Source: Slackia exigua ATCC 700122
Lineage (GTDB): Bacteria; Actinomycetota; Coriobacteriia; Coriobacteriales; Eggerthellaceae
DNA: 64,000 nucleotides
Reading direction: 5' to 3'
Assembly: GCF_000162875.1 (NCBI RefSeq)
Contig: NZ_GG700630.1
Coordinates: forward strand, 636,015-700,014
Positions within the stretch are counted from its first letter, which is position 1; each line of letters opens with the position of its first letter. This document shows positions 1-64,000 of the stretch, piece after piece. A program made the translations under genes and the position numbers. Under the pieces are notes generated by a model. That model worked only from the letters and a program-made list of their open reading frames with translations, was not told the origin of the DNA and ran no database searches.

Positions 1-1
1 A

Positions 2-163
2 ACACGAGCCCAAGACCTGCTCATACAGTCGGATAAGACCATCGCCGAGGTGGCTGCGGATGTCGGCTTCAAGCATCAGAGCAATTTCAGCCTTATGTTC
101 AAGCGCCTCACAGGGCAGAGCCCGAGCGAATGGAAAGCGTCGAAGCGAGACGCCGCACTATGA
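2..163 (+). CDS. AraC-family transcriptional regulator, C-terminal end (partial)
   Basis: Only the last 53 codons are in the window; the gene begins to the left. The visible part matches the second helix-turn-helix of an AraC/XylS DNA-binding domain: IAEVAADVGF, then the conserved run around SNFSLMFKRLTGQSPSEW, with the usual F..FK...G..P..(Y/W) spacing. The stop is TGA at 161-163. AraC-family proteins usually respond to a small ligand through an N-terminal domain that cannot be seen here, so target and effector are unknown. The gene converges on the nitrate reductase operon, with a hairpin between them. Confidence 0.8.
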   Translation, partial: TRAQDLLIQSDKTIAEVAADVGFKHQSNFSLMFKRLTGQSPSEWKASKRDAAL

Positions 164-165
164 AC

Positions 166-196
166 GAGCCTTCGCCGAAACACGCGGCGAAGGCTC
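166..196. terminator. Hairpin between convergent genes
   Basis: Perfect 11-base inverted repeat GAGCCTTCGCC (166-176) / GGCGAAGGCTC (186-196) with a 9-base loop. It starts three bases after the AraC-type stop codon and lies 31 bases past the end of the rhodanese gene on the other strand. There is no clear T tract, so it may act as a two-way terminator. Confidence 0.6.
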
Positions 197-227
197 TGCG
201 AGCAAGTCGGTTCATGCCTGAAGTGCG

Positions 228-638
228 CTACTTCTCGATATCGTAGGGCCAGCTCGAGATTCCGCCGAAGTCGACAACGTTCGTGTAGCCGAGCGACGCC
301 AGCGTCTTGGCCGCCTGCTTGCTGCGGTTGCCGCTGCGGCAATAGACGAGGATCAGCTGGTCTTTGTCCGTAAGAACGCTTTCCGCCTTGCTGGCGACGT
401 CGTTCAGGGGAAGCAGGGTCGCACCAGGCACATGCCCTTCGGCGTATTCGCCCTCCGTGCGCACGTCCAGGATGACGTAATCCTGTTCGGAATCCATCAG
501 CTCTTTTGCTTCTTGAGCTGTAACCTGGCGAAACCCTGAATCGTTTCCTGCGGTGCCACCGCTCAAGAAACCTGAACAACCAACAAGCGCCGCTCCTGCG
601 ACCAGCAGGACGGCAAGGACTATCAACGTATGATTCAT
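228..638 (-). CDS. Rhodanese-domain lipoprotein at the end of the nap operon
   Basis: 136 residues. A lipoprotein signal comes first, with lipobox LVGC and Cys21 as the predicted lipid anchor, so the domain should face outside the membrane. A single rhodanese domain follows (about 38-136) with active-site loop CRSGNRS, catalytic Cys at about 100. Rhodaneses carry sulfur as a persulfide; the substrate here is unknown. The ATG at 638 is preferred over an upstream in-frame ATG because AGGAGGTG lies just before it and the signal peptide starts cleanly. It is the last gene of the nitrate reductase run, so a role in sulfur transfer or redox protection of that system is possible but is inference only. 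Confidence 0.85.
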   Translation of the reverse strand: MNHTLIVLAVLLVAGAALVGCSGFLSGGTAGNDSGFRQVTAQEAKELMDSEQDYVILDVRTEGEYAEGHVPGATLLPLNDVASKAESVLTDKDQLILVYCRSGNRSKQAAKTLASLGYTNVVDFGGISSWPYDIEK

Positions 639-687
639 CGTGCACCTCCTGCCCCGCAGGATACCAGGAAATGCCATGCGATCGGTA

Positions 688-1614
688 TCATTCGCGCAAA
701 CGGCCGGGGCGGCTCAGCGAAGCGCCTTCCGCCGCCTGCGGCTTCGGGAACGGAACCGCAGGCCCTATGCTGAGCGCATCCGTCGGACAGACGTCGATGC
801 ACCGTCCGCACAGCATGCAATCCCCCGCACTTACATGATCGGCGCCTTCGTCCAGAACGCCGTCGAGGATCTCGGGGTCGCAGAGGCACACGGCGCGGCA
901 CGCGTCGCAGTGCACGCAGCGCTCAGCATCCATCTTGACGCTGACCAGACCGAACGTGCCGATCGCTTCGTAGAAGCCACCCAGGGGGCAGAGCGCCCGG
1001 CACCATACGCGCTCGGCCCAGAAGAGCTCGGCCACCACAATGGCGGCCATGGTGAAGCCGCCCGCCAACGATCCGAAGAGCATGCCCCTGTTCAGAAACG
1101 CGATCGGGCTGAACATCTCGAATACCAGCATGCCGGTGATCGCGCAGATAACCAACACCACGATGGAGACGATCATTTTCGTGCGCCGGGGAAGCGCATG
1201 GACGGCGACCGAAAGCCCCAGCTTGCGACGTAGCCAATCGACACCTTCGAGCGCCAGGTTGGCTGGGCAGATCCACCCGCAGAACGCACGCCCCCGCACA
1301 AGCCCGTACACAAGCAGGGGCGGCACGGCGGCAAGCACCGCCCCGGCCGTGATGCTCGCGCTCGCCGCCAGAACCTCTAGCAGGGCATACGGATCGAGCA
1401 CGTTCACGCCGACGACCGACGAGGAGGCAAGCGACCCGAAGAACGGCAGGTCCGAAGGAACGACCGAAAGCTCTTCCTTGCCGCTGACGAGCCCGAACAG
1501 GCCCGTTCCCGATACGATCACGGGCGCGCAGAAGAGCTCCAGCACCGCGATCTGCACGATGCGGCGCGCTATGCCGATTCTTCCCTTGACGTTCTTTCCA
1601 GGCCGTGCAGTCAT
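688..1614 (-). CDS. napH: NapH-type membrane ferredoxin, quinol dehydrogenase component
   Basis: 308 residues, slightly longer than typical NapH. Several hydrophobic helices fill the first two thirds, with the two family motifs CGWICPANL and CRALCPLGG (Cx3CP pattern). The C-terminal third is a 2x[4Fe-4S] ferredoxin domain with CVHCDACRAVC and CMLCGRCIDVC. In Nap systems NapH works with NapG to oxidise quinol at the membrane and pass electrons to the periplasmic enzyme. It lies 45 bases after napD and precedes the rhodanese gene. No napC is seen in the locus, so NapGH is probably the only electron entry route. Confidence 0.88.
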   Translation of the reverse strand: MTARPGKNVKGRIGIARRIVQIAVLELFCAPVIVSGTGLFGLVSGKEELSVVPSDLPFFGSLASSSVVGVNVLDPYALLEVLAASASITAGAVLAAVPPLLVYGLVRGRAFCGWICPANLALEGVDWLRRKLGLSVAVHALPRRTKMIVSIVVLVICAITGMLVFEMFSPIAFLNRGMLFGSLAGGFTMAAIVVAELFWAERVWCRALCPLGGFYEAIGTFGLVSVKMDAERCVHCDACRAVCLCDPEILDGVLDEGADHVSAGDCMLCGRCIDVCPTDALSIGPAVPFPKPQAAEGASLSRPGRLRE

Positions 1615-1659
1615 TCCCTCTGCCTTCTCCCCTCTTTTTCCGCAGGTGAAGCCGGTCGG

Positions 1660-1938
1660 CTACTCGGCGGGCGACCGATCGCCCGACACGCGCGAAGGGT
1701 TCACCGTCGGATCGTCCTCGAAATTGAAATACACGAGTCCGACGCCGTACACCCCTTCGATGTCCATGAAGGTCGCCGCGATGTCATGGGATTCGACGGA
1801 GGTCTCGGCCTCGATGGTGACGACGATCTTGCCTTCCTCGCATCCGTGGACCTCGACTCCGGGGATGGCCGCCAAGGCCTCGGCCGCCGTAGATGCCTTA
1901 TCGGCGACGGCATTCACTACCAAGCTGGAAATAACCAT
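1660..1938 (-). CDS. napD: NapD-type chaperone for nitrate reductase
   Basis: 92 residues, the usual NapD size. It opens with MVISSLVVNA, the typical NapD beta strand, and shows the ferredoxin-like alpha/beta pattern (IPGVEVHG, KIVVTIEAE, IEGVYGVGLVYF). NapD binds the Tat signal peptide of NapA in the cytoplasm and delays export until the molybdenum cofactor is inserted. A GAGGAAGAG ribosome site precedes the ATG. The C-terminal tail after the last strand is charged and probably disordered. Its place inside the nap operon supports the call. Confidence 0.88.
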   Translation of the reverse strand: MVISSLVVNAVADKASTAAEALAAIPGVEVHGCEEGKIVVTIEAETSVESHDIAATFMDIEGVYGVGLVYFNFEDDPTVNPSRVSGDRSPAE

Positions 1939-2074
1939 GTCTCTTCCTCATGACGTACTCGCGTTCGACCGGCATGCGCGCCTGCATCGCACGCACGCGC
2001 CACAGCTCTTCCGCTTCGCAGGTCGCGCGCCCTGCGAAAGGACGTGCTACCATGCGGCGAAAGCGCGGTGCCGC

Positions 2075-2422
2075 CTATCCTACCGGATGGCAGATGATGC
2101 ATTGATCGCGCTCAGGATCGATCTTCATGCTGGAGATATCGCCCGCAGCGTAATGGTCTTCGGGCAGAGCCGGAGCAGCCTCGACCTTCCGTGCGCCGTT
2201 CTCGTCGACGCCGTGGCAGCCGTAGCACCCTTCGGAACCTTTCGACTCCCAGATGCCCTGATGGTCTTCAGCCGGCTGCAGAGGCGGAGCCTTGAGGGCG
2301 GCATCGTCTTGAGCGGCCGGTCCTCCCGATCCGCATGACACGAGCATGAACCCGCTCAGCGCGGCCGAGCAGAGGGCCGTCGCGACCAGCATCGCCAATG
2401 CGGCGGTTTTCTTCGTCTTCAT
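2075..2422 (-). CDS. napB: NapB-type dihaem cytochrome c, predicted lipoprotein
   Basis: 115 residues from the ATG at 2422. Two haem c motifs are visible, CYGCH at 66-70 and CIICH at 108-112, joined by a stretch with P..H (about 87-90) like the NapB linker that provides a distal ligand. NapB normally receives electrons from the quinol dehydrogenase and hands them to NapA outside the membrane. Unlike Gram-negative NapB it carries a lipobox (LVSC, Cys30), expected in a cell without a periplasm, so it is probably membrane-anchored. The protein ends three residues after the second haem motif. The start is preceded by an unusual run of eight G between the napA stop and the start codon. Confidence 0.82.
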   Translation of the reverse strand: MKTKKTAALAMLVATALCSAALSGFMLVSCGSGGPAAQDDAALKAPPLQPAEDHQGIWESKGSEGCYGCHGVDENGARKVEAAPALPEDHYAAGDISSMKIDPERDQCIICHPVG

Positions 2423-2427
2423 GTGCG

Positions 2428-2435
2428 CCCCCCCC
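2428..2435 (-). promoter_or_regulatory. G8 homopolymer in the napB ribosome-binding region
   Basis: On the coding strand the 13 bases between the napA stop (TAA, 2436-2438) and the napB ATG are eight G followed by CGCAC. The G run is the only candidate Shine-Dalgarno sequence. Such tracts are prone to slippage, and any change in length would alter spacing to the start codon. Confidence 0.5.
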
Positions 2436-5000
2436 TTACGCCTTTTCGATCCGAACGCAGGTCTTCTTGAAGTCGGGCTCCTTGGACAGCGGGCAGTAGA
2501 TATCCTCCACCGCAAGGTTGATGAGCCTCTTCTCGTCGAAGAACGCCGCGAACGTCATGCCGGGATCGGGATCGACGCGGCCGCTCGTGGAGACGTTGAT
2601 CTCGAAGGTGCCGTACGTGGAGGTGACGCGCACCGTGTCGCCGTCCTTGATGCCCAGATCGGCGCAGTCCTGCTTGTTCATGTAGAGCAGCGACTCGGGC
2701 AGCGCGCGCTTGAGCTCGGGCACGCGCATCGTCATGGAACCGGTATGCCAGTGCTCGAGCAGGCGGCCGGTGCTGAACCAGAAGGGATAGTCTTCGCTCG
2801 GCTCCTGCGCGGGCGGCTCGTACGGACGGAACACCACGGAGGGCTTCAGGTCTTTGGCCTTGTAGAAGCACACGTCGTTGGCCAGGCCGGTCTTGCCGTA
2901 CTTCTCGACGCCGTAGGGATCGAAGCCTTCTTCCTGGGAACCGTTGGCGAAACGCCACTTCGTCGGCAGCCACTTCCCATCGACTTCGCGCACAGGCCAG
3001 GTCAGGCCATGCGCGGAGCGATACTCCTCGTAGGGAGCCAGCTGCTTGGCCTCCATCTTGAGCTTGGCTTCGAAGGTTCCGTCGGCATCCATGTTGATGG
3101 CCTGGGCGCGCTCGTTGAGCTCGGGATTGCTGAACGTGCGGTACTCTTCCCAGATAAGGCCGTTGATCTCCTTCTCGTCATCCGAGATGAAATCGCCCTT
3201 TTCCTTATCGAACACGAATCCGAACAGACGGTTGAAGGCGTCTTCGCCGTCGATGGTCTCTCCCTCGAGCACGCGCATGGCGACCTGGAGGAGGATCCAC
3301 AGGTCCCATTTCGCCTCTCCCGGAGGATCGACCGCCTTCTCGAAGATGGTGGTGCGGCGCTCGCCGTTGCCGAACTGGCCTTCACGCTCGACCCAGAGAG
3401 CCGCAGGAAGCACGACGTCGGCATAGCGGGTCGAATTGGTGGGATACACCTCGTCGACCACGATGAACGTGCTGTAGATGCCCTGGTACGCAGGGTCGAC
3501 GCCGAGCACGCGCGTCAGGTTGGGCGCCGAGACGGCCCAGTTGTTGTGGGCAGTCCACATGAAGTCGATGTTGCCCTTGCTCATCTCGCGGAACATCTTG
3601 GTGGTGTGGAACCCGGGCTTGGAGATGGGATCCAGGTACCCTTCCGGAAGGTTCCATATCGCCTCGGTGAAGCGGCGATGCTGCGGGTTGGCGACGACGA
3701 GGTCGGCCGGCAGGCGATGGCAGAACGTGCCCACCTCGCGCGCGGTGCCGCAGGCGGAAGGCTGTCCGGTCAGGCTGAAGGGGCCGTTGCCGGGCTTGGC
3801 GATCTTGCCGACGAGCAGGTGGATGTTATAGATGCAGTGGTTCATCCATGTGCCGCGGTTATGCTGGTTCACGCCCATGGTCCACAGGCTCATGACCTTC
3901 TTGGAGGGATCGGCGAACACATCGGCCAGCTCGCGGATGTCGTCGACCGGCACACCCGAAAGCTCCGAGGCGTATTCCAAGGTGTAGGGTTCCAGCCGAG
4001 CGGCGAAGTCTTCGAAGCCGATGCTTTCCACCGCATCGACCTTGGAGCCGACCTCGCTCTTGTCGTAGCCGTCGTCGAAGGCGTCTCCCAGATTCTCCGT
4101 GCCCTGTTTGAACTGCAGATGGTCCTCTACGAAGGCGTGGTCGTACAGGTCGTTCTGGATCAGGTAGTTGCAGATGGCATTCGCCACGGCGATGTCGCTG
4201 CCCGGCCTGAAGATGAGCACCTTGTCGGCTGATTCCGAGGTGCGGGTGCGATAGCAGGTCAGATCGTAATGTTTGACGCCTTCGCCCGAAAGCTTGTGCG
4301 CGGTCAGGCGCGAATACAGGACGGGATGCGCCTCTGCCATGTTCGCACCCCAGGTCACGAACACGTCTGCATTCTCGAGGTCGTCATAGCTGCCCGCAGG
4401 CTCGTCGGTCTGGAACACGTTCATGAAGCCGACGACGGCGCTCGCCATGCATAGGCGCGCGTTCGGATCGATGTTGTTGGAAAGCAGGCCCGCCTTCCAG
4501 AACTTCGCCGTCAGATAGCCCTCGGCGATGGGCTGCTGGCCGCTTCCCCAGAACGCGATGCGGCTGACATCGTTCTTGTAGGCCGTCTTCAGCTTGTCCG
4601 CAACCAGGTCGAGCGCTTCTTCCCAAGTGGCTTCGCGCAGGCCCTCGTCCGTGCCCTTGGTGTACGGGTCGTCGCGGATGAGCGGCACCGTCAGGCGGTC
4701 CTCGCCGTAGAGCACATTGCTCAGATAGTAGCCCTTCACGCAGTTGAGGCCGCGCGAGCTCCCATTATCGGGATCGCCCGTGACCGACACGAGCCTGCCG
4801 TTCTTGGCTTCGCAGATCACGCCGCAGCCGGTGCCGCAGAAGCGGCAGACGCCCGAGGTGAAGGTGGATTCCCCGCTTCCGGAAGCGCCTTCTCCCCCAG
4901 AAGGCGCGCACCCGGCGAGCGTCGCCGTGCCCATGCCGGCAGCGGCCATCGCGAGCGATACGGCCGTGGCTTTCACGAATTGTCGTCTCGAGACTTCCAT
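2436..5000 (-). CDS. napA: Periplasmic-type nitrate reductase catalytic subunit
   Basis: 854 residues, close to the usual NapA length (about 830). The N-terminus is a Tat signal with RR at 5-6 and an LAGC lipobox (Cys31), so a lipid-anchored exported enzyme is likely. Four cysteines at 52, 55, 59 and 87 form the [4Fe-4S] site near the molybdenum centre, and a cysteine at about 184 (ARLCMAS) is the expected Mo ligand of the Nap group. The rest fits the bis-MGD oxidoreductase fold through the C-terminal molydopterin-binding domain. It reduces nitrate to nitrite with electrons from NapB. Neighbours napG, napB, napD and napH favour nitrate reductase over formate dehydrogenase, but substrate is not proved by sequence. 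Confidence 0.9.
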   Translation of the reverse strand: MEVSRRQFVKATAVSLAMAAAGMGTATLAGCAPSGGEGASGSGESTFTSGVCRFCGTGCGVICEAKNGRLVSVTGDPDNGSSRGLNCVKGYYLSNVLYGEDRLTVPLIRDDPYTKGTDEGLREATWEEALDLVADKLKTAYKNDVSRIAFWGSGQQPIAEGYLTAKFWKAGLLSNNIDPNARLCMASAVVGFMNVFQTDEPAGSYDDLENADVFVTWGANMAEAHPVLYSRLTAHKLSGEGVKHYDLTCYRTRTSESADKVLIFRPGSDIAVANAICNYLIQNDLYDHAFVEDHLQFKQGTENLGDAFDDGYDKSEVGSKVDAVESIGFEDFAARLEPYTLEYASELSGVPVDDIRELADVFADPSKKVMSLWTMGVNQHNRGTWMNHCIYNIHLLVGKIAKPGNGPFSLTGQPSACGTAREVGTFCHRLPADLVVANPQHRRFTEAIWNLPEGYLDPISKPGFHTTKMFREMSKGNIDFMWTAHNNWAVSAPNLTRVLGVDPAYQGIYSTFIVVDEVYPTNSTRYADVVLPAALWVEREGQFGNGERRTTIFEKAVDPPGEAKWDLWILLQVAMRVLEGETIDGEDAFNRLFGFVFDKEKGDFISDDEKEINGLIWEEYRTFSNPELNERAQAINMDADGTFEAKLKMEAKQLAPYEEYRSAHGLTWPVREVDGKWLPTKWRFANGSQEEGFDPYGVEKYGKTGLANDVCFYKAKDLKPSVVFRPYEPPAQEPSEDYPFWFSTGRLLEHWHTGSMTMRVPELKRALPESLLYMNKQDCADLGIKDGDTVRVTSTYGTFEINVSTSGRVDPDPGMTFAAFFDEKRLINLAVEDIYCPLSKEPDFKKTCVRIEKA

Positions 5001-5002
5001 TC

Positions 5003-5118
5003 ATTCCTCCCTTTCCGGTAGTCCCCTCGTTCTTTCGTTCCCCTCGTTCTTTTATTCCCTTGCTCTTTTGCCTCTTCCCTCCGTCTTCTTGCCCTCCTTC
5101 TTCGTCCGTCTCTTCCAT
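5003..5118 (-). repeat. Homopurine-rich napG-napA spacer with a 14-base direct repeat
   Basis: The transcribed strand between napG and napA is almost all A and G for about 115 bases. It contains a 14-base direct repeat, read on the plus strand as TCCCCTCGTTCTTT at 5022-5035 and 5039-5052 (period 17). The part nearest napA holds GGGAGGAATGA, a good ribosome site. The rest has no recognised function. Confidence 0.6.
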
Positions 5119-5170
5119 CCGCCGTGCACCTTCGTCAGCGCTGCACGACACCGAGAAGAGCTCCATGCGC

Positions 5171-5869
5171 TTATTCGGAAAACGCCTTGGTGGCCGCCGC
5201 TGTGCCTGACGCGGCCGACCATGCGGCAGGATCTTCGTCCGAGGCGTAGCCGTGTTCGACGTTGTAGACGTCCCAATAGCCCTCGGCATCGGCCTTGTCG
5301 CGCACGATCGCGATGGCTGGTTCGTCCGTCACGCAGCGCTCGACGCACCATCCGCACCCGGTGCAGACCTCCGGGTCTATGACCGGCGCGAATACGGAAT
5401 GACGATCGTCACCTTCGCGCATGCGGTAGTCGATCGCGATCGCCCGGTCGAGCAGCGGACAGGCGCGGTAGCAGACCTCGCATCGCATGCCCTTGTAGGA
5501 AAGGCACGTCCTCTCGTTGATGACGGCGATCCCCATGCGGATGTCCTCGCGCTCTTCGCAGTCGCGCAGGGCGCCGGTCGGACATGCCTTCACGCAGGGA
5601 AGGTCTTCGCACATGCGACAGGCCTTTTCCCGCACGGAAATGCATGGGGTGCCCGAAGACGGGTCGAGAGGGTCCTTGACCATGCGGATCGATTCATAGG
5701 GGCAGGCTTCGAGGCATTTTCCGCAGCGCACGCAACGGGCGAGGAAGTCGCTATCGTCCTTCGCCCCCGGAGGTCTGATGAACGTTTGCGGCTCGCGCAT
5801 CGCATACATGACGGCTTGAAAGCCGATGATGCCCCCTGCAATCGCCTTCGCGAATGCACTCAGACCCAC
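5171..5869 (-). CDS. napG: NapG-type ferredoxin with four iron-sulfur clusters
   Basis: 232 residues from a GTG start at 5869, chosen because AGGGGGG lies about 7 bases upstream; the longer in-frame extension has no family similarity. Cysteine groups CVRCGKCLEAC, CRMCEDLPCVKAC, CEVCYRAC and CTGCGWCVERC supply ligands for four [4Fe-4S] clusters, as in NapG/MauM. A short hydrophobic N-terminus (IAGGIIGFQAVMYA) may be a signal or anchor; no twin arginine is seen, unlike many NapG proteins. It should pair with NapH to draw electrons from quinol. It is the first gene of the operon and follows two palindromes that may control it. Confidence 0.85.
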   Translation of the reverse strand: MGLSAFAKAIAGGIIGFQAVMYAMREPQTFIRPPGAKDDSDFLARCVRCGKCLEACPYESIRMVKDPLDPSSGTPCISVREKACRMCEDLPCVKACPTGALRDCEEREDIRMGIAVINERTCLSYKGMRCEVCYRACPLLDRAIAIDYRMREGDDRHSVFAPVIDPEVCTGCGWCVERCVTDEPAIAIVRDKADAEGYWDVYNVEHGYASDEDPAAWSAASGTAAATKAFSE

Positions 5870-5894
5870 GTCGATCCCCCCTGCAATGCATATA

Positions 5895-5910
5895 CCGACA
5901 ATGTTGTCGG
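5895..5910. promoter_or_regulatory. Palindrome CCGACAA-TG-TTGTCGG, candidate nap operator
   Basis: Perfect 7-base arms with a 2-base centre, 26-41 bases before the napG start codon and touching a possible -10 (TATATG on the minus strand). The position suits a repressor or activator site. It does not match the FNR/CRP consensus TTGAT-N4-ATCAA. Confidence 0.5.
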
Positions 5911-6049
5911 CGCCCCTCTTGAGGTTCGAATGCCGAAGAGCATCGGCATCCCTCCGCCCGGCCGTATGGCGGTCCCCCGATGTTCTAGAGTACCATGAAT
6001 CGTACGGCGAATGCGAAGAATCTTCTTCCGAGACTCGATTGTTTCCGCA

Positions 6050-6068
6050 GTTCAAATACCTATTGAAC
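6050..6068. promoter_or_regulatory. Palindrome GTTCAA-N7-TTGAAC, candidate operator
   Basis: Perfect 6-base arms with a 7-base spacer in an AT-richer part of the napG/hydrolase intergenic region, about 180 bases from each start. It could serve either gene. The half-site resembles but does not equal FNR-type sites. Confidence 0.4.
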
Positions 6069-6239
6069 TTGTTGGTATATCGCGAGCACGCGCACATTCG
6101 ACGAGACGGGGAAAGGACCGGGCGGTGCGCTGCCCAACATTGCGAACTCGTTGCGTCTTTTCGTCATCAAGCCGTACAATAAAGCAGGATGCACCATCCC
6201 CCATAGCGTGAAAAGCCACATGGGAAGGACGTGGTTCCC

Positions 6240-6842
6240 GTGAAAAGAAGCTATATCGAGGAGAGCTTCGATGAGATGGCGCGCGAGGCAAGCGCCGACC
6301 GGGCAGATGCCCTCGTTCGAAAGATGCAAGAACGCTTGAGCGTCCTGAGACGAGAGAATGCCGACGCGTCGAAGGAGAGGATGAGACACCTCGAATCGCA
6401 GATTCTTCCCAGCATCGCCGCATACGAGACGCTGCAGGACGTGATGCCGAAGGAAGAGGCGTTCCTCGCCATCCACGCATGTGTCGAGTCGAATGCGTGG
6501 AAGAAACGCAAGGGTTTCGAGAGACTCATGCACGTCCCCGGCATGTATCGTCTGATGCCTTGGGTGTTCGCCAAGGGAACACGTGCATCGTTCAACGAGG
6601 CGGCGGGATTCGAGGCGGACGAGATCCAGATCGGCGATGGGGTCTGGCGCATCGATATGGCAAAATGCCCCTACTACGACGTCTGCGGGGCATATGGGTG
6701 CCCCGAGCTATGCGGCTGCTTCTGCGACAGCGACGATATCTGCTATGCAGACCTTCATCCCAAACTCATCTGGCATAGAACGAAGACCCTGGGGCGCGGC
6801 GACGATTGCTGCGACTTCAGCCTCCGGATAGAAGGACGGTAA
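6240..6842 (+). CDS. L-2-amino-thiazoline-4-carboxylic acid hydrolase family protein
   Basis: 200 residues. The C-terminal half has the cysteine-rich pattern of this family: CPYYDVCGAYGCPELC, then CDSDD and TKTLGRGDDCCDF near the end; the N-terminal half is helical and charged. The founding member opens the ring of an amino-thiazoline on the route to L-cysteine, but most anaerobe homologues are uncharacterised, so the reaction here is unproved. Start: the GTG at 6240 has GGAAGGA ten bases upstream; another in-frame GTG at 6231 is only one base from that site and so is less likely. It is divergent from the nap operon and stands alone. Confidence 0.75.
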   Translation: MKRSYIEESFDEMAREASADRADALVRKMQERLSVLRRENADASKERMRHLESQILPSIAAYETLQDVMPKEEAFLAIHACVESNAWKKRKGFERLMHVPGMYRLMPWVFAKGTRASFNEAAGFEADEIQIGDGVWRIDMAKCPYYDVCGAYGCPELCGCFCDSDDICYADLHPKLIWHRTKTLGRGDDCCDFSLRIEGR

Positions 6843-6915
6843 CGCTCGATGCGCGCCATATATAAGACTCGGCCTCATCGCCTGCAGCTCTGTCTTCGTA
6901 AAGCGCACATCCACC

Positions 6916-6950
6916 GGTGAGCTTCGAGGCGACAAACCACGAAGCTCACC
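6916..6950. terminator. Hairpin terminator between convergent genes
   Basis: Perfect 11-base arms GGTGAGCTTCG (6916-6926) and CGAAGCTCACC (6940-6950) with a 13-base loop, then TTATAC. It lies between the ends of the hydrolase-like gene and flavoprotein 1, so it probably stops transcription from both sides. Confidence 0.7.
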
Positions 6951-6977
6951 TTATACGATGCCGCAAACAGACAGTCC

Positions 6978-8651
6978 TTATCGTCCCATCGATGTTGCGA
7001 GCTTGCTGCCGCAGATGTATCCAGAAGTTATAGCATTACCCATGCCATAACCGAAACCGACATAGGTGTCGTTGTAAAGATTGCCGCCTGCTTCGTTGCC
7101 CACGGCGTACAGACCCCTAATAGGCAAACGATCACCGTCAAGCACCTGATAATCCGCATCGGTAAGCAATCCGCCCCATGAACAGAGGTTGTTCTCCTCG
7201 GCAATGACAGCATAGTACGGACCGCTTCCTAAAGCGTTCAAGTATTTCTGCGCTTTGCCGAACTGAGCGTCAATACCGGAAGCGCATGCCTCATCGTACT
7301 GCGCGAGCTGGCCGGCGAAAACGTCTACATCCATTCTGGCCGACTGGGCAAGCTCTTCTGGCGTATCTCCCTTGTATCCGTCCCCGTTTGCTACCATCCG
7401 ATCGAACACGTCGGTTATGCCCTTCCAAGGCGTATCCAAAGCATATTCGGGTCTGTACTCTGGAGGCAGTCCCGGAGTATAGTCCACGCCAAGCTCCGCG
7501 AGACCACCCTTCTCAAGCGCATCCATAATGCCTCGGGAAACAATCACATAGTGGAATGATCCCTGGTATGCACTCGAATTTGCCGAAGGAACCGCATTCA
7601 GAACAAGAGACTCGTTGCGAAAACGTCTCCCTGTCGAGCCCACATTCAAAAGATTGGCGACATAGGTCAGAATCATGGGGTACTTTGCAGGGAACGCATC
7701 GAATTCCGATACGAGCTTGCTCGTGGCTCGCGCAAGAGTCTGATGAAGCATCTGGCCTCCGAAATTCTGCGGCTTCTGCGCGCCGACGGCCCATGCCATC
7801 TCCAAACCCTCTCCGATGTTCTGCGGCAGTCCTGCGAATACGCCCTTGAAGCCAAAAGCGTTCTTGACCATGGGAGCATTGGCGCCGTATCCGCCTGTTG
7901 CGATAACGACAGCTCGCGCATTCACCTGGATTCCCTCATCCGACCCATCAACTGCAACCACGCCGATAACTGCACCGGACGAATCGATAACCAGGTGTTT
8001 TGCGGCTGTACCGGTTATGACCTCGCCGTTCTGTTCGACACTATCGCGTAGCATCTCCCTGAACAAAGGCTCGCGCGTATCGTAGTCGGGAAGCGCGGTA
8101 ATATCGGACCCCATGCCCACATATTTGAAATCCCAGCCGTTCTCCCTCATCCAATCGACCGCTTCGCCCGAAGTGTTGACAAGTTGGCGAACAGCCGACG
8201 CATCAACCCTCCAATGGCAGTCTGCAACCCACGCCTCGATGATCGGGTCAGTATCTGTAACGACCCCCGCCTCTTGAGCGTACGAGCTGTTATAGGCCGA
8301 CGGAGCCCATGAGTCCAAGCTCGCACCGCCAATTGTGTCGGTTTTCTCGATAAGCACGACGCTCAAACCTTCCTGGGCGGCGCGCACGGCGGCGTTGATG
8401 CCGGAGCATCCGGCCCCGATGACCGCCACGTCGCATTCCACGGTCTTGGACACGTCCACCGATTCGTCTGTATTCCCCGGCAACGTTGATGCGATATCGA
8501 CGTTGAGAGACTGCTTCCAATCGGCTTCGTCTGCAGCCGATCGACTTTCCGATCCCACTTCAGAGGCACATCCCGTGATCCCAAAAGCTGCAAGGGCGCC
8601 AATGGCAGAGCCACCCGTTAAGAAGCTTCGACGCGAAATTCCCTTATCCAT
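6978..8651 (-). CDS. Tat-exported FAD flavoprotein reductase, pair 1
   Basis: 557 residues. The Tat signal ISRRSFLTGG (RR at 7-8) ends in ITGC with Cys28 as a possible lipid anchor. An FAD-binding Rossmann motif follows (VAVIGAGCSGINAA, about 75-90), and the rest matches the FAD-binding-2 / fumarate reductase flavoprotein fold, ending with GLYAVGNEAGG and a glycine-rich FAD contact. In Eggerthellaceae such proteins reduce fumarate, urocanate, cinnamates or drug-like molecules with electrons from membrane cytochromes; the substrate cannot be read from sequence. No haem-binding domain or cytochrome partner is adjacent. A strong AGGAGGAG site precedes the ATG. It is divergent from a LuxR gene, and GC is lower than the flanks. 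Confidence 0.88.
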   Translation of the reverse strand: MDKGISRRSFLTGGSAIGALAAFGITGCASEVGSESRSAADEADWKQSLNVDIASTLPGNTDESVDVSKTVECDVAVIGAGCSGINAAVRAAQEGLSVVLIEKTDTIGGASLDSWAPSAYNSSYAQEAGVVTDTDPIIEAWVADCHWRVDASAVRQLVNTSGEAVDWMRENGWDFKYVGMGSDITALPDYDTREPLFREMLRDSVEQNGEVITGTAAKHLVIDSSGAVIGVVAVDGSDEGIQVNARAVVIATGGYGANAPMVKNAFGFKGVFAGLPQNIGEGLEMAWAVGAQKPQNFGGQMLHQTLARATSKLVSEFDAFPAKYPMILTYVANLLNVGSTGRRFRNESLVLNAVPSANSSAYQGSFHYVIVSRGIMDALEKGGLAELGVDYTPGLPPEYRPEYALDTPWKGITDVFDRMVANGDGYKGDTPEELAQSARMDVDVFAGQLAQYDEACASGIDAQFGKAQKYLNALGSGPYYAVIAEENNLCSWGGLLTDADYQVLDGDRLPIRGLYAVGNEAGGNLYNDTYVGFGYGMGNAITSGYICGSKLATSMGR

Positions 8652-8780
8652 ACACTCCTCCTTTGTTCCGAGATTCTTGCCCTGGATAACCTGTCGCGAT
8701 GCTCGGCATAGCGATCATTTCTCCGCATCCATATGCGGTTCTGGTGGAAGACCCTACTCTTCGCGAACGTGTCCGAGTAG

Positions 8781-8799
8781 ACCCCGGCAGGGGGTATTT
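8781..8799 (-). promoter_or_regulatory. Motif AAATACCCCCTG upstream of flavoprotein 1
   Basis: On the minus strand, reading toward the flavoprotein, 8799-8788 is AAATACCCCCTG, followed by CCGGGGT. The same 12 bases in the same orientation lie upstream of flavoprotein 2 (44185-44196). Here they are 137 bases before the flavoprotein start and about 100 from the LuxR start. A binding site for the paired LuxR proteins is the simplest reading. Confidence 0.45.
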
Positions 8800-8901
8800 C
8801 AAAGCATGAAAGCGGTAGACTTGAAAATGCGGCCTAAACCTTTCCTTGAAAGGCATCCATGCCGATGCGTGAAAGTGAAATGAAGAGACACTGCAGCGAA
8901 C

Positions 8902-10431
8902 ATGGGAGCAAGGACGGACACGCGGAAGGAAGCAAGGAGAAAGTTCGTGAAATCCGGAACTAGCAAGATGTTCTTGACGATGCTCGTAGGATTCGGACTC
9001 CTATGCTATGCAAACGTTGTTTGCTTCTTCCCTCACGCACTCATGCCCGATGCTCCAGAATGGGCTTACCGTACGTTCAATGCAGGCGCTGCCTGGGCAT
9101 CGCTCGTAACATCGATAATCTACGGCGCCTCAATCCTGCGCCTACGAAGCCGATTCATTCCGCTATCCGCTCTAACCGGATATGCGCTCGCGCTCATAGG
9201 AATCCTGCTTTCGACCACGGTAGGTTATAACGAGTCCGATGCCTCGCTTCTCGCAGCGGGAATGTCATGCGGAGCGGGACTTTCGCTCGCAATGTTCTTC
9301 TGGTTCGGCTTACTTACTTGCTTGACCGAACACAGAGCTGCTCTTACCCAAGGATGGCAGGCCCTCATCGGTGAGCTTGCATTCATCATTCTATGGTCCA
9401 TTCTGAGTGATCGCATGGCTATAACAGCAACAGGCTCCGTGGTCGTGTCGGGAACATTAGGCGTTTTCGCCTGGAGACTTGCAACGAAAGACCTGGCAGA
9501 CAACGAGTCTTACCTTGGCGACGTATTCAAGCCCCATCCATGGCTGACAGATAACCGTGTCACCCTGCCCCAATCCCTAGCCTTCCCTTTCGCCGGACTT
9601 GTGCTTGTCTCCTTGGCCTACGGAGTCGTCGAGGCTATGGCGATGACGCAAGACGGTCCTGCGTTCGGCTTCTATGCATCTGCGATAGGAGCACCGATTG
9701 GAGCTGTCATCTTCCTTTTCTGGCAGCAATTCGGCCGCAAAAGAAGCTACGACCTTGCTGTCAAGGTCGTGTTCGCCGTACTTGCCGTCGCACTGCTCAT
9801 TCTTCCCTTCGTTGGAGTGACCCTGATCCTTTCTCTCTCATTTCAGCTTAGCGGATTGCTCTTATACTCACTCGTCATCGATGAACTTGGCAGCTCCCGA
9901 CGTCGTGCTATCACGGTAATCGCATGGAGTTTCGGAGCATCACGCATTCTATTCCTGTTCGGATTGCATTTGCCATCCGCCTTCGGCGTCGAGTCATATC
10001 ACATGCTCCTTCACTCCACATCGCTGATTCTTATCTTGACCTATGCGATGTTCGGAACCTTTTACCTGATAGACAGCCGCCAACGCAGCAGTCAGCTACG
10101 AACCGCGAAGGAACGCCTTCGTATGAAGGAAGAGCAGGAACGACGACAAGCCCAATCCGCCGTCAAGGTCTCGGAAGAAGGGTATATGCAGGCATGCCGC
10201 ATGCTTGGATGCACATGCAATCTGACCAAACGTGAAACAGAAGTGCTCGAACTTCTGGCTCGCGGGCGCAATACCGCCTATGTCTGCGAAACGCTGTTCC
10301 TTACGCGTAACACGGTAAAGGGCTATGTGAAATCCATCTATGTCAAAGCAGGCGTCCACTCAAGGCAAGAATTAATAGACAGGATCGAAGATGCATGCCA
10401 TGACGTTAAGCAGGGCAGGCAAGATGGATGA
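8902..10431 (+). CDS. LuxR-family regulator with 12-helix membrane domain, pair 1
   Basis: 509 residues. About 380 residues of hydrophobic helices in an MFS-like arrangement (from VGFGLLCYANVVCFF onward) come first, then a charged linker and a C-terminal LuxR helix-turn-helix (TKRETEVLELLARGRN and TRNTVKGYVKSIY). Membrane LuxR proteins of this build sit beside reductase genes in Eggerthellaceae and switch them on when the substrate is present; direct membrane sensing is inferred. The ATG at 8902 has no strong ribosome site; an in-frame GTG at 8947 with AAGGAG upstream is a good alternative and would remove 15 residues. It is divergent from flavoprotein 1 and ends before a clear terminator. 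Confidence 0.88.
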   Translation: MGARTDTRKEARRKFVKSGTSKMFLTMLVGFGLLCYANVVCFFPHALMPDAPEWAYRTFNAGAAWASLVTSIIYGASILRLRSRFIPLSALTGYALALIGILLSTTVGYNESDASLLAAGMSCGAGLSLAMFFWFGLLTCLTEHRAALTQGWQALIGELAFIILWSILSDRMAITATGSVVVSGTLGVFAWRLATKDLADNESYLGDVFKPHPWLTDNRVTLPQSLAFPFAGLVLVSLAYGVVEAMAMTQDGPAFGFYASAIGAPIGAVIFLFWQQFGRKRSYDLAVKVVFAVLAVALLILPFVGVTLILSLSFQLSGLLLYSLVIDELGSSRRRAITVIAWSFGASRILFLFGLHLPSAFGVESYHMLLHSTSLILILTYAMFGTFYLIDSRQRSSQLRTAKERLRMKEEQERRQAQSAVKVSEEGYMQACRMLGCTCNLTKRETEVLELLARGRNTAYVCETLFLTRNTVKGYVKSIYVKAGVHSRQELIDRIEDACHDVKQGRQDG

Positions 10432-10493
10432 AAAAACCCGCTCCTAACCTCTCATCTTCGCCGCCTCCCAAGATAGTCTTCCCGCCATAAAGA

Positions 10494-10530
10494 AGCCTCC
10501 CATTTCTCATTGTCTAAGAAATGGGAGGCT
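10494..10530 (+). terminator. Rho-independent terminator after LuxR gene 1
   Basis: Perfect 14-base arms AGCCTCCCATTTCT (10494-10507) and AGAAATGGGAGGCT (10517-10530) with a 9-base loop, followed by GTTTAAAT. It is 63 bases after the LuxR stop and also lies beyond the end of the opposing surface-protein gene. Confidence 0.8.
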
Positions 10531-10613
10531 GTTTAAATCGTCCGGGCCTCTTCGCATGACGCGTCTCCGTCAGGCGCCCGCAGCGGCGTCAGGCCCCTGC
10601 GGGCCGCGCCGGG

Positions 10614-13600
10614 CTATTCAGCCCTGCGCCCGCGGAAGGCGAAGCCGAGCAGGCCCAGGGAGAGCAGGCCCGCGAGGCCGGCCCCGAGCGCCATGGCGCC
10701 CGTGCCGTCGCCCGTCTTGGGCATGGCCTTCCTGCCGCCGCCGGGGGCGGGGGCCTCGGGCCTCCCGTCCTTGGTGTTGGTGACGGTGAAGCCCTTGGAG
10801 GCGTCGCCGGTCACCTCGGAGGAGTAGCCCTCCACGGCGTCCTCGGCCACGGCGTAGGCGATCCGCTTGCCGCCCTCGAAGGCGGGAAGCCCGTCGAAGG
10901 AGCCCTTCCAGTTATTGCCTTCGTTCAGCTTGAGCTCCTTGCCCGCGTCCTTGCCGTCGGCGAGCAGGCGCACGGTGACCTCGCCGCCCTCGCCGCCGAC
11001 CCATTTCTTCTCGACCGGGACCGACACGGTCTCGGGCTCATGGGCGTTGGTCAGCGTGTAGCCCGCCTTGGCGTCGCCCGCCACCGAGGCCTCGTAGCCC
11101 TTGGGGACCGAGACCTCCTTGACGGTGTAGGCGACGTCCTTGCCGGCCTCCTTCATGAACAGGCCGGTCCAGGTGTGGGTCCAGCCGTTGGCCTCGGAGA
11201 GCTCCACCGGATCGCCCAGGGGCTTGCCGTCCGCGTAGAGCTGGGCCTTCACGCTCGCGGGGCGCATCCCGTCCCGGTCGTTCGCGTCGGCCCACGCCTT
11301 GGTCACGGTGACCGAGGTCCTGCCGGGCGTGTAGGAGTTGACGATATCCGTGCCGTTCACCTCGGTGGCGTAGTTCGGGACCGCCTCCTCGGTCACGGCG
11401 TAGGCGTACTCGTGGCCGTCCGCGGCGTACTTGGGAAGGCCGGTGAAGGCGTAGGCCCACGCGCCGGAGGCGTCGGGCGTCACGGTCCTGGAGTCGGCCT
11501 TCGCGCCGTCGCGCATCAGGTTCACCGTGATCGAGGCGGGGCGGACCCCGTCGCGGTCGCTATCGTCGTCCCAGGACTTGGTCCCGGAGACGTCCACGGT
11601 CTCCTTGTTCGTGTTCGTGATGGTGAAGCCGGAGGCCGCGTCGCCGGCCACGGCGGTGCCGTACTTGGAGCTATCGACGCCTGCGACCTCGGCCTCGGTC
11701 ACCGTGTAGGCGATCTCGCGGCCGTGGTCGTACTTGGGCAGACCCGAGAACGCGCCCGACCAGTTGTTATCGGCGTCGAGCTTGAACTCCTTGCCCGTGT
11801 CCTTGCCGTCGGCGAACAGGCGGACGGTGACCTCGGAGCCTTTAGGCCCGACCCATTTCTTCTCGACCGGGACGTCGACGGTCGCGGGCGTATGCGTGTT
11901 CGTGACCGTGTAGCCCGCCGTCGCGTCGCCGGCCACGGCGACGTCGTAGCCGCTCGGCACGCCGGCCTCCTTGACGGTATAGGCGATGGCCTTGCCGGCC
12001 TCCTTCAGGTTCAGGCCGGTCCAGGTGTGGGTCCATCCGTTGGCCTCGGAGAGCTCCACCGGATCGCCCAAGGGCTTGCCGTTCGCGTAGAGCTGGGCCT
12101 TGATCGATGCCGGGCGCAGGCCGTCCTGGTCGTTGGCGTCGGCCCACGCCTTGGTCACGGTGACCGAGGTCTTGCCGGGCGTGTAGGAGTTGGTTATGTC
12201 GGTGCCGTTCACCTCGGTCTCGTAGTTCGGGACCGCCTCCTCGGTCACGGTGTAGGCGTACTCGTGGCCGTCGGCGGGATCGTACTTGGGAAGGCCCGTG
12301 AAGGCGTAGGCCCACATGCCCGAGGCGTCGGGCGTCACCGTCTTGGAGTCGGCCTTCGCGCCGTCCCTCATCAGGTTCACCGTGATCGAGGCGGGGCGCA
12401 CGCCGTCGCGGTCGTCGTCGTCTTCCCAGGACTTCGTGCCGGAGACGTCCACGGTCTCGGTGTTCGTGTTGGTGATGGTGAAGCCGGAGGCCGCGTCGCC
12501 CGTAACGGCGCCGTCGTAGTTCGGCACCGGGTCTTCCTTCACGGTGTAGGCGATCTCGTCGGCCGTGCCGGCCTTGTACTTGCGCAGGTCGTCGAAGGTG
12601 CCCTTCCAGCCGTTGCCGGCGTTGAGCTTGAGCTCCTTGCCGGTGTCCGCGCCGTCGGCGAGCAGGTGCGCGGTGACCTCGCCGCCCTCGGGGCCGACCC
12701 ACTTCTTGGTCACGCCGACGTCGATCTTGATGGGTTTGTCGGTAATGGTCTTGAGCGCGCCGCCCGCAGGCGTGACCTCGAGCGTGTACTCCTCGTCGTT
12801 GAGCTCGTATCCGTCGGGAGGCGTCTTCTCCTTGACCTTGTAGGTGCCCTGCGTGAGGACGCCCGAGGTCACGGTGCCGTCGGCGCCCGTGGTGAGCTCG
12901 AAGGTCGATCCGTCGGGCGCGGTCACCGTGAACACGGCGTTCTTGAGCACGACCGCGTTGTCGTCGGCGTCGACCTTGGTCAGCTTGATCTTGCTCGCCA
13001 GGTCGCCGCCGGCGGTGCCGCCGGAGTTGGCGGACTGGTAGCTATAAGAGGCCTCGCTATGAGACGACGACGCATCAAGGGTCGCTTTATTCTTGAGAAC
13101 CGTGCCCGCATGGTACGTCGACTTGTAATACAAACGGTACTGCTTGCCGTTCACGTTCCCCAGATTGATGGTGAACGACCGGCCGTCGGGGGCTATCTGC
13201 AGCTTGTCTGTCAGATCGATTGTTTGAATCTCTTGAGCGATACCCCCGTATTCGTTGAACTCGACCTCGAGAAGCTTGAAGCTGTCCGCGATATAGCGCT
13301 CGTCACCGTTGCCGCCGGACAGGCTGTCGGAAATCACCGCATTGGGAAGATTGGCCTTCTTATGGTTGATGCGGACGTTCCATTCGGCCTGATCTTCATG
13401 ACCAGGTACGGGCTTGCCCCATTTGGCCAGAGGCTCGTCCTGAAGCGGCTTGCTCCCCTCGACAATCACGCTACCGCTGAACGCCTGAGAATTCACCGTA
13501 ATGGTGAAGATATTTTCCGCGTCTTTTATTATCTTCGTTTCATCGAACTGAGCGGCCAGATACATCGTGCCCTTGACGTTGTACTTGTTCTCCGCCGCCT

Positions 13601-13997
13601 TGGTGAAGGTGACGTGCACCGTGCCGCCAACATCGCCCGGCCCGGGAGTGACGTGGGCCTTCGCAATGACGTTCCCATCGGCGTCTTCCAAATCGAAATC
13701 TTGCGCGGTCGTGCCGGCTGGGAACTTCATGTTATCCGGAAGGGTGATGTCGAAGTAGTCGCCTTCGTGGATGTTCGTCCCGGCGGCGCTGGCGTCCCAA
13801 TCCATCGCGAGATAGAACCTATCGCTCTGATAGATTGAGTGCACTTCTTCTTTATTAATATTCAGAATCTGGAACTTGGTGATGGTGACGTTCACAGGAA
13901 CGCCCCCGTCGGCGAAAGCCGCCTGCAACGCACCTCCCGAAATGCAGATCCCGAGCGCCAGAATGACGCTCATCAGGTAGCGTATCGTCTTCTTCAT
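10614..13997 (-). CDS. LPXTG-anchored surface protein with seven Cna-B domains
   Basis: 1127 residues from the ATG at 13997 (AAGGAAGGGAAGG upstream). Order: signal peptide (about 1-29); adhesin-like N-terminal region (about 30-330) resembling the Ig-like ligand-binding modules of SdrC/collagen adhesins; one SpaA/prealbumin-like domain (about 335-422); seven Cna-B domains (about 425-1080); sortase signal MPKTGD at about 1093, a hydrophobic helix and a basic tail. Cna-B domains usually carry a self-made Lys-Asn isopeptide bond; each repeat keeps a K-W start, a YTV(K/T)E strand and an ending like TNT. The protein is probably a wall-linked stalk or pilin-like adhesin. No sortase gene is in the window. 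Domains 1-7 follow an A-B-C-A-B-C-A pattern, evidence of recent internal duplication. Confidence 0.92.
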   Translation of the reverse strand: MKKTIRYLMSVILALGICISGGALQAAFADGGVPVNVTITKFQILNINKEEVHSIYQSDRFYLAMDWDASAAGTNIHEGDYFDITLPDNMKFPAGTTAQDFDLEDADGNVIAKAHVTPGPGDVGGTVHVTFTKAAENKYNVKGTMYLAAQFDETKIIKDAENIFTITVNSQAFSGSVIVEGSKPLQDEPLAKWGKPVPGHEDQAEWNVRINHKKANLPNAVISDSLSGGNGDERYIADSFKLLEVEFNEYGGIAQEIQTIDLTDKLQIAPDGRSFTINLGNVNGKQYRLYYKSTYHAGTVLKNKATLDASSSHSEASYSYQSANSGGTAGGDLASKIKLTKVDADDNAVVLKNAVFTVTAPDGSTFELTTGADGTVTSGVLTQGTYKVKEKTPPDGYELNDEEYTLEVTPAGGALKTITDKPIKIDVGVTKKWVGPEGGEVTAHLLADGADTGKELKLNAGNGWKGTFDDLRKYKAGTADEIAYTVKEDPVPNYDGAVTGDAASGFTITNTNTETVDVSGTKSWEDDDDRDGVRPASITVNLMRDGAKADSKTVTPDASGMWAYAFTGLPKYDPADGHEYAYTVTEEAVPNYETEVNGTDITNSYTPGKTSVTVTKAWADANDQDGLRPASIKAQLYANGKPLGDPVELSEANGWTHTWTGLNLKEAGKAIAYTVKEAGVPSGYDVAVAGDATAGYTVTNTHTPATVDVPVEKKWVGPKGSEVTVRLFADGKDTGKEFKLDADNNWSGAFSGLPKYDHGREIAYTVTEAEVAGVDSSKYGTAVAGDAASGFTITNTNKETVDVSGTKSWDDDSDRDGVRPASITVNLMRDGAKADSRTVTPDASGAWAYAFTGLPKYAADGHEYAYAVTEEAVPNYATEVNGTDIVNSYTPGRTSVTVTKAWADANDRDGMRPASVKAQLYADGKPLGDPVELSEANGWTHTWTGLFMKEAGKDVAYTVKEVSVPKGYEASVAGDAKAGYTLTNAHEPETVSVPVEKKWVGGEGGEVTVRLLADGKDAGKELKLNEGNNWKGSFDGLPAFEGGKRIAYAVAEDAVEGYSSEVTGDASKGFTVTNTKDGRPEAPAPGGGRKAMPKTGDGTGAMALGAGLAGLLSLGLLGFAFRGRRAE
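10759..12468 (-). repeat. Two tandem copies of a three-domain (B-C-A) Cna-B block
   Basis: Domains 2-4 (about 11614-12468) and 5-7 (about 10759-11613) are near-copies with a period of 852-855 bases (285 residues). The matching anchors are the stretches GAGACGTCCACGGTCTC at 12440 and 11585, and CACGGTGACCGAGGTC at 12156 and 11304. Domain 1 (about 12469-12723) is a further A-type copy. DNA identity is high enough for recombination to change the copy number. Confidence 0.85.
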
Positions 13998-14464
13998 GCC
14001 TTCCCTTCCTTGAATGGTCGTATCCTGCGCATGGCGCGCCTCCGTGCGGCCATGACCCTTGTGAAATACCCTGCAAATCCCGTTTCCCGCCAAGAAAACG
14101 AATAAGCCCTTCGGGCCGCGCAGGGAGGCGGCCCGAAGGACGGAACCCCGTCCGATGCGGTGGAAGCGGGGCGGATCTCCGCCGGCTCGCATCATGTCGG
14201 GGTCAGCTTCCGCATGCATTCCCTGCGCACCGTATGCATCACGCAGAGGAAGAGGAACGACGCGAAAGAACCCCTTCCGGCATGCCAGGGGCAATAGCAT
14301 TGCCAGAGATGGAGGGGGAGCAAAGGAATGAGGGCGCAGAAAAGGCCCTTGAGAAATATCGGAATGTGCGCAAAAAATCGAAGGGCATGGGAACAACCGC
14401 TGCACGCAGCGAGGCAGTGAGCTCTAAAAGCGGAGAACCCCCCCCCATGCCTCCTCCTTCGCTA

Positions 14465-14514
14465 TACAAAACGGCAGCCAGCCGCAACCTTTACGAGAGT
14501 TGCAGCTGGCTGCC
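14465..14514 (-). terminator. Minus-strand terminator with no obvious gene upstream
   Basis: Arms GGCAGCCAGCCGCAAC (14473-14488) and GTTGCAGCTGGCTGCC (14499-14514) pair over 16 positions with one G-T wobble. On the minus strand the stem is followed by GTTTTGT. The nearest gene upstream on that strand already has its own terminator at 14819-14852, so this one implies another transcript starting in the AT-rich island. Confidence 0.65.
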
Positions 14515-14818
14515 ATATGAAAGGCCCTGTAGCTTTGCGTCGCCGCCTTTCGACGGGTTTGCCGAGTAATTGCGGATACTATACGCTATTCATGCTGTAC
14601 GTACAACGTTTTCATTAAAAGTATGCTTGAACGTACATTGGACTCGGCAAGCGGTCGATACGGGTATACGATACTAAAATCCAGGTAGATTACGTCTTTA
14701 TCGTACATGTACCATCTTATCGCGAGCAGTATGGAATGAATGCGACTCGATATGAATTCTCTCAGTATCAACCTACTTCCCTTATATGTATGTTTATTTA
14801 TATCATATAGGAACGAAA

Positions 14819-14852
14819 GCGAGGTTCGCCACTTTAAGCTGACGAACCTCGC
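14819..14852 (-). terminator. Terminator of the DUF5067-like gene
   Basis: Perfect 10-base arms GCGAGGTTCG (14819-14828) and CGAACCTCGC (14843-14852), 14-base loop, followed on the minus strand by TTTCGTTCC. It lies 33 bases after the stop codon at 14886. Confidence 0.75.
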
Positions 14853-14885
14853 GTATGGATGATTAGGTGAATCGACGCGATCGAG

Positions 14886-15611
14886 CTACGCTACGCTGAA
14901 AGTCGCAGTCGCGATCTTCTCCTTGGAGAAGGAAAACAGCTCTGCAACCTCTACCTCGACATCGGAATCGCTCTTGAGGGAATAGGCCACTTGATAGGTC
15001 GTACCGGCTCCGGGCCTCACGTCTGCCATATGTCCGTCGTTATCAAGGTCGTTCACGAATGCTGTTTCCAGCTGGACGCCGTCCTGGAAGGCTTTTTCGC
15101 TCAGCGCGACCATGGCACTCGTGGTGTCGTCGGAATTATTCGTCCAAGAATACGTTACGACGATGGCCTTATCGCCGTTGTAGTCGGTCGTCACCATCGC
15201 GTTATCGATCGATACCTGATACTTGGACGAGGTCTTGTCAGCAGCTGCAACAGCATCCGACGAAGCGCTGGTTTCATCCGTGCTGGAAGCGCTGTTCGCC
15301 TCGGACATCGAATTGTCCAAGGCCTTGTCTATGGCGGCGGAATAAACCTGCTGAGAAATAAGCACAAGGACGATGGAAACGATCGTAAGGACGATAGCCG
15401 CTATCGCGATTCCCTTTCCGCCCTTAGTCCCCTTGCGAATGCCTATAAGTCCCACCACGCCGAGCACGAGGCCGATGAGCGCAAGAATGAACGATCCGTT
15501 ATTGATGATGGGAATGAGAGAGGTCACGATGGCGAGTATTCCCAAGACGAGACCTGCGATGGCAAGGCCCGAGGTTGGCTTCTTTTCGATATTCACGTTC
15601 AAATCCGACAT
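14886..15611 (-). CDS. Membrane protein with DUF4190-like helices and DUF5067-like domain
   Basis: 241 residues. After a short polar start come three hydrophobic helices (about 14-35, 39-58, 67-86), a pattern like DUF4190. A Ser/Ala-rich linker (about 100-128) leads to an outward-facing beta-rich domain (about 130-241; motifs VVTYSWTNNSDDT and VRPGAGTTYQVAYSL) that fits DUF5067, whose function is unknown. Similar proteins in Gram-positive anaerobes are thought to be envelope-associated. A GAAAGGGAAAG site precedes the ATG. GC content is lower than average for the window. It appears to be a single-gene unit with its own terminator, and a C10 tract lies in its upstream region. Confidence 0.75.
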   Translation of the reverse strand: MSDLNVNIEKKPTSGLAIAGLVLGILAIVTSLIPIINNGSFILALIGLVLGVVGLIGIRKGTKGGKGIAIAAIVLTIVSIVLVLISQQVYSAAIDKALDNSMSEANSASSTDETSASSDAVAAADKTSSKYQVSIDNAMVTTDYNGDKAIVVTYSWTNNSDDTTSAMVALSEKAFQDGVQLETAFVNDLDNDGHMADVRPGAGTTYQVAYSLKSDSDVEVEVAELFSFSKEKIATATFSVA

Positions 15612-15704
15612 GATTCTTTCCCTTTCTCCCTATCTGCAAGCTTAAGAGAGCCATTCCTCTACCCTGCGTCTCTCAAGCGATAACGGGCAGAGGATATCGG
15701 ATGA

Positions 15705-15714
15705 CCCCCCCCCC
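15705..15714. repeat. C10 homopolymer upstream of the DUF5067-like gene
   Basis: Ten C in a row about 95 bases before the start codon at 15611. It lies between the tRNA terminator and that gene, where the promoter should be. Such tracts change length easily. Confidence 0.6.
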
Positions 15715-15837
15715 GCAACCCTTCTGATGAAATGCATGCTCGTTTGGGTCGAAAAACGGGATAAACGTGAGTCTTTCCATCTCTTAATCGGAGAACGCTC
15801 TTTTTCCAAAAGCTCGAAACCGAGAAATCCTTGCATC

Positions 15838-15864
15838 AAAAAAGCCGCTCCGAAGAGCGGCTTT
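15838..15864 (-). terminator. Rho-independent terminator of tRNA-Asp
   Basis: Perfect 10-base stem AAAGCCGCTC (15841-15850) / GAGCGGCTTT (15855-15864) with a CGAA (UUCG on the transcribed strand) tetraloop and a TTTTTTG tail on the minus strand. It starts 10 bases after the tRNA 3' end. Confidence 0.9.
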
Positions 15865-15873
15865 TGCGTTCGA

Positions 15874-15950
<77 letters not shown>

Positions 15951-15981
15951 ATCTGCGTGCTTCTCTCAAAGCAGCTTGGAT

Positions 15982-16010
15982 ATAGTATCTTGAATCATTC
16001 GGACGCACAA
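15982..16010 (-). promoter_or_regulatory. Promoter of tRNA-Asp
   Basis: On the minus strand TTGTGC (16010-16005), a 17-base spacer, and TACTAT (15987-15982), about 32 bases before the tRNA 5' end. The spacing is ideal. Just upstream lies the perfect palindrome TTTTTTCGAAAAAA (16014-16027), which could act as an AT-rich upstream element. Confidence 0.55.
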
Positions 16011-16232
16011 GGATTTTTTCGAAAAAAGATGCCGGGGCGCGGATTCGCGACACAACCTCTTCGAAGCCGCTTCCGCAACGAACCGCATCGTTCGTCGCTC
16101 GTCTCACCGCCATCGCGAACCCATGTCGCGCAAACCCGTTCGCACGTCCTGGAAGATGCATGAACGGAGGCATCCATCAGGCTGTCCTCTATACTGTAAG
16201 ACGCATCGTCCGCCCATTGAAAGGAAGGCGTT

Positions 16233-17006
16233 ATGACCTGGAGGCTGTATGACGCGCTGATCGAAGGGATTCCCGGCGACGTGCTCGCGAAGGATTACTG
16301 CCTCGGCATCGGCTGGTCCTACGTGGAGGCGGAAAGCGGCTGCGGGGTGTCCTACACATGCCGAGGCGGCGCGCGCAACAGCGAGGAACGCGACTTCCGG
16401 GGGTTGCCGCTACGCGAGATGGCCGAGCTTGCGAAGTCATGGAGCTTCGAAGAGGCCACGCTCGGCACAGCCGCCCTGAACGCCTGGTACGGGCAGCGCA
16501 GGCTGCTGGACCCCTTGGGCGCGGAATACGAGGAGCGCGAGGAGCTTCCCGACGGAAGCATCCGCAAGATGGACGCCTTCGAGCTCGTGCGCCCGCGCAT
16601 AGAGGCGAAAGGCGATGCGCACGTCGTCGTCATCGGACACTTCCCCCACGTCGATCGCATCGCCGAATACGCGAGGTTGACCGTGCTGGAGCGCAACTGC
16701 CGAAGCGAGCTTGATACGCCCGATCCGGCCTGCGAATACGTGCTGCCCGAGGCGGACTTCGTCTTCATGACCGGGGTGACCTTCGAGAACAAGACCGCGC
16801 CCCGTCTGCTTGAACTGGCGCGCAACGCCTACGTGACCCTGGTCGGCCCGTCGGTCGTCATGTCGCCGATGCTCTTCGAGCACGGCGTGAACATGCTGGC
16901 CGGCAGCGTCGTCGGAGACGTGGAGCGGGTGCGTCGCGCCGTGAAGTCGGGCGGCACGATACGCTTCGGAAGCGCGCTTCTCATGACGCGGCTCTGCCGC
17001 GAATGA
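16233..17006 (+). CDS. DUF364-type putative heavy-metal chelation protein
   Basis: 257 residues. The N-terminal part (about 1-95) fits the DUF4213 module that precedes DUF364. The C-terminal part contains family-like stretches VVVIGHFPHVDR, FMTGVTFENKTAP and LVGPSVVMSPMLFEHGVNMLAG. The family takes its name from a proposed metal-chelation or metallophore role and is often seen near metal or nitrogenase-like genes, but there is no demonstrated reaction. No metal transporter is adjacent here. AAGGAAGGCG lies before the ATG. It is convergent with adenine deaminase, four bases apart. Confidence 0.78.
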   Translation: MTWRLYDALIEGIPGDVLAKDYCLGIGWSYVEAESGCGVSYTCRGGARNSEERDFRGLPLREMAELAKSWSFEEATLGTAALNAWYGQRRLLDPLGAEYEEREELPDGSIRKMDAFELVRPRIEAKGDAHVVVIGHFPHVDRIAEYARLTVLERNCRSELDTPDPACEYVLPEADFVFMTGVTFENKTAPRLLELARNAYVTLVGPSVVMSPMLFEHGVNMLAGSVVGDVERVRRAVKSGGTIRFGSALLMTRLCRE

Positions 17007-17010
17007 CGGC

Positions 17011-18834
17011 TTAAGCCTCGTCCTCCGCCAACAGGTCGACGAACTCGAACGTGGTGCAATCCACAAGCCCGCGATCGGTCAGGCGCAGATCGGGAATGCA
17101 GGCAAGTGGAATAAGCCCCATGGTCATGAACGGGCTCGTCATCGTGCACCCGATCGCCTCCCACGCATCTTCGAGCGCATGGACGAGCTCGCCCATCTCC
17201 TCGACCGGACGTGCGTTCATGAGTCCCGCCACCGGCAGCGGCACGTGCCCGAGCACTTTCCCGTCGCGCACGACCGCCATGCCGCCCTGGGATGCGATCA
17301 GCGTATTGGCCGCAAGCGCCATGTCGGCATCGTTCGTTCCGACGACCAGCAGGTTATGCGCATCATGGGCGACCGTGGACGCCATGGCCCCGCCCTTGAT
17401 GCCGAAGCCCTTCACGAAACCGACGCCGAACTTGCCCGTCTCGTGATGGCGCTCGAACACGAAGGTCTTGAGCACGTCCTGAGAAACATCCGATTCAAGC
17501 CTTCCCTCGCGCACGGGGATGGTCGCGCGCCGTTCGAAGTCGGGAACCGTGCCCGATGCCACCTCGATGACGCGGATCGTCGCCTCGGTCGCATTCTCAG
17601 CGAGCCCATCGGGCGAAACGATGAACGAGTCCTCGTCGATCGTGCGCCCCACATGCACCGAATGCGTGGCCCAGTCGGGATAGACGAACGGCTCGGGATC
17701 GAAGAGCGCGCGCCCTTCCTCGGCGACCACATCGCCGTCGATCAGGACGCGTTGCACGTCGATGTCTCCGAGGCTTCCCAAAAGCACCAGGTCGGCGCAT
17801 TTGCCCGGCGTGACGGATCCGAGGTCGTTATCCATGCGGAAGCACGTCGCCGTGTTGATGGTCGCCATCTGGATGGCCGTCACAGCGTCGATTCCTTCTT
17901 CGATGGCACGCCTGATCAGGTGGTCCACATGGCCCTGGGAAAGCAGCGTGTAGGGATGGTTGTCGTCGGATACCAGGCAGGCGAAGCGCGTGTCCACGGA
18001 GCGCTCGGTGATGGCGGGCGCCAGCTGGTGCAGATCGCGCCACGCGCTCCCCTCGCGGAAGAACGTCCACATACCGAGACGCATCTTCGCTATGGCATCT
18101 TCGGCGCGCGTCGATTCATGGCAGTTCGTGATGCCGGAGGCGATGTAGGCGTTAAGCCCGCGATCCGTTTCGGGCACCGCGTAGTGGCCCGTGGGCGTAA
18201 GCCCGGCCTTGAGCGTGGCGGCGACTTCCCCATGCGCGTTCTCGTCGCCCGCGAGGATGCCGACGAAGTTCATCATCTCGCCCATGCCCACGACGGAATC
18301 CCAGTCCATCGTCTCGGCCATCATCGCCGCGGTCATGTGCTCGGCGCCGGTGTCTTCGAACCCGGGAACCGCCGGCACGCACGAGGGCGTCGTGATCATG
18401 GTCTTAAGCGGCACGCGACGGGCGTCTTCGTCCATGAGCTTCACGCCGTCAAGGCCGAGAACGTTGCAGATCTCGTGCGGATCCATGTAGATGCCGACGG
18501 TGCCGTGCGGCACGACGGCGCGCGCATAATCGGTCACGCCCATCATGGACGACTCGACATGGATGTGCCCGTCGAGAAACCCCGGCGCGGCGAAGAGCCC
18601 ATGCGCATCGATGACCTTCGTGCCCTTGCCGATGCAATGGGCGGCATCTGCGCCGATATACGCGAAGCGGCCCTCGGCGATCGCGATGTCGATGCCTTCC
18701 TGAAGCTCGGCCGTGCACACGTTGACGAGCGTCGCCCCGCGCACCACGACGTCGGCCGCGCGCCTGCCTTGGGCCACGTCGACGAGCGTGCGCGTGACCT
18801 CCCACAGAGGATGCATGCAGAATCGCTTGATCAT
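17011..18834 (-). CDS. ade: Adenine deaminase
   Basis: 607 residues, matching the bacterial Ade family (about 570-600). It converts adenine to hypoxanthine and ammonia in purine salvage, in the cytoplasm. The amidohydrolase metal site is visible: GFLDGHIHVESSMM near residue 105 and PHGTVGIYMDPHEICNV near 125. The long C-terminal domain, with MASTVAHDAHNLLVVG and PVAGLMN, is characteristic of Ade rather than of adenosine deaminase. The ATG at 18834 has GAGGAGG six bases upstream. It follows the two radical-SAM-family genes by ten bases, so it is probably co-transcribed although functionally unrelated to them. Confidence 0.92.
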   Translation of the reverse strand: MIKRFCMHPLWEVTRTLVDVAQGRRAADVVVRGATLVNVCTAELQEGIDIAIAEGRFAYIGADAAHCIGKGTKVIDAHGLFAAPGFLDGHIHVESSMMGVTDYARAVVPHGTVGIYMDPHEICNVLGLDGVKLMDEDARRVPLKTMITTPSCVPAVPGFEDTGAEHMTAAMMAETMDWDSVVGMGEMMNFVGILAGDENAHGEVAATLKAGLTPTGHYAVPETDRGLNAYIASGITNCHESTRAEDAIAKMRLGMWTFFREGSAWRDLHQLAPAITERSVDTRFACLVSDDNHPYTLLSQGHVDHLIRRAIEEGIDAVTAIQMATINTATCFRMDNDLGSVTPGKCADLVLLGSLGDIDVQRVLIDGDVVAEEGRALFDPEPFVYPDWATHSVHVGRTIDEDSFIVSPDGLAENATEATIRVIEVASGTVPDFERRATIPVREGRLESDVSQDVLKTFVFERHHETGKFGVGFVKGFGIKGGAMASTVAHDAHNLLVVGTNDADMALAANTLIASQGGMAVVRDGKVLGHVPLPVAGLMNARPVEEMGELVHALEDAWEAIGCTMTSPFMTMGLIPLACIPDLRLTDRGLVDCTTFEFVDLLAEDEA

Positions 18835-18844
18835 CGGTTCCTCC

Positions 18845-19528
18845 TCACGGCCTGCCGTCGGCAGACGCATTCTCGGACTGGGCGACGCGCATGAGGGACG
18901 CCACGTGCAAGGGCTCGGAGGCCGATGCGCCGGCCGGCTCGCCCGCCGCATGGCTGACCGCATCGAGCATCGTCTGCACAAGCACGTCGGGACGCAGGCT
19001 TCCGCTTGGCTTCGACTCGAGCGTGAAGGTGAGAGCGCCGCCGTCCGCATGCATGCCGCCGACCAGGAAATCGGTCGGGATCAGGTGCCTTTCCTTCTTC
19101 TTGCGCACGACGATGATCTCTTCCGGCACCTTGAGCACGGATGCGTCCGCACCGTCCGCGAGCTCGACGCGATACGTGGAAAACGGATACGCGACGCTCG
19201 CCGCCTTCACCGTCTTATCTATATACCGCACATCGCACGGCATGAGGTCGGGCGCGCTCGCGGCCCGCAGGCGCGCAAGCGCTTCGGCAGGCGGGACGAA
19301 TGCGGTCATCGTGACGTCGAAGATCTCGGCAAGCCCGCCGACGCCGACCGGCAGCGCCGAGCCGAATGCGAGCTTCATATGGGGAGAGAACCCTTGCGTG
19401 ACCGCGAAGGGCAGGTCGGAGCGGCGCACGGTGCGCTCGATGGCACGCGCCGTCTCAAGATGGGAAAGCATGACGAGCCGCCCCGTCATCGCATAGGTCA
19501 CGCGGATACGGAATTCGCCTTCCATCAT
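18845..19528 (-). CDS. TIGR03936-type radical SAM-associated protein (DUF2344)
   Basis: 227 residues. The opening RIRVTYAMTGRLVMLSHLETARAIERTVRRSDLPFAVTQGF-like region, in particular LSHLE and the GFSPHMKLAFGSALPVG segment, is typical of the DUF2344 family always found next to or fused with a B12-binding radical SAM protein. Function is not established; tRNA or ribosome maturation has been suggested because relatives sit beside rplU and RNase G genes. Its ATG overlaps the TGA of the upstream radical SAM gene (ATGA), implying coupled translation. In this genome the usual rplU/rpmA neighbours are replaced by adenine deaminase. Confidence 0.87.
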   Translation of the reverse strand: MMEGEFRIRVTYAMTGRLVMLSHLETARAIERTVRRSDLPFAVTQGFSPHMKLAFGSALPVGVGGLAEIFDVTMTAFVPPAEALARLRAASAPDLMPCDVRYIDKTVKAASVAYPFSTYRVELADGADASVLKVPEEIIVVRKKKERHLIPTDFLVGGMHADGGALTFTLESKPSGSLRPDVLVQTMLDAVSHAAGEPAGASASEPLHVASLMRVAQSENASADGRP

Positions 19529-21438
19529 GAGCGCACCTCGCAGATCTCGTTGCCGACGCCGTAATCCATGCAGATGCCGCAGGCCGAACAGGTATCGAAC
19601 GTGCAGTCGGGCGTCGTGCGCTCCTGCGCCGCCAGCCTGCGCTCACGCTGGAAGAAACGCGTGCGGATGCCGGCCGACAGATGCGCCCAGGGAAGGACGC
19701 GGTCGGTGTCGAAATCGGTCTGGGCGACGGCGTCCATGTCGACGCCGCAGGCTTCGCAGGCCGCGCGCCAGGTTTCCAGAGAGAAGAACTCGGTCCAGGC
19801 ATCGAACCTGGCGCCCATGCGCCAGGCGGTCTCCACGACGTCGGCGACCTCCCGTCCGCCGCGGCTCATCATGGCCTCGACGATCGACCCGTCGGGCTCG
19901 TGCCAGTGGATATCCACCGCCCGATACTTCACCGAGCGGCGCAGCAGTCCGATGCGGCGATAGGCTTCCTCGGGCGGAATCTGCCCGTCCCACTGGAACG
20001 GGGTCTGGGCCTTCGGAACGAACAGCGCGCAGGAGGCGCTCATGCGCACGCTGCCGCGCTGGTCCTCGGGCACCGATTTCTTCGCCACGTCGTAAGCGCG
20101 CTGCACGAGGCTCGCGATGCCCTTGATGTCGTCGTCGGTTTCGGTGGGAAGGCCGATCATGAAATAGAGCTTGCAGCGGCGCCAGCCGGCGGAAAACGCG
20201 GCGGAGATGGCTCCGAACAGGTCTTCCTCGGTGACGTTCTTATTGATGACGTCGCGCAGGCGCTGCGTGCCCGCCTCGGGGGCGAACGTCAGGCCGCCGC
20301 GCTTGCCGCCGGCGACGAGTTCGGCCATCTCCACGCCGAACGAATCGAGGCGTTGGCTCGGCACCGAGACCGAGATGCCCTTGCCTTCGAACGCGCGGTT
20401 CAGGCGCCGCAGGATCTCTTCGATCTGGCTGTGGTCGGTCGTGGAAAGCGACGTGAGGCTGACCTCGTCGTACCCCGTTTCAGCCAGACCGCGGATCGCG
20501 GCGGCGACGATGTTGTCGGCAGAGCGCTCGCGCACCGGGCGATACATCATACCCGCTTGGCAGAACCGGCAGCCGCGCGCGCATCCGCGCAGGACCTCGA
20601 CGTTCAGGCGGTCGTGGATGAGCTCGGCATACGGTACGATGACCGGCTCGTACGCATCGGATTGCGCGAAGGCCTCCCATACGCGTTTCTCGACGACGGC
20701 GGGCACGTCCGCGAATCGCGGATGCGCCCATGAACCCGTGGCCTGCGCCTCCTCTTCGTCAACAATGTCGTAGAGCGAAGGCACATAGACCCCGCGCACG
20801 TGCGACATCGCGCGCAGGATGTCTTCGCGCGATGCCCCGGAGACACGCATGCCGCGGTCGAGGCAAAGCAGCTCGGGAAGGGATTCCTCGCCTTCGCCGA
20901 TGAGCATGACGTCGAAGAAAGGGGCGTAGGGCTCGGCATTGAACGTGCAGGGGCCGCCCGCGACGATGAGCGGGAAACGGTACGGATGTCCTGCGGCAGC
21001 AGAGGCGGCTTCGGCGGCCGCCCGCGCATCGGCGCGCAGGGGGATGCCCGCAAGATCGAGGAATTCGAGCACATTCGTAGCCGCCAGCTCATGCGGGAGC
21101 GTGATGCCGACCGCCTGGAACTCGCCGATAGGCGCGCAGCTTTCGAGGGAGAACGCAGGCAGGTCCGCGTCGCGCATCGCGCGGCACATGTCGTCCGCCG
21201 GCAGGTACGCGCGTTCAGCCGCCATGCCCTCCACGGCGTTCACGCAGTTGCACAGAATGCGGATGGCCTGGTTCGCCTGCCCGAGCTCGTAGGTGTCGGG
21301 ATACGTCATCACGAAGCGGTAGGATGCTTCAGGCTTGTAGGTGCATCCCCATTCATGGTTCAGATAGCGTGCGGGACGCTCGATGGCACGCCCGCTTTCG
21401 CGAAGCAGCCTCTCGACGCGAGGCCAAAGGTCTGTCAT
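19525..21438 (-). CDS. TIGR03960-type B12-binding-domain radical SAM protein
   Basis: 637 residues from the ATG at 21438 (MTDLWPRVE...). The N-terminal third resembles a B12-binding Rossmann fold. The radical SAM motif CARGCRFCQAG at about 290 gives the Cx3Cx2C ligands for the [4Fe-4S] cluster that cleaves S-adenosylmethionine. A C-terminal stretch with CSACGICMDYG could hold a further cluster. The radical chemistry performed is unknown. A much longer open frame upstream overlaps the DUF697 gene and is not coding. The stop codon overlaps the start of the next gene, its obligate partner family. Confidence 0.9.
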   Translation of the reverse strand: MTDLWPRVERLLRESGRAIERPARYLNHEWGCTYKPEASYRFVMTYPDTYELGQANQAIRILCNCVNAVEGMAAERAYLPADDMCRAMRDADLPAFSLESCAPIGEFQAVGITLPHELAATNVLEFLDLAGIPLRADARAAAEAASAAAGHPYRFPLIVAGGPCTFNAEPYAPFFDVMLIGEGEESLPELLCLDRGMRVSGASREDILRAMSHVRGVYVPSLYDIVDEEEAQATGSWAHPRFADVPAVVEKRVWEAFAQSDAYEPVIVPYAELIHDRLNVEVLRGCARGCRFCQAGMMYRPVRERSADNIVAAAIRGLAETGYDEVSLTSLSTTDHSQIEEILRRLNRAFEGKGISVSVPSQRLDSFGVEMAELVAGGKRGGLTFAPEAGTQRLRDVINKNVTEEDLFGAISAAFSAGWRRCKLYFMIGLPTETDDDIKGIASLVQRAYDVAKKSVPEDQRGSVRMSASCALFVPKAQTPFQWDGQIPPEEAYRRIGLLRRSVKYRAVDIHWHEPDGSIVEAMMSRGGREVADVVETAWRMGARFDAWTEFFSLETWRAACEACGVDMDAVAQTDFDTDRVLPWAHLSAGIRTRFFQRERRLAAQERTTPDCTFDTCSACGICMDYGVGNEICEVRS

Positions 21439-21488
21439 GCGCTCTGCTCTTTCGAATCGTGGTCTTGAAGCCCTGGGAAGGCGATTGG

Positions 21489-22748
21489 TTAGCGACGAGC
21501 GCCGGCTCCAGGAAGCGAGCCGATCGCCGCCGTCGCGGCGGCCGCGGCGACCGATTTCGCTGCGCGCGCAAGCCTGACAGGCGCATCCTTGGCAGCTTGT
21601 CCCGCATTCTTGGCCGTTTGCCCTGCGCTCGCTGCGGCATTGCGTGCCACGGTGCGCCCGGCGGCGCGCGCACGATCTTTCATGCCGCGACCGGCCGACG
21701 TCGAGGCAAAGGCGCGAACGGCCTTTCCGCGCGCCTCGTTCAACGCGCCGATGAGTCCGCCCACGGTGCCGCCGTGTTCGAAATACTCGATGGCGGCCGT
21801 GCCCATGGCCACCGTGCCGCCGTAGCCGATGCCGGCCTTCACGGCCCATCCGAGCGCTGGGACCACGCCGATGATCTGACGAGCGACGGCGCGCCAGGCG
21901 AAGCCTCCGCCGACGATGGCCGCAAGCTCCTTGATTCGGTCGGCCGTGAGCGGCTGCCCGTAGGCGGCGGCGATCTCGAGCACCATCTTCGCCTGATTCG
22001 CGGTCATGACCGGCATGTCGGCACCGGGGATGACGACCACGAGGCCGACTCCCGCGTTCTGCGCGGCCGTGGACCGCACCGATTCGAGCGCGAGCGGACG
22101 GCGGACGAAATCGAATGCCTGGGCATACGACAGCCGCGTCTCCTTGAACGTCGCGACGACCCATTCGCCCATGCGCAGCGCGAGGCGTTCCATCATGTCG
22201 ACCGAGAGCGGAATGGGCTCGAAAGAAGCAGCGCCGGCCATGGCGGCATCCGATGCGATGCCGCGGGGCGCAACGGCCGCATCGGGAGCAGCAACCGCGA
22301 CGGCTCCGGAATGCACGACCACAGGCCGAGACAGCGGAATCACGTCAGACCCGGCAACTTGATCAGGAGCGATGAGATCGGCAGGCGCAATCGGGACGCC
22401 CGCGGCCTCGGCCGCCGACCGAACCGCCGCGGGGCTTGCGGTGACCACCATGACGGGGATGCGCGCACGGCGGACGTCTTCCGCCACCTGGCCCACTTCA
22501 GGCGTCGTGCCTGCGGCTATGACGACCATGTCGCTTTCGGGATCGAACAGCGCGCGACCGTCATGGAAGTAGTTGAGCGAGACGCGCGCCTGAGGAGATG
22601 CCGAGGCGAAGCTCGAACGCACGAATGCGGCAAGATCGGCGGGCGCGGAGTCGTCGATCAGAACCGATACGGACAGAGGCACGATGCGGGCGGCCTCGAC
22701 GTCGGTCACCCCGGCAAGCAGCGTCTTGATATCGATAGGGATGTTCAT
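21489..22748 (-). CDS. DUF697-domain protein with Ala/Lys/Arg-rich tail
   Basis: 419 residues. The first about 140 residues look like a Rossmann-type alpha/beta domain (IPVMVVTASP, DMVVIAAGTTPE). The middle (about 185-340) carries DUF697-like features with small-residue helices: GGGFAWRAVARQIIG and VKAGIGYGGTVAMGTAAIEYFE. The last 80 residues are almost only Ala, Lys, Arg, Gly and Ser, similar in composition to histone H1 tails or amphipathic repeats. DUF697 proteins are often membrane-associated and linked to GTPases, but no GTPase motif is seen. It lies between rodA and the radical SAM gene, in the same direction, with GGAGGA before the ATG. Function unknown. Confidence 0.72.
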   Translation of the reverse strand: MNIPIDIKTLLAGVTDVEAARIVPLSVSVLIDDSAPADLAAFVRSSFASASPQARVSLNYFHDGRALFDPESDMVVIAAGTTPEVGQVAEDVRRARIPVMVVTASPAAVRSAAEAAGVPIAPADLIAPDQVAGSDVIPLSRPVVVHSGAVAVAAPDAAVAPRGIASDAAMAGAASFEPIPLSVDMMERLALRMGEWVVATFKETRLSYAQAFDFVRRPLALESVRSTAAQNAGVGLVVVIPGADMPVMTANQAKMVLEIAAAYGQPLTADRIKELAAIVGGGFAWRAVARQIIGVVPALGWAVKAGIGYGGTVAMGTAAIEYFEHGGTVGGLIGALNEARGKAVRAFASTSAGRGMKDRARAAGRTVARNAAASAGQTAKNAGQAAKDAPVRLARAAKSVAAAAATAAIGSLPGAGARR

Positions 22749-22890
22749 GCAATCCTCCGATTTCCTGGTATCGAACCGGCCCGGCGGCCGCCCTCGGTTC
22801 CTGCTTCAAGCCGACGCAGCAGCAACGTCGGCCGAAAACGACGCAACGGCGAACATAGACGAAAGCCACCGAGAACCATGGCGTCGAACG

Positions 22891-24099
22891 TCATGCTCCC
22901 CTGCGAGCATACACCGACCAGATGAGGCCGACGAGCATGAAATTCACAAGCATGAACGACGTTCCATAGCTCATGAACGGCAATGGGATGCCCGTGATGG
23001 GCATGAGCCCGATGTTCATGCCGACGTTCTCGAGGATCTGGAAAAGCCACATCCCGACGATGCATGCGACGATGAGCGTTCCATGCAGATCGGCGGCGTT
23101 GCGCGCGATGCGGATGCTGAAGATGACGAGCGCCAGATACAGCCCGAGAAGCGCAACGGCTCCCACGAATCCGAATTGCTCGGCGAGCACGCAGAAGATG
23201 AAATCGGTCGGAGCTTCAGGCACGAAACCGAGGCTCGACTGGGTCGCGTTGCCGAAACCCTTCCCCAGAAAGCCGCCCGATCCGACGGCGATCATGGCCT
23301 GCTTGAGGTTGTAGCCGCTATCGGAGGAGTCTTCGCCCTGGTTCATGAACACGAACAGGCGGCTGCGCTGGTAATCCTTGAGCAGATGGTACTGGCCGGT
23401 CGCGCCCTTGAGAACCTCGTCCAAAGCGAAGACCGCGGCGATGAGCGCGATGAAGGCCGCGAGCGTGATGAGCAGATGGCGCAGGCGCGCGCCACCCATG
23501 ACGAGCGCGACGGCGTCGATGAACAGGTACACAAGACCGGTGCCCAAGTCGGGTTGCGTCATGATGCAGAGGAACGGCACGGCCATGATGCCGAGCACCT
23601 TAAGGTATTCCCGGAAATCGTCGAGCTGCGCACCGTAGCGCGCGATCAGCCCGGCATCAAGCAGGATGACCGTGATCTTGGCGAACTCGCCCGGTTGCAG
23701 GCGCATGCCGAGATTGATCCAGCTGCGCGCGCCGTGGCTTTCGACGCCGATCACAGGCAGATGCGGGGAGAGGATGAGCACGATGTTCACGATGAGCAGC
23801 AGCGTCGTGTAGCCGGCGAGCTGGCGATAGTCCATGCGGCTGATGATGAGCATCAGGATGGCGCCGATGCCGATGCCCGTCAGCTGGCGGGTGAACGAAT
23901 AGGTTTCGTTGCCCTGCACGGCGGAATACACGACGACGAGCCCGTAGGCCACGAGGCACGCGAGCACGCCGAGAAGCTGCAAGGGCGTCGTGCCTGCGGA
24001 ATCCTGCTGCATGAACGGGCGCGAGGAGCGGGACCGGCGGCTGTCGGGATCGTGCGGCAACCGCAGATGCTCGACCTGGTTGTATCCCGAAGATGCCAT
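22891..24099 (-). CDS. rodA: SEDS-family peptidoglycan polymerase RodA
   Basis: 402 residues with about ten hydrophobic helices. The family signatures are RSWINLGMRLQPGEFAKI (about 125-142), where the aspartate/glutamate region nearby is catalytic in RodA, and the C-terminal GMNIGLMPITGIPLPFMSYG. RodA polymerises lipid II during side-wall growth together with PBP2. Its ATG lies one base after the PBP2 stop, so the pair is co-translated. Being directly behind mreBCD and mrdA identifies it as RodA rather than FtsW. Confidence 0.92.
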   Translation of the reverse strand: MASSGYNQVEHLRLPHDPDSRRSRSSRPFMQQDSAGTTPLQLLGVLACLVAYGLVVVYSAVQGNETYSFTRQLTGIGIGAILMLIISRMDYRQLAGYTTLLLIVNIVLILSPHLPVIGVESHGARSWINLGMRLQPGEFAKITVILLDAGLIARYGAQLDDFREYLKVLGIMAVPFLCIMTQPDLGTGLVYLFIDAVALVMGGARLRHLLITLAAFIALIAAVFALDEVLKGATGQYHLLKDYQRSRLFVFMNQGEDSSDSGYNLKQAMIAVGSGGFLGKGFGNATQSSLGFVPEAPTDFIFCVLAEQFGFVGAVALLGLYLALVIFSIRIARNAADLHGTLIVACIVGMWLFQILENVGMNIGLMPITGIPLPFMSYGTSFMLVNFMLVGLIWSVYARRGA

Positions 24100-24100
24100 A

Positions 24101-26233
24101 CTACTCGCCGCCTTTCGCCATGCCCTTGGCGACGTATTCGATGGAGCGCGTGATTTCGGAGACGTAGGTCAGTTCGGCATCGAGCGTGCCGGCGCCGTAT
24201 TCCACGCAGGCCTCCATGACATCGGCCGCGACGGGGCAGGCGGTGTCGGCGCCGTAGCCGCCGTCTTCGATGACGCAGGACACGACGTACTTCGGATCAT
24301 CGTAGGGCGCGTACATGACGAACCAGGAATAGGCGTCGCGATCGCCGGTGGCTTCGCCGGTGCCCGTCTTGCAGGCGCATTGGAAGCCGCCCGCCTTCGC
24401 AAGCGTCTCGGGCACATCGCCGTCCTCCAGGGCCACGCCGCGCAGGGCGTCGCGCATGAACGAGTATTCGGCGTCGTTGACGCCTTCGATGTCGGAAAGC
24501 TTGGACGTGCCGGTGACGACGGTCTCGCCTGCGGAATTGCGGACCTCCTTGAGCAGGTTCGGCGTCGGGAGCTTGCCCGTGGCCACGCCCGCGTACCCGA
24601 CGGCGAGCTGCAACGGCGTGACGAGCACGTTGCCCTGGCCGATGGCGGTGTTCGTCATGTCGCCTGGAACCCACTGCCCCTCTTCGGGCTGGTTGGCGTA
24701 GTGCTTCTTCTTCCATTCGGGCGTAGGCACGTTGCCGGCCTCTTCGCCCGAGAGGATGATGCCCGTCTTCGACCCCATGCCGAACTTCATCGCGAAATCC
24801 TGCATGGGCGTTTCGCCCAGATCGTCGGAGCGATAGTAGAACTGGGCCGCGATGTCGTAGAAAACGACGTCGCACGAGTTCACGACGCCTCCCCTGAGAT
24901 CGAGGTACCCGTGGCCGCCTTCCTTCCAGCATTTCTGCGCGTACTTGTCGCCGAATCCGGTCCAGGTGCCCGTGCAGTTCCAGCCGCTGTCCGAAGACGC
25001 GATGCCGTAATGGAGCGCGGCCATGCCCACGAAGGCCTTGAACGTGGAGGCGGCCGGATAGGTTCCGGCGATGCAGCGGTTGATGAGGGGTTTGCGCGCC
25101 AGGTCCGCGTTGTAGCGATCCCAGTCGTCCTGGGAGATGCCGCCGATGAAGTTGGCAGGATCGTAATTGGGGAAGCTCGCCATGGCGAGCACGTCGCCGT
25201 TCGTCACGTCCATCGCGACGATGGCGCCCGCCGTGCCCGTGCCCCCGCCGATGACGCCTTCCGGCGCGATCATGCCGATGAGCGCGTTTTCCGCGGCCTG
25301 CTGGACGCGGGCGGCGATGGTCAGATGCACGTCGTTGCCCTGGGTCGGACGTGTCTCGCGTTCGACGGAATGCACCGTGCCGTCCACGTCGGCGACGACG
25401 ACGCGCTCGCCATGCTCGCCGGACAGGACGTTCTCGAAGGCCGCTTCGACACCGGACTTCCCTACCTCGTCGCCGCTCTGGTAGTCGGTTCCCACGGGCA
25501 TGCGTTCGAGCTCTTCGGCCGCGATGGTTCCCGAGTATCCGAGCAGCTGGCAGGCCAGAGCGCCGTATGGATAGGTGCGATGCGAGCGGTTCTCGATCGT
25601 GATGCCGGGAAATGCGTCCGGATGCTCCGAGATGAACGCGACATCGCGCTCGCGCGGGTGCGTGGCGACTTCGCGCTGGGCTTGCGCGCCTCCGGAGGCG
25701 TCTTGGATGCGCTGGCGCACGATGCTGTAAGGAATGCCGAGCAGGGCCGAAAGGCGCACGAGCACGTTGTGGTCGTTCGCGACCGAGGCATCGGCCAGGA
25801 CCGTCGGCACCGTTTCGTTGCCGACGAGCTCGATGCCGTCGGCGTCGAAGATACGGCCGCGGGATGCCGGCGTCTTGATCGTGGTGAGCTGGTTGTCCTC
25901 GGATTGCGTGCGATAGCGGTCGGCGCTTAAGACCTGCATGATCCAGAGCTTGACCGCAAGCGACCCGAAGACGGCCGCGATGAGCACGCCGAGCGCGGCG
26001 AAGCGGTTCTTGATGCGGTCGTAGGGCGACCGGCCGCTCGCCGTTCCCGACGCCGTGGCGGTTTGGGCGTCCTTGCCGGTTTCCGCACCGCGCAGCGGCG
26101 CGGACGTGCCGATCGAGGCGACATCGCGCGAGACGGCGACGCGATCCTTGCCGGAACGGCGCATGGATACGATGACGAAGGCCGCGGCTGCCGCGACCAG
26201 CACGAGAACGAACGAGATAACCGCCGCTGCCAC
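24101..26233 (-). CDS. mrdA: Penicillin-binding protein 2 (elongation transpeptidase)
   Basis: 710 residues if started at the GTG at 26233, eight bases after the mreD stop and preceded by AGGTAGGG; longer in-frame starts would overlap mreD and add low-quality sequence. Order: a first N-terminal hydrophobic segment, a polar insert, a second helix (about residues 80-100), the PBP dimerisation domain (from about 115) and the transpeptidase domain with STFK (about 395), SCD in place of SxN, and KTGTGE (about 619). It crosslinks side-wall peptidoglycan as partner of RodA. The polar region between the first and second hydrophobic segments is unusual, and the true start may lie at the second segment. 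Confidence 0.88.
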   Translation of the reverse strand: MAAAVISFVLVLVAAAAAFVIVSMRRSGKDRVAVSRDVASIGTSAPLRGAETGKDAQTATASGTASGRSPYDRIKNRFAALGVLIAAVFGSLAVKLWIMQVLSADRYRTQSEDNQLTTIKTPASRGRIFDADGIELVGNETVPTVLADASVANDHNVLVRLSALLGIPYSIVRQRIQDASGGAQAQREVATHPRERDVAFISEHPDAFPGITIENRSHRTYPYGALACQLLGYSGTIAAEELERMPVGTDYQSGDEVGKSGVEAAFENVLSGEHGERVVVADVDGTVHSVERETRPTQGNDVHLTIAARVQQAAENALIGMIAPEGVIGGGTGTAGAIVAMDVTNGDVLAMASFPNYDPANFIGGISQDDWDRYNADLARKPLINRCIAGTYPAASTFKAFVGMAALHYGIASSDSGWNCTGTWTGFGDKYAQKCWKEGGHGYLDLRGGVVNSCDVVFYDIAAQFYYRSDDLGETPMQDFAMKFGMGSKTGIILSGEEAGNVPTPEWKKKHYANQPEEGQWVPGDMTNTAIGQGNVLVTPLQLAVGYAGVATGKLPTPNLLKEVRNSAGETVVTGTSKLSDIEGVNDAEYSFMRDALRGVALEDGDVPETLAKAGGFQCACKTGTGEATGDRDAYSWFVMYAPYDDPKYVVSCVIEDGGYGADTACPVAADVMEACVEYGAGTLDAELTYVSEITRSIEYVAKGMAKGGE

Positions 26234-26241
26234 AACGATCC

Positions 26242-26790
26242 CTACCTGACGTTGCTGATGGTCGTCGAGCTGCTCGAGACATGCAGCGCCGTTCCCGACC
26301 CACCGCCTTTGCGACCGGAAGCGCCGCGGTAGAGCAAGGGGATGAGGATGAGCGTCATCGCGCAATCGTACAGGGCGCAGGGAAGCGCGCGCAAGACGAC
26401 GGCTTCGCCGAATCCCAGATCGGCGCCCAACAGGACGTAGGCGACCGCGTACGCGCATTCGACCAGCGCCGCGCAGACCATGGACACGACCACGGGGACG
26501 ATGGGCGAATCGTTGTCGAGCAAGGCGAAGGCGCGGGACGAGACGAATGTGGCAAGGAGCAGAATCCCGGCCATCAGGCCGAACGGATGCGTGCTCAACG
26601 CATCGGACGCGAGCCCGAGCACGAAGGCGAGCACCGTGACCGCGTCGCCGCGGTTGAAAAGAGACGCCGCGACGATGAAGACGAGGATGAAGTTCGGCTG
26701 CGCGCCGAGGATGGCGACGTTCGGCGCCAGGGCGACCTGCAGGATAAGGGCGACGATGCCGCCGATGATGAGCCCGAGATTCTCGCGCAT
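26242..26790 (-). CDS. mreD: Rod-shape protein MreD
   Basis: 182 residues from the ATG at 26790. It is almost wholly hydrophobic with five or six helices (GLIIGGIVALILQVALAP onward), the pattern and size of MreD, which links MreC and the elongation machinery in the membrane. The start lies four bases after the mreC stop; AGGCAGGTAG serves as ribosome site. The C-terminal tail (about 165-182) is Ser/Thr-rich. MreD sequences diverge strongly, so the call relies on topology and on the mreC-mreD-mrdA context. Confidence 0.87.
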   Translation of the reverse strand: MRENLGLIIGGIVALILQVALAPNVAILGAQPNFILVFIVAASLFNRGDAVTVLAFVLGLASDALSTHPFGLMAGILLLATFVSSRAFALLDNDSPIVPVVVSMVCAALVECAYAVAYVLLGADLGFGEAVVLRALPCALYDCAMTLILIPLLYRGASGRKGGGSGTALHVSSSSTTISNVR

Positions 26791-26794
26791 ATTT

Positions 26795-27706
26795 CTACCT
26801 GCCTCCCTTCTTGGTCGCATTCGCCTGGCCGTTGCTCGAAGAGGACGGCTCGGTCGCCTGGCTCTCGGACGTGGTCTGCACGATGACGCTCGCCTCTTGC
26901 AAGGCGGTGACATCGGAAAGCGGCGTGACGACGATCGTGCGGTCGGTCGTGCCCGCCCGCGTCTCGACGTTCGAGACGGTTCCGACGGGAAGGCCTCCGA
27001 AGTAGGCGCCGCCGAGGCCCGAGGTGACGAGCACGTCGCCCGCCTTGACCGCGACGGAGGGATCGACGTCTTCGAGATAGATCAGCCCGTCGAGCGATCC
27101 GCGCACGACGCCCGTCACGCGCGAACCCTGGATATAGACCGACACGCCGCTCTGGGGATCGGTGATCAAGCGCACGTCGCACGTGGATGTCGTGGCCGAA
27201 ACGACCTGGCCGAGCAGCCCCGACGGCCCGATAACGGGAAGCCCCGCCTCGACGCCGTTGTCCGTGCCGACGTTCAGGGTGATGACCTGGTTCCACGCGC
27301 TCGGCTGCGTGCCGATGACACGTCCCGTCACCATCGTGAGCTCGTACTGGTCCTGCAGATCGAGCAGCCCCTGAAGGCGGTCGGCCTCCTGGCGGTACTC
27401 CTCCATCTCGATCACGGCCGCCCGCAGGCGGGCGTTCTCGTCTTTGAGCTCGGAATAGCTCGCGTCGTCGGCCGCGGCGTTCTCGAGCGCGTCAGATGCG
27501 GCGGATTCCCCGCCCGAGACGGCGCCGCCGAGCAGCGTCGCCGGAGAGAGGACGGCCGCGATGCCGCCGCGCACGGCATGCACCGGTCCCGCCGATCCTT
27601 CATGCACGTAGAGGCCGGCGATCAGGGCTGACGCGATAAGAAGCACGCCGAGCAGAGCGTTCCCGCGCGGCAGCTTCGAACGCTTGGGATCTTCAGGCGA
27701 AGCCAT
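26795..27706 (-). CDS. mreC: Rod-shape protein MreC
   Basis: 303 residues. One N-terminal membrane helix (NALLGVLLIASALIAGL), a coiled-coil stretch (about 75-110, SELKDENARLRAAVIEMEE) and the beta-rich MreC domain with motifs VIGTQPSAWNQVITLNVG, GLPVIGPSGLLGQV and GDVLVTSGLGG. It scaffolds PBP2 outside the membrane. The tail (about 275-303) is polar and low in complexity. It starts nine bases after the mreB stop. Confidence 0.92.
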   Translation of the reverse strand: MASPEDPKRSKLPRGNALLGVLLIASALIAGLYVHEGSAGPVHAVRGGIAAVLSPATLLGGAVSGGESAASDALENAAADDASYSELKDENARLRAAVIEMEEYRQEADRLQGLLDLQDQYELTMVTGRVIGTQPSAWNQVITLNVGTDNGVEAGLPVIGPSGLLGQVVSATTSTCDVRLITDPQSGVSVYIQGSRVTGVVRGSLDGLIYLEDVDPSVAVKAGDVLVTSGLGGAYFGGLPVGTVSNVETRAGTTDRTIVVTPLSDVTALQEASVIVQTTSESQATEPSSSSNGQANATKKGGR

Positions 27707-27715
27707 GGCGCGCGA

Positions 27716-28783
27716 TTACTTGGAACGCATGAGCGTCTGTTTGAGGGCGGACGGCGTCTCGAGGACCTTCAGGCAGCCCATGGCCACGTTGGTCAGGGCG
27801 GTGTCGCTCGTCCAGACGGGAATCTCGAGGCGCTGCGTGAGGAAGCGGTCGAGGCCCGAAAGCAGGCCGCCGCCGCCCGTCAGCAGGATGCCGTTGGAGA
27901 TGATGTCGCTGGCCAAGTCCGGGTTGGTCTTCTTGAAGGTTTCCTTGATATGGACGACCATCTCCTCGATGGGAGGCTGAAGGGCCGTGCGCACGTCTTC
28001 GGACTGGATGGTGACCTCGCGCGGCTGCTCGGTGACGACGTCCTGGCCGGAGATGATCATGTCCTTCTCACGGCCGTCTTCGAACGGGAGGATCGAACCG
28101 ATCTTGATCTTGATGATTTCCGCCGTGCGCTCGCCCACCTTGATGCCGAGCAGGTCGCGCAGGTGCATGGCGATGGCCTCGTCCATCTTATTGCCGGCAA
28201 GGCGCAGGGAAGACGACGTCACGATACCGCCGAGCGAGATGACGGCGACTTCGGTGGTGCCGCCGCCGATGTCCACCACCATCGAGCCGGTCGGCTCGGT
28301 GACGGGCAGCTCGGCTCCCATGGCGGCCGCCATAGGCTCCTCGATCAGGTAGGCCTGGCGCGCACCGGCCTGGATGGCCGCTTCGAAGACCGCGCGCTTC
28401 TCGACCGAGGTGGCGCCGCAGGGGATGCAGATGACGATGCGGGGCTTGACCTGCCACGGATACCGACGGTCGATGGCCTTGTTGATGAAGGCGGAGAGCA
28501 TGGCCTCGGTCACGTCGTAGTCGGCGATGACGCCGTCGCGCAGCGGGTGTTCGGCAGAGAACGCATCGGGCGTATGGTTGATCATCTGCTTCGCTTCATG
28601 GCCGACCGCGAGCACGCGATGGGTGCTGCGTTCGATTGCGACGACCGACGGCTCGTTCAGGACGACGCCTTCCCCGGTCACGGCCACGAGCGTATTGGCA
28701 GTGCCGAGGTCGATGGCGAGATCGCGCGACGTTGCTCCCCCGAAACTGCCCCCGAGGTTGCTGAAGATATCGGACAGCGGCAT
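27716..28783 (-). CDS. mreB: Rod-shape actin homologue MreB
   Basis: 355 residues. The actin-fold ATP motifs are clear: DLAIDLGTANTLVAV (phosphate 1), MVVDIGGGTTEVAVISLGG (phosphate 2) and GILLTGGGGLLSGLD (adenosine). An N-terminal insert of about 15 residues precedes the core and may be an amphipathic membrane helix. MreB filaments direct side-wall synthesis, and the presence of the full mreBCD-mrdA-rodA set implies a rod-shaped cell. It is the first gene of the run, with AAAGGAAAG before the ATG and a candidate promoter about 40 bases upstream. Confidence 0.95.
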   Translation of the reverse strand: MPLSDIFSNLGGSFGGATSRDLAIDLGTANTLVAVTGEGVVLNEPSVVAIERSTHRVLAVGHEAKQMINHTPDAFSAEHPLRDGVIADYDVTEAMLSAFINKAIDRRYPWQVKPRIVICIPCGATSVEKRAVFEAAIQAGARQAYLIEEPMAAAMGAELPVTEPTGSMVVDIGGGTTEVAVISLGGIVTSSSLRLAGNKMDEAIAMHLRDLLGIKVGERTAEIIKIKIGSILPFEDGREKDMIISGQDVVTEQPREVTIQSEDVRTALQPPIEEMVVHIKETFKKTNPDLASDIISNGILLTGGGGLLSGLDRFLTQRLEIPVWTSDTALTNVAMGCLKVLETPSALKQTLMRSK

Positions 28784-28824
28784 GTAGGCTTTCCTTTTGT
28801 AATATCTGATATATACGGGCAGTC

Positions 28825-28833
28825 ATTCTAGCA
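28825..28833 (-). promoter_or_regulatory. Extended -10 promoter of the mreB operon
   Basis: On the minus strand TGCTAGAAT, an extended -10 (TG-N-TAGAAT, five of six matches to TATAAT), 42 bases before the mreB start. No good -35 is seen, which is normal for extended -10 promoters. Confidence 0.45.
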
Positions 28834-28980
28834 TACGGCGGTTGAAGCGCCCGATGCCTTGCGCGTATGCACACACAACTCCGATGCGGTCGAACGGCAT
28901 GCGCGGGAATCCTCCGATACGGTCGGGCGGCACGCGCGAAAACCACGCGCGCCTCCCGGAAACGATGGCGCCGACGCGGA

Positions 28981-29970
28981 TCAGGAAGCCTTCGCCGCAA
29001 TGAGGACGCGCGACCTTCCTGCCAGGTCAGATGCTATGCGTACGCGTGCAAGACCCGCGCTTCGCGCAAGATCGGCCGCCTTGTCCAGGCAGTCCTCGTG
29101 CAGCTCGCAGGCAAGCACCCCCGGGAAGGACAGCAGGGGCACGGCTTCATCGATCAGACGCCGGAACGCATCGAGCCCGTCGCATCCCCCGTCAAGCGCG
29201 AGCGCGGGCTCGAAGACGGACACTTCGCGGGGCATATCGTTCAGAACAGCGGTCGGAACGTACGGCGGATTCGAGATGACGAGATCGAACGGCGCATCGG
29301 CGGCAAGCGGCGCGCAGAGGTCGCCTTCGCGCACGTCCACGCGATCGCCGAGGCCGAGCCGCGCGACGTTGCGCCGCGCGAGCGCGACGGCATCGGGCGA
29401 GATGTCGGTCGCGACGACGCGCGCGTCGGGATGTTCCGAAGCGATGGCGCAGGCGATGCAGCCCGAACCGGTGCAGACATCGGCGACGACGAGGCCGCCC
29501 GCGTGCGTGCCGTTCGCCTCTGCGGCGACGCCTGGGCGTGCCGACCCGGACGCCGCGGCGCCTTCCGAAGGCGGAAGCGACGGTTCTCCCGCATGAGGGC
29601 CCGGACGCCGCACCGCATACGCACCTAAGTTTTTGAGCTCGCGAAACGCCTCGTCGACGAGCACTTCCGTCTCGGGTCGCGGAATGAGCACGCCGGGCGC
29701 CACTTCGAGCTCGATAAAACGGAACGGGGCCGTGCCCTGGATGTATTGGAGCGGCTCCCCCGCAGCGCGCCTGCGCACGGCGTCGCGTAAGGTATCGCGC
29801 TCGTCGGGAGAAAGCGGGCGGTCGTGATGCGCGTAGAGCTCGATGCGGGAAAGCCCTGTGGCGAACGACAGCAGATGCTGCGCGGACACGCGCGGATTGA
29901 CGTCCTGCGCGCGCGCAAGATAGCCCTCGCACCAATCGAGGGTCGCACGTATCGTCCAAACGTCGTTCAC
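28981..29970 (-). CDS. prmC: Release-factor glutamine methyltransferase PrmC
   Basis: 329 residues with a GTG start five bases after the prfA stop. It methylates the Gln of the GGQ motif in release factors. Visible: N-terminal helical domain, SAM-binding motif DVCTGSGCIA (about 180) and the catalytic NPPY (about 250). An insert of about 40 residues rich in Gly/Ala/Pro (about 120-160) before the SAM motif makes it longer than most PrmC proteins (about 280). The direct link to prfA, its substrate, is the usual arrangement. Confidence 0.93.
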   Translation of the reverse strand: MNDVWTIRATLDWCEGYLARAQDVNPRVSAQHLLSFATGLSRIELYAHHDRPLSPDERDTLRDAVRRRAAGEPLQYIQGTAPFRFIELEVAPGVLIPRPETEVLVDEAFRELKNLGAYAVRRPGPHAGEPSLPPSEGAAASGSARPGVAAEANGTHAGGLVVADVCTGSGCIACAIASEHPDARVVATDISPDAVALARRNVARLGLGDRVDVREGDLCAPLAADAPFDLVISNPPYVPTAVLNDMPREVSVFEPALALDGGCDGLDAFRRLIDEAVPLLSFPGVLACELHEDCLDKAADLARSAGLARVRIASDLAGRSRVLIAAKAS

Positions 29971-29974
29971 GAGG

Positions 29975-31045
29975 TTAGACGGCCTGTTCCAGCTTGCGGG
30001 CGCGATCGGCGGCCTGAAGCGCGACGATGAGGTCGGCCAGGCCGTCGGCGAGCAGCACGCCGTTGTATGTGCCGTTGTAGCCGATGCGATGATCGGTCAC
30101 GCGGTCTTGAGGGGCGTTGTAGGTCCTGATCTTCTCGGCGCGATCGCCCGAGCCGATCTGCGCGAGGCGTTCGGCGCCTTCGGCGGCCTGCTGCTCGGCG
30201 AGCATCTTCTCATACAGGCGGGCACGCAGGACGGCCATGGCCGCGATCTTGTTCTGGAGCTGCGATTTCTGGTCCTGAGACTGCACGACCAGGCCGGACG
30301 GAAGATGCGTGATGCGCACGGCGGAGTCGGTCGTGTTGACGCACTGGCCGCCCGGGCCGCCTGCGCGATACACGTCGATGCGCAGGTCGCCTTCGTTGAT
30401 CTCCACGTCGATCTCGTCGGCTTCGGGCAGGACCGCGACGGTGGCCGTCGAGGTCTGGATGCGCCCCTGGCTTTCGGTCTTGGGAACGCGCTGGACGCGA
30501 TGGACGCCCGACTCGAACTTCATGAGCGAATAGACGTGGTCGCCCTTGACCTTGAACTCGATCTTCTTGAAGCCGCCCGCCTCGGATGCGGACGCGTCGA
30601 GATTCTCGACCTTCCACCCGCGCGACTCGCAGAAGCGCACGTACATCTTGTACAGATCGCCTGCGAAGATGGCCGCCTCGTCGCCGCCCGCCGCTCCGCG
30701 TATCTCGACGATGATGTCCTTCTCGTCGGCCGGGTCGTCGGGAATGAGCATGACCTTGATGGTCTCTGCGAGCGCAGGCAGCTTAGCTTCCGACTCCGCG
30801 ATGGTTTCCTGGGCGAATTCGCGCATATCGGGGTCGCCGAGCATCTCCTTCGCGTCGTCGATGTCCCGGCATGCCTGCAGATAGTCGTTCGCCTTGCCCA
30901 CGAGCGCCGCCTGATTCGCGAATTCCTTCGAGAGACGCGTGTATTCCCGCTGGTCGGCAAGCACGGCCGGATCGCCGAGCTTCTCCTCGATCTCCGCATA
31001 GCCCTCGATGATCTTCGTGAGCTTCTCTCTCAAATCTTCGTCCAT
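29975..31045 (-). CDS. prfA: Peptide chain release factor 1
   Basis: 356 residues, the normal RF1 length. It reads UAA and UAG and triggers peptide release. The catalytic GGQ lies in GGPGGQCVN (about 230), and RF1-type sequence is seen throughout, including EIRGAAGGDEAAIFAGDLY. The ATG at 31045 with AAGAGGGAAC upstream gives the expected N-terminus; upstream in-frame ATGs would add unrelated residues. It is the first gene of a prfA-prmC pair that leads toward the mre operon. Confidence 0.95.
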   Translation of the reverse strand: MDEDLREKLTKIIEGYAEIEEKLGDPAVLADQREYTRLSKEFANQAALVGKANDYLQACRDIDDAKEMLGDPDMREFAQETIAESEAKLPALAETIKVMLIPDDPADEKDIIVEIRGAAGGDEAAIFAGDLYKMYVRFCESRGWKVENLDASASEAGGFKKIEFKVKGDHVYSLMKFESGVHRVQRVPKTESQGRIQTSTATVAVLPEADEIDVEINEGDLRIDVYRAGGPGGQCVNTTDSAVRITHLPSGLVVQSQDQKSQLQNKIAAMAVLRARLYEKMLAEQQAAEGAERLAQIGSGDRAEKIRTYNAPQDRVTDHRIGYNGTYNGVLLADGLADLIVALQAADRARKLEQAV

Positions 31046-31192
31046 GGTTCGTTCCCTCTTGAAAGGCGAAAGGCCGCGTCGCATGACGGGGCCCGTAGCT
31101 TCGGATGTCGTCGGTCGGCCGATGATGGTACCACGCCGCGCGAGCGCACGACGCGCCTGCGCGGCGCGGTACGTCAAAACTCTATCCGAGGG

Positions 31193-32164
31193 CTAGGAGA
31201 AGGCGCCGGTCGATTCGTCGTAGGCCATGGCCGACGACAGGTATCCCTTTTCGAGCATCCAGTCGAGCACGGGCTGGACCATGGCGGCCGCAGGCGTGCT
31301 CGCCTTCGGATACGTCGAGATGCGATACGTCTCGGCGACGGGCGCAGGCAGGTTCGCGCTTTCGACGAGCAGGCTGCGATAGGACTCGGGGTCGGCGTTC
31401 ACGCGATCGACGGCGGCGTCCCACGCCGCCGATGCCTTGGAAAGCGCATCGGCCCCTTCGCCCGACGCCCAGTCCGCGCGCACGGCGAGGACCGACTGGC
31501 TGATGTTGTCGCCCTGGGAATCGTCCGCGAGAAGGACCATCCCCGACGACTCGCCGAGGGCGAGCAGGCTGCCAGGAAGGGCCGCTGCGGCGACCTGATT
31601 GTTCGTCATGGATTCGAAGCGGACCGGAAGCTTCTTGATCTCTTCCTTGACGATCTGGTCGTCCGGCACGCCGGCCTTCTCCATGAGACGGTCCATGACG
31701 TATTCGGGAACCGTGTTCGACCCGACGCCGATAGGCGTGCCTGCAAGGTCCGCCAGCGAGGTGATGCCGCTTTCAGGAGAGGTCATGATGCCGAAGCGGC
31801 CCTGACTCGCATCGGCGCCGAGCGTGACCCACGCAAGGCTCACGTCGGTTCCCGACGCCTTGAGCGTGGCCGCGGTCTGGACATCGGTCATGGCGGCATC
31901 GATATCGCCCGAGGCGAAGGCGGCCGAAAGCTCCTGGGCGCTCTGGAACGTGACGATGTCGACCGAAACGCCCTCGGCATCATAGAGGCCTTCCTGCTGC
32001 GCGATCCAGAACGGAAGCGCGTCTTCGGTCTGCATCGTGCCGATGCGCATCGCAGGCGCAGATCCGTCCTCGGCGGACGATGCGTTCGACGAGCATCCGG
32101 CCAACGCGCCGACGAGCGCGAACGCGCATACGGCGACGAATATCGATACGAGTTTCTTTCCCAT
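31193..32164 (-). CDS. Orphan ABC substrate-binding lipoprotein (NMT1/SsuA type)
   Basis: 323 residues from the ATG at 32164. Lipoprotein signal with LAGC (Cys25), then a periplasmic-binding fold typical of NMT1/TauA/SsuA proteins: RIGTMQTEDALPFWIAQQEGLY, FQSAQELSAAFASGDIDAAMTDV and GTPIGVGSNTVPEYVMDRLM. Such proteins bind sulfonates, thiamine precursors or similar small anions; the ligand cannot be told. No permease or ATPase gene is adjacent on either side, so it must use a transporter encoded elsewhere or have a sensing role. It follows trxB in the same direction. Confidence 0.83.
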   Translation of the reverse strand: MGKKLVSIFVAVCAFALVGALAGCSSNASSAEDGSAPAMRIGTMQTEDALPFWIAQQEGLYDAEGVSVDIVTFQSAQELSAAFASGDIDAAMTDVQTAATLKASGTDVSLAWVTLGADASQGRFGIMTSPESGITSLADLAGTPIGVGSNTVPEYVMDRLMEKAGVPDDQIVKEEIKKLPVRFESMTNNQVAAAALPGSLLALGESSGMVLLADDSQGDNISQSVLAVRADWASGEGADALSKASAAWDAAVDRVNADPESYRSLLVESANLPAPVAETYRISTYPKASTPAAAMVQPVLDWMLEKGYLSSAMAYDESTGAFS

Positions 32165-32252
32165 GGCTGCCTCCGATTCATCGCAAGGATCCCCGCCGAA
32201 GCGAGGCGTTGACGTTAAAAGAGGGCGCCGCACCGCGACGCCCGAAGATTCC

Positions 32253-32282
32253 CTCTCCCGCAGCCGGTCCGCTGCGGGAGAG
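32253..32282 (-). terminator. Hairpin after trxB
   Basis: Perfect 12-base arms CTCTCCCGCAGC (32253-32264) and GCTGCGGGAGAG (32271-32282) with a 6-base loop, 16 bases beyond the trxB stop. No strong T tract on the minus strand. Confidence 0.6.
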
Positions 32283-32297
32283 TACATTATACGGTTT

Positions 32298-33233
32298 TTA
32301 TTCGAACGACAGGAACTCGAAGGCGGATGCCGCCGCATTCGCCCCGTCGCCCACGGCGGTGGCCACCTGGCGCAGCTGCTTGGTGCGCACGTCGCCGGCC
32401 GCGAATACGCCCGGAATGGAAGTCTTGCCGTCTTCGCCCGCAACGACGTAGCCGCGCTCGTCCAGCTCGATGCCCGTGTCGCGCAGGATGTCGCTTTTGG
32501 GCAGAGACCCCACGGCGACGAAGAGCGCGCTTGCGTCCAGGTCCGTGACCTCGCCGGTCGCAAGGTCGCGAATGAGCACGCCCGCGACCCGTCCGTCTTC
32601 CTCGCGCACGCCGTCCACGGCGGCGCTCATGTGCTTGGTAACGTTCTTGAGCTCGTCGAGCGGCTTGGCGTAGATCGCATCGGCGCGCAGCGTGTCGCGG
32701 CGATGGACCAGATGCACCTCGGTGCAGATATTCGCCAGGTACATGGCGTCTTCCACGGCGGTGTTCCCCCCGCCCACGACCACGGCGACCTTGTCTTTGA
32801 AGAACCCGCCGTCGCAGGTCGCGCAATAGGAGATGCCCTTGCCGCGCAGCTCGTCCTCATGCGGGATGCCGAGCGGGCGCGGGGCGGCGCCCATCGCGAG
32901 GATGACGGCGTCGGCGGCGTATTCCTCGCCCGAAGCCGTCACGATGCGCTTCGGCGCCGACGCGAGGTCGAGCCCGACAACCTCGTCGGTTTTGGCCTGC
33001 GCGCCGAAGCGGGCGGCCTGCGCGCTCATCGCGAACGAGAGCGCGAAGGGCTCCGCGCCTTCGGCGAATCCAGGATAGTTGTCGAGGGCGTCGGTGGTGG
33101 TCATCTGGCCGCCCGGCCCCATACGTTCGAACGATACGGTCGAAAGGCCGGCCCGACCCGCGTACAGCGCGGCGGTCATGCCTGCCGGACCCTGGCCGAT
33201 GATGGCAACGTTGAAGCGGTTCGCTTCGCTCAT
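32298..33233 (-). CDS. trxB: Thioredoxin reductase
   Basis: 311 residues, normal for low-molecular-weight TrxB. FAD motif IIGQGPAGMTAALYAGRAG at the N-terminus, the redox pair CATC (about 136-139), the NADPH motif VVVGGGNTAVEDAMYLA, and the C-terminal FAD contact GVFAAGDV. It passes electrons from NADPH to thioredoxin in the cytoplasm. It is 100 bases downstream of trxA in the same direction, so the two probably form a unit that supports thiol redox balance. Confidence 0.95.
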   Translation of the reverse strand: MSEANRFNVAIIGQGPAGMTAALYAGRAGLSTVSFERMGPGGQMTTTDALDNYPGFAEGAEPFALSFAMSAQAARFGAQAKTDEVVGLDLASAPKRIVTASGEEYAADAVILAMGAAPRPLGIPHEDELRGKGISYCATCDGGFFKDKVAVVVGGGNTAVEDAMYLANICTEVHLVHRRDTLRADAIYAKPLDELKNVTKHMSAAVDGVREEDGRVAGVLIRDLATGEVTDLDASALFVAVGSLPKSDILRDTGIELDERGYVVAGEDGKTSIPGVFAAGDVRTKQLRQVATAVGDGANAAASAFEFLSFE

Positions 33234-33333
33234 GTTCGTTCCTCTCTAGAAAAAGGGGGCCGGCGACAACCGAACCCCCCGATACGTTGGACGCGCGTCC
33301 GGAGACGCGCCTTTCATGGGATGCCGCGCTGCC

Positions 33334-33642
33334 TTACGCGAGCAGGTCGAGCACCGCAGCCTTGGGCTGAGCGCCCAGCGTTTGCTTCTTGACCTGGCCA
33401 TGCTCGAAAACAATGAGAGTCGGAATGCTCATGACCTGGTACTTCTGAGCGATGGACTGGTTCTCGTCGACGTCGATCTTGAAAACGTCGACGACGCCGG
33501 CCTTCTCGGCGGCGATCTCGTCGATGACGGGAGACATCATCTTGCACGGACCGCACCAGGTGGCGAAGAAGTCCACGAGGACGGGCTTGCTGTTCTTGAG
33601 GACCTTTTCCTCGAAATTCGCTGCATTGATGATCTCGGCCAT
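33334..33642 (-). CDS. trxA: Thioredoxin
   Basis: 102 residues with the active site WCGPC (about 29-33) and the cis-proline motif SIPTL (about 73-77). It is a general disulfide reductase. The ATG at 33642 with AAAGGGG upstream matches the family start; the longer open frame has a basic, unrelated extension. It is upstream of trxB, its reductase. Confidence 0.95.
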   Translation of the reverse strand: MAEIINAANFEEKVLKNSKPVLVDFFATWCGPCKMMSPVIDEIAAEKAGVVDVFKIDVDENQSIAQKYQVMSIPTLIVFEHGQVKKQTLGAQPKAAVLDLLA

Positions 33643-33968
33643 GTCTGACCCCTTTCGTGTGCGCCCGCATGCGGGCTCGCGGCGCCGGGCTTCGTGCCGG
33701 CTCTCTCTTACGGCGTGAATACTATCATGCAATTACATTGTGCGCAACCTTTTATCGCGATTCTTGAAGAAGATGCGGAGAGCCCGCGCGTGCCGGCCGG
33801 CATGGCCCGCAACGACGTATGGGGCGGCGAATCGCATGCGATGCGGCGCTGACGGCCGCCCGCGCAACCTGCGGCCGCAGGTTCGCGACGCCGCCGTGCA
33901 CGGCTTCTTGACGCGACGGCGGAATTGCCCGACGATGAGGCTTCTCTGACGAACGAAAGGGCTTTCCC
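33643..33968. other. Divergent promoter region with an 18-base palindrome
   Basis: 326 bases between trxA and the patatin-like gene without a credible coding frame. At 33866-33883 it holds the perfect palindrome AACCTGCGGCCGCAGGTT. An AT-rich patch at 33720-33770 (TGAATACTATCATGCAATTACATTG) probably holds the trxA promoter. Confidence 0.55.
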
Positions 33969-34898
33969 ATGTACGAGGCATATTCACCTGAAACCGTCGG
34001 CGATGCCGCGCCTGCATACGCCGGCAAGGAGCTTACGCGCGCGAACCTCGTCCTTGAAGGCGGCGCGATGCGCGGCCAGTTCACGGCGGGCGTGCTCGAT
34101 TTCCTCATGGATCACGACGTCTGGTGCGAAAACGTCGTCGGCACGAGCGCCGGATCGCTCAACGGCTACGACTATCTGGCCGGCGAAGTCGGGCGCACCT
34201 GCTTCGTCAACGTCAAATACGGCCCCGATCCGCGCTACCTGTCCTTCAACAACTTCGCGCGTTACGGCACGGTGTTCGGCGACGGCTTCGTCTTCGAAGG
34301 CATCCTCGAGACCGATCCTTTCGACGTGGCCGCATTCGAATCGTCGCCCATGAACCTCTATGCCGTGTCGAGCAACATCGAGACCGGGCAGGCCGACTAC
34401 CACCGCATCGAATCCATGGCAGATATCGATTACCTGAAGGCGTCCTGCAGCATGCCTCTCATGACCAAGATCGTGGAGGTGGACGGCAAGAAGCTGCTCG
34501 ACGGCGGCACCTGCGACAGCGTGCCCCTGGGCTTTTCCATGACGCTCGGCGGATCGGGCAAGCATATCGTGGTCCTGACGCGCGACGCGTCGTTCGTGCG
34601 CAAGGAAGAAAAGCTTATGCGCCTGATGGAACGCGTGTATCGCGATCACCCGAAGTTCCTCGAGCGCGTGCGCCATCGCCATGTGGACTACAACTGCACG
34701 TATCGCTGGGCGCGCGAGCTGCACAAGGCGGGGCATGCATTCGTGATCCAGCCGCCCGAGCCCGTGACCATCGGCAATATCGAGCATGACCGGCAGAAGC
34801 TCTTCGACCTGTGGGAACAGGGATACCGCCAGGCCGCGCTGCAGTGGGAGGATTTGAAATCCTACCTTGGAGACGACCTCGGAAAACGCGTCGATTAA
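33969..34898 (+). CDS. Patatin-like phospholipase family protein
   Basis: 309 residues. Patatin signatures are complete: oxyanion loop LEGGAMRGQFTAGVLD (about 22-37), nucleophile GTSAG (about 58-62, Ser in GxSxG) and the catalytic Asp in DGGTCDSVP (about 182). Family members are acyl hydrolases acting on lipids; the YjjU-like bacterial branch has no settled substrate. No signal peptide is seen, so it is predicted to be cytoplasmic or membrane-peripheral. GAACGAAAGG lies upstream of the ATG. A hairpin with TTTT follows at 34990. It precedes an ATP-grasp ligase gene, but the 275-base gap argues against tight co-regulation. Confidence 0.87.
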   Translation: MYEAYSPETVGDAAPAYAGKELTRANLVLEGGAMRGQFTAGVLDFLMDHDVWCENVVGTSAGSLNGYDYLAGEVGRTCFVNVKYGPDPRYLSFNNFARYGTVFGDGFVFEGILETDPFDVAAFESSPMNLYAVSSNIETGQADYHRIESMADIDYLKASCSMPLMTKIVEVDGKKLLDGGTCDSVPLGFSMTLGGSGKHIVVLTRDASFVRKEEKLMRLMERVYRDHPKFLERVRHRHVDYNCTYRWARELHKAGHAFVIQPPEPVTIGNIEHDRQKLFDLWEQGYRQAALQWEDLKSYLGDDLGKRVD

Positions 34899-34899
34899 G

Positions 34900-35145
34900 C
34901 CGCGATGGGGCCGCAGGCCCTTCCTCCGCGGGTGCTGAACCGCGATGGGGCCGCATACCCTTCCTTCGGGAAACCCCTCTTCAGCGACAGCCCTCCCCTT
35001 TCGCGAGGGCTTTTCCCTATAACGACGGCTTTCCCTTTATTCCGTGCGACTCCGCGCGCGGCGAAGACGTGCGCATGCTTCCCGCGTATAATCCCGGAAT
35101 CCGAGAATCCAATCCCGGAGCCTGGAAATCCGTGCGACTCCGCGC
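34900..35145. repeat. Two sets of short direct repeats before the ATP-grasp gene
   Basis: CCGCGATGGGGCCGCA occurs at 34900-34915 and 34940-34955 with similar flanks (CCCTTCCT follows both). TCCGTGCGACTCCGCGC occurs at 35041-35057 and 35129-35145. All lie between two plus-strand genes. Confidence 0.6.
34990..35014 (+). terminator. Short terminator after the patatin-like gene
   Basis: GCCCTC (34990-34995) and GAGGGC (35005-35010) with a 9-base loop, followed by TTTTCCC. The stem is only six bases but GC-rich. Confidence 0.5.
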
Positions 35146-35173
35146 ATACGAACGAAAAAGGATCGAGATCGCC

Positions 35174-36415
35174 ATGAACATCAAGCCCGTCATCTTCGGT
35201 GGAGACATCCTCGCCTACTCCTACGCGCGCTGCATGCACGAGGCCTACGGCGTGCGCAGCCTTGTGATCTGCTCGAACGATGTCAAGATGGTCACCTCGT
35301 CGAAGTTCCTCGATGCGATCGTCGACCACGGGATCGAAGACACCGCCTATCTGCTCGGCCTGGCGAAGAAGACCGTCGCGCAGGTAGCGGCCGCAGGCGA
35401 TATTCCCGTGCTGCTCGGGTCGGGCGACTGGTACGCGCGCTTTCTCTGCGAATACCAAGACGAACTCATCGCGGCATGCGGCGAAGACGCGCGATGCGTC
35501 GTGCCGTACCTGCCCTTGGAGAAGTTCGAAAGCATCATGCATAAAGACGAATTCTACGCCGCCTGCGATCGCGCCGGCGTCGATCGTCCGCTGACCTTCG
35601 AGCTGGACATGTCCACGGCGACCGAGCTGCCGTCCGACGAGGAGCTCGGACTCGGCGGCTATCCCATCATCTGCAAGCCTTCCGACTCCGCAGCCTGGCA
35701 TTATGCGGAATTCCCCGGCAAAGAGAAGGTTGCCGAGATCGCCGATCGCGCCGGTCTCGAGAAGATGTTCGAGGCCATCAAAGGCTCGTCCTACAAAGGA
35801 GGGCTGCTCCTGCAGGACCGCATCCCCGGCGACGACACCGTCATCTACAGCATCACGGTCTTCTGCGACCGCGGCGACGTGCGCATCATCTGCGTCGGCC
35901 ATGTGCTGCTTCAGGATCACGACCCCTCGGCGCTCGGCAATCCCGTCTGCATCATGAGCACCGTGGACGAGCCGTGCCACCGGCATCTGATCGATGCGGC
36001 GACACGCCTGGTCAAGGAATTCGATTATCACGGCTACGGCAATTTCGACGTCATGTACGACGCGCGCAGCGACACGTATCGGTTCCTCGAGATGAACGCC
36101 CGCCCCGGACGCAACTCCTACTACCTCACGCTTGCAGGGGAGAACTTCGTCAAGCCGATCGTCGAGCAGTTCGTGGAGGGAAAGACCGTCGCCAAGCGCG
36201 ACCTCGACCGCCCGTTCCTGTTCAAGGTCGTGCCGACCAAGCTCGTGCGCGACTACGTGGACGAACCGCTCAAATCGAAGGCGCTCGCGCTCGTCGCGCG
36301 CAAGGCGCATGGCTGCCCTACCTTCGGCGCGCGCGACACCTTCGCGCACTGGCTCTGGAGCCATATCACGTATTTCCATTACCTGACGAAGTTCCCGAAG
36401 CACTACCTCAAGTAG
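35174..36415 (+). CDS. ATP-grasp ligase, resembles D-aspartate ligase
   Basis: 413 residues from the ATG at 35174. An N-terminal Rossmann-like part (PVIFGGDILAYSYARCMHEAYG) is followed by ATP-grasp features: GYPIICKPSDS (lysine for ATP), LLLQDRIPGDDTVIY, and the metal-binding segment FLEMNARPGRNSYY. ATP-grasp enzymes join a carboxylate to an amine through an acyl phosphate. The start resembles the D-aspartate ligase of enterococci, which builds peptidoglycan cross-bridges; this is recalled similarity, not a database result. A role in cell-wall cross-bridge or peptide synthesis is plausible, as envelope genes follow on the other strand. The gene is isolated by an upstream region with direct repeats. 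Confidence 0.72.
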   Translation: MNIKPVIFGGDILAYSYARCMHEAYGVRSLVICSNDVKMVTSSKFLDAIVDHGIEDTAYLLGLAKKTVAQVAAAGDIPVLLGSGDWYARFLCEYQDELIAACGEDARCVVPYLPLEKFESIMHKDEFYAACDRAGVDRPLTFELDMSTATELPSDEELGLGGYPIICKPSDSAAWHYAEFPGKEKVAEIADRAGLEKMFEAIKGSSYKGGLLLQDRIPGDDTVIYSITVFCDRGDVRIICVGHVLLQDHDPSALGNPVCIMSTVDEPCHRHLIDAATRLVKEFDYHGYGNFDVMYDARSDTYRFLEMNARPGRNSYYLTLAGENFVKPIVEQFVEGKTVAKRDLDRPFLFKVVPTKLVRDYVDEPLKSKALALVARKAHGCPTFGARDTFAHWLWSHITYFHYLTKFPKHYLK

Positions 36416-36502
36416 CGGAGGGCGCGGTTTGGAAGAATCCGCACTTCGTAGTCCTCGAAAGGCGATCGGAAGCCCCGCCGAGCCCGTGGACCCCGCCGAA
36501 AT

Positions 36503-37816
36503 CTAGGCGAGCTCGTCGGCTTTCCCCGACCGATCGGCTGCGCCGGTCCCGTCGGGCGCGTCGGATCCGCCTGCTCCATCGGCCGTATCGGCCGCGCCGG
36601 ATTCGTCTGCTCCATCGGGCGCATCGGATTCGCCCGCTTCGCCGGACGCATCGGATTCGCCGGACGCATCCGCCCCGGCCTCTTCGTCGTCATGATGGTG
36701 GGCTATAGGGCCGCGACGCCGGTTGTAGTGATGGCGCAGCACCGGTTCGAAGATGCCGAGACGCAGCAGGATGGCGAACGATGCCGCCGCAAGCACGACG
36801 AAGACGATCAGCGCCTTGATGCCCGAGAGGTTGGAGATGACGAACGCGCCGAACGCGAGCATCGCCGTCCAGCCGTAGACGATCAGCACCGACTTACGCA
36901 CCGAGTACCCTTCGCGCAGGAGCTTGTGGTGCAGGTGCTTCGCATCGGCCTGCTGGATAGGCTGATGGTTATGCACGCGCCTGATGATGGCGACGAGCGT
37001 ATCCGCGATGGGAATGGCCGCGATGACGATGGTCGCGACCATGACCACGAGCGTGGACGAGCGGATGACGCCCAGAAGCGAGATGACGCCGAGCATGGCG
37101 CCGAGGAACAGCGATCCCGAATCCCCCATGAAGATGCTCGCGGGATTGAAGTTGTAACGCAAGAACCCGAGGCAGGCGCCCAGGAGCACGACAGCGAACA
37201 TGGCGACTTCGAGGCGGAGCTTGCCCATACCGATGAAGAAGAGCGTGAGCGCGGCGATGCCGACGATGCCCGCGGCCAGACCATCGAGGCCATCCACGAG
37301 ATTGATAACGTTCATGAACGCCACCAGGTAGAACACCGTCAGCGGATACGAAAGCCAACCGAATTCGATATAGCCCGCCCCGAGAGGGTTGTTGATCGAC
37401 GAAAGCAGAACCCCGGACGCGGCGATGATGGAAGCACCGACGATCTGGCCGAGCAGCTTCGTCGAGGGCTTGAGGGACTTCACGTCGTCGACGGCGCCGA
37501 CGAGCATCGTGACCGCGAGACCGACGAGCACGCCCTTGTAATTGACCGCAAGCACCCAGGACGAGCGCTCGAAACCATGCCAGTTCAGCAGATGCTCGGC
37601 GAAGACTTCGAATACGAGCGCCCCGATCACGCCGACGAACATGGCGACGCCGCCCATGCGCGCGACGGGAATCGTGTTGACGCGGCGCGCGCCTGGATAG
37701 TCGATCGCGTTCAGGCGGAACGCGAGCCGCTTGACGACGGGGACCATCAGCAGCGTCACCGCGAGGGAGATGACGCCCAACACCAGAAGGTGCCCGATAT
37801 TTGCGCTGATAATCAC
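36503..37816 (-). CDS. Undecaprenyl-phosphate sugar-1-phosphate transferase (TagO/WecA type)
   Basis: 437 residues with about eleven helices. Family motifs: DDVKSL (about 107), NVINLVDGLDGLA (about 168-180), FMGDSGSLFLG (about 237) and KHLHHKLL (HxHH-like, about 295). The family moves a HexNAc-1-phosphate (usually GlcNAc) from UDP onto undecaprenyl phosphate to start wall teichoic acid or another glycopolymer. A His-rich segment (HHYNRRRGPIAHHHD) and an acidic Asp/Ala/Ser/Gly repeat tail (about 375-437) are unusual additions. It starts with GTG directly after the ATPase stop, so it is part of the exporter operon. Confidence 0.88.
   Translation of the reverse strand: MIISANIGHLLVLGVISLAVTLLMVPVVKRLAFRLNAIDYPGARRVNTIPVARMGGVAMFVGVIGALVFEVFAEHLLNWHGFERSSWVLAVNYKGVLVGLAVTMLVGAVDDVKSLKPSTKLLGQIVGASIIAASGVLLSSINNPLGAGYIEFGWLSYPLTVFYLVAFMNVINLVDGLDGLAAGIVGIAALTLFFIGMGKLRLEVAMFAVVLLGACLGFLRYNFNPASIFMGDSGSLFLGAMLGVISLLGVIRSSTLVVMVATIVIAAIPIADTLVAIIRRVHNHQPIQQADAKHLHHKLLREGYSVRKSVLIVYGWTAMLAFGAFVISNLSGIKALIVFVVLAAASFAILLRLGIFEPVLRHHYNRRRGPIAHHHDDEEAGADASGESDASGEAGESDAPDGADESGAADTADGAGGSDAPDGTGAADRSGKADELA
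36512..36690 (-). repeat. Degenerate tandem repeat coding the acidic tail
   Basis: The DNA coding the C-terminal tail repeats variants of a unit such as GCATCGGATTCGCCGGAC (36646-36663 and again at 36664). Peptide repeats of the form (D/E)SDA-P-GA-D-SG result. Slippage could change the length without a frameshift when units are 9 or 18 bases. Confidence 0.55.
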
Positions 37817-38617
37817 CTAGTTGCGTTTCTCGTAGAATTCGACGGCGGCCTTGATGTCGCCCTCGAAGATGTTGCCGCCCTGCTCAAGCACGATGCCGCG
37901 CTTGCAGAATTCCTTTGCTGAGCTAGACGAATGCGTGACGAACAGCACCGTGACGCGCGAGTCCGAGATGATTTCGCGCACGCGTGCGAGGCACTTGCGC
38001 TGGAACCGGCGGTCGCCGACGGACAGCGCCTCGTCGACAACGAGGATGTCCGGTGCGATGGAGCTCGCGAACGCGAAGCCGAGACGCGCCTTCATGCCGC
38101 TCGAATACGTGCGCATAGGCTGGTCGATATAGTCGCCCAGCTCGGCGAACTCGATGATCTTAGGTTCGAGGTCGCGCAGATCCTGGTTGGAAAGCCCCCA
38201 GAGCTGCCCGCGCAGCGCGATGTTCTCGCGGCCGCTAAGCTGGTAATCGAAGCCGGCGGAAAGCTCGAGCAGGGCGCTTACGCGGCCATGCACGGTGACG
38301 CGGCCGTGCGTCGGATACGCGACGCCGGTGATGATCTTGAGCGCCGTCGACTTGCCGGCGCCGTTGCTGCCCAGAAACGCGACGGCCTCGCCGCGATGAA
38401 TCGTGAACGAAAGGTCTTTGTTGGCGAGGATCTCCTTGTAGGGAATCCTCTTAGAGAACGTGGCCGCGAAGCGCGCCTTGTCGCTCGAGAACAGCTTGTA
38501 CATCTTGGTGACGTGCTCGAACCGAATGGCCACATCGGCTGCGGAATCCTCGTCACGTACCGCAGAGGGGACGACGAATTCCTCGGGCACGGCGATGGCT
38601 GCTTCGTTAGAGGACAT
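37817..38617 (-). CDS. ABC exporter ATPase for cell-surface polysaccharide (TagH/Wzt type)
   Basis: 266 residues. Walker A GSNGAGKST (about 79), the signature YSSGMKARLGFAFA (about 180) and Walker B DILVVDEAL. The extended H region before the signature (LSGRENIALRGQLWG) is typical of the TagH/RfbB group that powers teichoic acid or O-antigen export. It overlaps the permease gene by 11 bases and is followed at once by the sugar-phosphate transferase gene. The C-terminal binding domain found in some Wzt proteins is absent. Confidence 0.9.
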   Translation of the reverse strand: MSSNEAAIAVPEEFVVPSAVRDEDSAADVAIRFEHVTKMYKLFSSDKARFAATFSKRIPYKEILANKDLSFTIHRGEAVAFLGSNGAGKSTALKIITGVAYPTHGRVTVHGRVSALLELSAGFDYQLSGRENIALRGQLWGLSNQDLRDLEPKIIEFAELGDYIDQPMRTYSSGMKARLGFAFASSIAPDILVVDEALSVGDRRFQRKCLARVREIISDSRVTVLFVTHSSSSAKEFCKRGIVLEQGGNIFEGDIKAAVEFYEKRN

Positions 38618-39416
38618 CGGCCACGTCCTTCCTGAGCTTCTTGTAGTTCCACAGCATGACGACGAGCGTCAGAGCGAATGCGATGAGGAAGGGCACGAGC
38701 AGCGACGGCTTGTCCCACAACCAGTACTTATCGCACAGGCAGGCGCGAAACGCCTCGCAGAAGAACGTGACGGGGTTGAATGCGAGGATCTTGGTGACCG
38801 TGTGATACGGAAGGTTGCTCAGATTGTAGATGACGCCCGAGATCCAGAAGAGCGGTTGGGTCGCGGCCTTCAGAAGATTGAGGAAGTCCTTGCTCAAGGC
38901 CGACAACCCCGAGACCATGACCGAGAACATCGTCCAGAACACGAGCATGAGCAGCGACACGGGCACGAGCTGCAACGCGTAGACGGACAGCGCATACCCC
39001 TTCACGACGCACGCGATCAGCAGCAGAGCCATGAGCATCAGGAAGATGATGAACTGCGAAAGCGCATAGAACAGCGATATGGACGAGAGCGGGAAATGGA
39101 TGCGGTTCACGAGGAACGGATAGCGCCGGTATATGTTGGCGCCGGTGTTGAGCAGGTCGCTCATGAAGAACCAGGGAATGAGGCCGCAGGACAGCCAGAG
39201 GATGTACGGGTATTCCGTAACGCCGCTCGAGGCGCGTAGGCCCAGCTCAAGGGCGAACCAGAAGACCGCGATATACGTTACGGGCTTCACGAGCAGCCAA
39301 ATCCAGCCCAGAACGGCGCCGCGCACGGTCTTGTGCAGGTCGATCACCGCGAGGTTCATGATTTGGTTGCGCCACTGCCAGTTCTCCTGCAGTATCTCAC
39401 GCAATGTATTGAGCAT
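38607..39416 (-). CDS. ABC exporter permease for cell-surface polysaccharide (TagG/Wzm type)
   Basis: 269 residues with six helices. The N-terminal segment NLAVIDLHKTVRGAVLGWIW followed by VKPVTYIAVFWFALELG is the ABC2 polysaccharide-export pattern, and FLNLLKAATQPLFWISGVIY is also conserved. It forms the channel for an undecaprenyl-linked glycopolymer made in the cytoplasm. ATG at 39416 is chosen because it gives the normal N-terminus; upstream in-frame ATGs add cysteine-rich junk. First gene of the exporter-transferase operon, divergent from degV. Confidence 0.9.
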   Translation of the reverse strand: MLNTLREILQENWQWRNQIMNLAVIDLHKTVRGAVLGWIWLLVKPVTYIAVFWFALELGLRASSGVTEYPYILWLSCGLIPWFFMSDLLNTGANIYRRYPFLVNRIHFPLSSISLFYALSQFIIFLMLMALLLIACVVKGYALSVYALQLVPVSLLMLVFWTMFSVMVSGLSALSKDFLNLLKAATQPLFWISGVIYNLSNLPYHTVTKILAFNPVTFFCEAFRACLCDKYWLWDKPSLLVPFLIAFALTLVVMLWNYKKLRKDVADVL

Positions 39417-39619
39417 ATGCCGCCGTTCAAACGTGCCCAAGGCGCAAGGCGCCCCCGTCATTTCATAGCTTATGAATGATAGCATTACCGACGCGGAGCG
39501 TGAGCATTTGCAATGCATCTGCAATTCTGCCGTGCATGCGGAACGTATATTAGAATGAACCGTGCGCCCGGCGCCTCGTGCGCGGGCGATTCCTTCGAAC
39601 GCCGCCGGAACGGAGCGTC

Positions 39620-40777
39620 ATGCCAGATTTCATCTCTAAACTCAATCAAAGCGCATCGCAGCTCGCGCGGCAGGCCGCGGCCCTCAAAACCCAGGCCGGA
39701 GACCTCGCCGGAGCCGCATTCGAAGCCGCATCGCGCACCGAATCCGAACGCGGGGGCGAACCCGGCACGGACGCGCGCTACGCCTACGAGACCCCTCTGC
39801 CCGACATCCCCGTCGAAGCGTCGACGGCATCGACCATCCCCCAGCCGATCGACGGCGTCGCGACCGGCGCCGCCCCCGACGCGCGCGCCTGCACGAATTC
39901 CCACGGGGAGAACATCGCCTTCATCGTCGATTCGTGCTGCGACGTGGTGCCGGCCTATAAAGAGAAGTACCCGGTCTTCGTCGTCCCGATGCTCATCAAC
40001 TACCGCGAGGAATCGTTCCTCGACCGCGAGACCATCTCGCCCGCCGAGGTCTTCGCGCGCTTCGACGAGGAGATCCCCAAGACGTCCACGCCGACGCCCG
40101 CCTACGTGCATCGGGCTTTCGAGCGGGTCGAAGCCGCCGGCTTCACGCACGTGATCTGTGTGACCATTTCGTCGGGCCTTTCGTCCACGCATGCGATCTT
40201 CGAAACGGTTTCGCTCAACTTTCCTCATCTGACGTGCGAAATCATCGACACGCTCAACATAGGCGTCGGTTCGGGCATGACGGCGATGCGCGCGATGGAG
40301 CTCTTCGAGCAGGACGTCGCGTTCGCCGATATCGCGCGACGGGCGCGCCGCGTCGCCGCCCAGACGCGCATATTCATCCTGCCCGACACCCTCGAATACC
40401 TGTACAAGGGAGGGCGTATCGGAAAGGCCGTCTATTCGCTCGGAAGCGCGCTCAACCTGCGCCCGCTTATCACCTGCACCCCGAACGACGGCACGTATGC
40501 GGTCATCGGGAAGGCGCGCGGACGCAAGAAATCCATCGCGAAGCTCGTCGAGCTTGCGCAGAAAGGCGTCGATGCGCCGCGGCGCTATCGCGTGGCCATG
40601 GCCGAAGGCATCGCGCGCGAGGAACTCGACGCCCTGCTCGCGCGCGCCCAGGAGTACTTCCCCGATGCGACCGAGGTCATCGATGCCGGAAGCCTCTCTC
40701 CCGCGCTCGTCGTGCATACCGGCCCGGGCCTGCTCGGCATCGTCGTGCAGAACCTCGACGAGCAGCCCGGCCTATAG
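39620..40777 (+). CDS. DegV family fatty-acid-binding protein with long N-terminal extension
   Basis: 385 residues from the ATG at 39620 (GGAG upstream). The DegV core begins near residue 98 (NIAFIVDSCCDV) and includes KTSTPTPAYV, TISSGLSSTHA and LEYLYKGGRIGKA. DegV/FakB proteins hold a fatty acid for phosphorylation by FakA kinase in phospholipid synthesis; no fakA is seen nearby. The first about 95 residues are extra: a helical Gln/Ala-rich stretch and a Pro/Thr-rich linker not normal for the family. It lies 46 bases ahead of ettA. Confidence 0.85.
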   Translation: MPDFISKLNQSASQLARQAAALKTQAGDLAGAAFEAASRTESERGGEPGTDARYAYETPLPDIPVEASTASTIPQPIDGVATGAAPDARACTNSHGENIAFIVDSCCDVVPAYKEKYPVFVVPMLINYREESFLDRETISPAEVFARFDEEIPKTSTPTPAYVHRAFERVEAAGFTHVICVTISSGLSSTHAIFETVSLNFPHLTCEIIDTLNIGVGSGMTAMRAMELFEQDVAFADIARRARRVAAQTRIFILPDTLEYLYKGGRIGKAVYSLGSALNLRPLITCTPNDGTYAVIGKARGRKKSIAKLVELAQKGVDAPRRYRVAMAEGIAREELDALLARAQEYFPDATEVIDAGSLSPALVVHTGPGLLGIVVQNLDEQPGL

Positions 40778-40823
40778 AACCATCCATCCCGCAACGCACA
40801 CCTGATAGAAAGGCGAACACCTC

Positions 40824-42506
40824 ATGGCGGAATTCATCTACCAGATGTACCAGGCGCGCAAGGCGCACGGCGACAAGGTCATCCTGGACGACGTCACGAT
40901 GGCGTTCTACCCCGGCGCCAAGATCGGCGTCGTAGGTCCGAACGGCATGGGCAAGTCCACGCTGCTCAAGATCATGGCGGGCATGGAAGAGGTCTCCAAC
41001 GGAGACGCACGCCTCACCCCAGGCTACAGCGTGGGCATCCTCGAGCAGGAACCGCCGCTCGACGAGACGAAGAACGTCTACGAGAACGTCGAGGCCGCCT
41101 TCGGCGAGACGCTCGCCAAGGTCTCGCGCTTCAACGAGATCGGCATGCTCATGGGCGAGCCCGATGCCGACTTCGACGCGCTCATGGCCGAGATGGGCCG
41201 GCTCCAGGATGAAATCGACGCGGTGAACGGCTGGGATCTGGACAGCCAGATCACGCAGGCCATGGATGCGCTTCAGTGCCCCGACCCCGAAGCGCCCATC
41301 GATATCCTCTCGGGCGGGGAACGCCGCCGCGTCGCGCTCTGCAAGCTGCTGCTCGAAGCACCCGACCTGCTGCTGCTCGACGAGCCCACCAACCATCTGG
41401 ACGCCGAATCGGTGCTGTGGCTCGAGCAGTTCCTGAAGAACTATCAGGGCGCCGTCCTCGCCGTCACGCACGACCGCTACTTCCTGGACAACGTCGCGGA
41501 ATGGATCTGCGAAGTCGACCGCGGAACGCTCTACCCCTACAAGGGCAACTACTCGACCTACCTCGAGACGAAGGCCGCGCGCCTCGCCGCGCAGGGCCAG
41601 CAGGCCGAGAAGCGCGCGAAGAAGATGCGCTCCGAGCTCGAATGGGTGCGCAGCTCTCCGAAGGCCCGCCAGGCGAAGAACAAGGCCCGCCTCGAACGCT
41701 ACGAGCAGATGGCGCGCGAAGCCGCGGCCGCGCAGCGCAACGTCGACTACACCGACATCCATATCCCCGCAGGCCCGCGTCTCGGCAACAAGGTCATCGT
41801 CGCGGAGCACCTGCATAAGGCGTTCGGCGACCGCGTGCTCATCGACGATCTGTCCTTCAATCTGCCGCGCAACGGCATCGTCGGCGTGATCGGCCCGAAC
41901 GGCGTCGGCAAGTCGACCCTGTTCAAGATGATCGTCGGCAAGGAGGGCGTCACGGGCGGATCGCTCGAGATCGGCGAGACCGTCAAGATCTCGTACGTCG
42001 ACCAGATGCGCGCCGGGCTCGACGCGAGCAAGAACGTCTGGGAAGTGGTTTCGGACGGCAACGACTACATGATCGTCGGCGAGTCCGAGATACCGAGCCG
42101 CGCCTATGTGAGCGCGTTCGGCTTCAAGGGATCCGACCAGCAGAAGCCTTCGGACGTCCTGTCCGGCGGCGAGCGGAACCGCCTGAACCTCGCGCTCACG
42201 CTCAAAGAGGGCGGCAATCTGCTGCTGCTCGACGAACCCACCAACGACCTGGATACCGAAACGCTCGAAGGCCTCGAGGAAGCGCTGCTCGCGTTCCCCG
42301 GCTGCGCGGTCATCACCTCGCACGACCGCTGGTTCCTCGATCGCATCGCCACGCATATCCTGGCCTGGGAAGGAACCGACGAGAACCCTGGAGCCTGGCA
42401 TTGGTTCGAAGGCAATTTCGCCGATTACCAGGCAAACCGCACGGAACGCCTGGGCGTCGAGGCCGCCAAGCCCCACCGCTTGCACCGCAAGCTCACGCGC
42501 GACTGA
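40824..42506 (+). CDS. ettA: Energy-dependent translational throttle protein EttA (ABC-F)
   Basis: 560 residues with two ABC ATPase domains and no membrane helices. Walker A motifs GPNGMGKST (about 38) and GPNGVGKST (about 355); signatures LSGGERRRVAL and LSGGERNRLNL; DEPTNHLD and DEPTNDLD. EttA binds the ribosomal E site and slows elongation when ATP is low. Length and the arm between domains (KTRLAAQGQQAEKRAKKM-like basic stretch) match EttA among ABC-F types. It ends 102 bases before the convergent LuxR gene. Confidence 0.93.
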   Translation: MAEFIYQMYQARKAHGDKVILDDVTMAFYPGAKIGVVGPNGMGKSTLLKIMAGMEEVSNGDARLTPGYSVGILEQEPPLDETKNVYENVEAAFGETLAKVSRFNEIGMLMGEPDADFDALMAEMGRLQDEIDAVNGWDLDSQITQAMDALQCPDPEAPIDILSGGERRRVALCKLLLEAPDLLLLDEPTNHLDAESVLWLEQFLKNYQGAVLAVTHDRYFLDNVAEWICEVDRGTLYPYKGNYSTYLETKAARLAAQGQQAEKRAKKMRSELEWVRSSPKARQAKNKARLERYEQMAREAAAAQRNVDYTDIHIPAGPRLGNKVIVAEHLHKAFGDRVLIDDLSFNLPRNGIVGVIGPNGVGKSTLFKMIVGKEGVTGGSLEIGETVKISYVDQMRAGLDASKNVWEVVSDGNDYMIVGESEIPSRAYVSAFGFKGSDQQKPSDVLSGGERNRLNLALTLKEGGNLLLLDEPTNDLDTETLEGLEEALLAFPGCAVITSHDRWFLDRIATHILAWEGTDENPGAWHWFEGNFADYQANRTERLGVEAAKPHRLHRKLTRD

Positions 42507-42555
42507 GGCTGCAGGGGAATCCGTCCGTCAGGCGGCATGCCGCAAGAAGCAGGAT

Positions 42556-42587
42556 AGGGCCAGGGCCGATCGTACGGGGCCGGCCCT
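42556..42587. terminator. Hairpin between convergent ettA and LuxR gene 2
   Basis: AGGGCC (42556-42561) pairs with GGCCCT (42582-42587), enclosing a GC-rich loop that can form a second stem. It lies between two gene ends. No T tract. Confidence 0.45.
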
Positions 42588-42608
42588 TCGACGCTACGGC
42601 CGCATTGC

Positions 42609-44090
42609 CTACGCCTTGGGCTCGGTCGCCTCGACGAGGGCGACGAGCTCGTCGCGCGCATGGACGTCGAGCTTGCGATAGATATGCTTGATATGGGTCT
42701 TCACCGTATCCTTCGAGATGAAGAGCTCGTTTTGGATCTGCGGACCCGTCTTTCCCGAAGCGAGCATCGCAAGGATCTCGGCTTCCCGCGGAGAGAGCGC
42801 ATGATCGGCCGCCGTCGTGGCGCATCGGCGCATGAGGTCTTCCTGGGCACCGACCTCCTCGATGTCTCCGTCGTCGCGCAGCGAGACTCCCCAGCGCGTG
42901 AAAAGGTCCTTCTCGCTTGCGAACAGGATGGTCGCAACGATGACCATGGCGACGGTGATGGAGCCTATGATCAGGCTCGCCGTCTCAGGATTGGCGATCA
43001 GGGCCTCGATGCCGACGGAGGCCTTGCGCCCTATGATCGTAGCCAAGGCACGCACGCCGCGCTCTATCCCGAACAGCCAGAGCGCCGACATACCGTAGCG
43101 ATACGACATCGAAGCCATCAGCAGCATGATGAGCACCGAGAACGCCGCATAGCCTGCCATGGCGCAGAAGTTGGAGACCTGCGCGTTGAACCAGCCGAAG
43201 GCCGGAAGCACGAGAAACGCGCATGCCATCAGCGGCAATGCCACGCGATAGAGCGTGGCGAACTGGAAGCTGCGCCCCTGGCGATAGATGAGCAGGAACA
43301 GCAGGACCCCCATGGCCAACGTCCCGAACGCGGAATGGGGGCCGAACCCGCTCGAATACTGGCTCGATTCGCGCAGCCCGAACGCGAACGCATAGACGGC
43401 CATGAGCAGCGTCGGCTTCCACGGAAACGAGAAGCGTCTGTCGGAGGCATGGCTGCGCTCCTCGGGCGCAAGCGATATGTTCGCGATGGAAAGCATGAAC
43501 AGCGACGCGAGCGGAAGCAGCATGCAGGTTCCGAACAGCCACGGCGCCTGCAGCCCTCGGCAGAAGTAGATCACGAGCGCCGCCGCGACGATGGAAGCGC
43601 AGTAATACAGACCGACGCGAAACGGGCTCAGGCACGCATAGAGCTCCGACCAAAGCAGGATGATGACCGCCGTGCCCATGCCGCCGACGATCGTCGCCGG
43701 AAGGGCCAGGGCCGATGCGAAGGAAGGATTGAAGACGGTCGTCCATCCAAACGCCGTGCCCGCAAGCATCAGCCCTGCCGCGGCCCCGTACGCCCAGCCT
43801 CGTTCGGACAGAGGCTCGAGGCGCCTATGGAAGGCGGCGCCGAGGAACAGCACGGCGATCATGGCCGCATCGTAGGCGTTATGCCCTGCGAAGGCATAGA
43901 AGGGAAAATCCACGAACGAGCCCACGAACACGAGCTCGATCCACGCTCGATACATGCCGAGCCCGATGAATGCGAGCGGGACATAGGGCAGCTTGTCGAC
44001 GATCCACGCGCCAGGAAGCCTCGTTCCCGACGCAATCGCATACGATTCGAGCAGATCGGGATCGGCGATTTCGGTCGCATCCCTTCCCAT
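42609..44090 (-). CDS. LuxR-family regulator with 12-helix membrane domain, pair 2
   Basis: 493 residues. After a short polar start come about 12 hydrophobic helices (about 25-400) and then a C-terminal LuxR domain: LSPREAEILAMLASGKT and SKDTVKTHIKHIYRKLDVHARDEL. It is built like the regulators of pairs 1 and 3 but is not closely similar in the membrane part, suggesting different signals. GC content is like that of the surrounding core genes. It is divergent from flavoprotein 2 with a 269-base region between, in which a motif shared with pair 1 is found. Most likely a substrate-responsive activator of the flavoprotein gene. Confidence 0.88.
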   Translation of the reverse strand: MGRDATEIADPDLLESYAIASGTRLPGAWIVDKLPYVPLAFIGLGMYRAWIELVFVGSFVDFPFYAFAGHNAYDAAMIAVLFLGAAFHRRLEPLSERGWAYGAAAGLMLAGTAFGWTTVFNPSFASALALPATIVGGMGTAVIILLWSELYACLSPFRVGLYYCASIVAAALVIYFCRGLQAPWLFGTCMLLPLASLFMLSIANISLAPEERSHASDRRFSFPWKPTLLMAVYAFAFGLRESSQYSSGFGPHSAFGTLAMGVLLFLLIYRQGRSFQFATLYRVALPLMACAFLVLPAFGWFNAQVSNFCAMAGYAAFSVLIMLLMASMSYRYGMSALWLFGIERGVRALATIIGRKASVGIEALIANPETASLIIGSITVAMVIVATILFASEKDLFTRWGVSLRDDGDIEEVGAQEDLMRRCATTAADHALSPREAEILAMLASGKTGPQIQNELFISKDTVKTHIKHIYRKLDVHARDELVALVEATEPKA

Positions 44091-44184
44091 CCCGCATCAC
44101 CCTCTCGTGGCCAAGGTTCGAAGCATCCATTGAAACCCCATCGTCGTCCCATGTCAAGCGAGGGTGATAGGGAACGGGTGATGC

Positions 44185-44214
44185 AAATACCCCCTGGACG
44201 GACCCCGCAGGGGG
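44185..44214 (+). promoter_or_regulatory. Motif AAATACCCCCTG with inverted arm upstream of flavoprotein 2
   Basis: AAATACCCCCTG at 44185-44196 is identical, in the same orientation relative to the flavoprotein gene, to the element of pair 1. Here CCCCCTG (44190-44196) also has a perfect inverted partner CAGGGGG (44208-44214), 11 bases apart, as expected for a dimeric helix-turn-helix protein. It is 164 bases before the start codon. Confidence 0.5.
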
Positions 44215-44359
44215 AAAGACCGCGCATCCCCCGCGGCGTAGCATGGCAGGCATCGAAGCGCGGCGTCGCACATGGCATGAAGCCGTCTGGAGGGACGGCG
44301 GCGGCGCACGATGCTTCCGGATTCCGCGCCGATCGCGGATACGAGAAAGGGAATGGGTC

Positions 44360-45994
44360 ATGGAACAGGGAATCAGCAGACGCAGCCTCTTCAAGTTCGG
44401 CGGCATCGCGGCCATCGGAGCGGCGGGAGCAGGCGCGCTGGCAGGATGCGGCACGACGGAATCGGTGCCTGCCGGGCAGGCGATGGCGGACGTCACCACC
44501 GCCGCCGGGCACAACCGGTCGGGGCTGCCTTCGTTCTTCGATAAGCCGGCGCCCATCAAGGATGTCGCCGAGACCAAGGATTACGACATCGTCGTCATCG
44601 GCGCCGGCGCCCCGGGCGTCCCCTGCGCGCTCGCCGCGGCCGAAGCAGGCGCCAAAGTCGCGCTTATCCAGAAAGAAGCGACGGCATCGGCCTACGGCAA
44701 TTCAGGATCGGGCATCGATTACGAGAACAGCGATCCGGCCGACGTGGCCGCGCTCGTGAACGTCCTCATGAAAGACTCGCAGCATCGCCCCAACCGCAAG
44801 CTTCTCGAGATGTGGGCCCGCATGTCGGGCGAAGCGGTCAAATGGGTCGTCGATCGTGCGGCGGAAGGCGGCGCGCAGGTCATCGACCAGGGCAACGAGC
44901 AGCATAAGCCGCTGCTCGCCAAAACCGGCTACAACCTGAGCTTCGTGACCTCGTACTTCGGTCCCAAGCCCTACACGACGGCCGAAGGCATGGCCGCGCT
45001 CTGCACGGTGGCCGAGAAGGCCGGCGTCGAGATCTTCTACAGCACGCCCGCCGAGCAGCTCGTCCAAGACGACGCCGGCAAGGTGACGGGCGTCATCGCC
45101 AAGAGCGGGGATTCCCATATCCAGTTCAATGCGTCCAAGGGCGTCGTCATGGCGACCGGCGACTACCAGAACGACACCGAGATGCTCTACTACTACCTGC
45201 CCGACATGCGGTACATGGCTCCCAAGCAGTCAGGACGCACCGGCGACGGCCAGAAGATGGTCGTCTGGGCAGGCGGCTGCATGGAAAACCTCAACCACAC
45301 CAAGATGCTCCACGACTTCGACGCCGGCCCCGCTTCGATGTGCGACATGCCCTTCCTGCGCACCAAGCTCGACGGCACGCGCTTCTGCAACGAAACCGTC
45401 GAGATGTCGCTCATGAACTGCTACCTGCTCGGTGAGAAAGACCAGGGCAGCTACACCCAGGTGTTCGACAGCGCCTATATGGACAAGGCCGCATCGTTCC
45501 CCGGCAAGCTCATCGATCCCGAGGCCATCCGGACCTGGATGCCCGAGGAAAACGTCGAGCGTACGGGCGTCATCGAAGGCTACCTCAACACTTACAAGGC
45601 CGACACGCTCGAAGAGCTGGCGAAGAAGCTCGAAGTCACCGATGCCGACGCGTTCGTGGCGACCGTCAAGCGCTTCAACGAGCTCTGCGACGCAGGCGCC
45701 GACGAGGACTTCGGCCTGCCCAAGGAATACCTGCAGAAGATCGACACCCCGCCCTACTACGGCATCCACCGTCACGTGCGCATGAGCGCCATCGCCTCCG
45801 GCGGCGTCGTCGTCGACGAGAACCTGCAGTGCCTCACGCCCGAAGGCGCCCCGATCGAGGGCCTCTACGCCATCGGCAACGTGGCGGGCGGCTTCTACGG
45901 CGGCGTCGATTATCCGCTCACGGTCTTCGGACTCAACCTGGGCCACAACTACACCCAGGGTTACGTGGTCGGAAAGGCCCTGGCCGCGAAGTAG
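44360..45994 (+). CDS. Tat-exported FAD flavoprotein reductase, pair 2
   Basis: 544 residues from the ATG at 44360 (GAAAGGGAATGG upstream). Tat signal ISRRSLFKFGG (RR at 7-8) ends in LAGC (Cys30), a likely lipid anchor. FAD motif DIVVIGAGAPGVPCALAAAEAG follows (about 76-97), and the C-terminal part has GLYAIGNVAGGFYGGVDYP, typical of the FAD-binding-2 group. It probably reduces an external organic acceptor, using electrons from a membrane donor not encoded nearby. The sequence differs from flavoproteins 1 and 3, so a different substrate is likely. The gene ends before a GC-rich hairpin. Confidence 0.88.
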   Translation: MEQGISRRSLFKFGGIAAIGAAGAGALAGCGTTESVPAGQAMADVTTAAGHNRSGLPSFFDKPAPIKDVAETKDYDIVVIGAGAPGVPCALAAAEAGAKVALIQKEATASAYGNSGSGIDYENSDPADVAALVNVLMKDSQHRPNRKLLEMWARMSGEAVKWVVDRAAEGGAQVIDQGNEQHKPLLAKTGYNLSFVTSYFGPKPYTTAEGMAALCTVAEKAGVEIFYSTPAEQLVQDDAGKVTGVIAKSGDSHIQFNASKGVVMATGDYQNDTEMLYYYLPDMRYMAPKQSGRTGDGQKMVVWAGGCMENLNHTKMLHDFDAGPASMCDMPFLRTKLDGTRFCNETVEMSLMNCYLLGEKDQGSYTQVFDSAYMDKAASFPGKLIDPEAIRTWMPEENVERTGVIEGYLNTYKADTLEELAKKLEVTDADAFVATVKRFNELCDAGADEDFGLPKEYLQKIDTPPYYGIHRHVRMSAIASGGVVVDENLQCLTPEGAPIEGLYAIGNVAGGFYGGVDYPLTVFGLNLGHNYTQGYVVGKALAAK

Positions 45995-46032
45995 GTACGC
46001 CTCGAAAGCCTTCCCTCCCCTCCTTCTTCCAT

Positions 46033-46071
46033 GCGCGCCCCCGCCGGCTCATCCGAACCGCGGGGGCGCGC
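46033..46071 (+). terminator. Terminator after flavoprotein 2
   Basis: Perfect 12-base arms GCGCGCCCCCGC (46033-46044) and GCGGGGGCGCGC (46060-46071) with a 15-base loop, 38 bases after the stop. Very stable, without a T tract. Confidence 0.65.
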
Positions 46072-46110
46072 CCATGCCGAGCATGAGAGAATCGATAGAG
46101 ACTTTTTCGC

Positions 46111-46141
46111 GCAAGGGCCGCACATTTCGAGCGGTCCTTGC
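46111..46141 (+). promoter_or_regulatory. Hairpin in the sigma-factor leader
   Basis: GCAAGGGCCGC (46111-46121) pairs with GCGGTCCTTGC (46131-46141) over 11 positions with one G-T. It ends 27 bases before the ATG at 46169, just before the GAGGAGGTG ribosome site. It could be part of the sigma-factor 5' leader or a second terminator for the upstream gene. Confidence 0.4.
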
Positions 46142-46168
46142 GTTGTAGTAGGTAGAGGAGGTGATGGG

Positions 46169-46672
46169 ATGCCGAGAAGCGATTCTGGACGCCTGGATCC
46201 GGAACGGGCGCGCACGATCGTGGAGGAATGCTACGGCGAGGTGCTGGCATACTGCAGGCGCCACGCGCCGGCGGGATGCGAGGCGGCCGATCTCGCGCAG
46301 GAGACGTTCCTTCGATTCGCGCGCTCGCATGGCTATCGCGAGCGCGGCAAGCCCATCGCATACCTCATGCGCATCGCACGAAGCACATGCGTGGACGCAA
46401 GCCGACGCAAGAGGCTCGAAACCGTGCGCCTCGACTTCGACGTGGCAGCGCGCGAAAGCGACGAACGGGAAGCGGCGCTCGACGAGGCGCTTGCGAAGCT
46501 GCCCGATGGCTTGCGTGAAGCGGTGGAGTTGCGATTCGGAGCGGGCCTCGGCGTGAACGACGTGGCACGCGGGCTTGGAATCAGCCGCTTTTCAGCCAGA
46601 CGGCGCATCAACGCCGCGCTGAAGGCGCTGAGAAAAGAATTGGAAGAAGGTGACGCGCATGGTCGGAATTGA
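46169..46672 (+). CDS. ECF-type RNA polymerase sigma factor
   Basis: 167 residues. Region 2 is seen as DLAQETFLRFARSHGY and the following basic helix; region 4 as LPDGLREAVELRFGAGLGVNDVARGLGISRFSARRRINAAL. This is the two-domain ECF layout without extra modules. It should redirect RNA polymerase to a small regulon, probably including its own operon. The ATG at 46169 has GAGGAGGTG upstream. Its end overlaps the next gene, a membrane protein that may act as its anti-sigma partner, although no known anti-sigma motif is seen. An ABC transporter pair follows, so response to an antimicrobial or envelope stress is a reasonable guess. Confidence 0.87.
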   Translation: MPRSDSGRLDPERARTIVEECYGEVLAYCRRHAPAGCEAADLAQETFLRFARSHGYRERGKPIAYLMRIARSTCVDASRRKRLETVRLDFDVAARESDEREAALDEALAKLPDGLREAVELRFGAGLGVNDVARGLGISRFSARRRINAALKALRKELEEGDAHGRN

Positions 46673-47459
46673 CGAAAACGGGCTCGAAACCGAGCTCATG
46701 CGCCATTACGCCGCGCAACGAGAGGCTCCTGCGGCCGAGAGGCTCTATGAGCTCGCATGCCTGATGGCGAAGGAAGGCGCTCGCGTTTCCGAAGCCCCTG
46801 CGCGCCGCCTGGGCGATGCGGGCTTCGTCGCCGCCCAGGTTCGCTTCGTGCCTCCGTGGTCATGGGGCGCGCAGCTCGTCATCGTCACGCTCATGGTCTG
46901 GTCGGCGCTTTCCTGCGGAAACGCAGCGCCTGTACGCTGGGCGGTAGGGCTGATGTCGGCCGCCTCGGTGCTCGTGTGCGTGCCGCCGCTTTTTTCAAGC
47001 AGCCAGCATGGCGTGATCGAACTCGAATGCGCATGCCGCTACAACGCCGCCCGCGTGCTGGCCGCGCGGCTTATCGTCCTCGGATGCTCATGCGCGCTCG
47101 CCGTCGCGCTCATGGTGGCCGGCACATCCGTCGCGACGGGAATCGGAGCGCTTTCCGTCACCCTCTGGGCCTGTCCGCCCTACTTCTGCTCGTGCGCGGG
47201 AACCCTTGCCATCCTCCGTCGTGCGAGGACGCCGCATGCGGTCGTGTCTTCGATCGCCTGGATCGCCGTTATCTGTTCGGCATTGCTCGCGATATCGATC
47301 GCGTTCCCCGGCATATACGGCCCGGCTGCGCTCGCCATCTGGGGGCTTGCCGCCGCCGCCGCGCTCGCGTGGCTCGTGCGCGAGGCGCTTCTCGCCCTGC
47401 GATCGGCGGCGGGCGGGCTCGACTCCTTCGCGCCGCATATCGCATCGACTTGCAATTAG
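46659..47459 (+). CDS. Membrane protein in sigma/ABC operon, unknown function
   Basis: 266 residues from the ATG at 46659 (GAAGAAGG eight bases upstream), overlapping the sigma factor gene by 14 bases. The first about 65 residues are polar and cytoplasmic; six hydrophobic helices follow, beginning near WGAQLVIVTLMVWSALSCG. It has several cysteines in or near the helices (CGN, CVPP, CAC, CSC, CPPYFCSC), more than expected by chance. No family is recognised. Position between an ECF sigma factor and an ABC transporter, with overlap, suggests an anti-sigma or sensor role, which is inference. Confidence 0.7.
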   Translation: MVGIDENGLETELMRHYAAQREAPAAERLYELACLMAKEGARVSEAPARRLGDAGFVAAQVRFVPPWSWGAQLVIVTLMVWSALSCGNAAPVRWAVGLMSAASVLVCVPPLFSSSQHGVIELECACRYNAARVLAARLIVLGCSCALAVALMVAGTSVATGIGALSVTLWACPPYFCSCAGTLAILRRARTPHAVVSSIAWIAVICSALLAISIAFPGIYGPAALAIWGLAAAAALAWLVREALLALRSAAGGLDSFAPHIASTCN

Positions 47460-47474
47460 GGAAGGAGCATCCTC

Positions 47475-48350
47475 ATGGAACTCACGTTGGACAGGCTGAC
47501 CAAGCAGTTCGGGGCGCGCATCGCCGTGGACCGCGTGTCGGCCACGCTCTCTCCTGGCGTCATCGGACTGCTCGGAGCCAACGGCGCGGGCAAGACGACG
47601 CTCATGCGCATGATCTGCGATGTGCTCCGGCCGACGGGCGGACAGATCCTGCTCGATGGCCGCGATATCGCGGAGCTGGATGACGGATACCGGACCCTTC
47701 TCGGCTATCTGCCGCAAGACTTCGGATACTACCCGAACTTCACCGCCCTCGACTTCATGCGCTACATGGCGGCCCTTAAAGGTTTCGACGGCCGCGACGG
47801 GCGAAAGCGCGGCATGCTCCTTTTGGAAGAGGTCGGCCTTGGCGACGACGCGCGGCGCAAGGTGAAGACCTTCTCCGGCGGCATGAAGCAGCGCCTGGGA
47901 ATAGCGCAGGCGATGATAAACGACCCTGCGATACTCGTGCTCGATGAACCGACAGCGGGCCTCGATCCCAAAGAGCGCGTACGCTTTCGAAACCTCATCG
48001 CCGGCTTTGCGCAGAACAAGATCGTGATCCTCTCCACCCATATCGTGAGCGACGTTGAATTCATCGCCAGTCGCATCCTGGTGATGCGAAAAGGCGCCTT
48101 CGTGCTCGACGGAACACCCGAGCAGATCGTCGCGCGGGCGCGGGGCAAAGTATGGGAATGCCACATCGGCGCGAGCCGCGTCGAACCCATGACCGAACGC
48201 ATGGCCGTCGCCAATGTGCGCTACGCCGCCGACGGCCACGCCGTGGTGCGCGTGGTGGCCGATGCCGCGCCTGTACCGGACGCCCGGCTCGTGGAACCGA
48301 CGCTCGAGGATCTGTATTTGGACGTATTCCGCGACGCAACGACGAGATAG
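47475..48350 (+). CDS. ABC transporter ATPase
   Basis: 291 residues. Walker A GANGAGKTT (about 36), Q-loop LPQDFGYYPNFTALDFM, signature FSGGMKQRLGIAQAM (about 134) and Walker B ILVLDEPTAGLD. This is the CcmA/NatA-type exporter ATPase that pairs with an ABC-2 permease. The C-terminal about 75 residues after the H-loop (STHIVSDVEFIA) form an extra domain common in antibiotic-export members. It has GGAAGGAG before the ATG and is followed four bases later by the permease gene. Confidence 0.9.
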   Translation: MELTLDRLTKQFGARIAVDRVSATLSPGVIGLLGANGAGKTTLMRMICDVLRPTGGQILLDGRDIAELDDGYRTLLGYLPQDFGYYPNFTALDFMRYMAALKGFDGRDGRKRGMLLLEEVGLGDDARRKVKTFSGGMKQRLGIAQAMINDPAILVLDEPTAGLDPKERVRFRNLIAGFAQNKIVILSTHIVSDVEFIASRILVMRKGAFVLDGTPEQIVARARGKVWECHIGASRVEPMTERMAVANVRYAADGHAVVRVVADAAPVPDARLVEPTLEDLYLDVFRDATTR

Positions 48351-48354
48351 GAAG

Positions 48355-49593
48355 ATGACTGCGATGAGAACCCTCGTCACCTATGAGATCAAGAAGATTC
48401 TCGACAATCGCGCTGGCATGGCGGCATGCATCATCGTGTGGATCCTGCTCGTCGCGATCGCCGTGGCGAACATCATGACTGCGGGAGCACGCGACGGCGA
48501 CACCGGCGCATGGATGGAAGGGATAGCGGCGCACCAGGCCGTTCGCGAGAACGAGCAGGCGAAGGCCGGAGTGCTCGACGACGCGCGGATATCCGCCGAC
48601 CTCGCCGCCTACGACCAGGCGCTCGCCCGCTGGGATGAAATGGCCTCGGAACTGAACAGCATGAGCAGCGAAGAGATCATCGAGCGATACGGCATCGAAT
48701 TCTGGCACGACGTGCATAAAGTGGTTGTAAGCTCCTATTACCAGCGGCTCGACACCGTTCTCGCCCTCGATGCCCAAGGCACGCGGGCACGCAGCCTCGA
48801 AGAAGGGTCGAAAACCGCGATCGAGCACGAGCTTTCGGGCAACTACCTCGGGTTCTTCCCCTATACCCAGGCCGAACACGACTACTGGACGGAAAAGGCC
48901 GAAAAAGTCTCCTGGCCCATTGAATACGGCTATGCCGGCGCATGGGACGGCATTTTCAACTGGATGAGCTTCTATGCGCTCGTCATCCTCGCCGCCGCCA
49001 TCGCGGTATCGGGCGTGTACGCGGGAGAGTATCAGAATCGCACAGCGGCCGTCGTCTTGCCGACAAGAAACGGAACATGCATGCTGCCGCTAGCGAAGAC
49101 GACCGCGGCTCTGGCGTTCGTATCGACGTACTATCTGCTGTGCGTCGGCAGCATATGCGGCATCTATCTCGCGATGCTCGGTCCGGACGGCGCAGGGCTG
49201 CCCTGCCAGATATTCGACTTCGCGAGTCCCTACCCGTATTCCGTCGGAGCGGTCTGCGGTCTCTGCCTGCTGGTCGGATACGTCGTCTGCCTGGGCGCGA
49301 CCGCGTTCACGCTGTTGCTTTCCTCGAAGCTGCGCTCCGTCATGCCCGTGGCCGTGGTTCCTCTTGCCGTCACCCTCCTCGGTATTCTAGGCAAACTCAT
49401 CACCCCCCTGGCCAAGATCGCAGACCTTACGCCTATGACCGGCTTCAACGATATGTTCTCCGCCATGGTGAGCTATGCCGTAGGCCCGATCGTATTCGAT
49501 CTGCCTTCCATGCTGGCGCTGCTCTACGGCGCGCTGCTCGCGGCCTGCATGCCTCTATCCATACGCACGTTCAGGCGACATCAGGTGATGTAG
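48355..49593 (+). CDS. ABC transporter permease
   Basis: 412 residues. One N-terminal helix (about 23-43), a long extracytoplasmic domain (about 45-195, polar, with EHELSGNYLGFFPYTQAEHDYW), then five helices. This matches ABC-2 permeases with a large loop between helices 1 and 2. Substrate unknown; bacitracin- or lantibiotic-type export or lipid flux are possibilities. Two in-frame starts are possible, 48355 and 48364; the AGGA site at 48349 is spaced better for the second. Last gene of the sigma-controlled module, convergent with the deacetylase gene. Confidence 0.82.
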   Translation: MTAMRTLVTYEIKKILDNRAGMAACIIVWILLVAIAVANIMTAGARDGDTGAWMEGIAAHQAVRENEQAKAGVLDDARISADLAAYDQALARWDEMASELNSMSSEEIIERYGIEFWHDVHKVVVSSYYQRLDTVLALDAQGTRARSLEEGSKTAIEHELSGNYLGFFPYTQAEHDYWTEKAEKVSWPIEYGYAGAWDGIFNWMSFYALVILAAAIAVSGVYAGEYQNRTAAVVLPTRNGTCMLPLAKTTAALAFVSTYYLLCVGSICGIYLAMLGPDGAGLPCQIFDFASPYPYSVGAVCGLCLLVGYVVCLGATAFTLLLSSKLRSVMPVAVVPLAVTLLGILGKLITPLAKIADLTPMTGFNDMFSAMVSYAVGPIVFDLPSMLALLYGALLAACMPLSIRTFRRHQVM

Positions 49594-49615
49594 ATAACCG
49601 CCGCCGTGCGGATCT

Positions 49616-51052
49616 TTACGCGATTTCGGTCGGCCAGACGGCTCCGTCGGGCAAAGCGGCCGTGCCTTCCGCCACCGCGTGCGGTATGGAGGTGTCGGAG
49701 GCGAGCAGCTCCTGGATGCTCACCACCTTGTACCCGTCGTCGGTCAGGCTCTTCAGGATCTTCGGCAGGGCATCGAGGTCCTGGTCGCGCTTGCCGCCGC
49801 CGTCATGCATCAGGATGATGGAGCCCGGCCTGATGCCGGACAGGGCGTTATGCGCGATCGTGTCGGCTCCCGGCTGTTTCCAGTCGAGCGTGTCCTGCGT
49901 CCAAAGGATGCTCGAGGTCAGCAATCCTGCCGATTCCAGCCAGACCTGCTTGCTGAAATCGCCATAAGGCGGCCGAAGCATGGATGTGCGCACGTTCGTG
50001 GCGCCTTCGATCAGGTCGCGCGTGTGCGAAAGCTCATCTTTGACCTGGTCGGACGATTGCGTGGTCAGCGGCGGATGCGAATAGGTATGGCTTCCGATCG
50101 AGCAGCCGGCGGCGATGACCTTCGCCGGCAGATCGCCGCCGAGGGAATCGATGTTGCGCCCGATATTGAAAAACGTCGCCGTAGCGCCGAATTCCTTGAG
50201 GATGTCCAGGTAACGCTGCGTGTATTCGCTGGGGCCGTCGTCGAAGGAAAGGCCGACGATCTTCGCGTCGCCGTCTGGTTTCACGTTGATGGAGGTCACG
50301 ATGCAGTCCTGGGCTTCGGACAGCATGTCGCCTTCGACGACCTCGCCCGACACCTTGCCGGTGCGGATCTCCTGCGTTCCCGCCACGCCCCACTGCGATA
50401 CATACTGCACCGACTGCCCCGATCCGTCGTCTTTGAAGACGAGCTTGGGATCGATCTGCTTTTTATCGGTCGTGAAGTCCTCGGTCACGTCGGCGCCGTC
50501 GGAAACGGTCGCCGCATCGCCGCGCTTGAGCTCGCGGTCGAGCACGTCGTTGGGATCGGCTTCGTCCCCGTTCAGAGAGACCGTCATGGTCGTTCCGCCG
50601 CCTTCGGCGGCGATGGCGCCGCCCAGGGAAAGCAGGTTGCCCGGCTTGGGCGCGATGCCTGCGGATTCCATCGCCGCGCGCAGCGTCGTGCCGACGGGAA
50701 ATGTAAGCTCCTGGCCGTTCAGCATCACGGCGATATCCCGATGCGCGTAGGCATACGCGCTTCCCACGCCTATGGTTCCGACGGCGACAACGCCTGCCGC
50801 CGCAAGGAAGCCGCGGCGCGAATAGATCCGCGAACCAGATGCCCCGTACGTCCCATAGGTTCCCGAGGATCTAGAGGCCCTCTGGACCCCATGCGCGCCG
50901 ACCGCACGGGAAGACGCCGGTCGCGTCGGAGCCGAAGTGCGCGACGGCCGACGGTCGGCTGACGGACGCCGATACGTGGAGGCGCTTCTTCCTGCTGCTG
51001 CGCGAGCATGCGGACGCTCATGCGACGGACGATCGAAATCTCTCTGCGACAT
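49616..51052 (-). CDS. Polysaccharide deacetylase (CE4) with basic N-terminus
   Basis: 478 residues. The first 75 are rich in Arg, Ser and Pro and probably cytoplasmic; IYSRRGFLAAAGVVAVGTIGVGSAYAYA is a Tat-like membrane anchor (about 76-103). A small beta domain (about 105-190) resembling a DUF348/G5-associated module follows. The CE4 catalytic domain (about 260-440) keeps its motifs: SFDDGPS, HTYSHPP (metal histidines), RPPYGD, LDWKQPG and LMHDGG. It should remove acetyl groups from peptidoglycan or a surface glycan outside the cell, which often protects from lysozyme. Long N-terminal basic tails are common in actinobacterial envelope enzymes. Confidence 0.9.
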   Translation of the reverse strand: MSQRDFDRPSHERPHARAAAGRSASTYRRPSADRRPSRTSAPTRPASSRAVGAHGVQRASRSSGTYGTYGASGSRIYSRRGFLAAAGVVAVGTIGVGSAYAYAHRDIAVMLNGQELTFPVGTTLRAAMESAGIAPKPGNLLSLGGAIAAEGGGTTMTVSLNGDEADPNDVLDRELKRGDAATVSDGADVTEDFTTDKKQIDPKLVFKDDGSGQSVQYVSQWGVAGTQEIRTGKVSGEVVEGDMLSEAQDCIVTSINVKPDGDAKIVGLSFDDGPSEYTQRYLDILKEFGATATFFNIGRNIDSLGGDLPAKVIAAGCSIGSHTYSHPPLTTQSSDQVKDELSHTRDLIEGATNVRTSMLRPPYGDFSKQVWLESAGLLTSSILWTQDTLDWKQPGADTIAHNALSGIRPGSIILMHDGGGKRDQDLDALPKILKSLTDDGYKVVSIQELLASDTSIPHAVAEGTAALPDGAVWPTEIA

Positions 51053-51463
51053 GGTCTTCTCTCTCCTCAGACACGCTTAATCCTTATGAGTATAGGCGCG
51101 AACCGCGGCTTTCGACCCTGCCAATATCGCCCGTTGACCGTGATCGGCGATTCGTTACCGAACCGTTATCGAATAGCGCATCGTCCGATGCGGCTCCGAT
51201 GCGCTTCCTCATGGGGCGCAGACCTCGGCCCAAGTCGTCCAGCACGCTGGGATGCCGGCATATCGCTGCAGCAACCCTTCATGCTCTGCGGCAGAGCCGT
51301 CCAGCGCTCTGGAACGACGAACGGCTCTGCCGCCGACCCCCGTTCCACGAAACCGTCGAAGTTTTCCATTGCGCAACCGACGATGCTCGCGCATAATGCG
51401 CCCCAGGCATTTTTCGTTGAAGCCTTGAGGATCCCTGCAGGGGGAAACCGAAGGTGGAGAAAA
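51053..51463. other. Divergent region with a 13-base inverted repeat, no gene
   Basis: 411 bases between the deacetylase gene and the riboswitch, without a credible gene. At 51288-51300 and 51321-51333 are perfect arms GCGGCAGAGCCGT / ACGGCTCTGCCGC; the 20-base loop contains a second small stem CCAG-CGCT-CTGG. The symporter promoter probably lies near 51370-51420. Confidence 0.55.
51288..51333. repeat. Strong nested hairpin upstream of the glycine riboswitch
   Basis: 13-base perfect outer stem with an inner four-base stem. No T tract on either side, so it is not a normal terminator. Its role is unknown. Confidence 0.55.
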
Positions 51464-51544
51464 CTCTGGAGAATCTCTTAAATGGGTGCCGAAGGTGCAA
51501 GGCAGGTTTTCGACCGGCCGAATCTCTCAGGCAAACGGACAGAG
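51464..51544 (+). promoter_or_regulatory. Glycine riboswitch, single aptamer
   Basis: The conserved parts of a glycine aptamer are present in order: P1 CTCTG (51464-51468) pairing with CAGAG (51540-51544), GGAGAATCTC, the core GTGCCGAAGGTGCAA (51486-51500) and the 3' core CTCTCAGGCAAACGGACAGAG (51524-51544 in part). Only one aptamer is clear; no second core is seen in the 100 bases to the start codon. It controls the AGCS symporter gene 98 bases downstream, a standard target, which points to glycine as a transported substrate. Confidence 0.88.
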
Positions 51545-51642
51545 GCGCCGCGAAGGAACTCATCTGCCGCGGCTTCGGTCAAGCTTTTCAGTACGGCCTT
51601 CTCTAGATCGTCAGTTCACGAGCAGAAGGAGGCCGCTCCCCT

Positions 51643-53058
51643 ATGGACGCATTGCTTCATATCGTTCAAACCATCAACGAATACCTTTCGAATTACGTGC
51701 TCATCTTCCTGCTCATCGGAACGGGGCTGGTGTTCACTATCCGCACCCGGTTCGTGCAGGTGCGCTTCTTCGGCGAGGGCATGCGCCGCGTGTTCGGCGG
51801 GTTCTCTCTGAACGGAGGAAGGCATACAAGCGGCATGAGCTCGTTCCAGGCGCTCGCCACCGCCATCGCCGCCCAGGTCGGCACCGGCAACATCGTCGGC
51901 GCCTGCGGGGCCATCCTCGTCGGCGGCCCGGGCGCCATCTTCTGGATGTGGCTCATCGCCTTCCTCGGCATGTCGACGAACTACGCCGAGGCCGTGCTCG
52001 CGCAGAAGACCCGCACCGTGGACGCGGACGGATCCGTGCACGGCGGCCCGGTCTACTACATCCGCTCGGCCTTCAAGGGCGCAGGCGGAAAATTCCTGGC
52101 CGGATTCTTCTCCGTGGCCATCATCCTCGCGCTCGGATTCATGGGCAGCATGGTCCAATCCAATTCGATCGCATCGACGATCAACACCGCCTTCGGCATT
52201 CCTACCTGGGCAATCGGTGCGCTCATCGTGCTGGTCGCCGGGTTCATCCTCATCGGCGGCATCCAGCGCATCGCGTCGGTCACGGAAAAGCTCGTGCCCG
52301 TCATGGCGGTCATCTACCTGGTCGGCGGCCTGGTCGCGCTCATCATGAACGCGCACGAGATCCTTCCCGCCATCGGCCTCATCTTCGAATGCGCCTTCAA
52401 CCCCGACGCCTCCATCGGCGGCGTCACCTTCGGAATCATCGCGGCCCTTTCGCAGGGCGCCAAGCGCGGCCTGTTCTCGAACGAGGCCGGCATGGGCTCC
52501 ACCCCGCACGCGCACGCCATGGCGAACGTCAAAGATCCCCACGATCAAGGCGTCACGGCCATGGTCGGCGTCTTCGTCGACACCTTCGTCGTCGTCACGA
52601 TGACCGCGCTCGTCGTCATCTCCGCGCTCTACGTGGGCGACGGCGCCCTGACCGTGGATGCCACGGGCCTTGCCGCCGGCATCAATAAGACCAACATGGC
52701 CCAGTACGCATTCAGCGAATTCTTCGGCACCGGCTTCGGAAACGCATTCGTCGCCATCTGCCTGCTGTTCTTCGCGTTCTCGACGATCCTGAGCTGGAAC
52801 CTGTTCGCCCGCCTGAACGTCGAATACCTGTTCGGCAAGAAAGGCGTCATGCCGTTCTTCGTCATAGCGCTCGCCTTCATCTTCCTGGGATCGCTGCTCT
52901 CGAACGATCTGGTCTGGGAGCTTGCCGATATGTTCAACCAGCTCATGGTGCTGCCGAACGCCATCGCGCTCATCGCGCTGTCCGGCACCGTAGCCGCATG
53001 CGTCAACGGCCGGAAGTCGAAGAGCCTTGCGGAGATCCATGCGGAAGACGAGGAATAG
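51643..53058 (+). CDS. Sodium:alanine/glycine symporter (AGCS family)
   Basis: 471 residues with about eleven helices. AGCS motifs: GTGLVFTIRTRFVQVRFF near residue 26, SSFQALATAIAAQVGTGNIVG (about 67-87), GGPGAIFWMW, and GLFSNEAGMGSTPHAHA (about 282). Members bring in alanine or glycine with sodium. AGAAGGAGG lies before the ATG. The upstream glycine riboswitch suggests glycine as signal and probably cargo; in anaerobes glycine can be a nitrogen or energy source, or uptake can avoid toxicity. Confidence 0.92.
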   Translation: MDALLHIVQTINEYLSNYVLIFLLIGTGLVFTIRTRFVQVRFFGEGMRRVFGGFSLNGGRHTSGMSSFQALATAIAAQVGTGNIVGACGAILVGGPGAIFWMWLIAFLGMSTNYAEAVLAQKTRTVDADGSVHGGPVYYIRSAFKGAGGKFLAGFFSVAIILALGFMGSMVQSNSIASTINTAFGIPTWAIGALIVLVAGFILIGGIQRIASVTEKLVPVMAVIYLVGGLVALIMNAHEILPAIGLIFECAFNPDASIGGVTFGIIAALSQGAKRGLFSNEAGMGSTPHAHAMANVKDPHDQGVTAMVGVFVDTFVVVTMTALVVISALYVGDGALTVDATGLAAGINKTNMAQYAFSEFFGTGFGNAFVAICLLFFAFSTILSWNLFARLNVEYLFGKKGVMPFFVIALAFIFLGSLLSNDLVWELADMFNQLMVLPNAIALIALSGTVAACVNGRKSKSLAEIHAEDEE

Positions 53059-53061
53059 CGC

Positions 53062-53526
53062 CTACTTCAAGCGATAGAGCCTTCGAATCCAGAACGCCAG
53101 CGCGCCGATCAGCAGGATAAGCATCGCAGGCAGCAGGAACCACGGCTGCCGAACCTCTTCCACCTGGATGAACGAAACGGCGGCAAGCCACAACGCGGAA
53201 ACGGCCTCGATGGACGCGATCAGCCTGCCGAGCACGCGGTAGACGGCGTCGCGATTCTCTTCGGTCATGTTCACGCCCGTGTTCCACGAGCCGGGATGAC
53301 GACTGGCGATGAAGAAGATCCCGAATATCAGAAGCATTGCACACGGGGCGACGAGGGTGGAACCTTTTCCGCCCCATGCGTCGGGCGTTCCGTCCAAGCC
53401 GTAGTGAGCGGGAATGGAATCGGGCATCGTGTCCCACGACACGGCCACATGAACGAAGGTCGCCACGACCAGCACGGCCGAAACGGCATGCCCGATGCAT
53501 GCGAACGAATCCTTCTGCGCCTTCAT
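53062..53526 (-). CDS. DUF1648-domain membrane protein
   Basis: 154 residues from the ATG at 53526 (GAAGGTGAACG upstream). Four helices: about 9-29, 57-76, 105-122 and 130-147. Between helices 1 and 2 is the DUF1648 motif PDSIPAHYGLDGTPDAWGGK, found in SdpI-like immunity proteins and other small membrane proteins. It lacks the following SdpI domain, so immunity function is not implied. Convergent with the symporter, and only three bases separate the stop codons. Confidence 0.82.
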   Translation of the reverse strand: MKAQKDSFACIGHAVSAVLVVATFVHVAVSWDTMPDSIPAHYGLDGTPDAWGGKGSTLVAPCAMLLIFGIFFIASRHPGSWNTGVNMTEENRDAVYRVLGRLIASIEAVSALWLAAVSFIQVEEVRQPWFLLPAMLILLIGALAFWIRRLYRLK

Positions 53527-53658
53527 GCGTTCACCTTCATATAATGAGATCCCCCGAAAGCAGAGCCTGCGATACGCGAGAGCAGCCCACCCCTCGCTCG
53601 TCTCCGACGAGATGCGCACGCGCCGGAATGGCGCCCACGCGTGCATGATAGCGCTTCC

Positions 53659-55065
53659 CTACCCCATCCAGGTTGCGAGCACGGGAATCCAGCCCGCCAC
53701 GAACACGACGACGATCAGGGCAGGCACCACGAACTTCATATAGGCATACGCAGCCCTCGGGAACCGCGCGCCTTCGCCCGTATCGGCCTCGGCGATGAAG
53801 CTCTCCCAGCCCCAGCCGCGCTTCGATACGCAGAACAGCAGGAAGACGAGCGCGCCGACGAGCAGGATGTTGTTGGACAGCAGGAAGTCCTCGAGAGACT
53901 GGACGTTGCCGATGCCGGAAACTTCGAAGCCCGACCACAGGTTGAATCCGAGGATGCACGGCACCGACAGCACGAAGAGCGCGATGCCGTTGACGATGAC
54001 GGCACGACGGCGCGAAAAGCCCCACTGGTCTATGGAGAACCCCATGATGTTCTCGAACACGGCGATGACGCTCGAGAGGGCCGCGAAGCTCATGAACAGG
54101 AAGAACAGCGTTCCCCAGAGCTGACCGCCCCACATCTGGTTGAAGACGCCCGGCAGCGTGACGAACACGAGGCCGGGGCCGCTGTCGGGCGTGACGCCGA
54201 ACGCGAAGCAGGCCGGGAAGATGATGAGCCCGGCCACGAGCGCGACCGCGGTGTCCAGACCGCCGATGCGCAGGGCCTCGCCGAACAAGGAGCGGTCCTT
54301 GCCGATATAGCTGCCGAAGATGGACATGGAGCCGATGCCGATGGACAGCGTGAAGAACGCCTGGGCCATGGCCGCGTACACAGCTTCCGAGAAGGTCGAG
54401 AGCTGTGCGCCCAGACCGTCCCCTGCGAAGAGCTTGCCGAAGTCGGGCACCAGGTAGAACTCAAGGCCCGCCTCGGCGCCCGGCAGCGTGACCGCGCGCA
54501 CGCAGAGCATGAGCAGCACGACGAAGAGCGCGCCCATCATGATCTTCGTCACGCGTTCGACGCCCCGCTGCAGCCCCGCTCCCGTGACGGCAAGGCCGAT
54601 CCCCACGACCACGGCAAGCCAGAACACCTGCTCGAGGGGGCTGGCGAGCAGCTGGTTGAACACGGCGCCGACGCCCGCCGCGTCAAGGCCTTCGAAAGTG
54701 CCCGCCGCGCTGCGCCGCACATACGAGAGCATCCATCCCGCGACGACGGTATAGAACATCATGAGCAGGTAGTTTCCCGCAAGGCCGATCCACTTGAACG
54801 CATGCCACCTCGTGCCGGCGGGTTCGAGCACGTCGAAACTGCGCGCGATGCCCTTCCGGCTCGCGCGGCCGACGGAGAATTCCATGACCAGCAGCGGAAG
54901 GCTGAACATCACGAGGAACAGGATGTAGATGAGCACGAACGCCGCTCCGCCGTATTGGCCGGTGATATAGGGGAAACGCCAGACGTTGCCCAAGCCGATG
55001 GCGCAGCCTGCGCTGATGAGGATGAAGCCGAGACGGGAGCCGAAACGTTCCCTTTGAGATTCCAT
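53659..55065 (-). CDS. Neurotransmitter:sodium symporter family transporter, copy A
   Basis: 468 residues with about eleven helices. The NSS start FGSRLGFILISAGCAIGLGNVWRFPYITG-like region is unmistakable (shortest core: GCAIGLGNVWRFPY), with AFFTLSIGIGSM in helix 6 and PDSGPGLVFVTLP in the external loop. These proteins carry amino acids (for example tryptophan, tyrosine, leucine) with sodium. The ATG at 55065 lies nine bases after GAAGGG. It is a tandem paralogue of the gene upstream (55370-56782), with stretches of identical DNA. Confidence 0.92.
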   Translation of the reverse strand: MESQRERFGSRLGFILISAGCAIGLGNVWRFPYITGQYGGAAFVLIYILFLVMFSLPLLVMEFSVGRASRKGIARSFDVLEPAGTRWHAFKWIGLAGNYLLMMFYTVVAGWMLSYVRRSAAGTFEGLDAAGVGAVFNQLLASPLEQVFWLAVVVGIGLAVTGAGLQRGVERVTKIMMGALFVVLLMLCVRAVTLPGAEAGLEFYLVPDFGKLFAGDGLGAQLSTFSEAVYAAMAQAFFTLSIGIGSMSIFGSYIGKDRSLFGEALRIGGLDTAVALVAGLIIFPACFAFGVTPDSGPGLVFVTLPGVFNQMWGGQLWGTLFFLFMSFAALSSVIAVFENIMGFSIDQWGFSRRRAVIVNGIALFVLSVPCILGFNLWSGFEVSGIGNVQSLEDFLLSNNILLVGALVFLLFCVSKRGWGWESFIAEADTGEGARFPRAAYAYMKFVVPALIVVVFVAGWIPVLATWMG

Positions 55066-55369
55066 TGCACAACCCTTCGAACGCCCCGGGCGCACCCAGG
55101 GGGAATCGAACGTTTACCGATGCCGGCACCGATGCCGTCGCCGCCCGCGCAACTGCCGTTGCCGGCGCCACTGCCGAGACGGCGCCATTGCCGTTACCGG
55201 CACCACTCCACTGCCGATGCCGCGCGCGACGTTCCGTCGACCGACGCGATGCGGCCGCCGCGGCCCGGCATATCGTCGCCCGACGCGACGAAAGCCGCAG
55301 ACGACGCAGCCGCATCTCTCATACCTGCGGTCCCGCCTGCGTCGTTGCCGCTGGCGAACGGAGCCGATG
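55066..55369. other. GCC-rich simple-sequence spacer between the two NSS genes
   Basis: 304 bases with no credible gene. From about 55120 to 55230 it consists of degenerate triplet and hexamer repeats of the kind GCCGNNGCC (GATGCCGTCGCCGCC, CTGCCGTTGCCGGCGCC, CATTGCCGTTACCGGC). No riboswitch or clear terminator is seen. The piece CGAAGGGTTG before copy A is repeated before copy B. Confidence 0.55.
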
Positions 55370-56782
55370 CTACGCCCCGACCCAAGCGCTCACCACGGGA
55401 ATCCATCCCATGACGATCACGATAAGCACGAGCACGGGCACGAAATACTTCATGTACAGACGCAGCACCGCGGGAAACTTGACGCCCGCGCCCGTATCGG
55501 CCTCGGCGATGAACTTGCCCCAACCCCAGCCGCGCTTCCACGTGCAGAACGCGAGGAACACGAGCGCGCCGAGCGGCAGCAGGTTGTTGGAGACGATGAA
55601 GTCTTCGATGCCTTGGATGTTCCCCAGGCCCGGAACCTCGAAACCCGACCAGACGTTGAAGCCGAGCGCACAGGGCAGGCAGAGCACGGCGAGCAAGACG
55701 CCGTTGATCGCAACGGCCTTCCTGCGCGAGATGCCCCACTGATCGACGGTGAAGCTCATGATGTTCTCGAACACCGTGATGACGGTCGAAAGGGCCGCGA
55801 AGCTCATGAACACGAAGAAGAGCGCGCACCAGATCTGGCCGCCCCACATCTGGTTGAAGACGCTCGGCAGCGTGACGAACACGAGGCCGGGGCCGCTGTC
55901 GGGCGTGACGCCGAACGCGAAGCAGGCCGGGAAGATGATGAGCCCGGCCATGAGCGCGACGAACGTGTCGAGCCCGCCGATGCGCAGCGCCTCGCCGAAC
56001 AGCGTATGGTCCTTGCCGATGTAGCTGCCGAAGATGGACATGGAGCCGAGCCCGACCGAAAGCGTGAAGAACGCTTGACCCAATGCTGCGTACGCAGCCT
56101 GGATGAACGTCGAGAACCGCTCCGGCGCCGTGTCGCCCGAGAAGAGCTTGCCGAAGTCGGGCACCAGGTAGAACTCAAGGCCCGCCTCGGCGCCCGGCAG
56201 CGTGACCGCGCGCACGCAGAGCACGGCGAGGACCACGAGCAACGCCACCATCATGACCTTCGTCACGCGCTCGACGCCGCCGCGCAGGCCGCCCGCGGTG
56301 CAGGCGACGCCGATGGCGACCACGACGAGCGTCCAGAAGACCAGCTCGACGGGGTTTGCGAGCATCGCATTGAAAACATCGCCGACGGCTTCGGCGGACT
56401 GTCCGGCGAACGCGCCCGAGCCGCTCTTGAAGATATAGGCGACCATCCAGCCGGCAACCGTCGAATAGAACATCATGAGCAGGTAGAACCCGACGATGCT
56501 CACCCACTTGAAGCGATGCCATGCGGAACCGGCCGGCTCGAGGGCGTCGAACGAGCGCGCCGTGCTCTTCTGGCTCGCGCGGCCGACGGCGAATTCCATG
56601 GCCATGATCGGCAAGCTCAGCATGATCAGGAAGAGCACGTACATCACGACGAATGCCGCGCCGCCGTACTGCCCCGTGATATAGGGGAAGCGCCAGACGT
56701 TGCCCAGGCCGATGGCGCAGCCTGCGCTGATGAGGATGAAGCCGAGCCTCGATCCGAACTGCTCCCGCTGCGTTCCGTCCAC
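55370..56782 (-). CDS. Neurotransmitter:sodium symporter family transporter, copy B
   Basis: 470 residues from a GTG at 56782. This start is chosen by comparison with copy A: both have CGAAGGGTTG at the same place, and both proteins then read (R/Q)E(R/Q)FGSRLG after four residues. An upstream ATG would put the start within reach of a terminator. The fold and motifs are those of the NSS family (GLGNVWRFPY, AFFTLSVGLGSM, PDSGPGLVFVTLP). The two copies are highly similar but differ in helices 2-4 and near the C-terminus, so they may prefer different amino acids. Confidence 0.92.
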   Translation of the reverse strand: MDGTQREQFGSRLGFILISAGCAIGLGNVWRFPYITGQYGGAAFVVMYVLFLIMLSLPIMAMEFAVGRASQKSTARSFDALEPAGSAWHRFKWVSIVGFYLLMMFYSTVAGWMVAYIFKSGSGAFAGQSAEAVGDVFNAMLANPVELVFWTLVVVAIGVACTAGGLRGGVERVTKVMMVALLVVLAVLCVRAVTLPGAEAGLEFYLVPDFGKLFSGDTAPERFSTFIQAAYAALGQAFFTLSVGLGSMSIFGSYIGKDHTLFGEALRIGGLDTFVALMAGLIIFPACFAFGVTPDSGPGLVFVTLPSVFNQMWGGQIWCALFFVFMSFAALSTVITVFENIMSFTVDQWGISRRKAVAINGVLLAVLCLPCALGFNVWSGFEVPGLGNIQGIEDFIVSNNLLPLGALVFLAFCTWKRGWGWGKFIAEADTGAGVKFPAVLRLYMKYFVPVLVLIVIVMGWIPVVSAWVGA

Positions 56783-56808
56783 GTTCCCAACCCTTCGTCG
56801 TGTCATCG

Positions 56809-56849
56809 AAAAAAGCGCTCTGCCCACTTCGGGGCGGGCATAGCGCTTA
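56809..56849 (-). terminator. Terminator after the GNAT gene
   Basis: AAGCGCT-A-TGCCC on the transcribed strand pairs with GGGCA-G-AGCGCTT, followed by TTTTTTCG. It is 41 bases after the acetyltransferase stop, and it separates that gene from the NSS pair. Confidence 0.8.
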
Positions 56850-56889
56850 AGTCTACTTGAACGACCGGTGGTTTTCTAGAAAACGTCGG

Positions 56890-57411
56890 TCAGCCGACGA
56901 AGCATTCCATGAACGTCTGCGTTTGCGACGTGGAAGGAGTCAGGGCGAGCTCTCCCGTGCCCGCGACCGTGAATCCGCATTTGGCGTACAGCGATTGCGC
57001 AGGCCTGTTGCCTTCGAATATATCCATGCGAATGACCGTCGCGCCCAGGATCTTCGCATACGTCTTGGCGTATTCGACCATGCGCAGGCCGTAGTGCTTG
57101 TGGGCTTGGGACGGCGGGATGCAGAGCGTGCGACTGACCAGGACCTCGTCGTCGGGAGCCGCGTGCTTCCACGGAACGTCCGCGTATTCGGGCGCCTGTG
57201 TGCGCGAGAACACCATGCTCGCGCAGATGGCGTCATCCTCTTCGAGCACGTACATATCCCCGTTCGCGATGACGTCGGATGCGTAGTCCCTGGTCGGATA
57301 GATGCCCTTCTCCCAATTCGAGAAGCTGCCGTGCTCGGCTTCATAGTCGAGCAGCTCGGCATAGGTAGCGACGATGGCGTCGAGGTCTTCAGCCGTAGCA
57401 GGCCTGATCAT
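56890..57411 (-). CDS. GNAT family N-acetyltransferase
   Basis: 173 residues from the ATG at 57411 (GAAGGAAGG upstream). GNAT fold: IRPATAEDLDAIVATYAELL at the start, the central strand and acetyl-CoA loop VSRTLCIPPSQAHKHYGLRMVEYAKTYA (shorter core: SQAHKHYGLRMV), and NRPAQSLYAKCGF, where the Y.k.GF end is conserved. The acceptor molecule is unknown. The pyrophosphate loop reads SQAHKHYG rather than the usual Q/RxxGxG/A, so CoA binding may be altered. It lies 38 bases downstream of glf in the same direction. Confidence 0.8.
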   Translation of the reverse strand: MIRPATAEDLDAIVATYAELLDYEAEHGSFSNWEKGIYPTRDYASDVIANGDMYVLEEDDAICASMVFSRTQAPEYADVPWKHAAPDDEVLVSRTLCIPPSQAHKHYGLRMVEYAKTYAKILGATVIRMDIFEGNRPAQSLYAKCGFTVAGTGELALTPSTSQTQTFMECFVG

Positions 57412-57449
57412 GATAGATGCCTTCCTTCGATGCTCAGCATGCGATGCCT

Positions 57450-58562
57450 TCAGGACGCCGCGCCCAGCTCCGTGCGAGCGAGCTCGAGGGCCGCAAGGAC
57501 CGCCTTGTCCATATCGTAGTACTTGTATCCGCCCAAGCGTCCTGCGAAGACGACCTTGGGGTCGGCGTCCGCGCGATGCGCATACTTCTCGTGCAGCGCC
57601 GTGTTGCGCGCGTCGTTGATCGGATAGTACGGTTCGTCCCCCGGTTTCCATGAAGCAGGATACTCGCGCGTCACGACGGTCTTCGGCTGCCGGCCGAACT
57701 CGAAATGCTTGTGCTCGATCACGCGCGTGTGGGGAACCTCGCGGTCGGTGTAGTTGACCACGGCGACGCCTTGGTGGTTCTCTTCGTCGAGAACCTCCGT
57801 CTCGAAGCGCAGGGACCGGTACTCGAGCGTTCCCAGATCGAAGTCGTAGAACTCGTCGATGGGCCCGCAGTACACGATGCGTGCGGCGACGTCGGGCTCA
57901 TCGCGCACGAGGTCGCGGTACTCGACGTTCAGCCGCACGTCGATGCCTTCGAGCATGCGCTCGACCATGCGCGTATAGCCGCCGATGGGAATGCCCTGGT
58001 AGCGATCGTTGAAGTAGTTGTTGTCGTACGTGAACCGGCACGGCAGGCGGCGGATGATGGATGCCGGCAGATCGCGGCAGTCGCGTCCCCACTGCTTCTC
58101 GGTGTAGCCGCGCACGAGCTTTTCGAAAATGTCGCGCCCGACGAGGGAAAGCGCCTGCTCCTCGAGGTTCTCGGGGTTCTCGATGCCTTCGTCGGCGATC
58201 TGCGCGGCGATCTTCGCCTTCGCCTCGTCGGGCGTGACCACGCCCCACATCCTCGAGAACGTGTTCATATTGAAGGGCATGTTGTAGACCTCGCCGCGGA
58301 AATACGCGATGGGGCTGTTCACATAGTTGTTGAACTCGGCGAACCTGTTCATGTAATCCCAAGCCTCGCGCGACGAGGTGTGGAAGATATGGGCGCCGAA
58401 GCGATGGACTTGAATGCCTTCGACCTCTTCGGTGCAGACGTTGCCGGCGACATGCGGACGACGGTCGATGACGAGCACGCGCTTGCCCGCGTCGGTCGCC
58501 TCGCGCGCGAACGTCGCGCCCGAAAGCCCGGCCCCTACGATCAGATAGTCATACGAAGGCAT
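57450..58562 (-). CDS. glf: UDP-galactopyranose mutase
   Basis: 370 residues, the normal size. FAD motif YLIVGAGLSGATFAREA (about 5-21), then HRFGAHIFHT (about 59), NNYVNSPIAY, FTYDNNYFNDRYQGIPIGGYT and the C-terminal FAGRLGGYKYYDMD (about 343). It turns UDP-galactopyranose into UDP-galactofuranose with reduced FAD, for galactofuranose-containing surface polymers. In the window it adds to the glycopolymer synthesis and export genes at 36503-39416. The ATG at 58562 has GGGGAGG upstream. Confidence 0.95.
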   Translation of the reverse strand: MPSYDYLIVGAGLSGATFAREATDAGKRVLVIDRRPHVAGNVCTEEVEGIQVHRFGAHIFHTSSREAWDYMNRFAEFNNYVNSPIAYFRGEVYNMPFNMNTFSRMWGVVTPDEAKAKIAAQIADEGIENPENLEEQALSLVGRDIFEKLVRGYTEKQWGRDCRDLPASIIRRLPCRFTYDNNYFNDRYQGIPIGGYTRMVERMLEGIDVRLNVEYRDLVRDEPDVAARIVYCGPIDEFYDFDLGTLEYRSLRFETEVLDEENHQGVAVVNYTDREVPHTRVIEHKHFEFGRQPKTVVTREYPASWKPGDEPYYPINDARNTALHEKYAHRADADPKVVFAGRLGGYKYYDMDKAVLAALELARTELGAAS

Positions 58563-58675
58563 GCGCCTCCCCTTTCTTCCGGCGACGATCCTCGATTGCA
58601 ACGCCTGCAAGCATACCCGCATTCCTTCCCGAGCGCGAATGCGACGCTCGGGCCCTTACGAAAGCGTTGATATGC

Positions 58676-58707
58676 CCGGGGCTCGTCCGCGGTCCGGGGC
58701 TCGTCCG
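58676..58707. repeat. Short tandem direct repeat upstream of glf
   Basis: CCGGGGCTCGTCCG occurs at 58676-58689 and 58694-58707 (period 18) in the 266-base region between the MFS stop and the glf start. It may be a promoter-associated repeat; no function is known. Confidence 0.5.
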
Positions 58708-58828
58708 AACTGCGAAGCCACGCGATCGTTCGCGCCTTGCGCATGCGTCATGCCTGCATCCCTCGTTCATTCGACAGACGCCGACGGGTGCGAACGAAAC
58801 CGTTTCGCTCCTCACATACATGTCGCGC

Positions 58829-60055
58829 CTACGCGGCCGGACGGGCGCAGTTCCTGAGCCTGTGGCTCGCGTAGATGCCGACGACGATGGCCATGGCGGC
58901 GGACGCCAGCACGAAGAAGAGCGCATACGTGTCCATATAGCTGCCGGTCAGCTCTTTAAGCGCACCGGGAAACGTGTTCGCGATGAAGCCGCCGGCGGAA
59001 TACGCGAGCTGGAAGTTCTTGATGGATCGCGCATAGTTCTTCGGATCGGCGAATTCGACCGACCATACCGACACGCCCACGGTTCCGAGAGCGGCGCCGG
59101 CACCGTAGAGCACCGCGGCAAGCACCATGACGGGTTCGAGATGCAGAGGGCTGAGCAGGCAGAGTCCCGGCCCGCAAACGAACGCCATGAAGAAGATGGT
59201 CGACCCGTGCGCCGTGCCGAACCGGTCGAACACCTTCCCCGAAACGAACTTCGCCATGGTCAGGCTCACGCCGAGCGCAGAGAGCACGGCGGCGGCGAAG
59301 ACCGAATCGAAACCGCATTCCCCCATGAGGATGGAAAGGTAGCTGGGGCCACCCACGCAGAGCATGCCGACGAAGGTGACCGCGACCAGCAGCAGCTTCC
59401 GCGTGCGCGGCGACACGTTGCGTCCGGCGCCCGACATGCCGCGCTTCGCCGTGCCGGTGCCGTCGTCGCGTTCGAACGGCTTGATACCCATGTCCGCCGG
59501 ACGGTTGCGCATGGCCAGGAACACGATGACGCCGATAACGAGGGCGACGAAGGCCTGGATGCGAAACGAGATAGAAAGCGACAAGCCCTCGATCAGGTGC
59601 ACCGCGCAGATAGGGACGACCACCGAGGCGACGCCGCTTCCCACCGACGCCAAGCCGATGGCGCCGCTGAAGCCCGATGCGTACCAGCGGCGAATAAGCA
59701 TGGTCACGCCCACCATACCGCCCAGACCGTAACCGAGGCCCGTGATCACGCCTCCGGCAAGGAAGACGGGAAGGGTGGAGGCGAAGCCGTACACGGCGAA
59801 CCCCGTAGCTGTGAACGCGAACCCGAGCGCAAGCCCGACCCGCAGGTCGAACAGATGGAAATACCGATCGACGACGATGACCGCACCCATGGAGGCAAGG
59901 GTGCGCAATGCAAGGACGAGCGAGCCGCCGACGTCGCCCACCTCGCCGACCACATAGGGCATGTAGACGTTGAACGAGGTGCTCGGAAAACCGATGTTCA
60001 CGAAGAGCGTCAGAAACGCGCAGGCGACGATGACCTTCTCATAGTGTGCGTTCAT
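58829..60055 (-). CDS. MFS transporter, OFA/CynX-like
   Basis: 408 residues with 12 helices. The region between helices 2 and 3 (RTLASMGAVIVVDRYFHLFDLR) and GLGYGLGGMVGVTMLIRRWY fit the MFS fold of oxalate/formate- or cyanate-type antiporters. SGKVFDRFG is the second-half version of the conserved loop. Substrate unknown. It starts 12 bases after the 83-residue protein gene, so it is part of a three-gene operon with the methyltransferase-like gene and may import or export that pathway's compound. Confidence 0.85.
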   Translation of the reverse strand: MNAHYEKVIVACAFLTLFVNIGFPSTSFNVYMPYVVGEVGDVGGSLVLALRTLASMGAVIVVDRYFHLFDLRVGLALGFAFTATGFAVYGFASTLPVFLAGGVITGLGYGLGGMVGVTMLIRRWYASGFSGAIGLASVGSGVASVVVPICAVHLIEGLSLSISFRIQAFVALVIGVIVFLAMRNRPADMGIKPFERDDGTGTAKRGMSGAGRNVSPRTRKLLLVAVTFVGMLCVGGPSYLSILMGECGFDSVFAAAVLSALGVSLTMAKFVSGKVFDRFGTAHGSTIFFMAFVCGPGLCLLSPLHLEPVMVLAAVLYGAGAALGTVGVSVWSVEFADPKNYARSIKNFQLAYSAGGFIANTFPGALKELTGSYMDTYALFFVLASAAMAIVVGIYASHRLRNCARPAA

Positions 60056-60067
60056 GGATGCGCCGGC

Positions 60068-60319
60068 CTATTCCACGGTCCCGTAGACGTATCCCCAGGC
60101 ATGCCCCGCGATCGACGAGTTCAGCTGCACGCAGAGCGCATCGCGCGTGAACGATCCGGGAGGAAGCAGCTCGCAGATGGACATGAGGTCGGGATGGATG
60201 TCGTGGATCTCCGCGGCGATGATGACGTCAAGGCGGCGCACGACGCGCGCATCGCGGAACAGGTAATCGACGACCTTCTGCAGTTCGCCGTAGGATTCGC
60301 TTCGTTCGAGCAGCGCCAT
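60068..60319 (-). CDS. Conserved-looking 83-residue protein, unknown function
   Basis: 83 residues from the ATG at 60319, eight bases after the stop of the methyltransferase-like gene. The sequence begins MALLERSESYGELQKVVDYL, continues with a charged RDARVVRRLD segment and ends with QLNSSIAGHAWGYVYGTVE. It is hydrophilic, without helices or cysteine motifs beyond two single Cys. No family is recognised. Tight placement between an enzyme and a transporter gene supports that it is real. A longer open frame (to 60655) overlaps the upstream gene and is not supported. Confidence 0.65.
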   Translation of the reverse strand: MALLERSESYGELQKVVDYLFRDARVVRRLDVIIAAEIHDIHPDLMSICELLPPGSFTRDALCVQLNSSIAGHAWGYVYGTVE

Positions 60320-60327
60320 GGCGATGC

Positions 60328-61221
60328 CTACCGGACCGACTGCGCGCCGGCGCAGACGACGGCGAGCGCGCCCGTGTAGGCGGGCGTGGCCTCGCCGACC
60401 GCACGCAGGAATTGGGCCCCGGCCGCACGCAGGGCGACGGCGACATCGGCGAGGCTGTCGGGATCGGGGTAGGGATTCCCTTCGATCGTACGTCCGAGCT
60501 TGCGCATGCGGCGTTCGGCCTCCGTCGGCTGGGCGACGTCGATCTGCACGAGAAGAGGCTGGGTGCAGACGCGCGCGAGCGTTGCGACGGCATCCGTCAA
60601 GGCGTCGATGCCGAGCGACGAGCGTATGCCGACGACGTCGGCGGCGGCCATGCATGAAGCGGCGTTTTCCAGAGGCGCCCCGTCGAACGTTCCGTCCGCA
60701 CCGAGCGTGACCGACGCGAGCACGGGCCGATCCGTCGCACGGCGCGCTCCTTCGATGGCGCAGGCCATATCGTGGACGGTGCGCATGCCGTCGAGCAGGA
60801 TAGCGTCGAAGGGAGCGCCGCCGAACGCCCTGACCGCGCCTTCGTATTGGGCGCGCGTGCGTTCGAGAGACGCTTCGTCAGATGGATCGAGCGGAAGGCC
60901 GCAAGGTCCGATAGCGCAGATGACGTGCTGAGGGGCAAGTCCTGTTGCGGCGGCGAGCGCGCTCGAAGCGATATCCGCGGCCGCATCTTCCATGCGGCGA
61001 TGGGCAAGGCGTGCGCGGCAGATTCCCTCGGTGTTCGTGACCAGGCATGCGGCGCCTGCGATCTGCTCCATGGACAGGAGATCGGACACGGTGTCGTCTT
61101 CGAAAAGGCTCATGAACTCCATGTCGGCGTCCACGTCCACCCCGCGCTCGGCCAGACGATAGTCGATCGGAGCGGAAAGGACCAGCATATCGCGATGGAA
61201 TCTGAACTCGATGTCTGCCAT
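60328..61221 (-). CDS. Homocysteine S-methyltransferase-like protein lacking zinc cysteines
   Basis: 297 residues, the size of the methionine synthase homocysteine domain. The TIM-barrel pattern is kept: AACLVTNTEGICRARLAHRRME, VICAIGPCGLPLDP (like xxGSIGPTG), FDAILLDGMRTVHDMACAIEGAR, RPVLASVTL and a final GAQFLRAVGEATPAY. In active enzymes zinc is held by one Cys in GLNC and a pair in GGCCG. Here the positions read GIRSS and RAVGE, so all three appear lost. The protein may therefore bind another ligand or use other chemistry. GAGGAGG lies before the ATG. First gene of an operon with an 83-residue protein and an MFS transporter. Confidence 0.75.
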   Translation of the reverse strand: MADIEFRFHRDMLVLSAPIDYRLAERGVDVDADMEFMSLFEDDTVSDLLSMEQIAGAACLVTNTEGICRARLAHRRMEDAAADIASSALAAATGLAPQHVICAIGPCGLPLDPSDEASLERTRAQYEGAVRAFGGAPFDAILLDGMRTVHDMACAIEGARRATDRPVLASVTLGADGTFDGAPLENAASCMAAADVVGIRSSLGIDALTDAVATLARVCTQPLLVQIDVAQPTEAERRMRKLGRTIEGNPYPDPDSLADVAVALRAAGAQFLRAVGEATPAYTGALAVVCAGAQSVR

Positions 61222-61419
61222 GCGGCCTCCTCTGTTGCACGTGCCGACGTCATATCGAATGCGTGCGGATGCAACGCAGGGTCTGGAACCGGTCGGGATT
61301 CGATTGTATCCCAGCCGTCCGGACGCGAGCGGCGGGACGCGTCTTCACTTCATGACGAAACCGCTTCCATGAGACGTCCACAGGCGGTTCATACGGTCTT
61401 GAAACCCGACGTTTATACT

Positions 61420-61560
61420 ACGTGCTGCAAGCGGGATTCCCTCCCTCCTTTTCAAATCCCTTTATCCCCTTGCCTGCTTTCCCAAGCAGAAGCGGCGGCA
61501 TGACCGCCGTACACCCCTCCCTTCGAGGCCCGACTCCCTATCGGGCCTCAACTTTTTTCT
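61420..61560 (+). ncRNA. Candidate small RNA ending in an orphan terminator
   Basis: No plus-strand gene precedes the strong plus-strand terminator at 61525-61558, as both flanking genes are on the minus strand. Upstream are TATACT (61414-61419, candidate -10), a pyrimidine-rich stretch with CTCCCTCCTTTT (61441-61452), and two hairpins: CTGCTT-TCCC-AAGCAG (61474-61489) and GGCGG-N5-CCGCC (61494-61508). CCTCCTTT equals the 3' end of 16S rRNA, so the RNA could pair with Shine-Dalgarno sequences. No good -35 is visible. Confidence 0.45.
61525..61558 (+). terminator. Rho-independent terminator on the plus strand
   Basis: GAGGCCCGA (61525-61533) and TCGGGCCTC (61541-61549) with a 7-base loop, then AACTTTTTTCT. 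The T tract shows plus-strand direction; the minus-strand LuxR gene ends 24 bases further on, so it may also serve that gene as an imperfect terminator. Confidence 0.8.
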
Positions 61561-61581
61561 AAGGAAGATTCATCTTAGAAA

Positions 61582-63069
61582 TCACTTTTCAGGCTGAGAT
61601 GCAGAAGTCGAGCCCGGTCGAAGCCTGTATTTCTGAACCATGTCTATGAGCTCCTGCTTGCCATGGGCGCCGCATTTCGCATAAATATGCCGTATGTGGG
61701 TTTTCACGGTGTTCGTAGAGACCACCAGCTCTTCGGCTATGTAAGACATGCTTCTTCCGGTAACGAACAGGCCGAGTATCTCCGTCTCGCGTTCGGTCAG
61801 GCCATACGCCCCTGCGAAGGCACGGATGCCGTCGTCGGCCCGATTCGCATTCGGCGCCGAGTCATCCGACTGCTCACCTTGCACCATCAACATCCACAGA
61901 CGCGACCCATATTCCGTAAATCCTAGAAGGGCGGCCACGGCCGCCAGGTTCATTCCCGTCAGAATCGCCATCCGAACCCCCGAAGACACGTCGAGAAGAG
62001 ATAGAGCCGCCCCGACGGAAGCGCCCGCAAGTATGCCTGCCTGCTCGGCAATCATGGCGATGCAGATAATTCTCCAGGGAGCATGCCTCGAGCTGCGCCC
62101 ATGCGCTGCGATCATGGTCCAGACAAGTATGTCGAAGCTGCAATACCCTGCGGCTATGGCAATACTGCCGAGCCTGTTCGCGTGCGGGGTGAAAACACCG
62201 ACGACCATCGCTGCAAGACCTACGATAAGCGCGAAGCTGCAAGCCTTGAACAGAAGATGCATTCTGTCGCGCAAAGGGCCCAGATACAAGGCAAGCACGA
62301 ACAGGGCCATGCACCCGCGCGTCACGACGGCATCGAATCCGCGGATGCTGAAAAAAACGTCGGCCGAAACGACGATCTGGGAATAATACATGATGCCGAA
62401 CGCCGCGCAGAATGCGCAGATGAGCATGAGAAGGCGGCTGTCGAAGCCATGGTCGGCCTTGGACCTTCCAGGGTTCTTAGGCACGATGATCCTGCACGTC
62501 GGGTCATCCCGTCGAGCTGCAAGCATGCGATACACGCCGTACGAAGCGATCGGCAGCAGGGAAAGCACGAATGCCGAAGCGAAAGGCTGCAAGAGCCCGA
62601 TAGCAAGATTGACGACCAGTCCTACAGACCAGGCAGACGAAATATGCAGCAAGGCCTTCCGATGCCCCTCTGCAATGCAAATTTCACCCCACGCTATAAC
62701 ATAACCGGAAAAACAGGCTCCCGTAAGCAAGGACGCGCATACGAGAAGCACGACGCTTCCGCCGCTCAGGAACGACACGAGACTTCCCGCCACTCCTCCC
62801 ACGCCCAGAAGAAACAGAAGCCTGTTGCCCCCTCCAACGAGAAAACCCGAGAAGCGAGAGCTGAGCGCGAACAAGCCGAGAATCAGGATGCTGCACGCGC
62901 ACACAGAAAGAAAGCTGAGCGCGAAAATTCCCGATCCGCCGTCTTCAACGAAGCTGTTCGTGAACGCGACGTGGTCCACCCAAGCCCAATAGAGACTTGC
63001 ACCCGATACGGCCAACGGAGATGCCGAACCGGTGAACGCCTTCTTGATGTCTGCGATGCGCGATTCCAC
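61582..63069 (-). CDS. LuxR-family regulator with 12-helix membrane domain, pair 3
   Basis: 495 residues from a GTG at 63069 with GGAGGCGAG upstream. The N-terminal about 410 residues form 12 hydrophobic helices, with a long polar loop near the middle (about 195-215). The C-terminal LuxR domain reads LTERETEILGLFVTGRS and STNTVKTHIRHIYAKCGAHGKQELI. Codon use is more AT-rich than in core genes. It is divergent from flavoprotein 3 across 284 bases. It should control that gene; the 12-base element of pairs 1 and 2 is not found in this region, so recognition may differ. Confidence 0.88.
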   Translation of the reverse strand: MESRIADIKKAFTGSASPLAVSGASLYWAWVDHVAFTNSFVEDGGSGIFALSFLSVCACSILILGLFALSSRFSGFLVGGGNRLLFLLGVGGVAGSLVSFLSGGSVVLLVCASLLTGACFSGYVIAWGEICIAEGHRKALLHISSAWSVGLVVNLAIGLLQPFASAFVLSLLPIASYGVYRMLAARRDDPTCRIIVPKNPGRSKADHGFDSRLLMLICAFCAAFGIMYYSQIVVSADVFFSIRGFDAVVTRGCMALFVLALYLGPLRDRMHLLFKACSFALIVGLAAMVVGVFTPHANRLGSIAIAAGYCSFDILVWTMIAAHGRSSRHAPWRIICIAMIAEQAGILAGASVGAALSLLDVSSGVRMAILTGMNLAAVAALLGFTEYGSRLWMLMVQGEQSDDSAPNANRADDGIRAFAGAYGLTERETEILGLFVTGRSMSYIAEELVVSTNTVKTHIRHIYAKCGAHGKQELIDMVQKYRLRPGSTSASQPEK

Positions 63070-63353
63070 CTCGCCTCCTCCCTTGCGGCTGAACGAACAG
63101 TATAGGCTTCGGCGGGAACGGTCGATGGCTCGTCCAGGACATTGCAGGCGAAGCGCCTGGTGAATGCCATGTAACTACTTATGGGTGATTTTTTCCTCGC
63201 GGCCATTCTCATCATTTAGGCATGTTTTCCGCCCCTGCACGCCTCGATAGGCTTCTCTCGACAGGGCGTCGAGGCGATTCGGACGACGGCTGACAGCTCC
63301 GCCGCGCATAGGAGAAACGCCTCGCACGCATCCGACACAAAGGGAGGAACATC

Positions 63354-64000
63354 ATGGGATTCGAATTGACACGACGTAATTTCCTCGCCACGGGAGCGTT
63401 CGGGCTCGCCGGGGCGACGATGGCCGGCATGGGGCTGCAATCCTGCGCGAAATCGGAAAGCGCCGCACCGGAAACGAATGGCGCGAAGGCAGACGGAGCA
63501 TCCGTCGATACCATCAACAGTTCGGGGATAGTGGTCGACCCGAACAACGTGACCGAAACCATCGACTGCGGCGTCCTCGTGGTCGGATGCGGGCTTTCCG
63601 GCCTTGCAGCCTCGGTACAGGCCGCCATGAACGGAGACCGCGTCATCGCGCTCGAGGGCCAATCGGTCGTCGGCGGAAACGGACAGGGCGTGGAAGGAAC
63701 CTTTGCCGTCGACAGCCGTTTCCAGAAGGAACAGGGCATCGAAGTCGACAAATCGGTCGTCATGCAGGAAGAGCTCGGCAAGCCGCAATGGTATGTGGAT
63801 GGGTTGTTCTACAAAGACCTGATCAACAATTCCGCAGGAAACCTCGAATGGCTCGCCGACGAGTGCGGCGTCGAATACTCGGGTCTCATCGATAATTATC
63901 CTTTCGGCGCTGGCGGCGGCAAGGTGGACACCTTCCATTGGTACAAAGACGGAGCCGCAGCCGTCGGCTACCTCGTCCCCATGGAGGCCAAAGCACGCGA
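63354..64000 (+). CDS. Tat-exported FAD flavoprotein reductase, pair 3 (partial)
   Basis: The first 215 codons are present; the gene runs off the right edge. Tat signal LTRRNFLATGAF (RR at 7-8) ends in LQSC (Cys31), a possible lipid anchor. The FAD motif CGVLVVGCGLSGLAASVQAA (about 72-91) and the following GGNGQGVEGTFAV (about 103-115) fit the FAD-binding-2 group. GGGAGG precedes the ATG. As with the other two pairs, the substrate is unknown and the divergent LuxR gene probably controls it. Confidence 0.87.
   Translation, partial: MGFELTRRNFLATGAFGLAGATMAGMGLQSCAKSESAAPETNGAKADGASVDTINSSGIVVDPNNVTETIDCGVLVVGCGLSGLAASVQAAMNGDRVIALEGQSVVGGNGQGVEGTFAVDSRFQKEQGIEVDKSVVMQEELGKPQWYVDGLFYKDLINNSAGNLEWLADECGVEYSGLIDNYPFGAGGGKVDTFHWYKDGAAAVGYLVPMEAKAR

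Follow-up and report, generated by a model that had tools for sequence, protein, structure and literature searches.

In Listeria monocytogenes, LhrC1-5 are described as multicopy RNAs under the control of the LisRK two-component system, with Hfq being dispensable for the control of lapB (PMC4132741). The csRNAs of streptococci, members of the CiaRH regulon, are described as related copies that carry anti-Shine-Dalgarno (anti-SD) and usually anti-AUG sequences in unpaired regions, and their promoters carry the direct repeat TTTAAG-N5-TTTAAG, with a period of 11 bp, ten bases upstream of the -10 element (PMC3091779). In NfeR1, a cuckoo or alpha-r14 RNA, the anti-SD motif is reported to be unpaired in each of three hairpins, to be functionally redundant and to act independently of Hfq (PMC10746234). 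Here, we analyzed a window of 64,000 nucleotides (the whole stretch of DNA under study) from Slackia exigua ATCC 700122, for which a preliminary description had proposed a small RNA with an anti-SD stretch.

The candidate lies in an intergenic interval (61222-61581) flanked by two minus-strand genes. One encodes a homocysteine S-methyltransferase family protein (60328-61221; PF02574), the divergent neighbour and conserved partner of the locus, and the other a LuxR-type regulator with a C-terminal GerE domain (61582-63069). On the plus strand, a -10 element, TATACT, is read at 61414-61419. It is preceded by a promoter block of direct repeats with an 11-bp period (61366-61404; CA at 61368, 61379 and 61390, GA at 61401), which occupies the -35 place, and this promoter was absent from the output of a sigma-70 consensus scan. 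A plus-strand RNA of approximately 133 nt (61426-61558) is predicted, its start from the -10 element and its end from the U tract. Hairpin 1 (61427-61473) has an enlarged pyrimidine loop (61438-61463) containing CCTCCTTT (61444-61451), which is bigger than in most members compared. It is followed by hairpin 2 (61474-61489; CTGCTT/AAGCAG stem and TCCC loop), hairpin 3 (61492-61510; a covarying stem with a loop that is not C-rich in the family), a single-stranded linker, ACACCCCTCCCTTC (61511-61524), and an intrinsic terminator (61525-61558) with CTCCCTA in its loop. The terminator stem is 9 bp (61525-61549) and is followed by AACTTTTTTC, with a run of six T at 61553-61558. When 61420-61560 was folded, -51.1 kcal/mol was obtained, compared to -30.8 ± 3.4 for shuffled sequences (z -6.0; 0 of 200 as good). 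GGCTGGATCACCTCCTTT, which we take to be the 3′ end of 16S rRNA, is present at two places in this genome.

The strong plus-strand terminator at a place with no plus-strand gene and the TATACT upstream of it were therefore correctly recognized in the preliminary description. Its pyrimidine tract with CCTCCTTT is also present, but what was called single-stranded is the enlarged loop of hairpin 1, and its two compact hairpins have become three plus the terminator. The exposed C-rich segments stand as well; however, the key motif had been placed in the 5′ tract, whereas the constant anti-SD element among 72 members is the linker.

When 61 genomes were searched at the DNA level, 8, including that of the window, gave matches, among them the first relatives; two loci from this search (L006 and L008) look like chance matches and were rejected. 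A covariance model (R1) was built from four of these relatives without the window's copy, as a search of the kind already suggested in the preliminary description. It scored 71.1 bits in the window and matched 85 of 138 Eggerthellaceae genomes (64 of the 92 of good quality), representing 28 of 48 genera. Forty stretches from R1 matches were combined with the window and three earlier loci into 44 sources, all picked for holding matches, and a total of 72 members was found in 44 of 44. A refined second model (R2), which includes the window's copy, matched the window at 61425-61559 (82.0 bits; E-value 4.7e-20) and 129 of 395 genomes of the order. By count of the list, 99 of these genomes belong to the Eggerthellaceae, with one to four matches listed per genome, and 30 to other families (17 in f5, two each in f6, f8 and f9, one in f2 and six in f4, where the matches are weak with E-values of 5e-5 to 8e-3). 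Provided that the order search held all 138 Eggerthellaceae genomes, 39 of the 138 are not among the R2 matches, two of them in the genus of the window. Three matches from f5 and f8 were fetched, and R2 aligned over its whole length in all three. Among 296 genomes sampled evenly across the phylum, R2 matches beyond the order were limited to three genomes and weak (E-values 0.001-0.007).

A known Rfam family was ruled out as the identity of the element, as no family in Rfam 15 reached its gathering threshold for it in the window and none matched in 10 loci (108 kb) from the 44 sources. The best sub-threshold match for 61380-61580 was ncS025 (24.5 of 46 bits). Elsewhere in the window, a glycine riboswitch aptamer (51456-51552, plus strand) and a c-di-GMP-I riboswitch aptamer (14498-14573, minus strand) were observed.

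The S-methyltransferase gene lies divergently upstream of the RNA in 35 of the 44 sources; in one it lies downstream with the same orientation, and in eight it was not found. Neighbour clusters were named from one representative each; a GalU-like cluster neighbours the RNA in 24 sources, in 21 of them downstream on the opposite strand, and cytochrome c biogenesis genes are nearby in 17. Adjacent copies are 77 bases to 7.5 kb apart and point in the same direction in 28 of 28 pairs. Based on the conserved S-methyltransferase and GalU-type neighbours and on the shared direction, the family appears to sit mostly at one ancestral place, where it would have multiplied in tandem, with some copies elsewhere.

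Covariation was scored on the 72 members. In their alignment, which was fitted to the model and thus favours structure, 95.4 % of cells are paired and both sides have changed in 29 of 32 pairs; doubly changed cells number 349, against 84 ± 10 in shuffles. The covariation score of 0.440 compares with 0.145 after shuffling and with no more than 0.069 when the partners were slid. In contrast to the other stems, which covary, that of hairpin 2 (CUGCUU/AAGCAG; 61474-61489 in the window) is nearly invariant in the family: of its six pairs, two are constant and none is doubly changed in more than two cells. Our comparison suggests that this stem may be recognised as sequence. Taken with the family matches and the unpaired linkers described below, the covariation supports the stand-alone small RNA gene with exposed anti-SD segments that had been proposed, and a real small-RNA gene family is almost certainly present.

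CCCTCC is found in 72 of 72 linkers and CCCC in 70, and the first CCC of the linker motif has a median unpaired probability of 1.0 in predicted folds. CCCC also occurs in the hairpin-1 loops of 67 members (G fraction 0.00 after rounding), the terminator loops of 59, the hairpin-2 loops of 30 and the hairpin-3 loops of 4; the C fractions of these loops are 0.64, 0.54, 0.39 and 0.29, respectively, and loop sequences across the family are CUCCCCU- or ACCCCUU-like. Compared to the loop motifs, that of the linker is longer, and it includes the CCTCC of the 16S anti-SD. Since CAT lies within three bases 5′ of CCCTCC in 45 of 72 linkers, the commonest linker, CATCATCCCCTCCTTGT, includes the complement of the whole initiation region, AAGGAGGGGATGATG. 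The linker of the window has no CAT and contains CCCCTCCCTT.

The reading that we favour, with a probability of roughly 0.72, is that of a trans-encoded regulatory RNA of approximately 133 nt acting by anti-SD pairing. As the promoter layout suggests, a response regulator of the OmpR/PhoB class would bind the 11-bp repeats and turn the gene on. The RNA, as the comparison of members shows, ends at the intrinsic terminator and folds as three hairpins plus the terminator hairpin, so that up to four C-rich segments (the loops of hairpins 1 and 2, the linker and the terminator loop) stay unpaired. These segments may then pair with the purine-rich SD region of selected mRNAs, by which translation would be blocked. 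The ideal mRNA complement of the C-rich motif would be AAGGAGGGG, and in those 45 members, which do not include the window's, AUG might be paired as well, by the CAU that immediately precedes the motif. The tandem copies seen in many relatives would increase the amount of RNA or share out the targets among themselves. Hfq was sought in 10 genomes and found in none, so the RNA would work independently of it. Promoter and RNA are laid out as in LhrC and the csRNAs, which we counted in favour of anti-SD pairing.

The several similar loop motifs per RNA would also fit a protein sponge, in which repeated C-rich loops titrate a protein that binds C-rich single strands, as a mirror image of CsrB/RsmZ, and the near-invariant hairpin-2 stem could be its protein site. 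However, neither a linker motif that outlasts the loop motifs and includes the anti-SD CCTCC nor the CAT in front of it would be needed for a sponge, and we consider it unlikely, if still worth keeping in mind.

It is very unlikely that the element is a plus-strand leader, an attenuator or the mRNA of a small protein. Mechanically called plus-strand frames do overlap the small RNA in the window, one of them (61422-61562; 46 codons) spanning it, and by the same mechanical count 13 of the 72 members have a frame of at least 30 codons. Against this, 50 of the 72 have no complete ORF of at least 20 codons, the GalU-type gene downstream is on the opposite strand in 21 of the 44 sources, and the stems covary.

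The element could also be read on the minus strand, as a 5′ leader, rich in GGA, of the S-methyltransferase gene downstream on that strand; the minus-strand fold beats shuffles as well (z -4.6). When G-U and A-C pairs were counted, G-U was in excess in outer hairpin 1 (20:0) and the terminator (7:0), which indicates the plus strand, whereas the other helices are uninformative (inner hairpin 1, a poorly aligned part, 13:31; hairpin 2, 3:4; hairpin 3, 10:7; all helices together, 53:42). The T run and the -10 element are also on the plus strand, and the further copies repeat the whole unit, neighbouring ones always in the same direction. The minus-strand reading was ruled out on outer hairpin 1 and the terminator and is barely credible. 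Finally, a chance terminator in pyrimidine-rich DNA with no gene is a virtually negligible option: terminator-like matches are common by chance (7 versus 4.5 expected in 5 kb) and on their own are weak evidence at this locus, but structure, promoter and locus are conserved in many genera and the covariation speaks against it.

In regard to the promoter, each of the 72 members is preceded by a -10 element of the form sought, TATA[ACG]T or TACAAT. With all 72 promoters kept and anchored on this element, CA recurs at -46, -35, -24 and -13 from its first base, that is, every 11 bases. Three promoters in which no box was seen by eye (L062:4919, L057:5702 and L058:4713) were left out of the promoter alignment; the other 69 copies aligned without gaps (consensus TTCACAAnACG..CACG..CATA..TTCAA) and were used, the window's included, for a sequence model of the block (R3). 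The lag-11 correlation of the profile was matched by 2 of 5000 column shuffles and that of lag 22 by 8 of 5000. When the best of lags 4-24 was taken in each shuffle, 184 of 5000 attained the lag-11 score, and thus the period is only suggestive unless the lag is fixed beforehand. In the window, R3 matched 61366-61419 (40.2 bits), the sole match there at E-values up to 10. Conservation beyond the terminator, on which the preliminary description had made its proposal depend, covers the RNA plus approximately 50 bp before the -10 element.

In 14 genomes, 29 R3 matches with E-values of 1.6e-6 or lower were located before these RNAs, mostly at promoters of the training set, and the remaining matches had E-values of at least 0.009. 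In two genomes (G016 and G064), R2 lists 2 and 3 copies and R3 finds one promoter each, so that some copies have no block or another one. Outside the family Eggerthellaceae, R3 found the block in part at one of the three loci fetched, the one at which the S-methyltransferase gene is present. Two copies (L057:5702-5826 and L058:4713-4835) keep the -10 element without the repeat block beside block-bearing copies, and are perhaps differently regulated paralogues.

Direct repeats with an 11-bp period approximately ten bases before the -10 element, as in OmpR-family promoters, are present here, with the above reservation on the lag. PF00486 matches number 4-14 per genome in 13 genomes, and naming the regulator by presence or absence was ruled out as there are too many OmpR-type proteins. 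We give even odds that an OmpR-type regulator drives most copies; the estimate had been slightly better than even until the copies in G016 and G064 for which no block was detected were taken into account.

An 11-bp repeat layout is also found in Pho boxes, and Pho control was considered for this reason. It was rejected, as no comparable box was found at eight loci with pst genes, the most evident targets of such control. Over these loci, each scanned to 1.5 kb on both sides of the match, the best scores ranged from -13.3 to 10.4, the latter at L131, and pieces of the window reached up to 3.3. TIGR02136 matches were obtained in 8 of 9 genomes, one of them above the curated cut-off, and none in the genome of the window; a further match in G135 (L135) was left out of the scan. 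A pst-type phosphate-binding gene was observed approximately 3-27 kb from an RNA copy in G135, G101, G110, G113, G014 and G127, and over 100 kb from one in G005 and G160.

Boxes resembling the promoter repeats of the small RNA were also observed between two genes which, from their translations, we take to be infA and rpmJ (L121:2515-2556, L122:2488-2529 and L123:2551-2592). They are weak R3 matches in three genomes of two genera (G113, G116 and G014) and score 16.6 to 26.3, in a slightly longer box than in the pst comparison. At the equivalent place, TGTG repeats were seen in L161 and L163. In 24 of 24 genomes compared (L143-L166), rpmJ is preceded at approximately 50-100 bases by a hairpin-like element such as CGCC-TGCGGCTG-GGCG. 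Its stem changes look compensatory by eye (CACC/GGTG, CGTC/GACG and CGGC/GCCG), and it is possibly a ribosomal-protein leader.

When candidate targets were sought in 8 genomes, AAGGAGGGG-N3-9-ATG was found at 75 sites, compared to 10 for the reversed pattern (11 versus 1 in the genome of the window). Since AAGGAGGGG is a Shine-Dalgarno variant anyway, this excess before ATG is no proof of targeting, and in 8 of the 75 cases the site is the complement of one of these RNAs. After these 8 and the 7 sites of G113 were left out, 60 sites were read, of which 51 open a frame of at least 50 codons; Shine-Dalgarno usage from mechanical ORFs was uninformative. One site gene recurs in three genera (L217, L230 and L255) and encodes a carrier that is nearest to YfcC below the cut-off; a DcuC domain was identified in both members that were scanned. 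Another site recurring in three genera (L221, L233 and L256) opens just five codons. Eight of the 11 sites in the genome of the window were scanned against Pfam, and their genes encode two FAD-dependent reductases, two ABC transporters, an EamA transporter, a nitrogenase-like protein, a ParA-like ATPase and one protein without a match. The sites listed have the right complement and are candidate targets; they are not evidence of regulation.

A further-reaching idea is a clade-wide translation brake, in which one dedicated response regulator would drive an array of Shine-Dalgarno-mimic RNAs competing with 16S rRNA for many mRNAs simultaneously. It builds on the narrow distribution of the box in 14 genomes, where nearly all occurrences precede these RNAs and weak ones lie between infA and rpmJ in three genomes. 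We consider it quite improbable; if true, it would tie the output of respiratory and transport genes to ribosome supply.

The anti-SD RNA that we propose was also compared with models of known RNAs. Rfam includes an LhrC model, and LhrC is not among the nine matches with E-values up to 5 for 61380-61580. CcsR1 (RF02791), which is presumably linked to the cuckoo or alpha-r14 RNAs, scored 11.2 bits for the window's element, the cut-off being 65.3. Yfr1 of cyanobacteria has a C-rich unpaired stretch between hairpins, as does the RNA described here, but the window's element scored 20.3 bits with its model (RF01116), under the cut-off of 38.

Eggerthellaceae inhabit the gut and are known to metabolize drugs and polyphenols. 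No paper on their small RNAs was among the matches listed in our literature searches, and none of the six taxon names sought occurs in the main text of a novel-RNA survey (PMC11109978). The preliminary description had called such RNAs hardly described in Coriobacteriia.

Like LhrC as described in PMC4132741, the RNA is multicopy and has several CU-rich motifs in a loop, a single strand and the terminator loop. It differs in phylum, in its three hairpins before the terminator, in its up to four C-rich segments and in the CCCCUCC of its linker. With the csRNAs as described in PMC3091779, it shares several related copies, an unpaired anti-SD and an 11-bp promoter repeat before the -10 element. 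The repeat here is approximately TTCAYA in up to four units rather than the CiaR box TTTAAG-N5-TTTAAG, so that this likeness is limited to the 11-bp period and position, and the csRNAs have two stem-loops. NfeR1, described as Hfq-independent (PMC10746234), likewise has anti-SD motifs in several unpaired regions. Unlike in the RNA found here, the motif of the cuckoo RNAs is CCUCCUCCC and their hosts are Alphaproteobacteria; that motif is not in each of the three hairpins here, hairpin 3 having CCCC in 4 of 72 members.

What is new, as far as comparative sequence analysis goes, is a family of structured small RNAs that matches no Rfam entry and resembles kinds of anti-SD RNA already known. With a defined structure, promoter and candidate targets, it would offer an entry to post-transcriptional control in a clade in which Hfq was found in none of the 10 genomes. 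It would also add a further case of unrelated phyla having multicopy C-rich anti-SD RNAs, apparently under two-component control. As analogues in function, LhrC, the csRNAs and the cuckoo RNAs come closest to how the small RNA would work.
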